The notes beneath the pieces were generated by a model. That model was not told where the DNA came from. It saw nothing but the letters and a program-made list of their open reading frames with translations, and made no database searches. A stretch of DNA of 52,905 nt from Planctomycetia bacterium (lineage in GTDB: Bacteria; Planctomycetota; Planctomycetia; Gemmatales; Gemmataceae), in NCBI GenBank assembly GCA_005772955.1, contig SXID01000159.1, positions 1 to 52,905 of the forward strand, given 5' to 3'. Shown piece after piece: positions 1 to 52,905 of this stretch. A program made the translations under genes and the position numbers. How positions within the stretch are numbered: the first letter of the stretch is position 1; each line of letters starts with the position of its first letter.

Positions 1-1572
1 CAGTACACGCGCAACATGGCCACCGGCGCCTCGACGTGTCAACTGGCCATCATCCTCATCGACGCCCGCCACGGCGTGCAGACGCAGACCCGCCGGCACT
101 CGTACATCGTGTCGCTCCTGGGCATCCGGCATGTCGTCGTCGCCATCAACAAGATGGACCTCGTCGGCTTCTCACGCGAAGTCTTCGAGCGGATCAAGGA
201 CGACTACACCGGGTTCGTCGCCAAGCTCGGCCTGCCGGACATCACCTTCATCCCGATGTCGGCACTGAAGGGCGACAACGTCGCGTCCAAGAGCGACGCG
301 ATGCCGTGGTATCACGGCCCGGCGCTGCTGGATCACCTGGAAACCGTTCACATCGCGAGTGACCGCAACCTGACCGACCTGCGGTTCCCGGTGCAGTACG
401 TCATCCGCCCCAACCTCGACTTCCGCGGCTTCGCAGGCACGGTGGCGTCCGGCATCGTCCGCAAAGGCGACGAGTTGATGATACTGCCGTCCGGCAAGCG
501 CAGTCGGGTGAAGTCGATCGTGACGGCCGACGGCGAACTGGAAGAAGCGTTCGCGCCGCAGGCGGTGACGGTGACACTCACGGACGAGGTGGACGTTAGT
601 CGCGGCGACATGCTCGTTCACCCCGACAGCCTGCCGCACGTCAGCAGTCAGATCGAGGCGATGGTGGTGTGGATGGACGAGCAGCCGTTTGTGCCCGGCC
701 GGACGTACACACTGAAGCACACCACGCGGCAGGTGGCGGCGGAGGTCGCGTCGTTCCGCTACGGCGTCGATGTCAACACCCTGGAGCACCGGCCTGTCAC
801 GCGGCTGGGGCTGAACGAGGTCGGGCACGTCCAGATCAGCCTGACGCAGGCGCTGGCGTGCGACCCATACCGCACCAACGCCGCGACCGGGGCGTTCATC
901 CTCATCGACCGGCTGACGAACAGCACGGTCGGTGCGGGGATGATCCTGGAGGCGGGCACCCCGCGGCAGGCAGCGGCGGTGGTCACCTCGAAGGCCCGCG
1001 AGAGCCTGATCGCGCCGGTTGAGCGCGAGCAGCGCTACGGCCAGGTGCCGGTGACGGTGCTGCTGGTCGGTCTGACCGGCAGCGGCAAGAGCCGGATCGC
1101 GTATGCGCTCGAACGCCGTCTGTGGGATGAGGGCCGTGCGGTCACCGTGTTGTACGGCCAGAACATGCGGCAAGGGCTAAACCGCGACCTGGGGTTCACC
1201 GCTGACGACCGCTCGGAGAACTTGCGCCGGTCGGCCGAGGTGGCGCGGATGATGAATGATGCGGGGTTGATCACCATCGCGGCGTTCGTGGCCCCACACG
1301 AGGCAGTGCGTGAGAAAGCGAAGCAGTTGATCGGCCTCGACCGGGTGCTGGAAATTTACTGCACGGCGCCGATGGAGGTGCTGCGGACGCGAGACCAGAG
1401 CGGCGCGTACCGGCTGGCCGACGAGGGCAAGATCGCGCAGATGCCGGGCGTGACGGCGGCATTCGAGGAGCCGCAGACGCCCGACCTTATGCTGCAGACG
1501 GACCAGATCGGTGTGGACGAGAGCGTCAGTCGCATCGTCGAGTTGATGAAGTCGAGAGGCTATCTGCGCTAG
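1..1572 (+). CDS. cysNC: Bifunctional sulfate adenylyltransferase subunit 1 / adenylylsulfate kinase (CysNC), 5' partial
   Basis: The frame is open at the left edge, so the N-terminus with the GTPase P-loop is missing. The visible part starts in the CysN GTPase domain ([11 protein letters not shown], then the G4 motif NKMD at visible residues 50-53), continues through the CysN beta-barrels, and from about residue 345 becomes a CysC kinase with Walker A GLTGSGKS. Known role: the CysN half drives ATP sulfurylase (with CysD) by GTP hydrolysis to make APS, and the CysC half phosphorylates APS to PAPS. Oddity: the usual CysC DGDN motif reads YGQN (visible residues 385-388), and the later FTG region is also divergent, so the kinase half may be altered. 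cysD would be expected upstream, outside the window. Confidence 0.95.
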
Positions 1573-1588
1573 CGGTCGTCGGGGCCAG

Positions 1589-2044
1589 CTACGCCGGGCG
1601 CTCGTGGGCTTTCTCGTAGGCGGTCACCTTCTCCTTGCGGCGGGTGTGGCGTCCGCCCTCGAACTCAGTCACCAGCCAGGCGCGGATCATTCGCTCGATT
1701 TGCTCCTCGCCCATCAGGTCGGCTGCGATGCATACCACGTTGGAGTCGTTGTGCCGGCGACTCAGTTCGGCGTCGATCACGTCGCGGCAGTTCACCGCGC
1801 GCACGCCGCACACCTTGTTCGCGGCGATGCACATCCCATGACCGGTGGCGCAAATCAAAATGCCTCGGTCCGCCGCGCCGGTGCTCACTTCCTCGGATAC
1901 CGGGATCGCGTAGTCCGGGTAGTCCACGCCCGTCGGGCTGGTTGCCCCGAGGTCGTGAATTTCGTGCCCGAGTTCGGTCAGCAAGCCGACCACGCGCAGC
2001 TTGACATTCAATCCACGGTGGTCGTTGCCCACGGCGACCTTCAT
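1589..2044 (-). CDS. rpiB: Ribose-5-phosphate isomerase B
   Basis: A 151-residue protein, the normal length for RpiB/LacAB sugar isomerases. It shows the N-terminal VAVGNDHRG phosphate/substrate segment (His9), the active-site Cys65 in LICATGHG, the following IAANK segment, and the RRHNDSN segment around residue 98. It interconverts ribose-5-phosphate and ribulose-5-phosphate in the pentose phosphate pathway in the cytoplasm. The ATG lies inside the stop of the upstream phosphatase fusion (4-nt overlap), so the two are translationally coupled. gnd, another pentose-phosphate gene, is 17 kb away at 18923-20395. Confidence 0.95.
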   Translation of the reverse strand: MKVAVGNDHRGLNVKLRVVGLLTELGHEIHDLGATSPTGVDYPDYAIPVSEEVSTGAADRGILICATGHGMCIAANKVCGVRAVNCRDVIDAELSRRHNDSNVVCIAADLMGEEQIERMIRAWLVTEFEGGRHTRRKEKVTAYEKAHERPA

Positions 2045-3066
2045 GACACCACCCATTCTGGAAGGATCCGCTCCAAATGCCGCATGATCGTCTCGGCACA
2101 CACTCGGTACACCTCGCGCCCGGCCCCGATCGGGTCGTCCAGGTCTTCGTCTCCGCACAACAGTCGCGGCGCCGGCCCGACGCCGGGGTAGTTCGCCGCG
2201 AGCGCGTACAGGTGACTTCGCGTCATCGCGATTACGTCGTCAGCGGCGAACAGCAATTGCGGGTTCACCGGGCGGCTCGTGTGGTCGTTCAAGTTCGCGC
2301 CGAACTCGTCTGCCACCGCACACGACTCCTCAGACGCCGGCCCGCCGCCGTAGGCCGCGACCCCGGCCGACAGCACCCAGATCCCGCGTGCGGGCAGTTC
2401 GCCCACACTACACGCGAACCGGTCCGCGAGCAACTTCTTCGCCAGTCCCTCGGCCAGCGGACTGCGGCACGTGTTCCCGGTACACACGAACAAAACGATC
2501 CGAGCCGCGAGTCGCTCGATCTCGTCCACCGGGAAGGCGCCCGCGTGCGTGACCTCGTGGCCGGCGTCCGTCACGCGAACCACGGTCGGCACGCCACTGG
2601 CGAGTTCTCCCGCGTTGACCGCCAACTCGACCACATCGCCCAACCGCGTCGCGGCTTCACTGGCGGTCGCGTCGCCGGTGTCCGCGACCAGAACCGGACC
2701 CAGGTCCGCGAGAGCCGGAATCACCAGTTCAAATAGCGGGTGTTCGGGGAACCGGAACCGTGCGAAGCCGTCCGCGGACGCATTGGTCGTGGCTGGCATC
2801 TCAATGATGAGCGGCGCCAGCCACGCTCTGAGCATCAGCCGCCGCGCGACGGTCGGCACGCTCGCGCCCAGTACGGTCGCTTCGTCCGGCCCCCACACGA
2901 GCAGCGCCGGGTTGGGTAGCGCGACATTCGCACCGAGCCGCCAGAGGGCCAAATACCCACAGTCGCCCGGCAGAACGACGGCCTTTCCCGAGGCGAGGGC
3001 GTCGCGGGTCTGGCGCACGAGTTCGGACGGATCGACGGTCGGACTCCAGTCGATTACCGTCGGCAT
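2041..3066 (-). CDS. YrdC-like / low-molecular-weight protein tyrosine phosphatase fusion
   Basis: A 341-residue, two-part protein. The C-terminal part (about 188-341) is a low-molecular-weight phosphotyrosine phosphatase: P-loop Cys195 and Arg201 in VCTGNTCRS, and the general-acid DP at 311-312. The N-terminal part (about 15-180) follows the YrdC/Sua5 layout, but the nucleotide-binding PTDTVYGL segment is degenerate (LPGDCGYLAL), so it probably does not make threonylcarbamoyl-AMP; a normal Sua5 is encoded at 7943-8914. A GGAGG site lies 9 nt before the ATG. The 3' end overlaps the rpiB start by 4 nt, which suggests a link to sugar-phosphate metabolism or regulation by dephosphorylation. That link is inference. 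Confidence 0.85.
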   Translation of the reverse strand: MPTVIDWSPTVDPSELVRQTRDALASGKAVVLPGDCGYLALWRLGANVALPNPALLVWGPDEATVLGASVPTVARRLMLRAWLAPLIIEMPATTNASADGFARFRFPEHPLFELVIPALADLGPVLVADTGDATASEAATRLGDVVELAVNAGELASGVPTVVRVTDAGHEVTHAGAFPVDEIERLAARIVLFVCTGNTCRSPLAEGLAKKLLADRFACSVGELPARGIWVLSAGVAAYGGGPASEESCAVADEFGANLNDHTSRPVNPQLLFAADDVIAMTRSHLYALAANYPGVGPAPRLLCGDEDLDDPIGAGREVYRVCAETIMRHLERILPEWVVS

Positions 3067-3181
3067 GGCGCGCGGCCTCCGTGTCCGGTTCGGACTGATG
3101 CCAATTTAGAGGAGGAGCGGCGAAAGGGCGAGGGGAGGTTGAGGAGCGCGAGGAAGGTAGAAATCTCAGCGCGCGGGGCGT

Positions 3182-3514
3182 TCACGCGCCCGCGGCCCGC
3201 CGGACGGCGGCACGATCGCTCTGGCGGGCCGCGTCGCGCAGGTCTGTCGGGCACTTCCGCAACACCGCGTGGCACATCATCGCGGTGCCGAGGTTCTGGT
3301 CCGGGTCCGCTTCGCCCAACGCGTAAGCCGCGCGGCACTCGTCCGGCGTGAGGCGTTCGTGCTCCTCCGACCAGTCGCGAAACGCGGCCCAGAGCCAGTG
3401 CCGCACGGGGCGGTTCGGCGAAGCAAGCGCCAGCCGCGCGAAGTCGGCGGCGCTCTCCGAGGTGACAACACCGGCCGCGAACCACGCGGGCGGGAACAAT
3501 GGGTGAGCGTTCAT
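3182..3514 (-). CDS. Hypothetical protein, possible small helical domain
   Basis: A 110-residue soluble protein that I do not recognise. It has Trp-rich helical segments (PVRHWLWAAFRDW) and no signal peptide or membrane segment. It is supported as a gene by its start, which overlaps the stop of the upstream acetyltransferase by 4 nt, by its position on the same strand, and by a composition unlike a shadow frame. It is probably translated together with the acetyltransferase. Function unknown. Confidence 0.6.
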   Translation of the reverse strand: MNAHPLFPPAWFAAGVVTSESAADFARLALASPNRPVRHWLWAAFRDWSEEHERLTPDECRAAYALGEADPDQNLGTAMMCHAVLRKCPTDLRDAARQSDRAAVRRAAGA

Positions 3515-3990
3515 CCGATGTGCGCATCGCGCCCGGTGAGCGGGTACACTTCCATCATGCCGTACTCGGTGTCGGACATCCCGAGTGCGCGGTACGTGGC
3601 CTGCGCACGGGTGTTCTCCCGCTCGAAGTACAATCGAATGCCAATCACCGTTGGGTCAGCCACAGCCTGTTGTTCGATCTCGCGATAGAGCGCGCGGAAC
3701 ACACCGCCGCGTCGCGCGTCCTCTCGCACGTACACGCTCTGAATCCACCAGAACCAGCCATTGCGCCAGTCACTCCACTCGAACGTGACCATTATTTGAC
3801 CAACCACTTCGCCACCGCGTTCGGCCACGGTGTAGAATCCGCGAGCGGAGTCGGCGAGCACCGCACGCACGCCAGCCGCGAGCACCGCGGGGTCGAGTCG
3901 CTTGTGTTCCGTCTCCCACGCGATCGCGGTGTTAAACGTGACCAGCACCGCTTCGTCGGCCGCGGTCGCGCGGCGAATCGTCAGAGTCAT
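3511..3990 (-). CDS. GNAT-family N-acetyltransferase
   Basis: A 159-residue protein with the GNAT fold order: MTLTIRRATAADEAVLVTF at the N-terminus, the beta4 segment WIQSVYVREDARRGGVFRAL with the acetyl-CoA-binding R-x-x-G-x (RRGGV), and a C-terminal LYFERENTRAQATYRALGM typical of motif B. It transfers an acetyl group from acetyl-CoA to an unknown substrate. The ATG at 3990 was chosen over upstream codons because GGAG lies 6 nt before it and conservation begins there. It is divergent from apt; a long perfect hairpin sits between the two genes. Confidence 0.88.
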   Translation of the reverse strand: MTLTIRRATAADEAVLVTFNTAIAWETEHKRLDPAVLAAGVRAVLADSARGFYTVAERGGEVVGQIMVTFEWSDWRNGWFWWIQSVYVREDARRGGVFRALYREIEQQAVADPTVIGIRLYFERENTRAQATYRALGMSDTEYGMMEVYPLTGRDAHIG

Positions 3991-4054
3991 GTCGTTCTCC
4001 GCTAACGCAGTGCGGTTCTTCCCGTTTCGACGCGGTACGCTAAGACTAACTCCC

Positions 4055-4135
4055 AGTTCCAAGTTCCAGCAGTTCCCAGTTGAAACACAGTCAACTGCCT
4101 TTGTCTTCAACTGGGAACTGCTGGAACTTGGAACT
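4055..4135. repeat. Perfect 30-bp inverted repeat (hairpin) upstream of apt
   Basis: Left arm 4055-4084 and right arm 4106-4135 are exact reverse complements separated by a 21-nt loop. The arms contain the sub-repeat AGTTCC. The element lies in the divergent region between the GNAT gene and apt, and its right arm ends 5 nt before the apt ribosome-binding site (AGGAG, 4140-4144). It could be a mobile palindromic repeat or a 5'-UTR structure acting on apt. Confidence 0.9.
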
Positions 4136-4150
4136 CCGCAGGAGTTACCG

Positions 4151-4663
4151 ATGGATCTCAGAGCGTACATCCGCGACGTGCCGGACTTCCCGAAGCCCGG
4201 CATCATGTTTAAGGACATCATGCCGCTGCTCGGCACACCGGAAGCGTTTGCATTCTCGGTGACCGAACTCGCGGGGCATTTCCCGGCGACGAGCATCGAC
4301 GCGATCGCAGCGGCCGAGGCTCGCGGGTTCCTGTTCGCGGCGCCAATGGCGATGGCGATGAAGAAGCCACTGATCCCGTTCCGCAAGCCGGGCAAGTTGC
4401 CGGGCGCGACCCACAGTTTCAAATACGACCTCGAATACGGTTCGGCCGAACTCCACGTTCACTCCGACGCGATAAAAACCGGCACGCGAGTACTCGTTGT
4501 GGACGACGTGCTGGCCACAGGCGGCACAATGGCCGCGGCGTGCAAGCTCGTCGAGCAGGCCGGCGGAACCGTGATCGGGTGCGCGTTCCTCATCGAACTG
4601 GCTCCCTTGAACGGTCGCGGTCTGCTCGCAGGGTACGAGATCTTTAGCCTCCTGACATACTAA
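4151..4663 (+). CDS. apt: Adenine phosphoribosyltransferase
   Basis: A 170-residue protein, the usual Apt length. It begins with the family signature MDLRAYIRDVPDFPKPGIMFKDI, has EARGFLFAAPMA for substrate contacts, and carries the PRPP-binding loop VLVVDDVLATGGTM. It converts adenine and PRPP to AMP in purine salvage. The ATG at 4151 is fixed by an AGGAG site 6 nt upstream and by the conserved N-terminus; the open frame extends further upstream only through the hairpin at 4055-4135. Expression could be influenced by that hairpin. Confidence 0.96.
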   Translation: MDLRAYIRDVPDFPKPGIMFKDIMPLLGTPEAFAFSVTELAGHFPATSIDAIAAAEARGFLFAAPMAMAMKKPLIPFRKPGKLPGATHSFKYDLEYGSAELHVHSDAIKTGTRVLVVDDVLATGGTMAAACKLVEQAGGTVIGCAFLIELAPLNGRGLLAGYEIFSLLTY

Positions 4664-4685
4664 CCCGTTCACCTCCGAGGCGGTC

Positions 4686-5273
4686 ATGTCACGCGACCCG
4701 TACGACGACGACTACCACGACCCCGACCGTGCCGAGCGCGAGCGATCCCCGGACGACCGCCGCGGCGACGGTCGCGACGAACGCGCGATCCGTGCCGCCA
4801 AGAGGCGGGTGATGCCCCCCGCCATCGGCCTGATCGTGGTAGCCATCTTCGGGGTCATTTCGGTGGTGATCGGGGTAGTCCAGTTTCCCACCCTCGACGC
4901 ACAGTTCGACGAAGAGGTCAAGAAGGCCGAGAACAACCCGAACGTCCCGGCCGACCAGAAGCAGGAACAAGTCCGGTTGCTGAACCAGTTCCGCGAATGG
5001 GCAAAGGTCGGGTGGATCCCGTTCTACGGGCTTGTTGGGGTTTTCTCGCTCATCACGCTCATCACGCTCATCGGGGCGATAAAGCTCATGAACCTGAGCG
5101 GGGGATTCTGGCCGGTAGCCGGGTCCGTCCTGGCGTTCATCCCGTGTACCAGTGGGTGCTGTATCCTCGGTCTGGTCTTTGGCATCTGGGCGCTGGTGGT
5201 TATGGGCCATCCCGATGTCAAGGCCGGAGTTGCCGCCCGGCGCCGTCTCGTGTACTCACCCGACCGGTACTGA
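4686..5273 (+). CDS. Membrane protein with charged cytoplasmic N-terminus
   Basis: A 195-residue protein not matched to a named family. Residues 1-41 are very rich in Asp and Arg; hydrophobic segments lie at about 44-66, 110-134 and 141-173 (the last probably two helices). The end pattern, a membrane helix followed by GIWALVVMGHPDVKAG, is common in planctomycete small membrane proteins and also appears in the next gene. GAGG precedes the ATG. It is followed after 17 nt by a related membrane protein, so the two are probably co-transcribed. Function unknown. Confidence 0.8.
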   Translation: MSRDPYDDDYHDPDRAERERSPDDRRGDGRDERAIRAAKRRVMPPAIGLIVVAIFGVISVVIGVVQFPTLDAQFDEEVKKAENNPNVPADQKQEQVRLLNQFREWAKVGWIPFYGLVGVFSLITLITLIGAIKLMNLSGGFWPVAGSVLAFIPCTSGCCILGLVFGIWALVVMGHPDVKAGVAARRRLVYSPDRY

Positions 5274-5290
5274 CCCCACAGGACTCTCGG

Positions 5291-5974
5291 ATGCCCACGG
5301 TGAGTTGCCCGTCGTGCGGGCGCGTGCTGGAAGTGGACGACGCCTACCGCGACTGGACGGTGCGGTGCCCACACTGTGCGACCGAGTTCGTCCCGGCCCA
5401 GGTCGCGCCTGCCCCGTTCGAGAGCGCCCCACGCGACGACCGCGACCGACGCGATCGGCGCGACGACGATTACGAAGACGACTACGACCGCCCCCAGCGC
5501 CGAAGCCGCCGGTCCGACCCTGATCGCGATGAGTGGGAACGTCAGGAAGCGACCCGTCTGGCCTATGGGCCGGGCACGTGGCTGGAGGTGTGCGGCTGGC
5601 TTGGTGGTCTGCTCTTGGCTGGCGGAGCCGTACTCCGCCTCCTGGTGGCCGCCGCGCAGGCGAACAACCCGAACCCCCCACCGGGCGAAACCGAGGGGAT
5701 GATCATCGGCGGCGTCATGTCTGGACTGCTCGCCCTGCCGTACACGATCGTCATGGTCGTCGGCGGCCGGAAGATGCGTGCCCTGTCCAGTTACGGCTGG
5801 GCGATGACCGCCTCCGTCGTGGGGATCGCGTCCTTTGTGTTGTTCTGCTGCGTGTGCATTTGCTCCTTCGTTCCTGTCGGGTTCGGCATCTGGGGCGTGG
5901 TGACGCTCAATAACCCCGTTGTGCTGCGTGCGTTCCGTCGCCCCCGCGACTACCCCCGCCAGTGGAACGACTGA
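5291..5974 (+). CDS. Zinc-ribbon membrane protein
   Basis: A 227-residue protein. An N-terminal zinc ribbon (C6-x2-C9 and C26-x2-C29, MJ0042-like) is followed by an Asp/Arg-rich linker (about 45-92) and then several hydrophobic segments (from about 98 on), ending in GIWGVVTLNNPVVLRAF. The ATG at 5291 was preferred because AGGA lies 7 nt upstream and the zinc ribbon begins immediately; an upstream frame extension would overlap the preceding gene. Its C-terminus resembles that of the upstream gene, suggesting the pair are diverged relatives. Function unknown. Confidence 0.82.
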   Translation: MPTVSCPSCGRVLEVDDAYRDWTVRCPHCATEFVPAQVAPAPFESAPRDDRDRRDRRDDDYEDDYDRPQRRSRRSDPDRDEWERQEATRLAYGPGTWLEVCGWLGGLLLAGGAVLRLLVAAAQANNPNPPPGETEGMIIGGVMSGLLALPYTIVMVVGGRKMRALSSYGWAMTASVVGIASFVLFCCVCICSFVPVGFGIWGVVTLNNPVVLRAFRRPRDYPRQWND

Positions 5975-6168
5975 ACCGCAGACCGAGGGCGTGAATGGCG
6001 GTCACTGTTTTCTGCCCGCATTTCCGCGCGCTTCGGCAACCCGCCACCGCCGTGGTAAGGGGCACACCGGTCGCGGCGCCGCTGTCGCGCCGATGTGCCC
6101 GTGATTCAGCCGCTGCCAGACGTAGAATCGCAGGAACAGCCGCCCGAACCACCAGAGCCAACGACCCA

Positions 6169-6555
6169 ATGAACACCACACTCGACTTCGACAAGGCCGG
6201 CGGGCTGGTGCCCGCGATCGCGCAGGACGCGGACACCGGCGAGGTACTCATGCTCGCGTGGATGAACCGCGAAGCGTTCGACGAAACCGTGCGCACCGGG
6301 CGCGCGGTGTACTTCAGCCGCAGCCGCAACAAGCTGTGGCGCAAAGGCGAGGAGAGCGGTCACTTCCAGGAAGTGCGTGGGGTGTTCATCGACTGCGACG
6401 CCGACACGGTCTTGCTGAAGGTGAAGCAGATCGGTGGGGCCGCGTGCCACGAGGGCTACAAGAGTTGCTTCTTCCGGCAGCTCGACGCGGGCGAACTGAA
6501 GGTCATCGCGGAGCGCATCTTCGACCCGAAAGCCGTGTACAAGAAGGCCGAATAA
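6169..6555 (+). CDS. hisI: Phosphoribosyl-AMP cyclohydrolase
   Basis: A 128-residue stand-alone HisI. Family motifs are present in order: WMNREAF, the [14 protein letters not shown] catalytic segment, the Mg-binding DCDADT, and the zinc cysteines in [12 protein letters not shown]. It opens the purine ring of phosphoribosyl-AMP in the third step of histidine synthesis in the cytoplasm. HisE is not fused, so phosphoribosyl-ATP pyrophosphohydrolase must be encoded elsewhere. No other his genes are adjacent. The chosen ATG lacks a clear ribosome-binding site, but the preceding open frame shows no conserved sequence. Confidence 0.95.
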
Positions 6556-6568
6556 GTCTTCTCGGTAC

Positions 6569-6586
6569 CAGGGGTTTCAACCCCTG
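6569..6586. repeat. Short palindrome after hisI
   Basis: The sequence CAGGGGTTTCAACCCCTG forms a near-perfect hairpin 13 nt after the hisI stop. Text after it (about 6600-6622, CGCCTCTGGCGGGT) resembles the sequence at 7415-7429, so this may be part of a dispersed repeat. It has no T-run, so it is not a textbook terminator. Confidence 0.6.
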
Positions 6587-6689
6587 CACTGGGCTGCGTA
6601 ACTTTCCGCCTCTGGCGGGTGCTTCTTGTGAGCGCGTGACGCAACTGGTATTGTGACAGGTGCCCAAACCGCGACTGACGAGGCCCACA

Positions 6690-7100
6690 ATGGCCGAGCA
6701 AAAACTGATCCTGGTGGTGGACGACGACCGCGAACTGGTGGATGCCATGCGCGCGGTTCTGGAGCGCCAGGGCTTCAAGGTGATTCAGGCCCACGACGGG
6801 CACCAGGGCAAGCAGGCGATCTACAACGCGCGCCCCGATCTCGTGATTCTCGACATGATGATGCCGCGCATGGGCGGCTACCCGGTACTCGAACACTTCA
6901 AGGACAAGGGCGACGCGCCGCCGATTATCATGGTGACGGCCAACGAGGGCAGCCGGCACAAGGTGTACGCGGAGTACCTTGGTGTCATCGACTACATCCG
7001 CAAGCCGTTCGCGATGGAGCGTCTGCTCGACACCGTGAACAAGGCGTTCGGCACGACGAAGCCGAAGGATGAAGAGAAGAAGGACGAAGAGAAGAAGTGA
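6690..7100 (+). CDS. Stand-alone response-regulator receiver protein
   Basis: A 136-residue single-domain receiver (CheY-like). Acidic pocket D11/D12, phospho-acceptor D55 in LVILDMMMPRM, T83 in MVTAN, and K105 in IRKPF are all present. No output domain follows; the tail (about 124-136) is a charged KDEEKK repeat. It would receive phosphate from a histidine kinase and act by protein contact. No kinase is adjacent. GAGG lies 6 nt before the ATG at 6690, which favours this start over one 30 nt upstream. Confidence 0.93.
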   Translation: MAEQKLILVVDDDRELVDAMRAVLERQGFKVIQAHDGHQGKQAIYNARPDLVILDMMMPRMGGYPVLEHFKDKGDAPPIIMVTANEGSRHKVYAEYLGVIDYIRKPFAMERLLDTVNKAFGTTKPKDEEKKDEEKK

Positions 7101-7428
7101 GCAGAAAAGTTGTTGCCGGGGTAACAGAGTCAGGAGTTACACAGTTGGCTGAAGAACAACCAACTGCGTAACGCCGAGAGCGCTTTCCGGAAATGCGTAG
7201 CACCTCAACGAACCGCGACCGCAAGGGAGCGGCAAAGCTCAACCACTCCCTTGCGGTCGCGGCTCGTTAAACAACGCTACACCGTTCCCAAACGCGCTCG
7301 AATACGCGGTCACTCCAGAGCAAGGGAGCGGCAAAGCTCAACCACTCCCTTGCGGTCGCGGCTCGTTAAACAACGCTACACCGTTCCCAAACGCGCTCTG
7401 TGGGTTCTTGAAACCCGCTTTTGGCGGG
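7101..7428. repeat. Intergenic repeat region with tandem 78-bp copies
   Basis: The 328-nt gap between the receiver gene and a small exported protein holds two identical 78-bp copies, 7222-7299 and 7321-7398 (period 99 nt). Copy 1 is part of a larger imperfect inverted repeat: arms 7207-7229 and 7246-7268 match over 23 bp with one mismatch, and weaker pairing extends outwards to about 7177-7299. The structure resembles a small non-coding mobile element or REP-type repeat with a partial duplication. A short hairpin follows at about 7401-7416. No gene is seen. Confidence 0.9.
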
Positions 7429-7785
7429 TCAGCGGCGGATCACCGGTTGCGAGGTCGGCATCACCGGTGTGTTGTAGTTCTTGTACGTCGTGGATTTGTA
7501 CATGTTCGGCGACGGAAGCGAACTCGGCCCGCTCTGGAACCGCGGTTCGGTCCGCTTGATGCTGAACAGGTTGTTGATGGTCTTGATGTAGCCGTTGTTT
7601 TCGAGCGAACCCGCGGCCTGTTGACCGACCAAGTTGATCGTTCCTGCGGCGAGGTTCGCGGCGACCTTGCTCGGCTTCACCACCAGTTTCTTTGTGTCGA
7701 TTGGCCGGAAATCCACGTCACCGGCGGTCGCGGGCGAGCCCGCAATCAACGCCACCGCCACCAACCCGCAAACGACCCATTTCAT
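7429..7785 (-). CDS. Small exported hypothetical protein
   Basis: A 118-residue protein with a signal peptide (MKWVVCGLVAVALIAGSPATAG, cleavage near residue 22) and a mature part rich in Asn, Ser, Tyr and Pro with no recognised domain. The ATG at 7785 follows GGGGGA by 6 nt. The gene ends next to the tandem-repeat region. Function unknown. Confidence 0.75.
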   Translation of the reverse strand: MKWVVCGLVAVALIAGSPATAGDVDFRPIDTKKLVVKPSKVAANLAAGTINLVGQQAAGSLENNGYIKTINNLFSIKRTEPRFQSGPSSLPSPNMYKSTTYKNYNTPVMPTSQPVIRR

Positions 7786-7942
7786 CGCGCGTCCCCCAGT
7801 TTGCGTAGCGCCCCACCGGCCGTCGCTGATTTCCCAAGTGAAGGGGTGCAGGAATAGCGTCGGGTTTCGTGCTGTCAACGGAATTCTGCTCTCGCGTTTC
7901 ACGTTTCCGCGTCCAGCGAGAAGTCTCAGAAAGAGAGCGCTT

Positions 7943-8914
7943 TCAGGAAGCCGTGGCCCGCGTGAGCCGGTCGCGCACCGCGGCCCATTCCGGTTCGTCG
8001 GGCGGCATCTCGATCACGATGCGGTCGTACTGCCCGTTGTCGAGTTCGTGCAGCAACGCGTATAGGTCAGCCGCGTACTCGTCGGGGTCGTCCGAGATGA
8101 ACTTGTAGTCGTAAATCAGGTCGTAGCCGAGCGAGATCACGCGAAGGCCCGCATCCTTGAGCTGTTTGTGGACTTCGTCCGCGTCTTCCGCGAGCACCAG
8201 CGGTGTGCGCGGACTGTAGTGTTTCGCCATCTGACCGGGGGAACGCGCAACACCTTCTCTCACCCCACCGGACTCCACGCGAGCGCACACGGCTTCCAAC
8301 ATCGACACCGTGATGAGGCCGGGGCGCAATACGCGTGGGAATTCGCCCGTCACATCAACGACGGTCGATTCGATGCCGCCGGAACACGGGCCGCCGTCCA
8401 ACACCAGGTCGATTCGGCCGTTCAAGCCCTTCAGGACGTGTTCGGCGCGCGTTGGCGAAAGCTCCGTGCTGCGGTTCGCACTTGGGGCCGCGAGCGGAAC
8501 ACCCGACGCGCGAATCAGCGCCCGCGCGACCGCGTGGTCTGGACACCGCACCGCGACCGTGGCGCCACCTGCGGTCACAATGTCCGGTACACCCTCTCGT
8601 TTCGGCACCACAATCGTCAGCGGACCCGGCCAGAACCGCGAAGCTAACTGCGCCGCGGACGCGGGCCAGTCGCTCGCGACGGTAAAGACTTCGGACGCGT
8701 CCGCAACGTGCACGATGAGCGGGTTCGTGGCGGGGCGGCCCTTCGCATCAAAGATGCGCGACACCGCTTCGACGCTCAGAGCGTTCGCGCCGAGACCGTA
8801 GACCGGTTCGGTCGGGAACGCGACCAACCCACCAGCGCGGATTACGTCGGCCGCACAGCGGATCACATCCGGTTCGGGATTCGCGGAATCAGCTTTCAGA
8901 ACGACCGTTTCCAA
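7943..8914 (-). CDS. tsaC: L-threonylcarbamoyladenylate synthase (Sua5/TsaC type)
   Basis: A 323-residue, two-domain Sua5 protein. The YrdC domain (about 10-200) has GGLVAFPTEPVYGLGANAL, the KGRPATNPL segment and PLAAPSANRS. The C-terminal Sua5 domain follows SPGQMAKHYSPRTPL. It makes threonylcarbamoyl-AMP from threonine, bicarbonate and ATP for tRNA t6A37. A TTG start at 8914 is inferred: GGGGG lies about 10 nt before it, no ATG or GTG fits, and it is divergent from the next gene. TsaB, which acts later in this pathway, is at 25927-26634. Confidence 0.92.
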   Translation of the reverse strand: METVVLKADSANPEPDVIRCAADVIRAGGLVAFPTEPVYGLGANALSVEAVSRIFDAKGRPATNPLIVHVADASEVFTVASDWPASAAQLASRFWPGPLTIVVPKREGVPDIVTAGGATVAVRCPDHAVARALIRASGVPLAAPSANRSTELSPTRAEHVLKGLNGRIDLVLDGGPCSGGIESTVVDVTGEFPRVLRPGLITVSMLEAVCARVESGGVREGVARSPGQMAKHYSPRTPLVLAEDADEVHKQLKDAGLRVISLGYDLIYDYKFISDDPDEYAADLYALLHELDNGQYDRIVIEMPPDEPEWAAVRDRLTRATAS

Positions 8915-9010
8915 GGCGCAGTTTCCCCCTTCAAGTTGTGATACAACGTCATGGTACGCAGCAAAGATAGTACGCGTCCCAGCGCTGCCCCGCGAACAGA
9001 GACGACCGCC

Positions 9011-10471
9011 ATGTCCGATCAACCGGCCGTGAGCCAGATCCCGGCACCCACCGCCGAGTCGAAGCGAATCGCGCTGCAGAGCTTCACCAAAGCTAAAGGG
9101 TTGGCCACCGACGGCGGGTTCGATTACGCGATTCAACTGCTCCTTACCAGTTGCCGACTCGACCCGGCCAACTTCTACTACCGCAAGCAACTTCGCGAGA
9201 CGCAAAAAGCCAAGTACGGGAACAACCTTCGCGGAAGCCGGTTCGCGTTCCTCACCACGCCGCGTTGGAAGGCCCGTTTGCGCGTCGCCAAGCGTAACCG
9301 CGAATACCTCAAGGCGCTCGAACACGGCGAGCAGGTGCTGTGCCGCAACCCGTGGGACCAGGGGGCGCAACTGGACATGGCCGAAGCATTCGATGCACTC
9401 GGGCTGTCGGACCTCGCCGTGTTCACGCTTGACCAGGCACGCCAGAAGTACCCCCGGGACGCGACCCTGAACCGCGCGCTGGCACGCCAGTTCGAGAAGC
9501 GTGGCGACTTCCAGAAGGCGATGATCCTCTGGCAACTCGTTCGCGAAACGAACCCGACCGACGTGGAGGCGCAACACAAGGCGAAGGATCTCGCCGCGAG
9601 TTCCGTGATTCAGAAGGGCGGGTACGAGGAAGCCGCGGCCGGCACGAAGGAGTCACCGGTCGTTGGACGCATCGAAGCGCGCGCGACCGAGAAAGCGGAC
9701 AGGATGACACGTGAAGCCGAACCGCTACTGACGCGTATCACGGCCGATCCGACGGAGCCAAGTCTGTACCTGCAACTCGCCAGCGTGTACCGCAAGGGCG
9801 GCCAGAACGACCGCGCCCGCGCTGTACTCCAGCAAGGATTGGGGCCAACCGGCAACGCGTTCCAGATTCAACTCGAACTGATGGAACTCGACCTCGTCCC
9901 GGTCCGCAAGAACCTCGAACACGCCGAGGCAAGACTTCTCAAGTTGAAGCAGAAGACGCCCGACGACGACTCCTCCGCGATCGTGGAGGAGGTGACCGAG
10001 GCGGAACTCGTCGCGTTACGGGCAAATCTCATCAAGGAAGTGAACACCCGCGAGATCGAACTGTTCCGCGTGAAGACCGACCGGGCGCCCAACGAACTGA
10101 GCCACCGCGTCGAACTCGGGACGCGGCTCTTGAAGGGCGACCGCGTGGACGAGGCCATCGCCGAACTGCAACTCGCCCGCCGCGACGACCGCCTCAAGTG
10201 GCGCGCCGCGTTGCTATTGGGCATGTGCTTCAAGAAACGGAACAACTGGCGGCTCGCACAGCGTAACTTCGAGGAAGGGCTGGCCGGCGTGCCCGAAACC
10301 GAGGAACCGGTGAAGAAGGAGTTGCTGTTCCAGCTCGCGAGCGGTGCGGCCGAAAACGGCGACCTCCAGCGCGCGATCGACCTTGGCCACGAACTCGCGA
10401 ACCTCGATTTCTCGTTCAAGAACATCGGCAAGTTGCTCGACGAGTGGCACGACCGGTTGCAGTCGGCGTGA
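9011..10471 (+). CDS. TPR-repeat protein
   Basis: A soluble protein of 486 residues from this start, made almost wholly of helical pairs with tetratricopeptide spacing (AEAFDALGLSDLAVFTLDQARQ, RALARQFEKRGDFQKAMILW, LASVYRKGGQNDRARAVLQQG, LLKGDRVDEAIAELQLA). No signal peptide is seen, so a cytoplasmic scaffold role is likely. A second ATG at 8951 would add 20 residues; 9011 is preferred because the extension is low-complexity and falls in the divergent promoter region. The stop is followed within 5 nt by an inverted repeat that may end the transcript. Confidence 0.85.
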   Translation: MSDQPAVSQIPAPTAESKRIALQSFTKAKGLATDGGFDYAIQLLLTSCRLDPANFYYRKQLRETQKAKYGNNLRGSRFAFLTTPRWKARLRVAKRNREYLKALEHGEQVLCRNPWDQGAQLDMAEAFDALGLSDLAVFTLDQARQKYPRDATLNRALARQFEKRGDFQKAMILWQLVRETNPTDVEAQHKAKDLAASSVIQKGGYEEAAAGTKESPVVGRIEARATEKADRMTREAEPLLTRITADPTEPSLYLQLASVYRKGGQNDRARAVLQQGLGPTGNAFQIQLELMELDLVPVRKNLEHAEARLLKLKQKTPDDDSSAIVEEVTEAELVALRANLIKEVNTREIELFRVKTDRAPNELSHRVELGTRLLKGDRVDEAIAELQLARRDDRLKWRAALLLGMCFKKRNNWRLAQRNFEEGLAGVPETEEPVKKELLFQLASGAAENGDLQRAIDLGHELANLDFSFKNIGKLLDEWHDRLQSA

Positions 10472-10476
10472 CACAG

Positions 10477-10560
10477 GGATGAGGGATGAAGGATGAAGGA
10501 TGAAACTAAGACAGGAGACGGCGCGCCCGCCGGTTCTGATTCATCCTTCATCCCTCATCC
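10477..10560. repeat. GGATGA-type inverted repeat spanning a gene start
   Basis: Perfect 21-bp arms at 10477-10497 and 10540-10560 are separated by 42 nt; both arms are built from the 7-mer GGATGAA. The element starts 5 nt after the TPR gene's stop. The next gene starts at the ATG in the left arm (10493), so the element contributes about 23 residues to that protein. Confidence 0.92.
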
Positions 10561-10870
10561 TTCATCCTTTCATCGTATCCGTCTCGGACCGCCGTGGGAC
10601 GTTGCCCCGCTCACGGGCGGCACGCGGCACACGCGGAAGTTCGGGCACCCGCGCACGCTCGACGCGACCGAGCGAGTCTGGCTCGTGTGCGAACACGTCC
10701 CCGCAAGCGGTGAAGTTCAGGTCAACGCCACGGTTGTCGGAAAGCCGGACACGCCCGGGCCGTTCGCGGCCGACATCACTTCTCTGCTCCGCCCACGCAA
10801 CGAGGTCTTTTTTTTCGTTGAGTCAGAACTACCACTCGGCGCTGTCGCGCTGGAAATTCGACCCGCGTGA
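10493..10870 (+). CDS. Small beta-sandwich-like protein with repeat-derived N-terminus
   Basis: A 125-residue protein. From about residue 27 it resembles the sugar-binding beta-sandwich of glycoside hydrolase family 2 proteins (RIRLGPPWDV, RKFGHPRTLDATERVWLVCE, VNATVVGKPD, FAADITSLLRPRNEVFFFV). Small stand-alone proteins of this kind occur in planctomycetes; the match is by eye. Residues 1-23 come from the inverted repeat at 10477-10560. The only possible start is the ATG at 10493: the codon two before it is TGA, and no ATG, GTG or TTG follows in frame until deep in the domain. The original start was probably replaced by the repeat. Confidence 0.7.
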   Translation: MKDETKTGDGAPAGSDSSFIPHPSSFHRIRLGPPWDVAPLTGGTRHTRKFGHPRTLDATERVWLVCEHVPASGEVQVNATVVGKPDTPGPFAADITSLLRPRNEVFFFVESELPLGAVALEIRPA

Positions 10871-10958
10871 CGATCTCCACGGTGCGTTCTTTCACCCTCA
10901 GGGCGCAGGTTTCGCGTAGGCCCGCAAATCACCCGTGCGGAATCTCGCCCGAAGGCGG

Positions 10959-10985
10959 TTGACTGCCCGACTTGTGAACTAGATT
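10959..10985 (+). promoter_or_regulatory. Possible sigma-70-type promoter for the FHA gene
   Basis: TTGACT at 10959-10964 and TAGATT at 10980-10985 are 15 nt apart, which is shorter than the preferred 17. If used, transcription would start near 10992, which rules out the earliest frame start at 10984 and supports a start at 11050 or 11119. Confidence 0.3.
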
Positions 10986-11118
10986 GGCGAGAGCGAGCAC
11001 GTTGGCCGTGTCGCGAGTATCGGCCCGAATCGTGGGGCACAGCGATCCCATGCCGACTGCCCTCCCGATTCGCTCGCCGGCCCTACCCGGCCAGTTCACG
11101 CGTACTGCGGACCATCCA

Positions 11119-11532
11119 ATGCACAAAGTCGATCTCCACCCGGTTCACGCCACGATCCCCGCGACAGACCGCGCCGACCACACGCCGACGGCACCCGTCG
11201 TCACGACTGTGAAGCCGAAGTTAGTCGTGCTGCGCGGAAGTAGGATTGGCGTTGAGTACCCGCTCTACGAGGGCAAGAACGTCGTCGGTCGCTTCGCGGA
11301 TAAGCCGGTTGACATCGACCTCATGAGTCAGGAATCGGTCGAACAGATTTGGTGTTCGCGCCAGCACGCGACGCTCACGTTCGAGAAGGGGAATGTGGTG
11401 TTGGAAGACCTGAACAGCCTGAACGGGACGTGGCTCAACGGGATGCGCGTCCACGCTGGTCAGCCGCGCCCGGTGAAGCCCGGCGACGTGGTGCAGATCG
11501 GCACCATCCAGATGAAGCTCGTCATGGGATGA
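11119..11532 (+). CDS. FHA-domain protein
   Basis: A 137-residue protein with a single forkhead-associated domain (about 48-135): GR at 57-58, SRQH at 80-83 and the N-G pair in NSLNGTWLNG are the phosphothreonine-binding signature. It would bind phosphothreonine partners made by Ser/Thr kinases; one such kinase is encoded at 38464-41148, though no direct link is shown. The N-terminal 30 residues are low-complexity. The start is uncertain: ATG at 11050 or 10984 would add 23 or 45 residues of unconserved sequence. Confidence 0.85.
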   Translation: MHKVDLHPVHATIPATDRADHTPTAPVVTTVKPKLVVLRGSRIGVEYPLYEGKNVVGRFADKPVDIDLMSQESVEQIWCSRQHATLTFEKGNVVLEDLNSLNGTWLNGMRVHAGQPRPVKPGDVVQIGTIQMKLVMG

Positions 11533-11549
11533 CGGCAACAAAGGCAGAT

Positions 11550-11963
11550 TTAAGCGCCTCGCTCACCCGCAAGTTTCATCGCGAGCCACACACCGAACAG
11601 CCCGGCCACGACCGAACCGAACACGTAGGCCACGGCGGTCCACGTTCGCCCCGTGCGCATCAGTTCAAGCGACTCCAAACTGAACGTCGAGAACGTGGTG
11701 AACCCGCCGCAGAACCCGGTGCCGAGCAGCAGATACCAGCTCTTCCGCGACTCGTCCGGGTGGTTCAGAAACGCGGACGCGACAAACCCCAGCACCACCG
11801 ACCCGGACACGTTGATGGCGAACGTCGCCCACGGGAACACCGATTCGCCGTGCAGCGTGCGAACCAGAGCGCCAAGCCAGTAGCGAGCGTTCGCGCCGAT
11901 CCCGCCGCCAACCGCGAGCAGCGTGACCGGGTGTAACACGAACGCGACAAACCACTCGGGCAT
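11550..11963 (-). CDS. crcB: Fluoride ion channel CrcB/Fluc
   Basis: A 137-residue protein with four membrane helices and the Fluc signature: GGGIGANARYWLG near the N-terminus, FAINVSGSVVLGF in helix 2, and the GFCGGFTTFSTF break motif in helix 3. As a dual-topology dimer it exports fluoride across the cytoplasmic membrane. The ATG overlaps the upstream gene's stop (TGATG), so translation is probably coupled; a GTG 3 nt upstream is an alternative. No fluoride riboswitch is visible before it. Confidence 0.95.
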   Translation of the reverse strand: MPEWFVAFVLHPVTLLAVGGGIGANARYWLGALVRTLHGESVFPWATFAINVSGSVVLGFVASAFLNHPDESRKSWYLLLGTGFCGGFTTFSTFSLESLELMRTGRTWTAVAYVFGSVVAGLFGVWLAMKLAGERGA

Positions 11964-13465
11964 CACTTCGACCCGCCGACGAGCGGCACATCTTTCAACG
12001 TGAACGGCACCCCGACCGGCTTCGCGTAGGTGCCCCAGAAGACGAGCTTCGCGGGCACGCTTGGCCCATCCTTCACTGCGGGCAGTTCGAGCTTCAGGTT
12101 GAGAACGATTCGCCGCTGCCGAGTGTTGTCGAAATCGTTGACGGCGCTCGCGAGTGCTGGGGAGAACGCCTTGCCGTCCGTGTCGGTGATTCGCAGTCCG
12201 TGCACGCTTTGGTTCCCGTCAGGCGTGAGTTTCGCCGACGGGAGTTCGTCGCCGGTGCGGACCGGGTGAACCTTCAGCGGGTCGTAGATCAGTTTCACGT
12301 GAACGAACTGCTTGCCCTCCGCGTTGATGCGGAGCGAAGCTGTCGCCTCACTGCCCGAGGGGTCGGTCGCGGAGACCTCGTTCTTGGCGTCGAGCGCGAT
12401 CGCGAAGAGCGGTTCCGGCTGTGAACGCACCAACCCGTAGACGGAGCCGGTCAGTTCGGTCGCGATACTCTCACCAGTCTTCAGTTTCACGACTGCCTGG
12501 CGCACGTTGGGCGTGAAGTTCGCGCCGACCGCGAGCGGGTTTGCGGCGTCGGGATTTACAATGGTCACGGTGCCGTCCGGGTTCTTCACGACGATCACTT
12601 TCCCGCCTTTGAGGATCTCGACCTGCGGTCGCGCGACGGTGTGTGAGAAGTCGGGAAGGAGCCTGTCGCCTTTGGCGTCTGTCGCTTTCGTCACCTTCAC
12701 GTCGGCGGCCGACTGCCACGCGAGTTTCGGCTCCGGCCACACCTGGAGTACAGCCATCGCCGCGCTGCGTGATGCCGCGGCTTTGGGCAACTCGAACGCT
12801 TCGATCAGCACCGCGCCGTGAACGGATGCGGGCCGCTTCTTGCCTTCGCGTGCTTCCAACACCACCGCAAAGTTCGGGTTCGCGGCGACTCGCACGAGTT
12901 CGCCATCGCTCGCCTTGATCGCTCGCGGGGTGTACGGGATGGCCGTTGCCGCGAAGAACCCGCTCGTGCCCGCGACCTGCAACCCGCCCGCGTCGCACAC
13001 CTTCAGCACCGCGGCCCAGAACGGCACCTTGCCCGTCGTCGCGACCGTGACCTTCTTGCCCGCGAGTTCCTCCGGCTTCAGTCCACCAAGAACAACCTCG
13101 AACCCGGCCTGCTTGGAGAGTTCCGCGAGTACCGCGTCGAGTCGCGTGTCCTTCAGGTCGAGTTCGACGGTGGTCGGGGCAAGCGCACGATCATTCGACG
13201 CGCGGCGCTCGATCTTCTTCACAAGGTCTTTGGCACGGTCGGCGATTTCGGCGTTCTCGGACTTGGTCGCGGCTCGGAGTTCGGCGAGCGCAAGCAACCC
13301 CAACTCGTCAAGGCGTTTGGACGCGGCCTCGCGTTCGGCGAAGTCTTCGCTCCCGAGTTTCTCGATCAGAAGGGTTGCTTCGCGCGCGGTCGGTGGTGGT
13401 ATTGGTGCCGCGACCGCGACTGTGGCGATCAAAGCGGAAACACTGAGAAGAATCGCGTACCGCAT
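11963..13465 (-). CDS. Exported protein with helical-repeat and STN-like domains
   Basis: A 500-residue protein with a signal peptide (1-19, ending AVAA). Residues about 25-92 are a helical HEAT-like segment common in planctomycete exported proteins (LGSEDFAEREAASKRLDELG). About 97-130 resemble a secretin/TonB short N-terminal (STN) domain (VELDLKDTRLDAVLAELSKQ). The rest, to 500, is beta-rich and unassigned. It lacks a secretin channel domain, so it is probably a soluble periplasmic protein. It is coupled to crcB, which may share its mRNA without shared function. Confidence 0.8.
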   Translation of the reverse strand: MRYAILLSVSALIATVAVAAPIPPPTAREATLLIEKLGSEDFAEREAASKRLDELGLLALAELRAATKSENAEIADRAKDLVKKIERRASNDRALAPTTVELDLKDTRLDAVLAELSKQAGFEVVLGGLKPEELAGKKVTVATTGKVPFWAAVLKVCDAGGLQVAGTSGFFAATAIPYTPRAIKASDGELVRVAANPNFAVVLEAREGKKRPASVHGAVLIEAFELPKAAASRSAAMAVLQVWPEPKLAWQSAADVKVTKATDAKGDRLLPDFSHTVARPQVEILKGGKVIVVKNPDGTVTIVNPDAANPLAVGANFTPNVRQAVVKLKTGESIATELTGSVYGLVRSQPEPLFAIALDAKNEVSATDPSGSEATASLRINAEGKQFVHVKLIYDPLKVHPVRTGDELPSAKLTPDGNQSVHGLRITDTDGKAFSPALASAVNDFDNTRQRRIVLNLKLELPAVKDGPSVPAKLVFWGTYAKPVGVPFTLKDVPLVGGSK

Positions 13466-13547
13466 GGCGAACTCACCGGTAGGAGCGAAGCGCCGACGCC
13501 TTCAGCCTACCGGATGCGGAACGTGTGGGGCAAGAGTGGGAGCGGAT

Positions 13548-13766
13548 TCAGTTAAACACCGGCGCGTTGGTCGGGGAGCTGTGTTCTCGCACCGGCGGTG
13601 CGAAACTCGACGGCAAGCGAACCGGTGATGCGGTGTAGCGGCACTCTTCCTGTTCGCGAAGACCATCGCAGCAGTGGAGTTCGCCGACGCCCGCGCATTC
13701 CGGGCACGGTACCCACGACCCGCCGACCAGAGCCACGTGTTTACCATAACAGTGAGGGCAGAGCAT
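13548..13766 (-). CDS. Small zinc-finger protein
   Basis: A 72-residue protein with CPHCYGKHVALVGGSWVPCPECAGVGELHCCDGL, two CxxC pairs plus a CC/C group, resembling a DnaJ-type zinc ribbon. The tail is low-complexity. The start at 13766 is preceded by AGGAG and is where the zinc motif begins; an upstream extension is unconserved. Function unknown. Confidence 0.7.
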   Translation of the reverse strand: MLCPHCYGKHVALVGGSWVPCPECAGVGELHCCDGLREQEECRYTASPVRLPSSFAPPVREHSSPTNAPVFN

Positions 13767-13945
13767 CAGACTCCACTCCTGAACAAATGAACCGGGTGGG
13801 AGGGAGAGTTGTACCGCGCCGCGAGGTGCGCTTGCAATGACCGTAGCCGCGGGTGGGTCCATGCGGACATACCACACACTGCGGCGGGGTCTCGACTCGC
13901 CCCTCCGGGGCGCTCGCGAAACTCAACACTCGGGAGGAACCACAC

Positions 13946-14488
13946 GTGGTCGCAATCGACTTCTTGGGCGCGAACGAAATCCTCGGCGCGATGATTACGC
14001 CGGCGTTACTCATCAGCGCGGCGGGGACGCTGTCGCTGTCCACCGCGAATCGGCTCGGGCGCGTCGTGGACCGCGTCCGCGCGCTGACTGAGACGGCCGA
14101 ATCGCTACCGGACGGCGTTGCCACTGACGAGGTCGTCGAGAAACGAGCACTCATCGCGGATCAGATCGTATGGCACACGCAGCGACTACAACTGCTCCAG
14201 CGCACCATTATCACGCTGTACACGGCTATCGGGTTGCTGGTCAGTTCGAGCCTGACGGTCGGGCTGTCGGCCTGGACGAAGTTGTCGCTGGGGTGGATCC
14301 CGGTCAGTTTCGGGCTGACCGGGGCGTTCGCGCTTCTGATCGCGGCCGGGACGCTCGTTCGGGAAGCGCGGCTCGCGGTCCGTGGCGCGCAGGTCGAGAT
14401 CGATTACATCCGCAAGGTGGTGGCGCGGAAGACGACCGTGCCGCTGGTGCGGCACGAGAAGGCCGAAGGTGGACAGGGAGAAGGGTAG
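13946..14488 (+). CDS. DUF2721 membrane protein
   Basis: A 180-residue protein matching the DUF2721 layout: a first membrane segment with ITPALLISAAGTLSLSTANRLGRVVDRVRAL, a soluble helical stretch (about 60-85), then two membrane helices (about 88-110 and 116-137) and a basic tail. The GTG start at 13946 is chosen because GGAGG lies 8 nt before it; no upstream ATG has a ribosome-binding site. Role unknown. Confidence 0.85.
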   Translation: MVAIDFLGANEILGAMITPALLISAAGTLSLSTANRLGRVVDRVRALTETAESLPDGVATDEVVEKRALIADQIVWHTQRLQLLQRTIITLYTAIGLLVSSSLTVGLSAWTKLSLGWIPVSFGLTGAFALLIAAGTLVREARLAVRGAQVEIDYIRKVVARKTTVPLVRHEKAEGGQGEG

Positions 14489-14547
14489 TTGTCGGCGTGC
14501 CACGGGTACGGAGTTACAATCGAGTCATCGCTGTGGAGGTCCAATCG

Positions 14548-14823
14548 ATGTCTACGACCGCACCCCTCGAACCCGCGTGGCAAGCCGCTCTCACGTCGTC
14601 CGTCGCGGCGCTGCGCCGGATCGCTGGGTACGCGATCCCGCCGGAGTTGGACCGCCGGATACTCGAACTCTGTGAGAGGAAAGAAACGCTGACGCCCGAC
14701 GAACGCGCCGAATTGCTCGCGTGGGTCGCCTTTACGCAGCAGAGATCCATCGAAAAGATCGAAACCGAGGTCGCGCTGCGCCGTCTGGCGGTCGTGTGTC
14801 CAGAACTGGCGACGTCGGCGTGA
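14548..14823 (+). CDS. Small helical hypothetical protein
   Basis: A 91-residue acidic, helical protein (ELDRRILELCERKETLTPDERAELLAWVAFTQQRSIEKIE) typical of small planctomycete proteins of unknown role. GGAGG lies 8 nt before the ATG. It lies 59 nt after the DUF2721 gene and may be on the same mRNA. No toxin partner is seen nearby. Confidence 0.78.
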   Translation: MSTTAPLEPAWQAALTSSVAALRRIAGYAIPPELDRRILELCERKETLTPDERAELLAWVAFTQQRSIEKIETEVALRRLAVVCPELATSA

Positions 14824-14825
14824 GA

Positions 14826-15071
14826 GCGTTTTCGGACGTCCGGCGGGCCGTGTGGGCCGTGCGGGCCGTGCCCGATGCACATGGCCGACGGTGTGATGAG
14901 CAAACACCGGCGAAGGAAGAGCCTCGCACACCCGCCGTACATTTCCAGCGCGCCGCGCTCGACGCGCACTCGCCCGCCGGTGAGCAGCGTGGGCGGAACG
15001 AGCGCCAGCCCCAAGAGCGTTACCGGGAACGCCCACAGATAGCGGAACGGGAGGGTGAGGCGCCGTCGCAT
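14826..15071 (-). pseudogene. Probable truncated remnant of a membrane/metallopeptidase-like planctomycete protein
   Basis: The frame starts MRRRLTLPFRYLWAFPVTLLG and continues through LTGGRVRVERGALEMYGG and FLRRCLLITPSAMCIGHG, the N-terminal half of a planctomycete hypothetical family that normally continues to a conserved His-rich end. After MCIGHG the similarity stops, and the frame reads into the antisense of the neighbouring 91-residue gene. This suggests a broken copy whose 3' half was lost. The assignment is by memory of related proteins and is tentative. Confidence 0.4.
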
Positions 15072-15087
15072 GGGTTCCTTGTCTTTG

Positions 15088-15178
15088 GGGTGGTCCGCTC
15101 GCTCCGCGCGCGGTGTGACGCAGCGCGAAGGCCGTCAGCGCGGCCAGAGCAACCGCTCGCGGAGCGAGCGGACCACCC
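15088..15178. repeat. 21-bp inverted repeat next to the beta-helix gene stop
   Basis: Perfect 21-bp arms 15088-15108 and 15158-15178 surround a 49-nt GC-rich loop. The right arm ends 5 nt before the last base of the minus-strand beta-helix gene (stop at 15184-15186). It may act as a terminator or a 3' mRNA stabiliser, or be a mobile palindrome. Confidence 0.9.
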
Positions 15179-15183
15179 TGAAG

Positions 15184-16695
15184 TCACTTCCCGTCGTAGT
15201 TCCGCTCCACCAGACCGACGCCCTTCAGGATGTCGGCCGGCCGGCCGAGGTAGTTGTCCACGATCATGTTCGCCCGGCCGCCGCTCGTCTTCAACGAAAC
15301 CGATTCCGTGTTCGGGCGGTCGTCGCGGATCAGACAGCCACTAATGCGAGAGTTCGTCACGTCCTTCAGCAGCAATCCGACAGCATCGCAGTCCAATATC
15401 GTCAGATTGCCGACATTAAACCGGTCGCACCTCTCCAGCGTGATGCCGGCCGGTGCCGCCCGCACGCGCGAGATCGCGAACCCGGTCAGCGTGCAGTCGG
15501 TACAGTCGCGGAACACGATGTCGTTGGCGGTTTCCGGCTTCTCCTCGCCAGCGTACCGCGGGTTGCGGTCGAAGTTGTTCGGCCCCACCGTCACCGCGGT
15601 GGAGTGTTCGACCAACAGGTTGTGTTCGTAAGCGGTCCAGCACGTGTTGCCGGTCATCACGACGCCGCGCGCGTGATCCAGGTGAACGTTCACCTTCACA
15701 TCGCTCAGCACGTTCCCGGTAATCGTGACGTGCCCGTCGCGCAGTTCGTCGGTGTCCTTCGCTTTGGTCGCACTCGGGCCCTTGATGCGGATGTTCGCGG
15801 AGCCGGCTGCGACGTGATTATGCTGAATGGTGCAACCGGTGATCGCGACCTCGGCGTTCGAGCCACCAGTGCTGTCGATGAGCACGTTCGCGGTCGCGGG
15901 GCTGTTCGCGCCGTGGTTGCTCTCGATGTCGCACCCGGTGATCTGGAGGTTCCGCACCTGGCCCGCACGCGCGACGATCCCGCCCAGGTCGCAGTAACTG
16001 ACGTGGCATCCGGTCACGTTGATCTGGTGCAGGTTCACCGCATCCAGAAAGATGCCGATGCCGCGGTTCTCGTAGATGTGGCAGTCCGCGATGAGCACGT
16101 TGCGGTTGCGGGTCGTGAGGTGGATGCCGTGGTGACACTTGCGGATGAGTACTCGCGTGATGGTGAGCTGCATCGTGCCGGTGGCTTCGATGCCGTTGGC
16201 CTTGTCGTGATCGCCGACGATCTCGATCCCTTCGACGATCGGCATCCGTTCCTTCCACACTTCCGGCTTCACGGTTTTCGGGTCCGCGGTTCCGGCGTGC
16301 GAACCCACGAATTTGAACGCCGGCCCTTCGCCGGCCATCACGATACGTGCACCGACTTCGCCGCGGATCGCGACGGCAGCATCGGCCGAATCTTTACCCG
16401 CGGGCAGAGGAGGAGGAAGCAGCGGACGTTTTGCGAGCTTCGCCAGGTCAATGACGACGGGTTTGGTGATGATGTAGGTTCCCGTCGGGAAGTGCAGCAC
16501 GCCGACTTTGGCAGCGCTCTGGATGGCTTCCCAGTCGTCTGTGGCACCGTCGCCCCGCGCCCCGTACTCGCGGACGTTCGTCGGGGGCGTAGGCGGTTTT
16601 TGTGGCGGGGGTTGATCGACCCGCGCGTTGAGCGCGAACGCGCCGACAGTCCCAACAGCAACGAGCGCGAACAGGAGCAGGACGCGGCGCGACAT
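15184..16695 (-). CDS. Exported right-handed beta-helix (pectate-lyase-like) protein
   Basis: A 503-residue protein with an N-terminal signal/anchor (MSRRVLLLFALVAVGTVGAFA), a Pectate_lyase_3-type entry (NVREYGARGDGATDDWEAIQSAA) and then repeated short beta-helix rungs (NVLIADCHIYENRGIGIFL, LQITGCDIESNHGANSP, AEVAITGCTIQHNHV). Such proteins bind or cleave polysaccharides at the cell surface; the catalytic residues are not identifiable here. GGAG lies 7 nt before the ATG. Confidence 0.88.
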   Translation of the reverse strand: MSRRVLLLFALVAVGTVGAFALNARVDQPPPQKPPTPPTNVREYGARGDGATDDWEAIQSAAKVGVLHFPTGTYIITKPVVIDLAKLAKRPLLPPPLPAGKDSADAAVAIRGEVGARIVMAGEGPAFKFVGSHAGTADPKTVKPEVWKERMPIVEGIEIVGDHDKANGIEATGTMQLTITRVLIRKCHHGIHLTTRNRNVLIADCHIYENRGIGIFLDAVNLHQINVTGCHVSYCDLGGIVARAGQVRNLQITGCDIESNHGANSPATANVLIDSTGGSNAEVAITGCTIQHNHVAAGSANIRIKGPSATKAKDTDELRDGHVTITGNVLSDVKVNVHLDHARGVVMTGNTCWTAYEHNLLVEHSTAVTVGPNNFDRNPRYAGEEKPETANDIVFRDCTDCTLTGFAISRVRAAPAGITLERCDRFNVGNLTILDCDAVGLLLKDVTNSRISGCLIRDDRPNTESVSLKTSGGRANMIVDNYLGRPADILKGVGLVERNYDGK

Positions 16696-16783
16696 GGTGA
16701 CACTCCGGGAGGGATGCCGCGAGCTTACCAGACGCGAACGCGGAGGAAAAGCGAGCGCCCCGGCGCGCGGGGTCTTTCAAAGT

Positions 16784-16807
16784 AGTAGGCACACGCCATG
16801 TGCTACT
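16784..16807. repeat. Small palindrome
   Basis: AGTAGGCACA at 16784-16793 pairs with TGTGCTACT at 16799-16807 with one bulged base. It lies 26 nt after the stop of the 301-residue gene at 16833. It may be a partial copy of a dispersed palindromic repeat. Confidence 0.5.
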
Positions 16808-16832
16808 CCTTTGCAATCGTCCTGGCGGTGAG

Positions 16833-17738
16833 CTACCGCTTCTTGACGGGCTTCTTCACGACCTTTGGCGTGGGCTTCGCCCGCTTCTTCGCGGGCACCT
16901 TCTTCGCAACTGGCTTCTTCGGCGTGGGCTTCGCGGGCACCTTCTTCGCAACTGGCTTCTTGGCCAGCTTCTTCGCCACTGGCTTCGTGGCGACCTTCTT
17001 CACGGGCTTGGCGAGTGTGGGCTTCTTCTCCGGCGGCGCGGCCACGTTCGTTCCGTCCAGCTTCTTCAACCGGTCGTGTTCGTCGAAGGTCGCGATTACT
17101 TCGCCCTTGCCGTCGCCGATCTTGAGCGTGCCAGGCTCCTCGGTAACGGTGAGTGCGTAGTCTTGTGCGTAGGCCGCGAGCGCGGCGCGGTGGTCGGACA
17201 CCGGGAGCGCGCGGATCGCTTTCGGGAACAGCGTCAGAACGCGGTGCAGCGGGTAGCGCTCGGTGAACTTGAGCCGGTCGTCGCGAACGAGGATCGCGGA
17301 GCGGTGGCCGGGTTCCGTCGTGACGTAGTGCGCGTCGTACTCGAGTTCGCGCGCCAGGATGGTGCCAAGCACGTCGGCCGCGTGCTTCGTGAGTTCGGCG
17401 CCGAGCAACGGCTCGACCGAGAAGCCGGCGTGCGCGAACATCGGCACGGTGAGCCGGTGAGCGGTGACGCGAACGAGGTCGCCGAGCGCGCGGTTGGTGA
17501 TTGTGAGCCTCAGGTTCCGGTTCGACCACGCCCAGAGCCACGAGTCGTTGCTGCTCGCGTGTGAGCCAATCACCGGCGCCTCGAACTTCAACTTGCCGAA
17601 CGACAGCGCCGCGGCGCCCACGTCGTAAGCCCACTTCTCGCCGGCGGCCTTTTGTTCGACGAGCGCCGCGAGCCGCGTGCGCCGGTCGAACGCGGTTGCG
17701 ACGTGCCGGTGGTACAGGGCGATCAGTTGCTCGTCCAT
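16833..17738 (-). CDS. DUF6882-like protein with histone-H1-like C-terminal tail
   Basis: A 301-residue protein in two parts. Residues 1-225 are globular and resemble the DUF6882 family (W-rich SWLWAWSNRN at about 66-75). Residues about 235-301 are almost only Lys, Ala, Pro, Val and Thr in KKPVAKK-type repeats, like the tail of bacterial histone-H1-like proteins, which bind DNA or other polyanions. The fusion is unusual. The ATG lies 4 nt after the stop of the upstream transglutaminase gene, so the two are probably co-translated. Confidence 0.8.
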   Translation of the reverse strand: MDEQLIALYHRHVATAFDRRTRLAALVEQKAAGEKWAYDVGAAALSFGKLKFEAPVIGSHASSNDSWLWAWSNRNLRLTITNRALGDLVRVTAHRLTVPMFAHAGFSVEPLLGAELTKHAADVLGTILARELEYDAHYVTTEPGHRSAILVRDDRLKFTERYPLHRVLTLFPKAIRALPVSDHRAALAAYAQDYALTVTEEPGTLKIGDGKGEVIATFDEHDRLKKLDGTNVAAPPEKKPTLAKPVKKVATKPVAKKLAKKPVAKKVPAKPTPKKPVAKKVPAKKRAKPTPKVVKKPVKKR

Positions 17739-17742
17739 CGTG

Positions 17743-18810
17743 TCACTTCTTCTCGAAGGGGGTCGCCTTCAGTTCCCAGCCGGTCGGACCAAAGTAGCCG
17801 TCGAAGGTGCCGTTTCCCTTTGACCAGTAGTGCGGGCCGAGCTGGAGCAGTTGAGTCTCGCGCACCCTGTCCGGGTACCGTAACTGCAAATCGACGTCGA
17901 GGTGCAACACCAACAGGTCGCCGGGGTCGTGGCCGACGAACGTCGCGACCGGCTTGCTCTTCCCGGACCGCGCGTAGGACGGATCGACCGGCACCCAGCC
18001 AACGCCCGCGACGTACAGTTCGGCGCGAACATGCGGCCGTTCGTGATCCTGTTGCGCGGCCGTGGTCCCCGGTTTACGCGTGATTGCCTGTCGGCCGACA
18101 AGTGCGCGGGCCGGGACACCGCTGGCCCGCATCGCCGCGACGAACAGGTACGTCATCCCGCCGCAGTCGGTCGCGTTCGCCTTACACGCGACCGACGCAC
18201 GCTTATCCTCTTCGGGGTCGTAGTGGTAGGTGTAATCGGCGCGGATCACTTCCAGCACACGCGCGGCGAAGTCGGTCGGCGTCTCGGTCTTTCCCCGCCG
18301 CAACTCCTTCGCGTCCAGCCACGCCTGGAACGGTTTCGCGTCGTGATCTACGCAGGTGGTCGAGGAAAGGTAATACTTCTTCTCGGTGGCGGTGAGCGCG
18401 ACGACCGCGGGCGGCGCTTCGCCGTCTTGCAGTTCCACCAGTGTTCGCGCGCGAAGGGTTGCTTCCACTTCGAGTTTCAGTGACAGCCCGCCGCCGGGTA
18501 CGGGGTTCGCGACCGAGAGTTCGAAATATCGCACGGTGCGCGCGAGTGGGCTTCGCTCCGTCACCAACTTGCCGCCCGGTGTCGCGGTCGTTTTCACCTT
18601 CCCTTGCGACGGCAATTCGGGCGGTTCCGGCAGAAAGACCATCCACTTCGTCACCGCGAACTTCGTCGTCTTCATCTCGTAGGTGATGGTCGCGGTAACA
18701 GTCTGTCGATCGGTGGCGACGATCTTGTGCTTCGGCGCCGGCGGTTGCGCAAACGCCGTACCCGCGAACAGGAACACGACGACGAGGGCGCGGGCGAAGT
18801 GACGATGCAC
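17743..18810 (-). CDS. Exported transglutaminase-like protein
   Basis: A 355-residue protein with a signal peptide (about 1-21, ending AFAQ), a beta-rich N-terminal part and a transglutaminase core: Cys216 in ATDCGGMTYLFVAAMR, His260 in HVRAELYV and Asp276 in WVPVDPS form the expected triad. It would act outside the cytoplasm as a protein cross-linker or cysteine peptidase. The GTG start at 18810 follows AGAGGG by 7 nt. A large palindromic repeat lies just upstream. Confidence 0.9.
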   Translation of the reverse strand: MHRHFARALVVVFLFAGTAFAQPPAPKHKIVATDRQTVTATITYEMKTTKFAVTKWMVFLPEPPELPSQGKVKTTATPGGKLVTERSPLARTVRYFELSVANPVPGGGLSLKLEVEATLRARTLVELQDGEAPPAVVALTATEKKYYLSSTTCVDHDAKPFQAWLDAKELRRGKTETPTDFAARVLEVIRADYTYHYDPEEDKRASVACKANATDCGGMTYLFVAAMRASGVPARALVGRQAITRKPGTTAAQQDHERPHVRAELYVAGVGWVPVDPSYARSGKSKPVATFVGHDPGDLLVLHLDVDLQLRYPDRVRETQLLQLGPHYWSKGNGTFDGYFGPTGWELKATPFEKK

Positions 18811-18828
18811 GCGGGCGCCCTCTGGGGT

Positions 18829-18918
18829 CAGGCGAGCAGGGGCGGAAGCCCCCTGCTGGTTACGATGAGGTGTGAGCGCAGATAGCCATCAGGGGCTTAC
18901 GCCCCCCCGCTCGCCTGG
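18829..18918. repeat. Inverted repeat, family of 32525-32616
   Basis: Imperfect arms 18829-18858 and about 18887-18918 carry the same GGCGAGC...GGGGGCTTACGCCCCC core as the perfect copy at 32525-32616. It ends 4 nt before the terminal base of gnd and starts 18 nt from the transglutaminase start codon. Confidence 0.85.
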
Positions 18919-18922
18919 GAGG

Positions 18923-20395
18923 TCACGCGTTGTAGGCGTTACTGGTGGTGTTGCCGCCGCGACCGGTCCAGTTGGTGTGGAAGAACTGGCCGCGGGGCTT
19001 GTCGAGCCGCTCGTAGGTGTGCGCGCCGAAGAAGTCGCGCTGCGCCTGGAGCAGGTTCGCCGGGAGCCGCGCCGTACGGTAGCCGTCGTAGTACGCCAGC
19101 GCGCTGGAGATCGCCGGCACCGGAATGCCGTTGGCGGCAGCGGCACCCACCACGCGACGCCACCCGCTCTGCGCCTTGCCCAGTTCGCCCGCGAAGAACG
19201 GGTCCACCAGCAGGTTCACCAACTTCGGGTTCTTGTCGAACGCTTCCTTGATCTTGCCGAGGAACGCACTCCGGATGATGCACCCGCCGCGCCACATCAG
19301 CGCGATGCCGCCGTTGTTCAGTTCCCACCCGCTCGCCTTCGCCTGGGCCGCCATCAGCGCGTAACCCTGCGCATAGCTCACGATCTTCGCGGCGTACAGC
19401 GCCATCTCCACGTCCGCGGTGAACTGATCCTTGTCGGCAGCCTTCTGCACTACCGGCCCGGCCAGCACCTTGCTCGCGGCAACGCGCTCGTCCTTCTGGG
19501 CCGATATGCAGCGGCTGAACACGGCTTCCGCAATCAGTGTCAGCGGCACGCCGTTGTCGGTGGCCGCGTCCGTGGTCCACTTGCCGGTGCCCTTCTGCCC
19601 GGCCGTGTCGAGGATGCTATCGACTAACGGCTTGCCGGTTTCAGGGTCGGTGTACGCGAGGATCTCGGTCGTGATCTCGATGAGGTAGCTGTCGAGCACG
19701 CCCTTGTTCCACTTGCTGAACACGCCGCTCAGTTCGGGCGGGGCCATCCCGCAGATGTCCTTGAGCAGGTGGTACGACTCGCAGATGAGCTGCATGTCGC
19801 CGTACTCGATGCCGTTGTGAACCATCTTCACGAAGTGACCGGAGCCTTCCGGCCCGACCCAGTCGCAGCATGGCGCTAAGGCCCCGCTCACGTCCTTCGC
19901 CTTTGCGGCGATGGCCTGGAAGATGGGCTTGATCTCGGGCCACGCGGTGGCATCCCCTCCGGGCATAATGCTTGGGCCCTTCAGCGCGCCCTCTTCACCG
20001 CCGCTGACACCTGAGCCGACGAAGCGAATGCCCTTCGGTGCGAGTTCCTTCATGCGGCGCGTCGTGTCGGGAAAGTGCGTGTTCCCGCCGTCGATGAGGA
20101 TGTCGCCCGCTTCGAGGAAGGGCGCAACCATCGCGATGGAATCATCGACCGCCTTGCCGGCCTTCACGAGCATGATGATCTTGCGCGGGCGCTTGATGCT
20201 GGCGACGAACTCCTGAGGCGACTTGGCACCGACGAACTTCTTGCCCGCCCCGCGCCCGGTGACGAACTCGTCCACCTTCGCAGTGGTGCGGTTGTACACG
20301 GCGACGGTGTACCCGTGCGACTCCATGTTGAGGACGAGGTTCTCGCCCATGACAGCGAGTCCAATGAGTCCAATGTCGGCGGTTGGCGTGGGCAT
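18923..20395 (-). CDS. gnd: 6-phosphogluconate dehydrogenase, decarboxylating
   Basis: A 490-residue protein of normal length. The NADP-binding GLAVMGENLVLNMESHGYTVAVYNR opens the Rossmann domain; GSGVSGGEEGALKGPSIMPGG, KMVHNGIEYGDMQLI and GTGKWTTDAATDNGVP are family signatures, and the C-terminus has DGYRTARLPANLLQAQRDFFGAHTYER. It oxidises 6-phosphogluconate to ribulose-5-phosphate, which RpiB (1589-2044) can isomerise. The ATG at 20395 follows AGAGG by 8 nt; upstream frame sequence is not conserved. Confidence 0.97.
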   Translation of the reverse strand: MPTPTADIGLIGLAVMGENLVLNMESHGYTVAVYNRTTAKVDEFVTGRGAGKKFVGAKSPQEFVASIKRPRKIIMLVKAGKAVDDSIAMVAPFLEAGDILIDGGNTHFPDTTRRMKELAPKGIRFVGSGVSGGEEGALKGPSIMPGGDATAWPEIKPIFQAIAAKAKDVSGALAPCCDWVGPEGSGHFVKMVHNGIEYGDMQLICESYHLLKDICGMAPPELSGVFSKWNKGVLDSYLIEITTEILAYTDPETGKPLVDSILDTAGQKGTGKWTTDAATDNGVPLTLIAEAVFSRCISAQKDERVAASKVLAGPVVQKAADKDQFTADVEMALYAAKIVSYAQGYALMAAQAKASGWELNNGGIALMWRGGCIIRSAFLGKIKEAFDKNPKLVNLLVDPFFAGELGKAQSGWRRVVGAAAANGIPVPAISSALAYYDGYRTARLPANLLQAQRDFFGAHTYERLDKPRGQFFHTNWTGRGGNTTSNAYNA

Positions 20396-20504
20396 TGTGG
20401 GAGCCTCTAGGTTGGGTGATAGGTGCCTACGGCCGTGCCATTCTAGCGACAGCAGCGCCAAGCGAAAGGCTCTTATCGCGGAACACGATTGAAACTCGAC
20501 CAAC

Positions 20505-20533
20505 GAAAAAAGCCGCCCCCCGGAGGGGCGGCT
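20505..20533 (-). terminator. Intrinsic terminator of the redoxin gene
   Basis: Reading the minus strand, a GC stem (arms AGCCGCCCC/GGGGCGGCT around a short loop, 20511-20533) is followed by six T residues. It lies about 30 nt after the redoxin stop, the textbook layout. Confidence 0.9.
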
Positions 20534-20563
20534 CGTGTCCGCGAAGCGGCGAAGGCAGATCAA

Positions 20564-21127
20564 TTACTTCTTCTCGACCTTGTTCTTCACGTCCACCACA
20601 TCGACGCCGAGCAACTTGCCGGTCTTGTCGGACACGACGTTCGCGAGCAGCCCACTCGGGTCGCACCCAGCCGCGATGGAAACGATCTTCCCGCCCTTGG
20701 CGATCAGGAAGTTCGTCGGCATGCTCTTCGTCTGGAATGTGCCCCAGCTATCGCCCTTCGTGTCGACCGCGTACAGCACATCGATCTTCTTGTCGGAGGC
20801 GTACTTGGCCATCTTCGCGTCGGGTTCCTTGAACACGTACAGACTGATCAGCCCCTTGTCCTTGTACACTTCGTTGATCTTCTGGAAGTACGCGAGTTCC
20901 TTGTCGCAGCCAGAGCAACCGCAGGTGAGGCGGACGAGGACCGGCCCCTTGGCGGTCAGTTCGGCCAGATTGACGATCTTGCCGGTCGCATCCTTGATGG
21001 TGAACGCGGGTGCGGCTTCTCCAACGGCGACCTTCGACTTGGCGTGCGGGGCCGGGGCCGGTTCCGCGGCGGTAACGAACTGCGGCAAACATGCCACAAA
21101 CAGAGCGGCGACGAGCGTGCGAATCAT
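20564..21127 (-). CDS. Exported redoxin/thioredoxin-fold protein
   Basis: A 187-residue protein with a signal peptide (MIRTLVAALFVACLPQFVTAAE) and a thioredoxin-fold domain of AhpC/TSA or redoxin type (VGEAAPAFTIKDATGKIVNLAEL, then SMPTNFLIAKGGKIV). The redox centre reads LTCGCSGCDKE, with Cys69, Cys71 and Cys74; C71-S-G-C74 is a CxxC pair. It would act in the periplasm in disulfide or peroxide chemistry. A strong terminator follows. Confidence 0.85.
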   Translation of the reverse strand: MIRTLVAALFVACLPQFVTAAEPAPAPHAKSKVAVGEAAPAFTIKDATGKIVNLAELTAKGPVLVRLTCGCSGCDKELAYFQKINEVYKDKGLISLYVFKEPDAKMAKYASDKKIDVLYAVDTKGDSWGTFQTKSMPTNFLIAKGGKIVSIAAGCDPSGLLANVVSDKTGKLLGVDVVDVKNKVEKK

Positions 21128-21347
21128 GCGAACACCATGACTAGTGAAGAGGGTGGGTTGCGAGGCAGGAAGTGGAGAGTACCACGGAAGCAAGGCGAGT
21201 TCCAGAACAATATTCGCATTCGCGGACATCTGGATTTCGGTTGACACTGGGGCGAGATTAACCGATCTTTTTGAATGACGGGATACCGCCCGCTTGCCCA
21301 CCTGAACTGCCTTCCTCCTGCCAAGCCCACCAAAGGGTGTTACGCCA

Positions 21348-22670
21348 ATGCTGGACCTCACCACTGGCACCGCGACCGACTGTTCCGGCGTCTCGCGCCG
21401 CACGTTCCTCCGCGTTGGCGGCCTCGCCGCGTTCGGCCTCGGGTTGCCGCACTACCTTCAGGCTCGCGCCGAAGCGCCGCTCGCAAAGGCGAAAGCCAAG
21501 CGGTGTATCCTCATGTGGATGCAGGGTGGTCCGAGCCACATCGACACGTTCGACCCGAAGCCCGACGCGCCGGCTGAAATCCGCGGCGAGTTCAGCACCA
21601 TCCCGACCACGCTACCGGGCGTGCGCTTCACCGACGTGGTGCCGATGCTCGCGAAGCAGACCGATAAACTCGCGGTGATTCGCGGCCACGACCCGAAGAA
21701 CGGGTCGCACGGCACCGCCGACCACCTGATGATGAGCGGGCACAAGTTCAACGCGTCGCTGCCGTTCCCGTGCTTCGGCTCGGTCGTTGCGAAGGAACGC
21801 GGTTACGAAAACGGCATGCTCCCGTTCGTGCAACTCGGCCGCAGCATCGACCGCCGCTTCAACGGCGGCATCGCGGGGTTCCTCGGCGATCAGTTCAACC
21901 CGTTTGAAGTGCCGGACGATCCTTCGTCGGCCACGTTCAAGGTGCGCGACCTCGCAGTGAGCAGCGATGCCGAGCGCATCCGACTCGACCGACGCTATGC
22001 AATGCTCGCCGACCTGGAGAACTACCAGAAGACCGTTGAAGCACCGGGCGTGGTGAAGGCCCGCGACGAATTCTACGAGAAGGCGCACGGCATCATCACC
22101 GGACCGGCCGCGAAAACGGCGTTCGATCTTGGTCGCGAATCGGAGAAGACCCGCGAGCGTTACGGCAAGAACTCACTCGGTCAGGGCTGCTTGCTCGCAC
22201 GGCGGCTGGTGGAAGCCGGTGTGCAGTTCATCACGGTCACCGACGGCGGGTGGGATACGCACACGAACAACTTCAAGAGCCTGAAGGACCGGCTCATGCC
22301 GCGCGTGGATCGCGGGTTGAGCGCGCTGGTCGAAGACCTCGACGCTCGCGGGATGCTGGACGACACGCTGGTAGTCTGGTTCGGCGACTTCGGCCGCACG
22401 CCAAAGGTGAACCCGACCGCGGGCCGCGACCACTGGGCCACGGCCGGCGTCGCGATCATGGCCGGCGGCGGCTTGAAGGTTGGGCAAGTGGTCGGCAAGA
22501 CGAACGCGCTGGCGGAAGTGGTGACCGACACACCGGTCAGCCCGCAGGACATCGCCGCGACGATCTACACGACGCTCGGTGTGAACCTGCACACGTGGTA
22601 CAAGGCGCAGGACGGCCGCCCCATCGAACTGTGCCCCGAAGGCAAACCGGTGAAGGAACTGATCGGGTGA
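21348..22670 (+). CDS. DUF1501 protein, Tat-exported
   Basis: A 440-residue protein with a twin-arginine signal (SRRTFLRVGG) and the DUF1501 core: LMWMQGGPSHIDTFDPKPDAP, DHLMMSGHK, ITVTDGGWDTHTNNF and VWFGDFGRTPKVN. The family is related to the sulfatase/alkaline-phosphatase superfamily and is often paired with DUF1800 or DUF1553 in planctomycetes, but no partner is adjacent here. The product is expected in the periplasm or at the surface. A terminator follows directly. Confidence 0.95.
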   Translation: MLDLTTGTATDCSGVSRRTFLRVGGLAAFGLGLPHYLQARAEAPLAKAKAKRCILMWMQGGPSHIDTFDPKPDAPAEIRGEFSTIPTTLPGVRFTDVVPMLAKQTDKLAVIRGHDPKNGSHGTADHLMMSGHKFNASLPFPCFGSVVAKERGYENGMLPFVQLGRSIDRRFNGGIAGFLGDQFNPFEVPDDPSSATFKVRDLAVSSDAERIRLDRRYAMLADLENYQKTVEAPGVVKARDEFYEKAHGIITGPAAKTAFDLGRESEKTRERYGKNSLGQGCLLARRLVEAGVQFITVTDGGWDTHTNNFKSLKDRLMPRVDRGLSALVEDLDARGMLDDTLVVWFGDFGRTPKVNPTAGRDHWATAGVAIMAGGGLKVGQVVGKTNALAEVVTDTPVSPQDIAATIYTTLGVNLHTWYKAQDGRPIELCPEGKPVKELIG

Positions 22671-22704
22671 CACGACGCCGCAAGCGGCGACCGGAAACAA
22701 CAGT

Positions 22705-22740
22705 AGCCCGCCGAGGTAGCTCGGCGGGCTTCGTCGTTTT
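22705..22740 (+). terminator. Intrinsic terminator of the DUF1501 gene
   Basis: Stem 22705-22715 (AGCCCGCCGAG) and 22720-22730 (CTCGGCGGGCT) with a 4-nt loop is followed by a T-rich run ending TTTT at 22737-22740, 35 nt after the stop. It may also act on the convergent dikinase gene. Confidence 0.88.
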
Positions 22741-22750
22741 CGTCCCTGAA

Positions 22751-25216
22751 TCACACCGCTTCGCTCACAATCGTCACTGTGCCTCTTCCGCCATCGACGC
22801 GGAGCGTTTGCCCAGTCTTCAGCCGCTGCGTCACACCGGGCAAACCGGCCACGGCAGGCAGGCCGAACTCGCGCGCCACGATCGCGCCGTGCGACAACAC
22901 GCCGCCCGTTTCCATCACCAGCGCCTTCGCGTGAACGAATAGCGGCACCCACGCCGGGTCCGTGGACGGACACACCAGAATGTACCCGCCTTCCGGCGGG
23001 GCCGCAGTCGGTTCGGTCAGCACCAGCGCGAAGCCCTCTGCCACGCCCGCGGACAACGCGACGCCCTCCAGTGCGTCGCCGCCCGGCGGAACCGGCAGCG
23101 GTTGACCGATCACTTCCAGATTGTCGCTGAACAGCACCGGCGGCACTTCCAGCGATAGTTGTGTCTGGCGGAGTTTGCGCGCGTTAGCAATCTTCGCGGA
23201 GAGATCTTTGCCCGCGAGCAGGTCCGGCAAGTCGGCGGGCGTGAGGAAGAAGATGCCGCCGTTCAACCCGAACCGGCGGTCGAGTTCGAGCAGAATTGCG
23301 CGGATGACCTGATAGCCCATCAACAGGTAGTGCTTGCCGGCTTCGCGAAGTCCGAGATAGGTACGAAGGCGTTCCACCTTCACTTTGAGTTGGTCGCGGA
23401 ACGGCCCGCTGAGCTGAGCTTCGGTCGCGATTTTCTCCACGTCTGCCACAGCGGAAATATACTCGCGGGCGTGCGCTCCGCGAACCAGTTTGTCCAACTC
23501 TCGCGGCGATTCCGTCCATCGCGGTTGCGCGAGTTCCATTTCGTTCGTGCCGCGGTGCCCGAACTGCTCCAGAAACGTGGCGCGATCCAGTTTTCCGGAA
23601 GCGAGGTCGCAGACGCCGCCGGGGAGATTCGCGTCGCCCGGCGGTGCGGCGCCCAAACTCAGTTCTCCCACCGCGACGCGAGCACGCTCCTCGCCCAGTT
23701 TCGGCTTGAGTGCCGCGACCAACTCGTTCCACGCGAGGTCGGCGAACACCGTCGGCTTCAGGCTGTCGCGGGCAAACTCCACGAGCGTCTTGTTCGTCCA
23801 CGTCTCGAACTCGCGCACCAGCGTCGGCGGATCCATCTCCGACCACTTCTGCGTGAGGGCCTGTGATGACGCGAACGCGAACGCGGGGATCGTCTCGCGC
23901 TCGAACTTCTGCGCGAAGTTGGCCGACTGCTTCCTCGTGGTGCTCATCAGTCGCGTGATGCTCAGCATCATCCCCGGCAGCGCGAGCGCACCGAAGAAGC
24001 ACCCCTGACCCGCGAGCGGGTTCAGTGCCGGCTTCGGATCAAGCGCCTTGTGCGGTTCCTTCTTGTAGATGCCGAGCGGGTACTCGAACGGCGGGCGCGC
24101 GAACTGCATCCGCGGGAGGCGAGAGAGGTTCGCCATCGGCCGCCCGGCGACGAGGTCGAAGCCGGACAGCGAACCCAGTGAAGGGTCCGGGCGGGCGCCG
24201 AGGTCGCGGTTCATCGCGCCGAAACCGCCGTCGGCAGCGAGCAGCCGCTGCACGACCGCCCACGTCATTGGCGTCGGTTCTGGCAACACTTCGCTTAGGT
24301 TGTACCGCACCCACACGGTTCCACGGGCGTCGGTCTTCGCCTTCAGTTCGGCGATGACCGTTTGCCGCACCTGTTCGCGCTCGACCGCGCCGGCGACGGT
24401 AATCGGCCGCGCTTGCAACAGGTGGAACGTGCCGCCCGCGAAGGCCCATTCGATATCTCTCGCGTCGCCGTAAAACGCTTCGACCTTGCGCCCCAACTCC
24501 GCGAGTTGTAACAATGCGGTGTCACTCACACAGAATTGCCGCTGAAGATCGGCGGGAACGTGTTCCTCGACACCCGCTGTCACCCGCACCGCTTTCGAGC
24601 CGAGCGTGCGCGTGAGCACGGCTCCGGTCGCGTGGTCGAGCGTGAACCAGTCCGGTTGCACCCGGCCCGATACCACCACTTCGCCCAGACCCCACGACGC
24701 CTCCGCGAGCATCCGCTTGCCGTTGGCGTCGAGCGGGTCGCGTGTGAACAGCACGCCAGCCGATTCCGCGGGGACGAGCTTCTGCACCACCACCGCCATC
24801 GCGAGGCCAACTGCGTCCACGTTTTGCTTCGCGCGGTACGCGACCGCGCGCTCGGTGAACAGCGACCGCCAACAGCGCTCGATCGCGTCAAGCAGCGGCT
24901 CGTCGCCTTGCACGCCAAGAATGGTTTCTTGTTGCCCGGCGAAACTGGTGTCGGCCGCGTCTTCGGCCGTCGCGCTCGAACGCACCGCGACCAACCCGCC
25001 GCCTAACGTCTGGTAAGCGTTTGCGATCGCGCGCGCGAAGCCGGCATCGGAGCGAATGCCGCGTTCGACCAATCGCTGGTACGCCTGCGTGGTGATGACG
25101 AACCCGTTCGGCACCGGCAGCCCGGCGCGCGCGGTCTTGCCGAGGCTTAGTCCTTTCCCGCCAACGAGAGTCGCTTCCGCGTCGGTGATCTCGTCGAAGA
25201 ACAGAATGTCCGGCAT
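22751..25216 (-). CDS. PEP-synthase/rifampin-phosphotransferase-like dikinase
   Basis: An 821-residue protein of the PEP-utilising dikinase type. Residues 1-280 are an ATP-grasp domain (GGKGLSLGKTARAGLPVPNGFVIT; VAVRSSATAEDAADTSFAGQQETIL). About 300-720 is a mid-domain, and the C-terminal swivelling His domain has GGVLSHGAIVAREFGLPAVAG, with catalytic His776. The domain order (ATP-binding, substrate-binding, His) and length match rifampin phosphotransferase (Rph) better than PEP synthase, which has a C-terminal PEP-binding barrel; that barrel is absent. It would phosphorylate an unknown small molecule. It starts 1 nt after the stop of the RNase HI gene. Confidence 0.85.
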   Translation of the reverse strand: MPDILFFDEITDAEATLVGGKGLSLGKTARAGLPVPNGFVITTQAYQRLVERGIRSDAGFARAIANAYQTLGGGLVAVRSSATAEDAADTSFAGQQETILGVQGDEPLLDAIERCWRSLFTERAVAYRAKQNVDAVGLAMAVVVQKLVPAESAGVLFTRDPLDANGKRMLAEASWGLGEVVVSGRVQPDWFTLDHATGAVLTRTLGSKAVRVTAGVEEHVPADLQRQFCVSDTALLQLAELGRKVEAFYGDARDIEWAFAGGTFHLLQARPITVAGAVEREQVRQTVIAELKAKTDARGTVWVRYNLSEVLPEPTPMTWAVVQRLLAADGGFGAMNRDLGARPDPSLGSLSGFDLVAGRPMANLSRLPRMQFARPPFEYPLGIYKKEPHKALDPKPALNPLAGQGCFFGALALPGMMLSITRLMSTTRKQSANFAQKFERETIPAFAFASSQALTQKWSEMDPPTLVREFETWTNKTLVEFARDSLKPTVFADLAWNELVAALKPKLGEERARVAVGELSLGAAPPGDANLPGGVCDLASGKLDRATFLEQFGHRGTNEMELAQPRWTESPRELDKLVRGAHAREYISAVADVEKIATEAQLSGPFRDQLKVKVERLRTYLGLREAGKHYLLMGYQVIRAILLELDRRFGLNGGIFFLTPADLPDLLAGKDLSAKIANARKLRQTQLSLEVPPVLFSDNLEVIGQPLPVPPGGDALEGVALSAGVAEGFALVLTEPTAAPPEGGYILVCPSTDPAWVPLFVHAKALVMETGGVLSHGAIVAREFGLPAVAGLPGVTQRLKTGQTLRVDGGRGTVTIVSEAV

Positions 25217-25217
25217 G

Positions 25218-25847
25218 TCACTTCGCCTTCTTCTTTTTCAACACACCTGCTTCATCGAGCAGCGACCAGAGTTGTTCCCACACCGCTTCCGGCGGGAGCT
25301 TGGCCACACCGTTCGCGGCCCAGTGCTTCGCCGCGTCCGCGAGGCACTGGATCGCGTCGGCGCGAACGCCCGCGTCATCAACGTTGGTTTTGGTTTTCCC
25401 CTCTCCCGCAAGGGGAGAGGGCAAGAAAGCCGCGCCCCGCTTGCGCGGCTTGCCGTCGAGCGCGTCGTTGCCGATGGCGTCGGCGCGTTTGTTCTGCTCG
25501 CGGCGCACGTGCGCGATCGTCACCTGCTCGAACTGCTTTCGCAGCCGACACGCTTCTTCGTACAGCGGGCGCAAGTCTTCGTGCTTCACCTTGTACACGC
25601 CAGACATCTGCTTCACCATCAGTTCGCTGTCGCTGAACACCTGGACCTTCTTCACTCCGAGTTCGACCGCGAGCGCCAGTCCCTCCACGAGCGCGGTGTA
25701 TTCGGCCACGTTGTTCGACGCGGTGCCTATCGTGTCTGCCTCTTCGACGACTGGCATTCCCGGGCGTGCAAGTACGACGGCGTACGCCGCGGCCCCTGGG
25801 TTGCCGCGTGACGCGCCGTCGATGTGCATGGTGGCCGTCTCGGACAT
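25218..25847 (-). CDS. rnhA: Ribonuclease HI with a palindrome-derived insertion
   Basis: A 209-residue RNase H. The catalytic acids D10 (HIDGASRGNPG), E49 (NNVAEYTAL), D73 (FSDSELMVKQ) and D123 (NKRADAIGN) are present. It cleaves RNA in RNA-DNA hybrids. Residues about 140-152 (AFLPSPLAGEGKT) match a palindrome in the DNA (25399-25421), a known type of repeat that inserts in frame into bacterial proteins. The C-terminal extension (about 150-209) is longer than usual and is helical. The dikinase gene follows after 1 nt. Confidence 0.92.
   Translation of the reverse strand: MSETATMHIDGASRGNPGAAAYAVVLARPGMPVVEEADTIGTASNNVAEYTALVEGLALAVELGVKKVQVFSDSELMVKQMSGVYKVKHEDLRPLYEEACRLRKQFEQVTIAHVRREQNKRADAIGNDALDGKPRKRGAAFLPSPLAGEGKTKTNVDDAGVRADAIQCLADAAKHWAANGVAKLPPEAVWEQLWSLLDEAGVLKKKKAK
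25399..25421. repeat. Palindrome inside the RNase HI reading frame
   Basis: Arms CCCTCTCCC (25399-25407) and GGGAGAGGG (25413-25421) flank a 5-nt loop. On the coding strand it encodes PSPLAGEG within RNase HI. Confidence 0.9.
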
Positions 25848-25864
25848 CGTGTTCGCTCCGCGTT

Positions 25865-25881
25865 AGAATGCTTTACATTCT
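25865..25881. promoter_or_regulatory. Possible operator palindrome between rnhA and tsaB
   Basis: AGAATG (25865-25870) and CATTCT (25876-25881) form a 6-bp dyad with a 5-nt spacer in the 79-nt divergent region between RNase HI and tsaB. It could bind a dimeric regulator. Confidence 0.3.
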
Positions 25882-25926
25882 GCGAACGCTCTCGCGCCGC
25901 GGACAGCACCGTTGTGGGGAAGGCAC

Positions 25927-26634
25927 ATGAACGAGAACTGGCTGATCCTCGAAACGTCCGGCCGCATCGCCCGCGTCGGGCTGGCACGCGGAACCGCAAT
26001 CGTCGCTGCGGTTGAACTCGATTCGTCGCGCCGGCACGCTCGCGAAATGACTTCCACCATCGGCTCGCTGCTGAAAGCCCAGTCGCTAAAGCCAACCGAT
26101 TTGACCGGCGTGATGGTGAGTCGCGGACCGGGAAGTTACACAGGTCTACGCGTGGGCCTCATGACCGCAAAGGCGATCAGCTACGCGACCGACTGCGAAC
26201 TGCGTGCGGTGGACACGTTCGCCGCCATCGCGCACCAGGCACCCACAGAATCGCATCACGTATGGGTGATCGCGGACGCGTTGCAAGGGCACGTCTACGC
26301 ACAGCGGTTCGCATTGCGACACGACGGCTGGCTCCCCGCGAACCCGCTTCAGATTCTTGCTGCAGGGGCGTTCGCCACGAACATGGCGAGCGGCGATCTG
26401 GTGAGCGGGCCGGGCGTGAGCGTTTACAGCTCGCAGATACCGAGCGCGAACCCGTGTGTGCACGAAAGTGATCGCGAGGCACGCGTGGAGAGCGTGTTCG
26501 CGGTCGGGCGAAGACTTTCGCCGCTCACGCGGGGAGAACTGTTCGCACTGGAACCGCTGTACTTGCGTGGGAGTTCGGCGGAGGAAAAAGCGAAAGAGCC
26601 GCGCGTGAATGACCCGCGCGGCCCGGATCAATGA
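25927..26634 (+). CDS. tsaB: tRNA threonylcarbamoyladenosine biosynthesis protein TsaB
   Basis: A 235-residue TsaB of the ASKHA fold: LILETSGRIARVGLARG near the N-terminus, RRHAREMTSTI, and SRGPGSYTGLRVGLMTAKAISYA. With TsaD and TsaE it transfers the threonylcarbamoyl group to tRNA A37. TsaC/Sua5 is at 7943-8914; TsaD and TsaE are not in the window. GGAAGG lies just before the ATG at 25927. The last about 10 codons carry a hairpin that serves as a terminator for the convergent lipoprotein gene. Confidence 0.92.
   Translation: MNENWLILETSGRIARVGLARGTAIVAAVELDSSRRHAREMTSTIGSLLKAQSLKPTDLTGVMVSRGPGSYTGLRVGLMTAKAISYATDCELRAVDTFAAIAHQAPTESHHVWVIADALQGHVYAQRFALRHDGWLPANPLQILAAGAFATNMASGDLVSGPGVSVYSSQIPSANPCVHESDREARVESVFAVGRRLSPLTRGELFALEPLYLRGSSAEEKAKEPRVNDPRGPDQ
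26580..26622 (-). terminator. Intrinsic terminator of the 132-aa lipoprotein, inside tsaB
   Basis: On the minus strand, an 8-bp stem (GCCGCGCG, 26598-26605, with CGCGCGGC, 26615-26622) is followed by a T-rich run (26580-26597). It lies within the tsaB 3' end, 23 nt past the convergent lipoprotein stop. Confidence 0.65.
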
Positions 26635-26644
26635 CAATTGGTTG

Positions 26645-27043
26645 TCAGTTACCCGACTTCGGTAGCGGCATCGGCGAGGGCAGTTCGTGCGACGGGATCA
26701 CCTTCGGGCCGGGCGTGATCGGGATCGGGTACCCGATGGCCGGGTTGCCGATCGGCGGATACCCGGTTGGCGTGACCGAGACGCCCTCGTGGGGCACACC
26801 GCCCTGTCCCACCGGCACGCCCTGCGTTCCGCACCCGTGGCACGGCGGAACGATCGGTCCGACGTGTTCGCCGAGAATCGCACGCCGCGTCTGGATCGGG
26901 TGGAGCACCGGGTGCGCGAGCGGACCGCACGCGTGGCACGGGTGGTTCGCCCGCCAGCGGGCAACAGGGTGAAAGATACACCCCGTCGCGAAGAGTTGAG
27001 AGACCGCGGCCAGTAAGCCGAGGCACAAGAGGCGCTTTTTCAT
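26645..27043 (-). CDS. Small lipoprotein, Gly/Pro-rich
   Basis: A 132-residue protein with a lipoprotein signal (MKKRLLCLGLLAAVSQLFATGC, lipobox FATGC). The mature part has HPCHACGPLAHP and PPCHGCGTQG, two CxxC pairs in His-rich surroundings, then a Gly/Pro/Ile-rich stretch. It could bind metal through the Cys-His clusters. AGGAG lies 8 nt before the ATG. Function unknown. Confidence 0.8.
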   Translation of the reverse strand: MKKRLLCLGLLAAVSQLFATGCIFHPVARWRANHPCHACGPLAHPVLHPIQTRRAILGEHVGPIVPPCHGCGTQGVPVGQGGVPHEGVSVTPTGYPPIGNPAIGYPIPITPGPKVIPSHELPSPMPLPKSGN

Positions 27044-27310
27044 CGTGGTGACTCCTTTAACGCGGCGAGCCGCGGCGTTCCCCTGCCGTCCGGAGAAATA
27101 ATGCGCGGGGACGTGCGTCGTGCAACCACAGAGGGTACAAATTTTGTCGGAGATTGGGGGAGAGACGGAGTGCTGGCGCGACGGGGAAAACAGACACGAT
27201 TGGCGAAAGGAGTGCGGTGGCGACAGATGTGCGGGCTAAACGAATCCCGCGCGGACCGGCGCTTCCTCCGGTCCGCACGGGGCGAACTTTCATTCAAGAT
27301 TTCACACCGA

Positions 27311-27478
27311 CTACGGGTGCAAGCCGGGGACGTAGCCCGGCGGCAGGCCACCCCTGTCGCAGCCTGGTGGCGGGGCGAAACTGCCGGAACGGTTACAGTG
27401 ACGGCGGCACCCACACCCGGACAACGGCAGCATCAGAGTGAAGGCGATCAGCGCCAGGAAGAAACGCTTGGTGTTCAT
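27311..27478 (-). CDS. Very small lipoprotein
   Basis: A 55-residue protein with a lipoprotein signal (MNTKRFFLALIAFTLMLPLSGC, lipobox PLSGC) and a Cys/His/Gly/Pro-rich mature end. GGAG lies 8 nt before the ATG. It resembles the 132-residue lipoprotein to its left in signal and composition; both may be surface attachment or metal-binding proteins. Function unknown. Confidence 0.7.
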   Translation of the reverse strand: MNTKRFFLALIAFTLMLPLSGCGCRRHCNRSGSFAPPPGCDRGGLPPGYVPGLHP

Positions 27479-27745
27479 GGAAGTCGCTCCAGCGTCGGTT
27501 CGGCGGTCCGTGCTCGTGGATAAGGGACGCGGGGCATTCGTCCCGCGAGCCGCGTCTGTGGCACGGCAACGTACTTGACTTCCAAATGTAGCGCCGACTT
27601 GCGTGTCCACAACTCGCCGCTTGAGCAAATCACAGGCGAATTGCGTGGCAAACAGGCGATTGCGCAGGTCGCGCTGGGCTCGCAGGTTTGGGAAACGCGG
27701 CAAGAAGTTGCGGTTGTACCGGTTATACATTCTCGGAGTGAGTGA

Positions 27746-29020
27746 ATGACCGATCCAGACAAGTCTCCGTTCTTCGACGTGCGGATGCGCGGCTTCCGCG
27801 AACGCGCCACCGTGGACGCCGTTCTCGCGCTCCTCGATGCGCGAACCGGTGCGATCTCGGCCGAAGCAGTTTCGTTGTTCGAAGCGGCCGGACGCGTACT
27901 CGCGGAACCGGTCGTCTCGGCGGTCGATGTGCCGGGATTCGCGCGGTCCGCGATGGACGGCTTCGCGGTGCGCGCCGAAGACACCGCCGCGGCGCGCTCA
28001 CTCGCGGTGGTGGGTGAATCGCTCCCGGCGCGGCCCTTTGTCGGCGAGGTGTCTCCCGGGCACGCGGTTCGCATTACCACCGGCGCGCCGATACCGAACG
28101 GAGCCGACACGGTGCTGATGGCCGAGTTCGCGCAGCCCGAACCGGCTGGCTGCGTGTCGGCCCGCGTGCCGGTGACCGCCGGCCAGCACATCGCTCGCAT
28201 CGGTGAAGACGTGACGAAGGGGCGTGAGGTGCTTCCCGCCGGGCGCCGGCTTCGACCGCAGGATGTGGGACTGCTCGCGTCGGTGGGCGTTGCGACGGTG
28301 CGGGTCGTGCGCCGGCCGCGGGTCGCGATCCTCGTGACCGGGAACGAACTGCTCCCACCCGGTGCGATGCCCGAAGGCTTCAAGATCGTGGACAGCAACT
28401 CGCCCATGCTCGCCACGCTCGCACACCGCGACGGTGCGGACGTGTTGTCCGTGCGATACGTTCGCGACGACTACGACGCCGTGCGCGACGCGATTCGCGA
28501 TGCCGCGACCGATGCAGACGTGGTTCTCGTCTCTGGTGGCACGTCAGTCGGCACGGAGGATCACGCTCCGCGAGCTGTGGCCGAACTGGGCGAACTCGCG
28601 GTGCATGGCGTCGCGCTGCGCCCAGCTGCGCCACTCGGAATCGGCTTCCTTGTGTCTCGTTCTCCTGCTCTCCCCCTCTCCCCTTCACCCCTTCTCTTCC
28701 TCCTGCCGGGTAATCCCGCTTCGTGTCTGTGTGCCTACGACCTCTTCGCCGGGCGCGTGGTGCGGCGCCTCGGCGGGCGATTGTGGGAGTTGCCTTACCG
28801 CAAGGAGACGCTGACGCTCGCGGAGCGAATTGCGTCCGCAGTCGGGCGCGTCGATTACGTGCGTGTGAAGCGCGAAGGCAGCGGCGTTGTGCCGGTCGCG
28901 TCCGGCGGCGGGTCGAACCTCAGCAGCACCGTGACTGCCGACGGCTTCGTGCTGGTGCCAGCCGACCGCGACACGCTCGCGTCAGGCGAAATCGTGGACG
29001 TGTGGTTGTACGACGCGTAG
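27746..29020 (+). CDS. moeA: Molybdopterin molybdenumtransferase MoeA, with a polypyrimidine insertion
   Basis: A 424-residue MoeA. Family motifs in order: GFARSAMDGFAVRA, RITTGAPIPNGADTV, ILVTGNELLPPG, SGGTSVGTEDH and LPGNPASCL. It inserts molybdate into molybdopterin to make molybdenum cofactor. Between VALRPAAPLGIG and FLLPGNP, where the family has a short link, residues about 303-318 (LVSRSPALPLSPSPLL) are extra and come from a run of C and T (28651-28700). GGAG lies 7 nt before the ATG. No other moa or moe genes are adjacent. Confidence 0.93.
   Translation: MTDPDKSPFFDVRMRGFRERATVDAVLALLDARTGAISAEAVSLFEAAGRVLAEPVVSAVDVPGFARSAMDGFAVRAEDTAAARSLAVVGESLPARPFVGEVSPGHAVRITTGAPIPNGADTVLMAEFAQPEPAGCVSARVPVTAGQHIARIGEDVTKGREVLPAGRRLRPQDVGLLASVGVATVRVVRRPRVAILVTGNELLPPGAMPEGFKIVDSNSPMLATLAHRDGADVLSVRYVRDDYDAVRDAIRDAATDADVVLVSGGTSVGTEDHAPRAVAELGELAVHGVALRPAAPLGIGFLVSRSPALPLSPSPLLFLLPGNPASCLCAYDLFAGRVVRRLGGRLWELPYRKETLTLAERIASAVGRVDYVRVKREGSGVVPVASGGGSNLSSTVTADGFVLVPADRDTLASGEIVDVWLYDA
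28651..28702. repeat. Polypyrimidine insertion in moeA
   Basis: About 50 nt of almost pure C/T (CTCCCCCTCTCCCC-type) lies within the moeA frame just before LPGNP. It looks like one arm of a CCCTCTCCC palindrome of the type seen whole in the RNase HI gene. Confidence 0.6.
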
Positions 29021-29075
29021 TAGCGGACAGGAGATGGAAAAGACGGGGCAGGCACGGGCACGGACACGGGGCTTA

Positions 29076-29102
29076 GTTTTAGCCCTCGGAGAGGGCTAAA
29101 AC
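29076..29102. repeat. Hairpin downstream of moeA
   Basis: Arms GTTTTAGCCCTC (29076-29087) and GAGGGCTAAAAC (29091-29102) form a perfect 12-bp stem with a 3-nt loop between convergent moeA and the TIM-barrel gene. No clear T-run follows on either strand, so it may be a repeat rather than a terminator; a similar TTTCAGCCCC-type element is at 47893-47918. Confidence 0.75.
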
Positions 29103-29128
29103 CAAGACGCGAACTCCTCCCTGTCTTT

Positions 29129-30046
29129 TCACTTCACGGTCTGCAACCCGGCGATCACCACTTCGAGGAACTCTTTCGCGCGCTTCGCGAGCGCGTCCAC
29201 GCCTTCGGGTTTCTCCGGGCGCGGCACCAGCGGCGCGAAGATGTTCTCGCACGCCAGCGGCATCGCGCGGCCCGTGAACGCGACTGGGTGCAGCAGTTTG
29301 TAATGGTCGATCTCTCCGAAGCCCGGGCCACAGTCCTCGTCCTTCGGCCAGTTGCGGTGATCCTTGATGCAGAAGCTCCACACCTCGGCCGCGCACGCCT
29401 TGATGTCGGGAATCGGATCCTTGTCGAGGTAGTCGAGCACGTTCCCCGCGTCGTAGTTCACCTTCACGTTCGGGTGGTTCACCTCCTTGGTGATCGCGGC
29501 ACACGCCTCGCCGCTGCCGGTTTCGCCGCCGTGCTGCTTCACGACGAGCATCACGTTGTTATCCTTTGCGATCGGTCCGAGCTGTTTGAACCGCTCGACC
29601 CACAGTTTGTGGTTGCCGCCTTTCGTGTGACCAAACGTGAGCACCTGCGGCACACCGGCGGCACCAGCTTGCTTCAATCGCTGTGTGAGTACCTCCAGGC
29701 CATCTTTCGCTTCGGGATAGATGCCGCTGAACATCATCACCGGTTCGAGGCCCATGTCGCGGCACTTCTTCGCCAACTCCTTTGCTTTCTCCGGCGGCGC
29801 GTCTCGCGCAATCACCGGCACATCCTTGCCGTCTTCCTTGTGCGAGGTGCCCCACGCGACGAACGTGTAGCCAGCGCCCTTGAGACCTTCTAACGCGCGA
29901 GCCAGCGGGAATCGCGAGTATGGCAGCGTCATACACGCGATCTGGAACTTCGTGAGCGCCTTGTCGTCGGCTCTGGCGAACCCCGGCCGCAAGGTCGGGG
30001 GTATCAGCGCCGCGCTCGCGACGCCGAGGAACGTGCGTCGGTTCAT
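29129..30046 (-). CDS. Exported sugar phosphate isomerase/epimerase-like TIM-barrel protein
   Basis: A 305-residue protein with a Tat-like signal (MNRRTFLGVASAALIPP) and an AP-endonuclease-2/xylose-isomerase-like barrel (FQIACMTLPYSRFPLARALEGLKGAGYTFVAWGTS, NVKVNYDAGNVLDYLDKDP, GEIDHYKLL). The family includes sugar isomerases, epimerases and inositol enzymes using divalent metals. The export signal and absence of sugar-metabolism neighbours leave the substrate unknown. GGAG lies 8 nt before the ATG. Confidence 0.88.
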   Translation of the reverse strand: MNRRTFLGVASAALIPPTLRPGFARADDKALTKFQIACMTLPYSRFPLARALEGLKGAGYTFVAWGTSHKEDGKDVPVIARDAPPEKAKELAKKCRDMGLEPVMMFSGIYPEAKDGLEVLTQRLKQAGAAGVPQVLTFGHTKGGNHKLWVERFKQLGPIAKDNNVMLVVKQHGGETGSGEACAAITKEVNHPNVKVNYDAGNVLDYLDKDPIPDIKACAAEVWSFCIKDHRNWPKDEDCGPGFGEIDHYKLLHPVAFTGRAMPLACENIFAPLVPRPEKPEGVDALAKRAKEFLEVVIAGLQTVK

Positions 30047-30601
30047 ATTGGCATCTCCAATGGGAAGAAGTTACGAACCCGATTGTACAGCCCTGTTAGC
30101 GCCGGGTGCGCTGCGCATTCGCGGGGTAACGTGTTCCCGCCACTTTACACAATGAGTGTCGGCACATGAAAACAGTGTCCATTCGGGGCGGGGGTTTTGA
30201 TGCGCCCAGCATAACCGAGCGAAACCACGAAATCCTTGTAATCTCGCGCGTTGACGCGCTCCACAACGGTGTCCTAAAGACTCGTATCTGAAACGCACGC
30301 CGCGTTCCGATCGGCCCTCCCCGATCAACCGGCAAGCGGGTGCCAGCAAGACACCAGCCGAACCCGCGAGGCACCCGGTTCCCTTCCGTCCGGTCGCCTG
30401 GCTCATCTCGGCCCACTCTCGGATCGGTCCGGTTCCACCCGACTCGCACTTGGTGGCTCTGGCCGAACTCGTCCCGCGGTCGTGACGCCGCCAGGACCGC
30501 TTACCGCACCACCAACTGGACCCTCCGCTGCAGTCGGTTGTACCGGCGCGGGCGCTCATGCGCTCGCGCCGTGGGCCCCGCACGGACTTGAGGCAACACG
30601 C
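30047..30601. other. Gene-poor region upstream of the metalloprotease-like gene
   Basis: This 555-nt stretch holds no convincing gene on either strand. A GC hairpin (30545-30570, arms GGCGCGGGCGC and GCGCTCGCGCC with one mismatch) lies 31 nt before the start codon of the next gene and may be a 5'-UTR element. Nothing else is recognised. Confidence 0.5.
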
Positions 30602-32518
30602 ATGTTCAAGTGGCTGAACCGCACCTCCTCGGTGAAGACCCAACGCCCCGTTCTTCGGCTCGAAAGTCTCGAAGCCCGCGAAGTGCCCGCGGTTCTGATC
30701 CAACTGGACTACTCTCGCGATGTCGGTGGGTTTTTCAACAACGCCGAGGCCCGCGCAATCATGGAACGCGTGGCGAGCGAACTGGGCGGGAGCCTGCGTA
30801 CGAACCTCGCAGCCATCTCTCCGGCTGGCGGGAACACCTGGACCGCGACGTTCTTCGACCCAGCCACTGGCGGTCCGGCCAGCGTGGCGAACCTGGCGGT
30901 CGGCGCGAACACGCTTCGCATCTACGTTGGTGCACGCGCCCTCCCCGGTTCAACGGCCGGGCTTGGCGGGTTCGGCGGATACAGCATCTCCGGCACGCAG
31001 GCGTGGCTCAACACGGTCCAGTCTCGCGGCCACACCGGGTTCGCGCCTTGGGGCGGGAGCATCACCTTCGATAACACACAGAACTGGCACTTTGGCCAGA
31101 CGACAGACGGGCTGGACACGACCGAACTCGACTTCTACTCGGTCGCGACGCACGAACTCGGTCACGTGCTCGGAATCGGCACCGCGTCCCAGTGGACGAG
31201 CCAGGTCCAGGGCGGGCACTTCCGTGGGGCGAACGCTCAGGGGGTGTACGGCGGAGCGGTGCCGATCAACTCAGACGGGTCGCACTGGGCCGACGGGCTG
31301 ACGATTGGTGGTCGTAGCGTGAGCCTCGACCCGTCGCTGAACTACGGGACGCGGGTGAACTGGTCGGCGCTGGATGTGGCCGCGTTGCGGGATTTCGGCT
31401 GGGCAGCGAGCGAACTCGTGAGCGCGACCGTGAACGATGGAACCCCGACCACAACTGCGACCCCAGACTTCACTCAGATTTCGGGACCGGGAACCCAACT
31501 TCTTGCGTTCACCGGGAATACGGACGGCACCGTATCGCTGTTCACCGTCTCCGACGGCGTGCTGACCGACACCGGGCGCCGGCTCATCCCGTTCGCCGGT
31601 TACCGCGGCGCTCTCCGGGTCGCGAGTGGTGACTTCAACGGGGACGGCGTTACCGATTACGCATTCACCACCGGTGCCGGCCCGCAAGCCGTGGTTCAAC
31701 TGATGGACGGGCGCGACGGCTCGATCTTGGTGAACCAGACGGTGATCTTCCGGGGGTTCACCGGTGGGCTGTTCCTCGCGGCCGCGGACATCGACCACGA
31801 CGGCCGTTCAGAACTGGTCGTCTCGGCCGACGCGGGCGCGGGTCCACACATCCAGACGTTCCACGTGGTCGGCGGCGGGTTGCAACTGCAGTCGAGTTTC
31901 TTCGCGTTCGACAACCCGGCATTCCGGGGCGGTGCCCGCGTCGCGGCCGGTGACCTCAACCGGGACGGGTTCGCGGATGTGGTCGTCACGACCGGCGGAC
32001 AGGCCGAGGGACGGGTCGCGGTGTACAGCGGGGCCGACCTGCGCAACGGGATCGCCACACGGTTGACGCCCGACTTCATCGCGTTCGCGGGTCTGTGGTC
32101 GGGTTTGAATGCCGCCGTGGGCGACATGGACGGCGACGGGTTCGCGGAACTGGCGATCAGCCCAGACCGCGGCGGTCCGGCGCACGTGAAAGTGTGGTCC
32201 GGTGCGACCCTGAGCAACAACCCCGGCGCGCAGGCGAGCAACCTCGGGCTTGTCGGTAGTTTCTATGCGTTCACGCCGACCGACCCGAGCGGTGCGCGGC
32301 TGGCGCTCCGCGACACGAATGGCGACGGCCGCGCTGAACTCGTCGCGGCGAGTGCAAACCGGACCAACTCGTTCGCCCGCGTGTTCACGTTCGAGCAGGT
32401 GAGCACGGGTGGGGCGAACGCTCCTTCCACGCTGCCGTTCGGCACGCCGGTCACCTACGACGGTCTCTATGCCGGGCTGCACGCCGACGAACTGATCACG
32501 GTAATCCCGATCGGGTGA
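30602..32518 (+). CDS. Surface protein with matrixin-like metalloprotease and FG-GAP repeats
   Basis: A 638-residue protein. Residues 19-31 (RLESLEAREVPAV) are the planctomycete N-terminal segment found on many large exported proteins. Residues about 30-290 are a metzincin-like domain with HELGH at 184-188 followed by VLGIG. The third metal ligand (HExxHxxGxxH) would be residue 194, which is Thr rather than His. Residues about 320-630 contain FG-GAP/VCBS-like repeats (DFNGDGVTDYAF, DIDHDGRSELVVS, DLNRDGFADVVVT, DMDGDGFAELAIS, DTNGDGRAELVAA) whose Asp-rich loops bind calcium. It is probably an extracellular enzyme or adhesion protein. Confidence 0.85.
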   Translation: MFKWLNRTSSVKTQRPVLRLESLEAREVPAVLIQLDYSRDVGGFFNNAEARAIMERVASELGGSLRTNLAAISPAGGNTWTATFFDPATGGPASVANLAVGANTLRIYVGARALPGSTAGLGGFGGYSISGTQAWLNTVQSRGHTGFAPWGGSITFDNTQNWHFGQTTDGLDTTELDFYSVATHELGHVLGIGTASQWTSQVQGGHFRGANAQGVYGGAVPINSDGSHWADGLTIGGRSVSLDPSLNYGTRVNWSALDVAALRDFGWAASELVSATVNDGTPTTTATPDFTQISGPGTQLLAFTGNTDGTVSLFTVSDGVLTDTGRRLIPFAGYRGALRVASGDFNGDGVTDYAFTTGAGPQAVVQLMDGRDGSILVNQTVIFRGFTGGLFLAAADIDHDGRSELVVSADAGAGPHIQTFHVVGGGLQLQSSFFAFDNPAFRGGARVAAGDLNRDGFADVVVTTGGQAEGRVAVYSGADLRNGIATRLTPDFIAFAGLWSGLNAAVGDMDGDGFAELAISPDRGGPAHVKVWSGATLSNNPGAQASNLGLVGSFYAFTPTDPSGARLALRDTNGDGRAELVAASANRTNSFARVFTFEQVSTGGANAPSTLPFGTPVTYDGLYAGLHADELITVIPIG

Positions 32519-32524
32519 TCGAGC

Positions 32525-32616
32525 GAAGGCGAGCGGGGGGCGTAAGCCCCCTGATGGTGTCGTGGTGTGTGTCGTTCGTCGAAGCATCAGGGGGCTTACG
32601 CCCCCCGCTCGCCTTC
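32525..32616. repeat. Perfect 32-bp inverted repeat overlapping the desaturase stop
   Basis: Arms 32525-32556 and 32585-32616 are exact reverse complements with a 28-nt loop. The core GGGGGCTTACGCCCC matches the element at 18829-18918. The right arm supplies the TAA stop (32596-32598) and the last seven codons of the desaturase. The left arm starts 6 nt after the stop of the surface-protein gene, so the palindrome sits between two convergent genes. Confidence 0.95.
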
Positions 32617-33555
32617 TGGGGACGCGCCTCCGGCGATGTGCTTGGGCACCTTCACGGGCGCCACGTCCCACGCAAGGCCCACCAGTTGCAGCGCGCGAAC
32701 GAACGTGAACGTCAGGTCAATCTCCCACCACCGGTGACCCTGCGAACACGCACGCGGCGCCGCGTGGTGGTTGTTGTGCCACCCCTCGCCGTTGGTCAGT
32801 ATCGCAACGACCACGTTGTTCCGGCTGCCATCATTGGTGCCGTAGTTGCGGTAGCCCCAGCGGTGCGCCGCGGAGTTCACCAGCCACGTGATGTGCCACA
32901 CGTACACCGTTCGCACGATCACCGCCCACAGGAACCACTGCACCCCGAACTGCACCGCGGCGTCCGTCGTGTCGAAGAACAGGAAACCGGCACCGAAGCC
33001 CAACCCTGTTATCGCCACCACGTGAGCCAGCCACACCAGCAGCCACTTCTCGCCGCGATGCAGCCATCGCAGGAACTTGTCGCCCATCAGATCGGGGACG
33101 TACTTCGCGTAGGTGTCGAGCCGCTGACGCCGCTCGTCGGCGGTGTAGATCCACTCCATGTGACCCCAGTAGAAGTGATCCTTCGGGCTGTGTGGATCGC
33201 CTTCCTCGTCGCTGTGCTGATGGTGCATCCGGTGCGTGCAGACCCACCACAAGGGCGAACCTTCCATACTGCACACGCCGAACAGCACCCACAGACGTTC
33301 GAGGAGCCTCGGGAACTTCGCGGCCGTGTGCGTCAGCATCCGGTGATAGCCGAGGTTGATGCCGAGCGAGCCGAAGATGAAGTTCCCGACGATCAGCACC
33401 GCGATGCCCCACCACGCGAACGTGTACGGCAGGAACGCGAGCGGTACGAGCAGGTGAACGCTCACAATGGCCGCGAAGAACCAGAACACCCGCCGCTTGC
33501 GGGCCGCTTGCGGCTTCGCAGTTTCGACAGGGGTGGGTGCGGGAACTGAACTCAC
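32596..33555 (-). CDS. Membrane fatty-acid desaturase (acyl-CoA delta-9 type)
   Basis: A 319-residue protein with four membrane segments and the three His boxes of the delta-9 desaturase family: H71-RMLTH, H108-RMHH and H260-NNHH. It introduces a double bond into a saturated acyl chain using a di-iron centre. The GTG start at 33555 is chosen because GAGGA lies 8 nt upstream and no ATG fits. The last residues (PEGERGA) and the stop come from the palindrome at 32585-32616, so the natural C-terminus has been replaced. Confidence 0.92.
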   Translation of the reverse strand: MSSVPAPTPVETAKPQAARKRRVFWFFAAIVSVHLLVPLAFLPYTFAWWGIAVLIVGNFIFGSLGINLGYHRMLTHTAAKFPRLLERLWVLFGVCSMEGSPLWWVCTHRMHHQHSDEEGDPHSPKDHFYWGHMEWIYTADERRQRLDTYAKYVPDLMGDKFLRWLHRGEKWLLVWLAHVVAITGLGFGAGFLFFDTTDAAVQFGVQWFLWAVIVRTVYVWHITWLVNSAAHRWGYRNYGTNDGSRNNVVVAILTNGEGWHNNHHAAPRACSQGHRWWEIDLTFTFVRALQLVGLAWDVAPVKVPKHIAGGASPEGERGA

Positions 33556-33671
33556 GTAAGTATTCCTCGAAGGCAAGAAACCGATGGTTGCGAATCGCGG
33601 TGTGTTGATAAAGAATAACACTCGCGCGGGATTCCGTCCGCGTGAATCCCCGGCCGGAACTGGAACACACC

Positions 33672-34442
33672 ATGCCGTACAGCCCGATGGAACTGATGAT
33701 TTGTTGCGCAGCGCGCGAACTCGACGACGGCAAAACCGTGGCGGTCGGGACCGGGCTCCCATGCGCCGCGGCCATGCTCGCACAGCGGACGCACGCCCCG
33801 AATCTGATCATCATGTTCGAGGCCGGCGGCATCGCTCCGCTCTTACCCACGATGCCGGTGAGCGTCGGCGACAGCACCACGTTCCACAAGGCCGTGCTCG
33901 CGACCTCGATGGCCGACGTGATGCAGTTCTGCCAGCGCGGAATGGTGGACTACACGTTCCTCAGCGGCGCGCAGATCGATCCTTACGGCAACTTGAACTC
34001 CACCGTGATCGGGCCGCACGACAAACCGAAAGTGCGGCTCCCCGGCAGCGGCGGCGCGAACGACCTCGCGTCGTTCTGCTGGAAAACGCTGATCGTGATG
34101 AAGCACGACGCGAAGAAGTTTGTGGAGAAGCTCGACTTCCTCACCACGCCGGGCTACCTGACCGGTCCCGGTGCGCGCGAAGCTGCGGGTTTGCCGGCGC
34201 ACACCGGTCCGCACCGCGTCATCACCGACCTGTGCGTGTTCGACTTCGCTTCGGACACGAAGCGGATGCGTGTGAAAAGCATTCACCCCGGCAAGACGCT
34301 GGAACAGGTGCGAGCCGCGACCGGCTTCGCGCTGGAGGCAGGCGACCCGCTCGGCACCACCGTCGAACCGAACGACGAGCAGTTACGGATATTGCGAACA
34401 GAGGTCGATCCAGGGCGTTACATCCTGGGCCGTGCGGGATAA
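33672..34442 (+). CDS. CoA-transferase family I subunit B
   Basis: A 256-residue protein of the glutaconate/3-oxoacid CoA-transferase beta-subunit type: DGKTVAVGTGLPCAAAMLAQ near the N-terminus, YTFLSGAQIDPYGNLNSTVIG, and LPGSGGANDLASF. Family I enzymes move CoA between carboxylates and need an alpha subunit. No alpha subunit is adjacent, so its partner must be elsewhere or this one works alone. The ATG at 33672 is preferred over a codon 30 nt upstream because conservation begins there. Confidence 0.85.
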   Translation: MPYSPMELMICCAARELDDGKTVAVGTGLPCAAAMLAQRTHAPNLIIMFEAGGIAPLLPTMPVSVGDSTTFHKAVLATSMADVMQFCQRGMVDYTFLSGAQIDPYGNLNSTVIGPHDKPKVRLPGSGGANDLASFCWKTLIVMKHDAKKFVEKLDFLTTPGYLTGPGAREAAGLPAHTGPHRVITDLCVFDFASDTKRMRVKSIHPGKTLEQVRAATGFALEAGDPLGTTVEPNDEQLRILRTEVDPGRYILGRAG

Positions 34443-34549
34443 GTGCGGGTGGCCGTTTAGCCGCGACCCGGAGTCCGCGGAGGCGAGCGTGGCACCGTCG
34501 CGGTTGCCTCCCAGTTGGAGTTTGTGCAGACGTTCGAGATTTGGCAGCC

Positions 34550-34696
34550 TCATCGGCAGCGGGCGCACGGAAGCCGGATGAACTCCGCCCACTCGCCCTG
34601 TCCGTTCTTGTCGAGCCAGTTGGCGAACACGAGGCGAAATGTGTCCTCATCCGGGTTGGCGAGGATCGCCGCGAGTAGGGCGGCTTCCTCGTTCAT
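34550..34696 (-). CDS. Minimal TIGR02996 repeat-companion domain protein
   Basis: A 48-residue reading frame (MNEEAALLAAILANP, then DEDTFRLVFANWLDKNGQGEWAEFIRL) matching the TIGR02996 domain that normally heads LRR-type planctomycete proteins. Here it stands alone and ends soon after the domain. It may be a remnant of a longer gene or a genuine mini-protein. Confidence 0.6.
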   Translation of the reverse strand: MNEEAALLAAILANPDEDTFRLVFANWLDKNGQGEWAEFIRLPCARCR

Positions 34697-34730
34697 ACCC
34701 GCATTGGACCGCCGTGTCTCGCGACCTGGG

Positions 34731-35609
34731 TCACAGGTCGGTTGCGTTCAGCACTTCGTTGTCGTTGCGAACGCACGCGCGCATCCAGGTGACAGTCGAG
34801 ACCGAGTAGCGAATGGCGCGCACGGATCCGTCGCAGAATGCGACGTGGAACCCGCCCGCGCGAGGCGACCCGAACACCTGCGACGCGTTCGCATCGCAGT
34901 CGTCCGCGAAGTCGTGCGCCGGGCGGCCCGCGCCCCGGTACACTTCCCAGTCGTCGTTCCAGCCGGGGATGCAGTACGACTCGTTGTCGTCGACAGTGCG
35001 GCCGAACGCGGCAATGTTCATCTGCTTCTCGCCGACCAAGACTGTGTTGCTGGTGCCGTCGGTGATTTCGACGAACCGGATCGCGCCCAGCGTGCTCTGC
35101 ATCACCACGCCGTTGGAGCCGGTACTCGTGCTGCCCGCGTTCGCGGCGTAGTCGATCTTGGCATCACCATTGATCACTCGCGCCGTGCGGCCCCGCACTG
35201 GGCAGAAGTACGTCTTCACCGGAGTGCCTTTCACGAGGGCAGGGTCCGTGTTCTTGTGTAGGTTGTCCTGTTCGAGGTACGGCAGGATGTGGTACGCCCA
35301 ACTCCAACTCGCCTCGCGCGCCTGCGGGGTGGTCGCATTCGGGTCGGCGCCGGAAGGCGACGACGGAGGATGCACGTGCGTACCCCCTTTCGGGAACCGG
35401 TTGAGCGAGTCGTGGTGGCTGTGAAAGGCAAGGCCGATCTGTTTGAGGTTGTTCTGGCACTTCATGCGGGCCGCGGCTTCGCGCACCTTCTGAACCGCGG
35501 GCAACAGCAACCCAATCAGGATGGCGATGATGGCGATTACCACCAGTAACTCAATTAGCGTGAAAGCGTGGCGCCGACTCCGCCGGGCGCAGATTGGGAA
35601 AAGTGGCAT
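34731..35609 (-). CDS. DUF1559 type II-like pseudopilin
   Basis: A 292-residue protein with a prepilin-type N-terminus ([20 protein letters not shown], processed before the Phe) and the DUF1559 body ([37 protein letters not shown]) ending with the family's C-terminal [13 protein letters not shown] motif. Such proteins are numerous in planctomycetes and form pilus-like or envelope structures. The start at 35609 lies just ahead of the prepilin segment. Confidence 0.92.
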
Positions 35610-35893
35610 GGATGCGGTCCCGACAATCGCCAACGGAATAGGCCTCCGGGCGAGTGGCGATTCGCGACCCGGACGAACGAAGACGCGGTCCAACAACCGG
35701 GTGATTGAACCGTGCGGGTGGTGAGATATGGTTAGTGGTAACAGAGGATCTGCTAAGGCGTCAAGGAGAAAAATGAGCGAGACGTGAACCGCGGTGAGGC
35801 TCGCTCCGAATTGCGAGACGAACTTGACCTTGAATCGTGTCCGGTCGCGGGTCCATAATCCAGAGTGTGCCACGAACAAGGAGGTTCCAGGCC

Positions 35894-36109
35894 ATGATCA
35901 TTTCTAACCCATCCGTTCTGATCCCCGAAGCCGCGACCATCGATATCTCGGAAGCCCGGTGGGCGGTCGAGTACCTGTCACTGATGATCGAGAAACTCGG
36001 GCCGGAGTCGTCGGTGAGCCTGGTACTGATGCAAGCTCGTCGCGAACTCAACAGCCTGACGCGATCCCCAAGCGCAACTGTCGTCGGTCCGCTGCGCATT
36101 GTGGCGTGA
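35894..36109 (+). CDS. Small conserved-looking hypothetical protein
   Basis: A 71-residue protein ([19 protein letters not shown] and [14 protein letters not shown], ending VVGPLRIVA), resembling small planctomycete proteins with a GPLRI/GPFRI end. AAGGAGGT lies 8 nt before the ATG, one of the strongest ribosome-binding sites here. It lies opposite the decayed 3' part of the TIGR02996 gene and may have replaced it. Function unknown. Confidence 0.7.
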
Positions 36110-36112
36110 GTC

Positions 36113-36327
36113 CCATGTTCCGCAAACAGGGCGTGCGCCTTGCGTTCGAGTTCGCCTCGCACGCTCGAGTCCGGGTGGTGACGCTCGGCTTCGACCTGAA
36201 GGCGGATGAACTCCGCACGCGCGGAGTTCCTGTGTTCCCGCAAGGAATCCGCGTACACGAGCCTCGCGGTGTCGTCAGGCGGGTCGCGGATGATCGCGAC
36301 CAGAAGTGATTGCAGGTCGGAGGTCAT
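36113..36327 (-). pseudogene. Truncated TIGR02996-domain gene
   Basis: The frame begins MTSDLQSLLVAIIRDPPDDTARLVYADSLREHRNSARAEFIRLQ, a clear TIGR02996 domain, and runs to KAHALFAEHG, which in full proteins precedes LRR-like repeats. After that the similarity stops and the open frame continues to 35761 antisense to the 71-residue plus-strand gene. It starts 5 nt after the stop of the 603-residue exported protein gene. Probably a 5' fragment of a lost longer gene. Confidence 0.55.
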
Positions 36328-36332
36328 CGCGG

Positions 36333-38144
36333 TTACTTCCCGCTCTTCACCTTCGCGAGGTTCTGTTCGGCCAGCGCCGCTTCCTTCGGCTTGTTGTTGT
36401 CCTTGAGGTACGCGATCGCCTGTTCGTGGAACTTCACGCAGTATTCGCTCACTGCATCGCCGCGCCGGGCTGGTACCTTCGGGAGAATTTCGAGCCAGAA
36501 CTTCGCCATCTGCGCGTCGCCGCCCTTGATGTCCTTGGCCACTTCCTGCATCCGGGTGACCATCTTCGGTACGTAGCGGCCCTCGTCGGGGAACTTGCGA
36601 ACTGTGAACGCCAGCCCGTTGAACGCCTTCTGGTGTTCCTTCGCCTCGGTCTGGTAATCAACCAGTTTCAACCGCGCCTCGCACGCCAGGTCCGGGCGGC
36701 CGAGCGTTTCGTAGGACGCGGCCAGTTTCTCAAACGTGCGGGTCCGGTACTGCTTGTCCTTCTGCGGCGTGAGAAGATCATCCACGACCTTCCACGAGAA
36801 GTCCGGGAACTTGACGAACACGTTTACGGCGCGGTCCACGAGTCGCGTCGCCTCCTGCGCGTCGGTAAGTTTGCCGTCCTTGTGAAGCGCGGCCAGTTCG
36901 ACCCACGCTTCGCCGCACATCGGGTACACGGTCAGCACCCGGTTCAGATACCCGAGTTGTTGCTTGGTGGTGTATCCCTTCGCGTCGCGAGCGATGGGGT
37001 AAGCGCGCATCAACAGGTTCGCGTGCCGGCTGCTCATCGGGGCGTTACCGACGGCCGTGAGCCGGCGCTCGAGTTCGCGATCGGTCATCATCCTGCCGGA
37101 CTGCGGATCCTGGAGCGTGCCGATGTAGTAGTGGTCCTCGCCATACCGCCCGAACGATTCGAGGCTGAACGTGACCGTCTCCTTGTTCACTGCTTTTACT
37201 TCCACCCACATCACCCAGGCGTGCAAGCCGCCGGAGTTGGCTTCACCGCCGACGTACTCGGCCGGAACCAGCAGCGACTTTCCAACGCGCGCCGCAAAGT
37301 CGGCCTGCATCGCGCACACGCCGCCGTGCTCGCGGATGCTTTGCAGCGTGTATGGCTTGTCGTTCAGTTTGCACACGCGGGACTGCGTCCGGAGCATCTC
37401 CTTGTCGTACTCGATTTCCTTGTAGGTGGTGCCGATCCCCGATCGCTGCTTGAGGTACCTGGTGACGGCCCAGTCGCGCTCCTCGTTCGGGGTGCGGTTG
37501 TTCACCACGTGAACGAGGAACTCCCACGGTAGTTGCAACTGCGGCCCCTTCAACTTCGCTTGTCGGTCGAGGACGTACTTGAAGTTGTCGAGCGCGCCGA
37601 TCTTCATCACACCGTCCGGGAGGTGGCTCTTGGTGCGGACCTGGTGACCACGGTAGTCGTACGCGGCGCGCGGGTTGTCCCACACAACCGCGATCGCGGT
37701 GGCGAGTTCGTCGTTCTTTCGCACCGCCTCCGGGTCAGCTTTCCACAGGTCGCGGAACACGAGCATCACCTTCACCGGGTCTTCGACCGCGACATCGATC
37801 GCGGTGAATAGCGTCTCCTTCACTTCCAGGTTCTTGTCGAGCCACGCGAACAGCGGGTCGGCGTCCGCGCCGAGCGCAAGTTTGATCGCTGGCCCCTGGC
37901 TCGCCTCGAAGTACTTGGTGAACGCGGTGCGGACGTACTTGTACTCGCCCTTCGTGAACGTCTTGTCGCTGAAACCGGCTGGGCCGGTCACGAGGTCAAT
38001 GAGGATCTGGTCCGCATCGCCCGCTTTCGGCGTGTCGGGCTTCGGCTGTGTGCCCTTCGGTGGTTCCGGTTGTTGCGGGCCGGCGAACGAGGCGAGCGTG
38101 GAGAGGGTGACCGCAACAACCGCGGACCACAGGCGGGCGTACAT
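36333..38144 (-). CDS. Exported protein with transglutaminase-like core and helical repeats
   Basis: A 603-residue protein with a signal peptide (MYARLWSAVVAVTLSTLASFAG). Residues about 255-315 resemble a transglutaminase/cysteine-protease core: Cys277 in REHGGVCAMQADFAARVG and His308 in GGLHAWVMWVEV. The rest to 603 is helical and TPR-like (LGYLNRVLTVYPMCGEAWVELAALHKDGKLTDAQ). The N-terminal 230 residues are helical and unassigned. Possible role: envelope protein turnover. The catalytic acid is not clear. Confidence 0.7.
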   Translation of the reverse strand: MYARLWSAVVAVTLSTLASFAGPQQPEPPKGTQPKPDTPKAGDADQILIDLVTGPAGFSDKTFTKGEYKYVRTAFTKYFEASQGPAIKLALGADADPLFAWLDKNLEVKETLFTAIDVAVEDPVKVMLVFRDLWKADPEAVRKNDELATAIAVVWDNPRAAYDYRGHQVRTKSHLPDGVMKIGALDNFKYVLDRQAKLKGPQLQLPWEFLVHVVNNRTPNEERDWAVTRYLKQRSGIGTTYKEIEYDKEMLRTQSRVCKLNDKPYTLQSIREHGGVCAMQADFAARVGKSLLVPAEYVGGEANSGGLHAWVMWVEVKAVNKETVTFSLESFGRYGEDHYYIGTLQDPQSGRMMTDRELERRLTAVGNAPMSSRHANLLMRAYPIARDAKGYTTKQQLGYLNRVLTVYPMCGEAWVELAALHKDGKLTDAQEATRLVDRAVNVFVKFPDFSWKVVDDLLTPQKDKQYRTRTFEKLAASYETLGRPDLACEARLKLVDYQTEAKEHQKAFNGLAFTVRKFPDEGRYVPKMVTRMQEVAKDIKGGDAQMAKFWLEILPKVPARRGDAVSEYCVKFHEQAIAYLKDNNKPKEAALAEQNLAKVKSGK

Positions 38145-38463
38145 GGATCTCGGAGAGGCTGGAACTCGACGGAGTGCGGGATGGGAATTTATATCGAACA
38201 AATCAGTCGCACGCCACCACGACACGCACCGGGCGTTCGGCACGGGCAACTCCGAGAAGGAGAAAGATTCCCAGGTTGAGATGGGAACGGCGTGCCGAAC
38301 GCGAATGAAATCCGCGTGAAGTCTCAAGCGTGGTGATTCCGTCCGATTTGCGGGATCGCACCGTTATAATAGGGCGCAAACGTGTTCGCCATTCAAGCCC
38401 GTCGCCAGGATGGCCCGGGCGTGCGATTGGCGCGTGGCCCAGTGTCGTACGAGGTGACCTTCG
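38145..38463. promoter_or_regulatory. Divergent intergenic region
   Basis: This 319-nt gap between the exported 603-aa gene (minus) and the kinase gene (plus) contains a perfect -10 box TATAAT at 38365-38370 for the plus strand; no good -35 is present at 17 nt. GAGGTGA precedes the kinase ATG. No other feature seen. Confidence 0.5.
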
Positions 38464-41148
38464 ATGACCTCACACAGCCAAACGGGGAGCCTCGCGACCG
38501 ACTCAAACCAGACGCTCGTGGCCACGTCGCGCACAACGATCGTCGCGTTCGGCGATTACGACGTGATCGCCGAACTCGGCGAGGGCGGGACGGGTCGGGT
38601 GTACAAGGCGGTGGACCGCAACCTCGGCCGGTTCGTCGCGGTCAAGGTGCTGCGATCTATCGACCCGTTCGAGTGCAGCCGGTTCCGTGGCGAGGCGGAA
38701 CTAATCGCCACTCTCGAACACCCGAACATCATCCAGATTTTCGCGGTCGATACGACCCCGGACGGGCGCCCCTACCTGGTGCTGGAGTACGCCGACGGCG
38801 GGAGCCTGGACCGCGAACTGGGCGGCCAGCCGCAGGAACCGCGGCGCGCCGCCGAAATGATGGAGACGGTCGCCCGGGCCGTTCAGTACGCGCACGATAA
38901 GGGCGTGATCCACCGCGACCTGAAACCGGCGAACCTGCTCCGCTGCAAGGACCGGGTAATCAAACTCACCGACTTCGGGCTGGCGAAGGACATGGAAGTG
39001 TCCTCCGGGATGACACCGTCGAACGCGGTGATGGGGACGCCGAGTTACATGTCCCCCGAGCAGGCCGAGGGAAAGGCGAAGCAGATCGGTCCGGCGTCGG
39101 ACGTGTACGGGTTGGGCGCGATCCTGTACGAGATGCTCACCGGCCGCCCCCCGTTCCGCGGCGTGAACATGGCGGACACGCTCGAACAGGTGCGCTGGGC
39201 CGAACCCGCGCCGCCCACGCGTCTGGCCCCGCGGCTCCCGCGCGACCTCTCGACCATCTGCCTGAAGTGCCTCCAGAAGTCGCCCGCGCGCCGCTACGCG
39301 ACAGCCGGCGAACTGGCCGACGACCTGCGCCGGTGGATGAACGGCGAGACGATCTCGGCCCGCCCGGCCCCGGCGTGGGAACGCCTCCTGCGGCAGGTGA
39401 AGCGCCGCCCCTGGGAGGCGGTCGCGATCACCGCGTCCGTACTCTTGATTCTGCTGCTGATTTTCGCCTGGGTGTTCGTGGAGCGGAAGGCCGCTCAGGA
39501 GAAGGTGCGGCAGCAACAGGCCGAGGTCGAGAACAAGGTGCGCGACGAAAAGGAAGAAACAGACCGGAAACTCCGCGAGGAGCAGCATCGCGCTGAAAAG
39601 CAGAAACAGGACATGGAGCGGGTCAACGAAGAGCGATTGCGCAAGCAGGCCAACCGTTCCCTCGTGGCCCTCAACAAGATCCGCGAACTGATTCTCGAAG
39701 GCGATCTCAGCCGCAAGCCCGGGCTGGAGTCACTCTACTTCGCGTTAAGCGCCTATTACGACGACCTGATCGCCCAGGACGACGTGGGCTTCGACAAGGT
39801 CGAACTGGCCGACGGGTTAGTGAAAGTTGGCGACCTGTTCGGCCGGACCGGGCAGAAGGTTCAGGCGCGCGGCGCTTACACCAACGCGGCAACCCAGTGC
39901 CGGCCGCTCGTGGCGACCCACCCGAAGGCCCGCGAGACGCTCGCGAGCGCCCTCCTCAAGGGCGGTAAAGTGGCCCTCGAACTGGGCGAAGACAAGGCAG
40001 TCGAGAGCGCGTGCGCCGAAGTCGAGACGATCCTCGCGGCCTTCAAACCGGCCCCGACCGGGTCGGTCGCGCACCCGCTGGCCGTAAGTCAGATCGCCGA
40101 AGCCTTCCACCTGCGCGGACAACTCCAGGCCAGGCGCGGCGAACTCGATAAGTCCGAAGCCTCGTACCAGCAGTCTATCGCGTTCCGCGAACGGCTGACC
40201 GAGGCGGTGCCGGCGGACCTGACCACGCTCGCCCCCGACGCGCGAAAGCGGGCACTCGCCGCGCTTACCGCTCTGGGTCGCGGGTTCGGATACCTGGGCG
40301 ACGCGCTTCTGGACGCGAACAAGACCGCCGAGGCCGAAGCCGCGTACTGGAAGTCGCACGCGATCCGGCAGCGGGTGCTCAAGGCGTTCGCGCTCAACGA
40401 TCACTCCGACGAGGCACTCGACGCGCGGTGCCAGTTCGCCCGCAGTTGGGGCAACTTCGCCGCCCTGCACACTCGGGCGCGGGCACTCGGCACGGCCCGG
40501 TACTTCGCACAGCAGTCGCTCGACGCGCACACCAAACTCGTCGAACTCGACCCGATCAACGTGGTGTACCGGTTCGACCTGGCCACCCGACTGGTGCAGG
40601 TGGCCGAACTCGACATCATGCTCTGGCTGCGCCTGGGCGTGAAGATCGACGCGCCCCTCCGGGCGGTCATCGTCGGAAACCTGGACAAGGCGCAGGAGGT
40701 GCTCGACGACCCGTCGTCCGTGAAGGACCGGCAGAGCCGCCGTGCCAAGGGCACGTTCGCGACAGTCCAGGTACTGCGAGCGGTTCTGGAGGTGGACACC
40801 AACAAGCAGAAGGCGCGGGACGAACTCATCAAGGTTTTCGGCCTGCTAAGCGAACTGTGCAAGCCACCGGAGGGGGTCAAGAAGGAAGCGTCCCACCTAT
40901 ACTACCGCGCGGTGGCGAGCGCCCTGCTGTTTGAACTGAGCGACACCCCGCCGACCCCCGAGCGGCTCAAACAACGCCTCGCCTACATACAGGAAGCGGT
41001 CGAGCACCGGGACTTCAACCGGATGCACGCCGACGACGTCGAACAGTTCCGAGCGTTCCGCTCACTCGCGGGCGAATCGGAGTTCAAGAAAATCATCGAC
41101 GCGCTCCGCACGAAGGCCGCGACGAAGGCTCCCGCCGTGGCCCCGTGA
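38464..41148 (+). CDS. Membrane Ser/Thr protein kinase with C-terminal helical repeats
   Basis: An 894-residue Hanks-type kinase. Gly loop GEGGTGRVYKA (39-49), VAVK Lys61, catalytic HRDLKPAN (150-157), DFG (170-172) and the GTPSYMSPEQ activation segment are all present. A membrane helix is at about 320-341, followed by a charged coiled coil (about 342-395) and TPR-like helices to the C-terminus (ALLKGGKVALELGEDKAVESA and others). It is a typical planctomycete receptor-like kinase with a periplasmic protein-interaction part. Substrates are unknown; the FHA protein at 11119-11532 is one possible type of partner. Confidence 0.96.
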   Translation: MTSHSQTGSLATDSNQTLVATSRTTIVAFGDYDVIAELGEGGTGRVYKAVDRNLGRFVAVKVLRSIDPFECSRFRGEAELIATLEHPNIIQIFAVDTTPDGRPYLVLEYADGGSLDRELGGQPQEPRRAAEMMETVARAVQYAHDKGVIHRDLKPANLLRCKDRVIKLTDFGLAKDMEVSSGMTPSNAVMGTPSYMSPEQAEGKAKQIGPASDVYGLGAILYEMLTGRPPFRGVNMADTLEQVRWAEPAPPTRLAPRLPRDLSTICLKCLQKSPARRYATAGELADDLRRWMNGETISARPAPAWERLLRQVKRRPWEAVAITASVLLILLLIFAWVFVERKAAQEKVRQQQAEVENKVRDEKEETDRKLREEQHRAEKQKQDMERVNEERLRKQANRSLVALNKIRELILEGDLSRKPGLESLYFALSAYYDDLIAQDDVGFDKVELADGLVKVGDLFGRTGQKVQARGAYTNAATQCRPLVATHPKARETLASALLKGGKVALELGEDKAVESACAEVETILAAFKPAPTGSVAHPLAVSQIAEAFHLRGQLQARRGELDKSEASYQQSIAFRERLTEAVPADLTTLAPDARKRALAALTALGRGFGYLGDALLDANKTAEAEAAYWKSHAIRQRVLKAFALNDHSDEALDARCQFARSWGNFAALHTRARALGTARYFAQQSLDAHTKLVELDPINVVYRFDLATRLVQVAELDIMLWLRLGVKIDAPLRAVIVGNLDKAQEVLDDPSSVKDRQSRRAKGTFATVQVLRAVLEVDTNKQKARDELIKVFGLLSELCKPPEGVKKEASHLYYRAVASALLFELSDTPPTPERLKQRLAYIQEAVEHRDFNRMHADDVEQFRAFRSLAGESEFKKIIDALRTKAATKAPAVAP

Positions 41149-41160
41149 GCCGCCGTTCGC

Positions 41161-42405
41161 TCAGAACTTCAGGTTCATCCCTTTGAGGCGCGCCACGGTT
41201 TCGGCCGTCAGTGCGTCTTCTTCGGCTTCGTCCTTCGCGATGTACGTCACCGAGAAGCGGAGAAACGCGCCGGCGTCGTCCCACGGCACGCAGCACACGC
41301 TCTGCTCGTGAATCAGGTACTGCGACGCGGATTCGGCGTTCGCGAACGTGAGATCGCCGGCGGCCTTGGGAGCGCTCGCGTAGAGGAAGTACGTGCCGCC
41401 CGGCATCGTGCACTTGAAGCCCACTTGCTTCAGTCCCGCGACCAGCTTTTCGAGCCGGCGCTTGTACTTCGCGCGAATCTGCACGGGGATCTCGGCTGTG
41501 CGGAGCGCCTGCGCGGCGGCGTGCTGCACCGCCATGAACTGCCCGCTATCGCTGTTGTCCTTCACGTCGGCGTAGGCTTGCACGATCTTCGGGTGCCCGC
41601 ACACGAACCCGAGCCGCCAGCCGATCATGTTGAAGCCTTTCGACATCGAGTGAACCTCGACGCCGACTTCCTTTGCGCCGTCCACCTGAAGGAAACTCAG
41701 CGGGTCGCTCGTGTAACTCAGGAGGATGTGAGCCGCGTCCTGTACGATCACGATCTGGTTCTTGTGCGCGAACTCGATGACGCGCTTGTAGAAGTCTTTC
41801 GTCGCAACCGCTCCCGTGGGCGAGTTCGGGTAGTTGATGACCATCAGCTTCGCGCGCCTCTTCACGTCGTCGGAAATGCCGTCGAGGTCGGGGAAGAAAC
41901 CGTTCTTCTCCAGCAGCGGAAGCCGAACCACTTCGCCGCCGAGGTAGCGCGTCCACGTCCCCGCGACCGGGTAGCCGGGCACGGTCATGAGCGTGATGTC
42001 GCCGGGGTTGATGAACACCGCCGGGAGCATCGCGTAGGCGGGCTTGCTGCCGATGCAGTGACACACTTCGGTCGCGGGGTCGAGCTTCACGCCGAACTGC
42101 CGCTGCATGAATTCCGCGGCGGCATCCTTGTAGTTGGCGATGCCGTTGTCCGCGTAGCCGCGGTTCTCGACCTTGTTCGCTTCGCGTGTGAGCGCGTCAC
42201 GCACGGTGGCGTCGGCCATGTCGTCGTTCTCGCCGATGCCGAAGTCGAGGAGCTTGCGCTCCGGGTGTTCGGCGAGTGCCTTCCGCTTGGCGCGCTTGAT
42301 CTTCTCGAACTTGTAGATGTCGGTGCCCTTGCCGTAGTTGGCCCCGCCGATGCGGTCGGCGAACAGTGTCTGGAACCACGGGTCGGAAGCTGGAGATGCG
42401 GACAT
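41161..42405 (-). CDS. dapL: LL-diaminopimelate aminotransferase
   Basis: A 414-residue class I/II aminotransferase with the DapL signatures FADRIGGANYGKGTDIYKFEKIK, LLDFGIGENDDMA, YPNSPTGAVA, and the PLP lysine segment SMSKGFNMIGWRLGF. It makes LL-2,6-diaminopimelate directly from tetrahydrodipicolinate, the lysine/peptidoglycan route used by planctomycetes, chlamydiae and others. It is convergent with the kinase gene (12 nt apart). Confidence 0.94.
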   Translation of the reverse strand: MSASPASDPWFQTLFADRIGGANYGKGTDIYKFEKIKRAKRKALAEHPERKLLDFGIGENDDMADATVRDALTREANKVENRGYADNGIANYKDAAAEFMQRQFGVKLDPATEVCHCIGSKPAYAMLPAVFINPGDITLMTVPGYPVAGTWTRYLGGEVVRLPLLEKNGFFPDLDGISDDVKRRAKLMVINYPNSPTGAVATKDFYKRVIEFAHKNQIVIVQDAAHILLSYTSDPLSFLQVDGAKEVGVEVHSMSKGFNMIGWRLGFVCGHPKIVQAYADVKDNSDSGQFMAVQHAAAQALRTAEIPVQIRAKYKRRLEKLVAGLKQVGFKCTMPGGTYFLYASAPKAAGDLTFANAESASQYLIHEQSVCCVPWDDAGAFLRFSVTYIAKDEAEEDALTAETVARLKGMNLKF

Positions 42406-42482
42406 GGCGTAAACGGCCCTTGCGCGGAAGAGTGAGGAGTACTCCCGCTGTTGTATTTGGCGGCGCTGAAGTGGGAAACGGA

Positions 42483-42510
42483 AGCGCCCGCGGCATTCAC
42501 CGCGGGCGCT
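42483..42510 (-). terminator. Hairpin after the NlpC/P60-like gene
   Basis: Perfect 11-bp stem (AGCGCCCGCGG at 42483-42493 with its complement at 42500-42510) and a 6-nt loop, 28 nt past the minus-strand gene stop; a weak T-rich tail follows on the minus strand. Confidence 0.55.
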
Positions 42511-42537
42511 GTGATTCTCGTAGTAGTCGTGTTCGCG

Positions 42538-43494
42538 TCACTCGGCAACAACCGGGGCGACAACGGTCGGGTCGGGACTGATGCCACCGAGACCGACAAG
42601 CAGGTGACCGCGGCGCCCGCTCCGGTGGAACGTGTAATCGGTGCCGTACACGGATTTGTCGGCGCTGTGAAGGAAGACGCCCAGCGCGCCCCACTTGCCT
42701 TCGACCAGCACCGGTTGGCCCTCAGTCACATACAGGACGATCGCGCTGTGCGCGATGCGCTCGCCCTGGCGGTAGATCACCACATCACCCGCTTGCGGCT
42801 CCTGGATTTCCGCGTACCCGTTGTCCCTGAGGATGACTTCCACATCGTCGGGGGAGAGCAGGAACTTGCCGCCGGTGAAGATCCACCCGTGGCAGTTTGA
42901 GGCGTCGGTCGCCTTGCCATGTCGGATCAACTGGTCGGCCATCTTGGAGTCGCGGAGAATCTTCTCCTCGGCGTTCTTCAGCGAGCCGCTTTCGGTCTGG
43001 GCCATCGGCTCATTCAGGATGATGGGTTCGCCGCGATCCGTCACCGCACGGGCGCGGCCGGTCGGCTGGTGGGGTTGCCGCCCGAGTTTGTACTCGAGGT
43101 TCAGGGTGTTGGCTTCAACGATCGCGCGCTCGCTGCGATCGAACCTGATTACCGACCCGAGGGCGAGGGCCAAGCCGCTTACGGTGAGAAGACCCCAAAG
43201 AACCACGACCACGGTCGCGGCCTGGCGGTGGAACCAGGGGAAGCGGAAAAGAACCGTCACAAGCGTGACGCTCACGACCACACCGCCCATCAGGGCACCG
43301 GCGCGAACGCCCAGTTCGCCCCGCGTGAGCGAGGACAGGACCGCAGCGATCGCGCCACACGCGGTCAGACTCCCGATCAAACTGAGTGTGGTGCGGCGCC
43401 CGGTTCGGGTGCCCACGACGAGGTTCACGCTACCAGCCAGAACCAACCCCAATCCCACGGTGGCGAGGACAATGAACTGGTCGAAGTGTTCCAT
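42538..43494 (-). CDS. Membrane protein with NlpC/P60- or CHAP-like domain
   Basis: A 318-residue protein. Four hydrophobic segments (about 5-30, 36-56, 66-84 and 91-117) anchor the N-terminus. The C-terminal part (about 180-300) resembles a cysteine-peptidase fold: Cys201 in SNCHGWIF, then AGDVVIYRQGERIAHSAIVL with His249 and a later VEGKWGALGVFLH. Such domains cut peptidoglycan cross-links or amides, so it may act on the cell wall or another envelope target. The match is by pattern. Confidence 0.7.
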   Translation of the reverse strand: MEHFDQFIVLATVGLGLVLAGSVNLVVGTRTGRRTTLSLIGSLTACGAIAAVLSSLTRGELGVRAGALMGGVVVSVTLVTVLFRFPWFHRQAATVVVVLWGLLTVSGLALALGSVIRFDRSERAIVEANTLNLEYKLGRQPHQPTGRARAVTDRGEPIILNEPMAQTESGSLKNAEEKILRDSKMADQLIRHGKATDASNCHGWIFTGGKFLLSPDDVEVILRDNGYAEIQEPQAGDVVIYRQGERIAHSAIVLYVTEGQPVLVEGKWGALGVFLHSADKSVYGTDYTFHRSGRRGHLLVGLGGISPDPTVVAPVVAE

Positions 43495-43842
43495 AGTGGA
43501 CAATGTTGTTTTGCTGTGACCAGACTCTCCTACTCCCTCACACACACAAACATCTAACACGATCGTGGTGAGCAGGTAGTGAGGAGCACGCTGAGAACTG
43601 TGTGGGAACCGGGTGGTGAGAAATGAGAGTGCGAGCAGCGAAACAAGCAGTCACGCGAACAACTGCCGGTTTTCCTGGGCTACTCGGAGCGGGACGAAAG
43701 CGGAACATGTGAGAACGACCACGCCGCAGCGCAGACGAACTGCGAGAGTTCGGAGAATGAGAGACGGGATGAAGGGAAGAAACACGCAAGCCCCGCGATT
43801 GTGGTCGCGGGGCTTGCCCAACTCACGCCCAGTTTCCTGTCC
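43495..43842. other. Intergenic region with terminator
   Basis: A 348-nt gap. The only recognisable feature is the hairpin at 43786-43817; open frames in it have shadow-like composition (Arg/Ser/Thr-rich) and no ribosome-binding sites. No gene is called. Confidence 0.5.
43786..43817 (-). terminator. Terminator of the oxidoreductase gene
   Basis: Perfect 13-bp stem (GCAAGCCCCGCGA at 43786-43798, complement at 43805-43817) with a 6-nt loop, 25 nt past the minus-strand stop at 43843, and a short T-rich tail on that strand. Confidence 0.75.
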
Positions 43843-45132
43843 TCACAGTTTCCACTTTGCGCGCGGCTCGCGCGACAGTTCTTTGTTCGCCTTCTCGTCG
43901 TCCGCGAACAGTTCCTTCGCCGCGTCCCACTTCAGCTTTCGGCCCAGACGGTAGCCGATGTTACCCAGGTGGCAGATGCTCGCGGAGCGGTGTCCGGTTT
44001 CGGCTGGGCAGATTGTTTCCTTCCCGCTCTTGATGCACTCCAGCCAGTTCTTCTTGTGGTCGGTGCTGGCGTAAACGCGTTTCTCCTTCTCGCCGATTGG
44101 CTCCTTCAGAATCGTGTCCGGCAAACTGCTGATGCCCCCGCGGCTCACCAGGATGCTGCCCTCGGTGCCCTCGAACACGCAGTCGGCTTTGATCTCTTTC
44201 CCGTTCTTGTCCTTCGCGAACTCGTTGTGGATCATCGCGACGCCGCTCGCGTAAACGAACCGCAGTCCGCGATCACTCTTGGGGTCCGGCGGGATCACTT
44301 CGACCGGGCCGCTCGTGTCCATGCTCATCGCCCACTGCGCGATGTCGAAGTGGTGCGCGCCCATGTCGGCCAACTGCCCGCCGCCGTATTCCTGGTAGTT
44401 GCGCCACGCGGGGAAGTGGCCGTGAACCCCCTTCGGGCACAGGATGGAACTGTACTCGCGCGCCGGCGCCGGCCCGAGCCACGTGTCCCAGTCAGTGCCG
44501 TCGGGTTGCTGCTCGCCCTTGAGGTCGCAGGGGATCGCCGCGGCGCCCACACCGATGCGAACCGTCTTGAGTTTGCCGATGCGGCCGTTCCACACGTACT
44601 CGACCGCCTTGCGGAAGTGCCCGCCGAACTCGCTCCGTTGCTGGCTCCCGGTCTGGAAGATGATCTTCGCCTTCGCGACCTCGTTCACGATCCAGCGGCC
44701 ATCGGTGAGGTTCTGCGTGAGCGGTTTCTCGCAGTAGATGTGCTTCCCAGCGCGGGCCGCGAGCACGGCCGGGATCGCGTGCCAGTGGTCCGGTGTGGCG
44801 ATTACGACCGCGTCGAGTCCCTTGAGCGCGAGCAGTTCGCGGAAGTCGCCGTAGGTCTTCACGCCCTTGTAGTCACCGGACTTGACGCGGTCCGCGTACC
44901 GCTTCTCGACGGTAGTTTTCGCGCTGTCGAGGCGTTCCTTGACCACGTCGCACACCGCGACGACTTCGACTTCCGCGCGACCGAGGAAGCCGCCGAGGTG
45001 GCCGCGGCCCATCGTGCCGACGCCGATGAACCCGAGGTTGAGTTTCTCGTTAGCCGCGAACGCGCGGGCGGAACTGGAAAGTACGAGTGGGGCCGTGGCG
45101 CTCGCGGCCAGAAACTTGCGACGAGAGAGCAT
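43843..45132 (-). CDS. Tat-exported Gfo/Idh/MocA-family oxidoreductase
   Basis: A 429-residue protein with a twin-arginine signal (MLSRRKFLAASATAPLVL), the nucleotide-binding LGFIGVGTMGRGHLGGFL, and the family's CEKPL segment (KHIYCEKPLTQNL) with Lys near the active site. The planctomycete-type tail has GGGQLADMGAHHFDIAQWAM and the C-terminal GNIGYRLGRKLKWDA. It is an NAD(P)-dependent sugar or inositol oxidoreductase type; the substrate is unknown. AAGGAA lies 6 nt before the ATG. Confidence 0.94.
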   Translation of the reverse strand: MLSRRKFLAASATAPLVLSSSARAFAANEKLNLGFIGVGTMGRGHLGGFLGRAEVEVVAVCDVVKERLDSAKTTVEKRYADRVKSGDYKGVKTYGDFRELLALKGLDAVVIATPDHWHAIPAVLAARAGKHIYCEKPLTQNLTDGRWIVNEVAKAKIIFQTGSQQRSEFGGHFRKAVEYVWNGRIGKLKTVRIGVGAAAIPCDLKGEQQPDGTDWDTWLGPAPAREYSSILCPKGVHGHFPAWRNYQEYGGGQLADMGAHHFDIAQWAMSMDTSGPVEVIPPDPKSDRGLRFVYASGVAMIHNEFAKDKNGKEIKADCVFEGTEGSILVSRGGISSLPDTILKEPIGEKEKRVYASTDHKKNWLECIKSGKETICPAETGHRSASICHLGNIGYRLGRKLKWDAAKELFADDEKANKELSREPRAKWKL

Positions 45133-45210
45133 GAGAGGTTCCTTGTGTTGAGAGGGTAAAGGCGCGATGATACCCCAGGTGAGGGTGGTGTGGAAGAACC
45201 CGACAGAGTC

Positions 45211-45258
45211 GCATGCGGCTTCGCGCGCGTCAGAACTCGCGAAGCCGCATGCGGCTTC
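45211..45258. repeat. Palindromic repeat upstream of the esterase stop
   Basis: Arms 45211-45225 and 45238-45252 (15 bp) are exact complements with a 12-nt loop; an 18-bp perfect palindrome GAAGCCGCATGCGGCTTC lies at 45241-45258. It ends 6 nt before the terminal base of the esterase gene. Confidence 0.85.
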
Positions 45259-45264
45259 AAATAC

Positions 45265-46182
45265 TCACTTCGCCAGCAGGTGTTTATCGAACCAGTCGGC
45301 CAGCGTCTTCGCATCGTTGGCGAACGCCGGCCCGCCGTGCCCGGCGCCCTTGCGCACCGCGAGTTCGCATGGCACCTTGTTCTCCTTCATCTTCGCGATG
45401 ACGAGTTCCGCTTGTTGGATGGGCACGAGGAAGTCGGCGTCACCGTGGATGATCAGCGCCGGCGCGGAGTCCTTCGAGACGTGGTACACCGGCGAGATCG
45501 TTTTGCCGATCGCCTTCCGCCGCTCCTCGTCCGCGATCACCACGAGTTTGTTCGTGTCCTTCTCGCGCTCCCAGAAGTCGAACGGCGGGCGGAAGTTCTT
45601 CAGCGTACCACCGCCGAGCGCGATTTCGCCTTCCTTGCCGTAGTTGAGGAAGTCCGTGGGCGGGTAGAAGCACGCGACCGCCGCGACCTTCGACGACAGC
45701 CGGTTGATCGGATCGACCGCCTTCGGGTCGCCTTCCTTGGGTGCGCACCCTTGCATGAGCGAGAGGTGCCCGCCCGCGGACCCGCCGGAGATGCCGAGTT
45801 TGTCCGGGTCCACGTTGTACTTCTTGGCGTTCGCCTTGACGAACCGCACGGCGCGGTGCATGTCTTCGAGCACTTCGGGGATGGTGAACTTCGGCTGGCT
45901 CCCGTGAACCACCGCGAACACCGTGTATCCGCGGTTCACGAACTCCAGACCTGCCCCGATGCCGCCGGGCTTGGATGAATTCCAGCCGCCGCTCACGCAC
46001 CAGATGATGCCCTTGCCGTTGGCCTTCGTCGCGTCCTTCGGTGCGAACACTTCCATCGTCATCGCGAGGCCGAACTTGCGGCCGTAGATCACGTCTTCGG
46101 TGCGTGTGTACGTGTCCTGCGCGAACGCGACTGGCGCGAGCGCGAGTGCCGCGAACGCGGAGAGCAAGAAGCGGGAGAGCAT
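45265..46182 (-). CDS. Exported alpha/beta-hydrolase (esterase/lipase type)
   Basis: A 305-residue protein with a signal peptide (MLSRFLLSAFAALALAPVAFAQ) and an alpha/beta-hydrolase core: nucleophile Ser135 in GISGGSAGGHLS, Asp in IIHGDADFLVP, and His in KGAGHGG. It probably cleaves carbohydrate or lipid esters outside the cytoplasm. The ATG at 46182 follows GGAGG by 7 nt; a TTG two codons earlier is an alternative. Confidence 0.92.
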   Translation of the reverse strand: MLSRFLLSAFAALALAPVAFAQDTYTRTEDVIYGRKFGLAMTMEVFAPKDATKANGKGIIWCVSGGWNSSKPGGIGAGLEFVNRGYTVFAVVHGSQPKFTIPEVLEDMHRAVRFVKANAKKYNVDPDKLGISGGSAGGHLSLMQGCAPKEGDPKAVDPINRLSSKVAAVACFYPPTDFLNYGKEGEIALGGGTLKNFRPPFDFWEREKDTNKLVVIADEERRKAIGKTISPVYHVSKDSAPALIIHGDADFLVPIQQAELVIAKMKENKVPCELAVRKGAGHGGPAFANDAKTLADWFDKHLLAK

Positions 46183-46235
46183 GAACAAACCTCCAAAAGA
46201 GTCAGGCGGGCCGGGAGTGGACGCGACTAGCGTGC

Positions 46236-46841
46236 TTACTTCTTCTTCAAAAACGGGTTCGGCGGCAGGTCGATCTTCTTCACCGATTGCAGGTACGCGA
46301 CCATCTTGTCGGCGTCCTTGCCCGCGAGTTGCGCGTGGAAATGCAGACTAAAGCCGTGCGGACCCTTCGCATCAATCAACTTCGGCTGGAGTGTGAGAAA
46401 CGCTTTCACCGCTTCGAGTTGTCCCATCATCGTCGCGGCGAAGATGTCGATGCGCGCGCCGCGTTCAAGAAGCAACGCGGCCATGTCGCGGTTGCCCATG
46501 TGCGACGCGGCGCCCAGCGCGCTCTCCCAGTCGCCACCGCCCCAATCCATGAAGGAGTTCACGAGCGCCGGCTCGCGGTCGAGCAACTTCTTCACCATCT
46601 CTATGTCGGTGTGCGCGAAGACGACGAAGTCCTGGATCATCAGCTTGTTGATCTGCGGGCGCCGCCAACTCGGGTTGAAGGCCGGCTTGGGATAGTCACG
46701 CTCGAACGGCGTTTCGGTGGCCTTGGCGTGCGGCATCGGCGCGACGGTCGCAGGGGTGTCGGCACTGAGTGCTTCGCTTCCCAGCACAACACTCGCGGCG
46801 AACGCGGTCGCGAATGTGCGGCGGTCGATAGGGTCGGACAT
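46236..46841 (-). CDS. Exported ankyrin-repeat protein
   Basis: A 201-residue protein with a twin-arginine signal (MSDPIDRRTFATAFAASVVLG). Residues about 65-165 have ankyrin-type repeats (DIEMVKKLLDREPALVNSF, ESALGAASHMGNRDMAALLLERGARID, GQLEAVKAFLTLQPKLID). It would bind other proteins in the periplasm. GGAG lies 7 nt before the ATG. Confidence 0.85.
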   Translation of the reverse strand: MSDPIDRRTFATAFAASVVLGSEALSADTPATVAPMPHAKATETPFERDYPKPAFNPSWRRPQINKLMIQDFVVFAHTDIEMVKKLLDREPALVNSFMDWGGGDWESALGAASHMGNRDMAALLLERGARIDIFAATMMGQLEAVKAFLTLQPKLIDAKGPHGFSLHFHAQLAGKDADKMVAYLQSVKKIDLPPNPFLKKK

Positions 46842-46920
46842 GGTGCGGCTCCGCGGGTGAGAGTCGATGTGACGAACAGCATACCGCAACGGGCCGGAAG
46901 TGGGAGCAAGAAGCCGCGAA

Positions 46921-47802
46921 TCAGTCCAGCTTCACGCGGTCGCCGAACTTGTCGCGGAGCAGTTGTTTGCCGCGGTCGGTGATGCGCGAGCACTCTCGCA
47001 GGTTGAGTTCGCGGAGGTGTGGGAACGCCGTCGATGCCGCGAGCGATTCCGCGCCCGCGTCGCCGATGTTGTTGTCGGACAGGTCGAGGACTTCCAATGC
47101 TGACAGGTGCTTCCCCGCAGCGAGCGCGGCGAGCGCTTTATCGACGAGTTTGTTGTGCGCGAGATTGAGCTTGCGCAGACGGGCGAGCGCCGGGTTCGCG
47201 GCCAGCGCCTGTACCCCGACCGCGCCCGGCTGAACGCTGCGGAACGCGATCTGGCGCAGTCCGGTAAGGTTCGGTGAGCCGAAGAACTTCGCGGCGGAGC
47301 CGGTGCCGAGCGGGTTGAACGGGTACACGCCCAACCCGGCGACGTGTCGAAACTCCGGAAGCGCGGCCATCGCTTCCATCCGCGGACCGCCGGCGTTGTT
47401 CAGTTGCACGAATTGAACGAATGCGAATTCTTCGCTCGCGAACAACGGCCGGAACGCCGGTTGGAGAAGTGCCGGTCCGTCGATGGTGACGTGCGGCAGC
47501 CCACGCGCGAATTCGCCGCTTATGGGGAACGCGGCAAGCAGACCGAGACAGCGCTGGAACAGGGTTGCTTGAACTCGCAGTTCCATGTTCGCGGCGGGCG
47601 GTAAGGCGCCACGCTCACGGGCGATGTCCTTGCGGATGTTTTTCGCACGCGCCGCGTCAAGTTCGTTGTCCTGCTCGTCGAGCCAGTCGGCGAGGACGAG
47701 TCGCGGCGTGTCGTCGTCCGGGTGATCCTTCACCGCGTCGAGCAGCGCGATCAACACCGATCGCGGCGGGGGAAGGGACATCGCAAAGTTCTCGTGGGTC
47801 AT
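46921..47802 (-). CDS. TIGR02996-domain leucine-rich-repeat protein
   Basis: A 293-residue protein: an N-terminal TIGR02996 domain (LDAVKDHPDDDTPRLVLADWLDE), then LRR-type segments (LRQIAFRSVQPGAVGVQALA, LRKLNLAHNKLVDKALAALA, LEVLDLSDNNIGDAGAESLA, LRELNLRECSRITDRGKQLL). It is a complete relative of the truncated copies at 34550-34696 and 36113-36327. LRRs suggest protein binding. The MTHE start is kept because TIGR02996 proteins often begin this way; ATG at 47781 is an alternative. Confidence 0.9.
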   Translation of the reverse strand: MTHENFAMSLPPPRSVLIALLDAVKDHPDDDTPRLVLADWLDEQDNELDAARAKNIRKDIARERGALPPAANMELRVQATLFQRCLGLLAAFPISGEFARGLPHVTIDGPALLQPAFRPLFASEEFAFVQFVQLNNAGGPRMEAMAALPEFRHVAGLGVYPFNPLGTGSAAKFFGSPNLTGLRQIAFRSVQPGAVGVQALAANPALARLRKLNLAHNKLVDKALAALAAGKHLSALEVLDLSDNNIGDAGAESLAASTAFPHLRELNLRECSRITDRGKQLLRDKFGDRVKLD

Positions 47803-47892
47803 CCGACGAGCCGGAACCGTAAGCGATGGACAAGCAATCCGTCGCTTACGTTCTTTGAAGTCGTGCTCAACAAATGCTCACGAGGAGTTGGT

Positions 47893-47918
47893 TGGTTTCA
47901 GCCCCGGAGGGGTTAAAA
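47893..47918. repeat. TTTCAGCCCCGGAGGGG-type repeat
   Basis: GTTTCAGCCCCGGAGGGGTTAAAA forms a weak hairpin upstream of the TIGR02996/LRR gene and downstream of secDF. A similar hairpin is at 29076-29102. The rest of the 284-nt gap holds no gene. Confidence 0.45.
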
Positions 47919-48086
47919 AACAAAGGTCAATTCTTCTTGGACACGCGCCGAGCGCACCTTCAAAACTTACGCTTTCGGCTCGTCAAAACGTCGCAACCCA
48001 GACCGTTTGGAGTCTACTCGCCAGAACCACCCACGGAATCCCTCACGGCGTTGCCCGCAAGGGCGGAGACAAAATCGCCTTTCCGA

Positions 48087-51000
48087 TTACCCTTCAACCA
48101 CTTCTTCCTCGGCGCCCTCTTCCTTCTTCTCCGCGACGTCTTCCGCCGCAGTGTTCTCGTTGTGGCCCTCGCCGAAGATCAGCAGCAGCGGAGCGGCGAC
48201 GAACACCGAACTGTACGTCCCGACCAGCACGCCCATCACCATCACGAACGCGAACAGGTGGACGCCTTCGCCGCCGAACCCGTAGAGCACGATCGACACC
48301 AGGAACACCGTGGTCGCGGTGAGGATGGTGCGACTCAGAGTCTGGTTCACGCTGGTGTCGATCATGTCCGCGTTGAGCTTCGGGTTCTTGCCGCGAACCT
48401 CGCGGATTCGGTCGAACACCACGATCGTGTCACTCACTGAGTAGCCGACGAGCGTGAGCAGCGCCGCGACCGCCGCGAGGTCGATCTTGAAGTCCTGGAT
48501 GCCCAGGAAGCTGAGGCCAGGGACAAAACTCAGGTAGTGGCACACGGCGATCGCGCCAAGCGTGAAGCACAGGTCGTGAACCAGACAGATAACGGCAGCG
48601 GCGCCGAACGTCCAGTTGCCGAACCGGAACCACAGGTACAGGAGAATGGCGGCCCAACTGAGCATGATGGCGATGAACGCCTTCGTGCGGGTCTCGGACG
48701 CGAGCGTGCTGTCGAACACCTCCAGGCGTTCCGGTTCGGGCGTGCTGTCGAATGCTCGTTTCGTCCCGGCGACCACCTCGTGAAGCGACTTGAGTTGGCC
48801 CTCGCGCACCTTCGGGTCGTCACCGGGCGCGGCCGGCGCGCCGATCTTGTCAAGCGTCGGGTTGCGCGACACGTCCAGTTTCATCTTCCCAAACCGCCCG
48901 TCCTTCGCGGTCGTCTCGTCGCCGGTCAACTCGAACATACCGGCCGCGTTCTCCACGGCGAACTGGTTACGGAACTCGCGCTCGAACAATTCCTGCATGA
49001 AGTTTCGCGACGTCGGCTTGTCGAACGTCAACTCCACAACCGCCTTATCGAGCGGACCGGGGGTCACGATCGCGCTGCCCATCAGGGACTTCCCGTCCTC
49101 ACGCAGCAGTCGGTCGAGTGCCACCTGCACCATCCCGCGTTGCTTCTCCGTGGTGCGGAGGGTGAACAACTTGCTCTTGCCCATCGGGTAGTTGTCGGTC
49201 GCGAGGAACGTTTGTTCGACGGACACGTCGGCCAGGTGCGAGGCCCGCTTCTTCACGTCGTTGGCCATCTTCTCTTTGGTGTCCCCATCTGGCTTCTCGG
49301 TGAGGGTGACGACGGCCTTCGTGCCGTCCTTGTAGGTGATCGTGTAGTCCCACACGTTCACCGACCCGCCGCTGCTGGGTTCGTTCTCCCAGACAGCCCC
49401 GGTCGCCTCCAGTTTGGCCTTTTGCGCCTCCTCGCCGAACAACTCGCGGAACCCGGCCTTGTTGTCGGCCGTGCGGGTCAGTCCGCGTTCCTCGCCGTCG
49501 CGGAGTGTGGCCGAGAACACGGTGCCGCCGCGGAAGTCCACGTTCAGCAGGCTCTCGCCGCGCCACAGGAACAGCGCCAGACCCAACACCGAACTGATCG
49601 CGGTGATCGTGAACAGCGCGTTCTTGTATCGCATCGGGCGGAAGTTGGTCCGGTCGAACAACTTCATCATCTTCAATTCGGACAGCCACCGCTTGTGCAT
49701 CCAGAAGTCGAACATCAACCGCGTCATGTACAGCGAGGTAAAGAGGCTGATGACCAGCCCGACCGTGAGGCTAATCGCGAACCCCTTGAGCTGGTCATTG
49801 CCCGCGGAGTACAGCACGATCGCGGTGAAGATGCTCGTCAGGTGGGTGTCGATGATCGTTGGGAATGCGCGCTCGTAGCCGTTGCGTATGGCCGTGGCTA
49901 TGTTCGCGCCTTTGTTTCTTTCTTCGCGGAGTCGCTCGTAGATCAACACGTTCGCGTCAACGGCCATGCCGAGCGTGAGCACCAGCCCGGCGAGACCCGG
50001 GAGCGTGAACGCGGAGTTGACCGCGACCATGAACCCAACGGTGAGGAGCAAGTTCGCGAACAGCGCGAGACACGCGACCGCCCCAGCGAACCGGTAGTAC
50101 ACCAACATGAACACGAGTACCGCGGCAAACGCCAGGCCGACGGCCAGCGTCCCGCGTCGGATCGTGTCGGCACCGAGCGTCGGCCCGATTGTGTTCTCGC
50201 TCACGGGCTTCTCGCGGAGTTCGGCCGAGAGCGCCCCGCTCCGGAGAATGTGGACGAGTCGGTCAACCGACTTGCGGTCGAATCTGCCAGTAATTTGCCC
50301 GCTGTTCGTGATTTCCGCATCGAGAGTTGGGGCCGAAACTACCCGGTCGTCCAGGAGAATCGCGAGGTTTCGCTTGTGGCTACCCGACGGCTTGTTTCGC
50401 CGGGTGATCTTGCCGAACTGTTGCCCACCGGCCGAATTGAAGCGAAACTCGACCGACGGGGTCAGGTTTTTCTGGTCGGTCCCGGCGCTGGCGGTGATGG
50501 TGATCGCACCACCGACGCGGAGCGAGTCTTCGGACGAGACGCGGGTGAGGACGAAGTATTCGTACTTCTTCCGGTTCACCAGTACTTCGATTTCTTCTGG
50601 CTTCTTGTCCTTGTGTTCGGCCGTGAGCCGCACCTTGTCCGCGTTCTCCTTGTCGTCCTGTTCGCGGCTGAGCATCTTGCGGCTGAAGAGCATCATGGTG
50701 CAGTTGACGAGGTCGGCGGGGCCATCGCGAACCGGCACTGGTTTGTCGCGCTGGGCCGCGAGCGTCACCCACAACTTGCTGCCCTCGTTTGCGTTACTCA
50801 GGCCCAGGCTCTCGCGCTGTTCCGGCCCCAGTTCCGACCACACGTAGCGGACCCTCGCCTTGCTGTCGCCGATGTCCACGTTGTACTCGCCTTCCGGCGC
50901 CTCGGGTGGCAGACCTTGGCGGGCGCGGGCCTCGAGTTCGGCGGGCGTCTTTTTTTCCAGTAGATCCCGTGCGGCGAGCAGACCGGTCTGGTCGTCGGCC

Positions 51001-51452
51001 CCGTTCGCGAGAATGCGGAACTCCAGCACGCCCATCTGGGAGATGAGGCGTTTCACTTCTTCGATGTCTTCGGACGAGAGGTTCGTCTTGCCGCCGGACG
51101 CGCCGCCGGTCGGGAGGATGATTTCGACCCGACTATCGCCGAGCGGGCGTACCGTAACGTTCTTGATGTCGGTGGGGTCGATCCGGCGTTTGATCTGCGC
51201 GGCGAGGTCGGCCATCTCCTGGGTCGAAAGCCCTTCGGTTCGACCGGTATTCGTTGAAGCACGCGGCCCGTCACCGTCACCGAGCGCCGCTTTGCGCGCC
51301 TTGGTGCGCTCGATGTTGATCTCGTACACCAGAATGGTGCCGCCGGCGAGGTCGATGCCCAACCGGTACTTCTCGGGCCGGACCGCGAACAGCGCGGCCA
51401 CGAGGCAGGGGATCAGGCAGATCAGAAGTCCGCGGAGGAAATTCCGTTGCAT
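48087..51452 (-). CDS. secDF: SecDF fusion, protein translocase accessory
   Basis: A 1121-residue single polypeptide joining SecD and SecF. The SecD part has YRLGIDLAGGTILVYEI, the P1 head region and the conserved NSAGGQQFGK and RNLAILLDDRVVSAPTL, with six membrane helices in total; the SecF part starts near SLLNVDFRGGTVFSATL and ends in VFLVSIVLYGFG. It uses proton motive force to pull exported proteins through SecYEG. The large inserted soluble region (about 600-800) is longer than in E. coli. It lies downstream of yajC and tgt in the classic order, and serves the window's many exported proteins. Confidence 0.96.
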   Translation of the reverse strand: MQRNFLRGLLICLIPCLVAALFAVRPEKYRLGIDLAGGTILVYEINIERTKARKAALGDGDGPRASTNTGRTEGLSTQEMADLAAQIKRRIDPTDIKNVTVRPLGDSRVEIILPTGGASGGKTNLSSEDIEEVKRLISQMGVLEFRILANGADDQTGLLAARDLLEKKTPAELEARARQGLPPEAPEGEYNVDIGDSKARVRYVWSELGPEQRESLGLSNANEGSKLWVTLAAQRDKPVPVRDGPADLVNCTMMLFSRKMLSREQDDKENADKVRLTAEHKDKKPEEIEVLVNRKKYEYFVLTRVSSEDSLRVGGAITITASAGTDQKNLTPSVEFRFNSAGGQQFGKITRRNKPSGSHKRNLAILLDDRVVSAPTLDAEITNSGQITGRFDRKSVDRLVHILRSGALSAELREKPVSENTIGPTLGADTIRRGTLAVGLAFAAVLVFMLVYYRFAGAVACLALFANLLLTVGFMVAVNSAFTLPGLAGLVLTLGMAVDANVLIYERLREERNKGANIATAIRNGYERAFPTIIDTHLTSIFTAIVLYSAGNDQLKGFAISLTVGLVISLFTSLYMTRLMFDFWMHKRWLSELKMMKLFDRTNFRPMRYKNALFTITAISSVLGLALFLWRGESLLNVDFRGGTVFSATLRDGEERGLTRTADNKAGFRELFGEEAQKAKLEATGAVWENEPSSGGSVNVWDYTITYKDGTKAVVTLTEKPDGDTKEKMANDVKKRASHLADVSVEQTFLATDNYPMGKSKLFTLRTTEKQRGMVQVALDRLLREDGKSLMGSAIVTPGPLDKAVVELTFDKPTSRNFMQELFEREFRNQFAVENAAGMFELTGDETTAKDGRFGKMKLDVSRNPTLDKIGAPAAPGDDPKVREGQLKSLHEVVAGTKRAFDSTPEPERLEVFDSTLASETRTKAFIAIMLSWAAILLYLWFRFGNWTFGAAAVICLVHDLCFTLGAIAVCHYLSFVPGLSFLGIQDFKIDLAAVAALLTLVGYSVSDTIVVFDRIREVRGKNPKLNADMIDTSVNQTLSRTILTATTVFLVSIVLYGFGGEGVHLFAFVMVMGVLVGTYSSVFVAAPLLLIFGEGHNENTAAEDVAEKKEEGAEEEVVEG

Positions 51453-51574
51453 GGCATTCCGTTCCAGAGATCGGAGGTCAAGGGGATAGAAGCCAGACGA
51501 CAGCAAGAAGACGGGGACTGACGCGACTGGCCCTGTCTGATTCCTGGCTTCTGTCCTCTAACCTCTGTCCTCTC

Positions 51575-51922
51575 TTATTGCTTGGCCGCTTCCGCTTCGT
51601 CGGAACCGAGTATCTGAACGACCACATTCCGCTTGATCCGCAGTTTCGTGTCCTCGGAGCGGATCACAATCTCGTCCTCGCCGTCCTTCGCCGAAACGAC
51701 GGTGGCGACGATACCCGCGTTGGTCAGAATCTTCGTGCCGCGTTTGATCGACGCGACCACCAGTTCCTGTTCCTTCTTTTGCCGGCGCTGGGCCGGGAAG
51801 ACCACCACCATAAGGAACAGCACCACCAACCCGATGATGAACAACGGCATCATCGGCCCACCGGGCAACCCGCCCTGCGGCGGTTGCTGCCCTTCTTGCG
51901 CGAACAGGAGGAGAAAGCTCAT
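51575..51922 (-). CDS. yajC: Preprotein translocase subunit YajC
   Basis: A 115-residue protein with one membrane segment (about 22-45, ending VVFPAQRRQKKEQEL) and a conserved cytoplasmic part (GTKILTNAGIVATVVS; EIVIRSEDTKLRIKRNVV). It partners SecDF. It starts near an ATG at 51922; the frame upstream is unconserved. It lies between tgt and secDF. Confidence 0.95.
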   Translation of the reverse strand: MSFLLLFAQEGQQPPQGGLPGGPMMPLFIIGLVVLFLMVVVFPAQRRQKKEQELVVASIKRGTKILTNAGIVATVVSAKDGEDEIVIRSEDTKLRIKRNVVVQILGSDEAEAAKQ

Positions 51923-51986
51923 AGGGTGGTATCTCGGTGGGCGCACAAAGGCCCTTTACCCGGTCGCTACAATCGGAACGCTCAGT

Positions 51987-52905
51987 CTAGGGAGCCGCGT
52001 TCCAGCGGGCAAGGCAACCGGCGTGGAAGGTCGCGAACCGCCCTTCCACGATCGCTTTTCGCGCGTCCGCCATCAACTGTAGGTAGAACGCGATGTTGTG
52101 CAGGCTCAGCAGCGTCGGCCCAAGCATCTCGTCGGTCGCGAACAGGTGGTGCAGGTAGCCGCGTGAGTAGTTCACACAGCAGTAACAGGCGCAATCGGAC
52201 ATCACGGGCGCCGCGTCTCGCCGGTGTTTCGCGTTCCGCAGCCTGATCGGGCCATCGCTCGTGAATGCCAGAGCGTTCCGCCCGTTGCGGGTCGGCATCA
52301 CGCAGTCGAACATATCGACTCCAGCCGCGATCCCCGCGAGCAAGTCCTGCGGGCGCCCCACTCCCATCAAATAACGCGGCTTGTGCGTGGGAAGGCAAGC
52401 GGCGCACTGCGGAAGCGCCGCATGCATCGCTTCCGGGGCTTCGCCGACGCTGAATCCGCCGAGCGCGTAACCGGGGAAGTCCATCGCGACCAACTCGCTC
52501 GCGCACTCGGCACGCAGTTCCAGATTCAACCCGCCTTGAACGATCGCGAACTGCGCCTGATCGGGTCGCGTGTGGTGCCGTTTGCAGCGATCCGCCCACA
52601 TAATGGTGCGTCGAACCGCGGCGCGCATCTTCGCGGGGTCGGAGTCCGCTGGCGGGCACTCGTCGAGTACCATCGCAATATCGGAGCCGAGGTTCTGCTG
52701 AATCTCGACCGCGCGTTCGGGTGTGAGTTCGAGCGGTGAACCGTCGATGTGGCTTTTGAACTTCGCCCCGTGGTCGGTGATCTTCATCGTCGTAAATTCG
52801 CCGAGCGGATCGTAAGTGCAAATGTCGCCCTCAAATTTTCGGCGGTCGTAAATCAAATCCAACGCGACTTCAATTTCGTGTTCGTTAAAACGATTTAACG
52901 GCAGA
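51987..52905 (-). CDS. tgt: Queuine/preQ1 tRNA-ribosyltransferase, 5' partial
   Basis: The frame is open at the right edge, so the N-terminus is missing. Visible motifs include FKSHIDGSPLELTPERAVEIQ, MVLDECPP, FAIVQGG, GGFSVGE, FDCVMPTRNGRNA with the nucleophilic Asp, and the zinc motif CACYCCVNYSRGYLHHLF. It swaps guanine 34 of certain tRNAs for preQ1, the first step of queuosine. It leads the tgt-yajC-secDF cluster, a common bacterial arrangement. Confidence 0.95.
   Translation of the reverse strand, partial: LPLNRFNEHEIEVALDLIYDRRKFEGDICTYDPLGEFTTMKITDHGAKFKSHIDGSPLELTPERAVEIQQNLGSDIAMVLDECPPADSDPAKMRAAVRRTIMWADRCKRHHTRPDQAQFAIVQGGLNLELRAECASELVAMDFPGYALGGFSVGEAPEAMHAALPQCAACLPTHKPRYLMGVGRPQDLLAGIAAGVDMFDCVMPTRNGRNALAFTSDGPIRLRNAKHRRDAAPVMSDCACYCCVNYSRGYLHHLFATDEMLGPTLLSLHNIAFYLQLMADARKAIVEGRFATFHAGCLARWNAAP

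Follow-up and report, generated by a model that had tools for sequence, protein, structure and literature searches.

A small gene in the planctomycete genome studied here has probably had its start codon captured by a multi-copy repeat element that resembles REPs and heptameric tandem repeats, a reading that we hold with moderate confidence. The gene, whose product is similar to the N-terminal domain of GH2 enzymes, lies in a stretch of 52,905 nucleotides (contig SXID01000159.1 of assembly GCA_005772955.1, positions 1 to 52,905), called the window in what follows. A hairpin of inverted GGATGAA/TTCATCC heptads would have come to occupy the short spacer between a TPR-repeat gene and the small gene, both of which run in the same direction, and the native ATG would have been lost at the right border of the element. 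The small gene would now be read from an ATG in the left arm of the hairpin, giving a protein in which an intact domain is preceded by 25 additional residues. Ribosomes that finish the TPR gene would re-initiate at this ATG, which is a likely route since a GAGGG motif stands 7 nt upstream of it and the TPR stop codon lies 21 nt before it; the stable hairpin would have to be held open by the ribosomes of the TPR gene or by early initiation during transcription. The coordinates of the features involved are collected in Table 1.

Table 1. Features at and around the junction between the TPR gene and the small gene (positions in the window)
Feature	Position	Strand	Remarks
Upstream gene, TPR-repeat protein	8951..10471	+	506 aa; stop TGA 10469-10471; TPR_19, E 4.4e-13 (Pfam)
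Heptad hairpin (inverted GGATGAA/TTCATCC)	10477-10567		Spacer between TPR gene and gene for 100-residue jelly-roll domain
Hairpin 5' arm	10477..10504	+	GGATGAG followed by three GGATGAA units
Shine-Dalgarno-like GAGGG	10481..10485	+	In heptad arm, 7 nt before ATG 10493; direct reading
In-frame TGA	10487..10489	+	In heptad arm, two codons before ATG; direct reading
Inferred start codon	10493..10495	+	Only in-frame ATG; supplied by repeat
ORF, 125 codons	10493-10870	+	Starts in hairpin left arm
Repeat-encoded 25 residues	10493..10567	+	MKDETKTGDGAPAGSDSSFIPHPSS
Hairpin loop, 35 nt	10505..10539	+	Contains AAGACAG, present in L115 copy too
Hairpin 3' arm, TTCATCC heptads	10540..10567	+	ORF frame reads FIPHPSS
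Site of lost native start, now TTT	10568..10570	+	ATG in 12 of 15 genus orthologues, window counted
Jelly-roll domain, GH2 N-terminal-domain-like	10568..10870	+	100 codons and stop TGA; fold and family matches
In-frame GTG within domain	10685..10687	+	Codon 65; implausible as start of the domain
Downstream gene, FHA-domain protein	10984..11532	+	ORF from first possible start; PF00498, E 1.2e-16

The hairpin and the frame it opens

Each arm of the element holds four heptad units. The segments 10477-10497 and 10540-10560 pair at 100%, and the full arms, 10477-10504 with 10540-10567, at 93%; RNA folding of 10465-10580 gives -63.2 kcal/mol, as opposed to -33.5 +/- 3.9 for 200 shuffles (z -7.7). 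The sequence GGATGARGGATGA is matched six times in the window with at most one mismatch, where 0.08 matches are expected and none of 100 shuffles reaches six, and hairpins scoring at least 16 number six in the window and zero in two first-order Markov copies of it. The repeat arms that an earlier note had described from the letters alone are thus real. The search of the window against Rfam at gathering thresholds yielded 0 matches, and a role of the hairpin as terminator or promoter was dropped, the scan having returned no promoter and a single terminator match, which lies in the loop and equals the chance expectation of 1.0.

The unit itself is suited to both ends of a gene. GGATGAA contains ATGA, a stop overlapping a start, preceded by AAGG; in the left arm TGA and ATG recur at 7-nt steps, such that three units bring them into all frames, and the TTCATCC right arm is free of stops in all three. 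Given these properties, the element is able to end an upstream gene and to begin a downstream one.

Direct reading bears out the position of the ATG within the left arm and of the TGA two codons ahead of it, both of which had been remarked upon before. The companion statement, that the frame offers no alternative start, is correct for the whole domain and too strict to the letter: further in-frame codons of the ATG/GTG/TTG/CTG/ATT/ATC/ATA set are GTG 10685, CTG 10784 and 10850, and the very rare ATC (10550, 10577, 10775) and ATT (10856). Between 10496 and 10684 the frame holds no ATG, GTG, TTG or CTG, and GTG 10685 comes 39 codons into the 100-residue domain, past three predicted strands and within the fourth, so the whole domain could not be made from it. 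That the whole domain can be produced only with a repeat-encoded N-terminus is likewise supported by comparison, the native ATG having become TTT with none of these four codons left between the repeat and domain codon 40; translation from 10493 is what we infer from this.

Initiation at a non-standard codon just past the repeat, for instance the ATC at 10577, would leave the element with the sole role of shaping the mRNA leader. This ATC is in frame and adjoins the old start, a conserved gene of the L121 type in the relative G001 is devoid of ATG, GTG and TTG around its N-terminus, which indicates that unusual starts may exist in the genus, and initiation downstream of N-terminal REPs has been argued to be usual in some species (PMC3733652, in the sections available). 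The REP argument, however, needs a usable downstream start, and here none of the four codons ATG, GTG, TTG and CTG occurs before 10685; beginning at 10577 would moreover cut two of the four residues from the first predicted strand. We consider this route very unlikely.

Loss of the native start among orthologues

Orthologues of the small gene were found in 15 of 19 genomes of the genus, that of the window counted. Their alignment, which the earlier note had proposed as a check, confirms the loss: the codon aligned to 10568-10570 is ATG in 12 of the 15, the exceptions being TTT in the window, ACT in G004 and GTC in G013, where an ATG lies four codons upstream of the aligned column and there is no hairpin. 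The closest relative, G001 (89-90% identical), also lacks a hairpin and has its ATG 24 nt after the TPR stop; in 10 of the 15 genomes, window counted, the end of the TPR gene was located, and 24-545 nt separate it from the orthologue downstream. The repeat in the window ends exactly at the old start position, where the start is absent.

Outside the genus, the start is usually found one to four codons upstream of the first column of the genus alignment. Eight non-genus loci have an identifiable TPR end, and since the start of the small gene overlaps the TPR stop in some of these, as ATG in L100, L109 and L110 and as GTG in L103, the pair looks translationally coupled there; for the window we would suppose the same. 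The non-genus locus L101 lacks a start both in column 1 and immediately ahead of it, and no heptad hairpin was seen there; such losses are therefore not tied to repeats alone.

The codon that follows the native start encodes His in all 15 genus members, as CAT in the window and in G004 and as CAC in the other 13; outside the genus, the conserved His is CAT at 3 of 15 loci. The presence of CAT in both captured cases weakly suggests that the junction rewrote both codons. Two substitutions, a 4-nt deletion from CATGCAT to CAT, or repair of the junction within TCAT words would each fit as the route by which the native ATG was lost, with insertion of the element as the presumed event.

G004 provides a parallel. 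A different heptad hairpin, with GATGAAC units, occupies the same slot, the native start codon is ACT, and the frame is open back to an ATG in the left arm, with MNDESRTEECPPPGVPPFIVHRSSFIV preceding THSIRL. The two events are apparently independent. Overall, six of the 15 genus orthologues carry a hairpin scoring at least 14 in the 220 nt before the gene, and two of these six have lost the ATG, numbers that are small; G015, G016, G002 and G012 have hairpins of other sequence in the slot and keep the native ATG. The remaining nine, G001 and G008 included, have no hairpin scoring at least 14 in those 220 nt.

These comparisons bear on a less favourable interpretation, in which the element destroyed the start and the small gene is now silent, a young pseudogene whose frame has not yet decayed. 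The native ATG is gone and the new start region lies within a hairpin of about -56 to -63 kcal/mol, so stable that initiation could be blocked; arms that are still 93-100% complementary imply an element that has diverged little, so that the event may be recent. Several other copies, described below, are also entered by an open frame that their gene does not need. Against silence, the 100-codon frame is intact in both the window and G004, both retain every invariant column of the 15-member alignment to which they themselves contribute, and the same outcome has been reached in two species with different hairpins. Hairpin-encoded N-termini of another gene (see below) that look like working signal peptides also speak against it, and we find a silent gene unlikely.

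A free-standing jelly-roll domain

Read from 10568, the small protein is predicted to be a jelly roll (pLDDT 95.9) whose first strand comprises residues 2-5. Foldseek matches it to 7kgz, the N-terminal domain of a GH2 beta-glucuronidase (E 5.7e-6, TM-score by query 0.82). The domain was assigned by fold because the Pfam search with the 125-residue ORF gave no match up to E 1; with E values up to 0.1 allowed, PF22666 matches 10 of 15 genus members, at best with E 5.7e-4, and the window's own sequence is not among them. The galactose-binding-like jelly-roll fold of a GH2 N-terminal domain is present and the TIM-barrel catalytic domain of a GH2 enzyme is absent, the ORF consisting of the 100-residue domain and the repeat-encoded part only; the domain thus stands alone, between the TPR and FHA genes.

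Between the window and G001, dN/dS of the domain is 0.127 over 97 codons, which points to constraint on the domain, in a figure that spans the entire time since the split from G001 and not specifically the time after start loss. Codon changes that could be polarised on the window branch amount to five amino-acid and nine synonymous ones.

Copies elsewhere in the genome

A pattern search allowing up to two mismatches gave 59 matches at 20 separate places of the 5.93-Mb genome, that of the window included; six of the 19 genus genomes contain exact three-unit matches. Of the 19 other copies, 18 were read and one (L126) was left out as it runs into a contig end. Genes around the copies were called by open frame length and a GC3 rule, without annotation, and element borders were set by hand and may be off by a few nucleotides.

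Fifteen of the 18 copies sit between co-directional protein genes, a proportion (15/15, or 16/16 with the window copy) that exceeds the background, since neighbouring genes are co-directional in 26 of 47 cases in the window and in 77 of 113 in one G001 contig. In all 15, the upstream stop codon starts between -17 and +14 nt from the element edge, and in 10 it lies partly or wholly inside the element. Eleven of the 15 have a start 1-20 nt beyond the element; the comparison with orthologues in G001 or G015 covered nine of these (all except L115 and L129), and each of the nine aligns from that start. An open in-frame ATG within the element is also present in 4 of the 11 copies whose gene keeps its start after the element, and since the frame is there open into an ATG that is not needed, an open frame alone is weak evidence of capture.

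Two of the 18 copies lie in frame inside ORFs, the frame being open over 888 codons in L119 and over 935 in L127, where it is still open when the stretch ends; we take the L127 ORF to be Ser/Thr kinase-like and the other to be DUF1549-like. At L112 (2020-2108), a copy takes up almost all of the spacer that separates tRNA-Glu from tRNA-Leu in an array of 16 tRNA genes.

Element-free sites exist, for example the L128 slot in G001 and G015. Target-site duplication was rejected, as direct repeats flanking the 19 copies average 1.6 nt and are shorter than those at random places (2.8 nt). A Y1 transposase beside the element was also rejected: the genome has eight Y1_Tnp matches, six of them above the cut-off, and the 2.0-3.3 kb surrounding each of them contain no GGATGAA array; action in trans is conceivable. 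Around Y1-transposase matches, L063 and L068 contain several related hairpins of other families, which are possible REP-like partners.

Different hairpins at the same slot

For each of the 18 copies the two flanks were joined and searched for in G001 and G015. The slot counts leave out L115, which had no target, L123 and L130, for which each G001 stretch held a single flank, and, in G015, L113 (one flank). Where both flanks were found, a hairpin is present in 10 of 14 slots in G001 and 8 of 13 in G015, as read by eye and with some hairpins imperfect; the G015 slots L125 and L129, imperfect or long, were not counted. Three of the ten G001 hairpins have the same or a similar heptad and seven a clearly different one (including GAGTGTT, GTGTTTG, GAGTGAT and AAGGCGG). 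The last codons of the upstream genes are usually conserved, and the stop is often formed together with whichever hairpin comes next: at the L120 slot, TAG stands before GGATGAAGG in G000, TAG before TGTTTGGTG in G001, and TGA before GGAGACAGG in G015.

Part of this slot re-use is background, because hairpins are widespread (one G001 contig with 114 called genes has 29 in 119.5 kb); alignment of the whole window to the G001 contig C2, considered as a larger baseline, was dropped since synteny is only local. What remains may reflect either a preferred target, that is, hot-spot insertion, or a conserved function. The latter would be expected if the hairpin were kept as a regulatory RNA structure, such as a processing site, a stability element or an attenuator, with start capture as a side effect. 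The slot frequencies in G001 and G015, set against 29 hairpins per 114 genes, favour such a role, as does the location of REPs and heptameric repeats elsewhere, most of which follow a stop codon, together with their presumed or observed transcription (PMC3733652 and PMC4692102, partial texts). Hot-spot insertion, however, explains the re-use equally well, nine of the 15 genus orthologues of the small gene do without a hairpin of the score given above, and the only terminator match, in the loop, is at chance level. A regulatory RNA as the main explanation seems to us somewhat unlikely, and capture of the start by the element remains the preferred reading.

Other hairpins were noted as well. A heptad-like one with AGTTCCA units (window 4055-4135) lies between two co-directional genes, at a place where the matched flanks are about 11 nt apart in G001, and hairpins of other families at 32525-32616, 15088-15178 and 7207-7367 lie between genes called convergent. 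Different heptad hairpins occupy the same in-frame site, between DIKPANILL and PKVSDFGLA, in L127 (1978-2070, G000) and L182 (G015), in a gene that is presumably Ser/Thr kinase-like; the best G001 match, possibly a paralogue, has no hairpin at that site.

Other genes with possible starts in hairpins

The genes beside three further copies were compared across those genomes that have matches (19 of 19 for the L121 gene, 15 of 18 for the L114 gene, 17 of 18 for the L113 gene), with partial or paralogous rows dropped. The L114 gene is the most informative. In G000, G015, G001, G004 and G008, the starts in the approximately 110 nt before its domain lie within a hairpin, in the arm or the loop; part of the loops in this slot may be native DNA and not repeat, and in the G008 orthologue one start is a loop ATG that may be native, the frame being open further upstream. 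The five N-termini reach a peak hydropathy of 1.99-2.58 and are signal-peptide-like, as in MKDEFRTRTIRSRRAWLFCLLFILHPSSFIL before the mature part, and hairpin-free orthologues reach 1.82-2.42 (four hand-chosen of ten). Nine other element-encoded peptides, those of the window and G004 among them, stay at or below 1.32. Net charge does not separate the peptide groups, some of the other element peptides having +2 or +3. The N-termini encoded by the L114 hairpins look like signal peptides, and they offer the best indirect support for the translation of repeat-encoded N-termini. In L114 and its orthologues L219, L223, L230 and L233, the right arm reads FILHPSSF in or beside the hydrophobic core in four genomes.

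The other candidates are less clear. The L113 gene, which we take to be MFS transporter-like, was rejected as a case of start capture: a GTG about 42 nt before its domain is probably native because it recurs in orthologues without a hairpin. L121 and L124 were dropped as clean captures in the window's genome, as a TTG across the element border could serve. In G015, the only start of the L121 gene is a GTG inside another heptad hairpin, and no clear native start is seen across the genus. The gene beside the L121 slot in G001 (L172/L200) is conserved, yet ATG, GTG and TTG are all absent around its N-terminus; read by eye, an ATT lies a few codons before the aligned region.

Relation to known repeats

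The comparisons in this section draw on those portions of the cited articles that were accessible. Heptameric tandem repeats of the GGGAATC type have been described in Xanthomonas and Nostoc (Rehm et al. 2015, PMC4692102), where they prefer gaps between co-directional ORFs: the repeat is on the sense strand when it follows a stop, which it may overlap, and on the antisense strand when it precedes a start. Pairs of facing repeat sites, which form inverted repeats, number 70 and 75 in the two Xanthomonas genomes. The element described here shares with them the tandem 7-nt units (at least two) and the co-directional, stop-adjacent position. It differs in that the arms of the copies read here are inverted and in that GGATGAA lies outside the G-quadruplex type of GGGNATC repeats, because neither it nor GGATGAG holds a regular run of three or more G. 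The accessible text of PMC4692102 mentions no native start that was lost, and no slot shared by several unrelated heptads in different species.

As described by Di Nocera et al. (2013, PMC3733652), REPs of the GTAG and CGTC superfamilies are short palindromes close behind stop codons that often supply the TAG, with some lying at N-termini or inside ORFs. The present element is similarly palindromic, lies close behind stop codons and often contributes the stop. Unlike REPs, it has arms made of heptad tandems, and its ends, judged by eye, are mostly AAGGATG or GGATGA and carry no regular GTAG/CGTC tag, with GTAG spelled at the L120 junction by a T of the gene and AG of the element. The stretches around the eight Y1-transposase matches hold no heptad array; a RAYT (Y1) transposase may act in trans. 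Most N-terminal REPs of three species are suspected to be non-coding because shorter homologues exist (PMC3733652); at the small gene, in contrast, the downstream start has been lost.

Rickettsia palindromic elements (RPE) are in-frame palindromic insertions in proteins (PMC10969869, PMC2229807, PMC3733652), and PMC3733652 cites reports of in vivo expression for N-terminal RPE-1 cases. The in-frame copies L119 and L127 resemble them; RPEs, however, measure about 150 bp and belong to ten other sequence families, whereas the element lies mostly at gene junctions, with 2 of 18 copies inside ORFs. With bacterial MITEs (PMC10969869) it has in common small size, multiple copies, terminal inverted repeats, in-frame fusions and the lack of a transposase gene; unlike MITEs, it shows no target-site duplication, and no parent insertion sequence was found, Y1_Tnp being the one type sought.

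REPs behind stops, stops supplied by REPs, N-terminal REPs, heptameric repeats between co-directional ORFs and in-frame RPEs are therefore already described in the available text of these sources (PMC3733652, PMC4692102, PMC10969869, PMC2229807). The literature searched, as far as these texts extend, yielded no case in which a heptad hairpin stands where two species have lost the native start, and none in which unrelated heptad hairpins replace one another at a single stop. Among the titles listed, none deals with heptad hairpins of Gemmata or with a bacterial repeat that takes the place of a lost start codon, which is weak evidence given that most subscription journals lay outside the search; the portion of PMC4060949 at hand mentions no such heptad repeats.

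Implications

Fusions of palindromes to bacterial N-termini have been suspected to be misannotated starts, the normal start coming after the repeat, as argued for three species in the accessible part of PMC3733652. The case of the small gene helps to separate such annotation error from real start capture, because relatives show the former start that is now gone, with an apparently independent recurrence.

A broader proposal, which we put forward tentatively as possible, is that across the genus inverted heptad hairpins act as interchangeable stop-start cassettes, whose unrelated families swap at operon junctions, repeatedly take over downstream starts and even build signal peptides. As 7 is not a multiple of 3, gain or loss of a heptad shifts the frame: were the proposal true, gain of one heptad in the 3' arm would place the small gene in frame with the ATG at 10500, and loss of one would leave it with no open start. 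Captured genes could thus be switched on or off by repeat number, since such changes move or remove the open start.

Junctions that carry different hairpins at the same stop codon constitute a natural experiment, in which the movement of repeats, their settling between the genes of an operon, and the passage of a noncoding hairpin into coding sequence can be compared between relatives. Such repeats may write new beginnings onto proteins.
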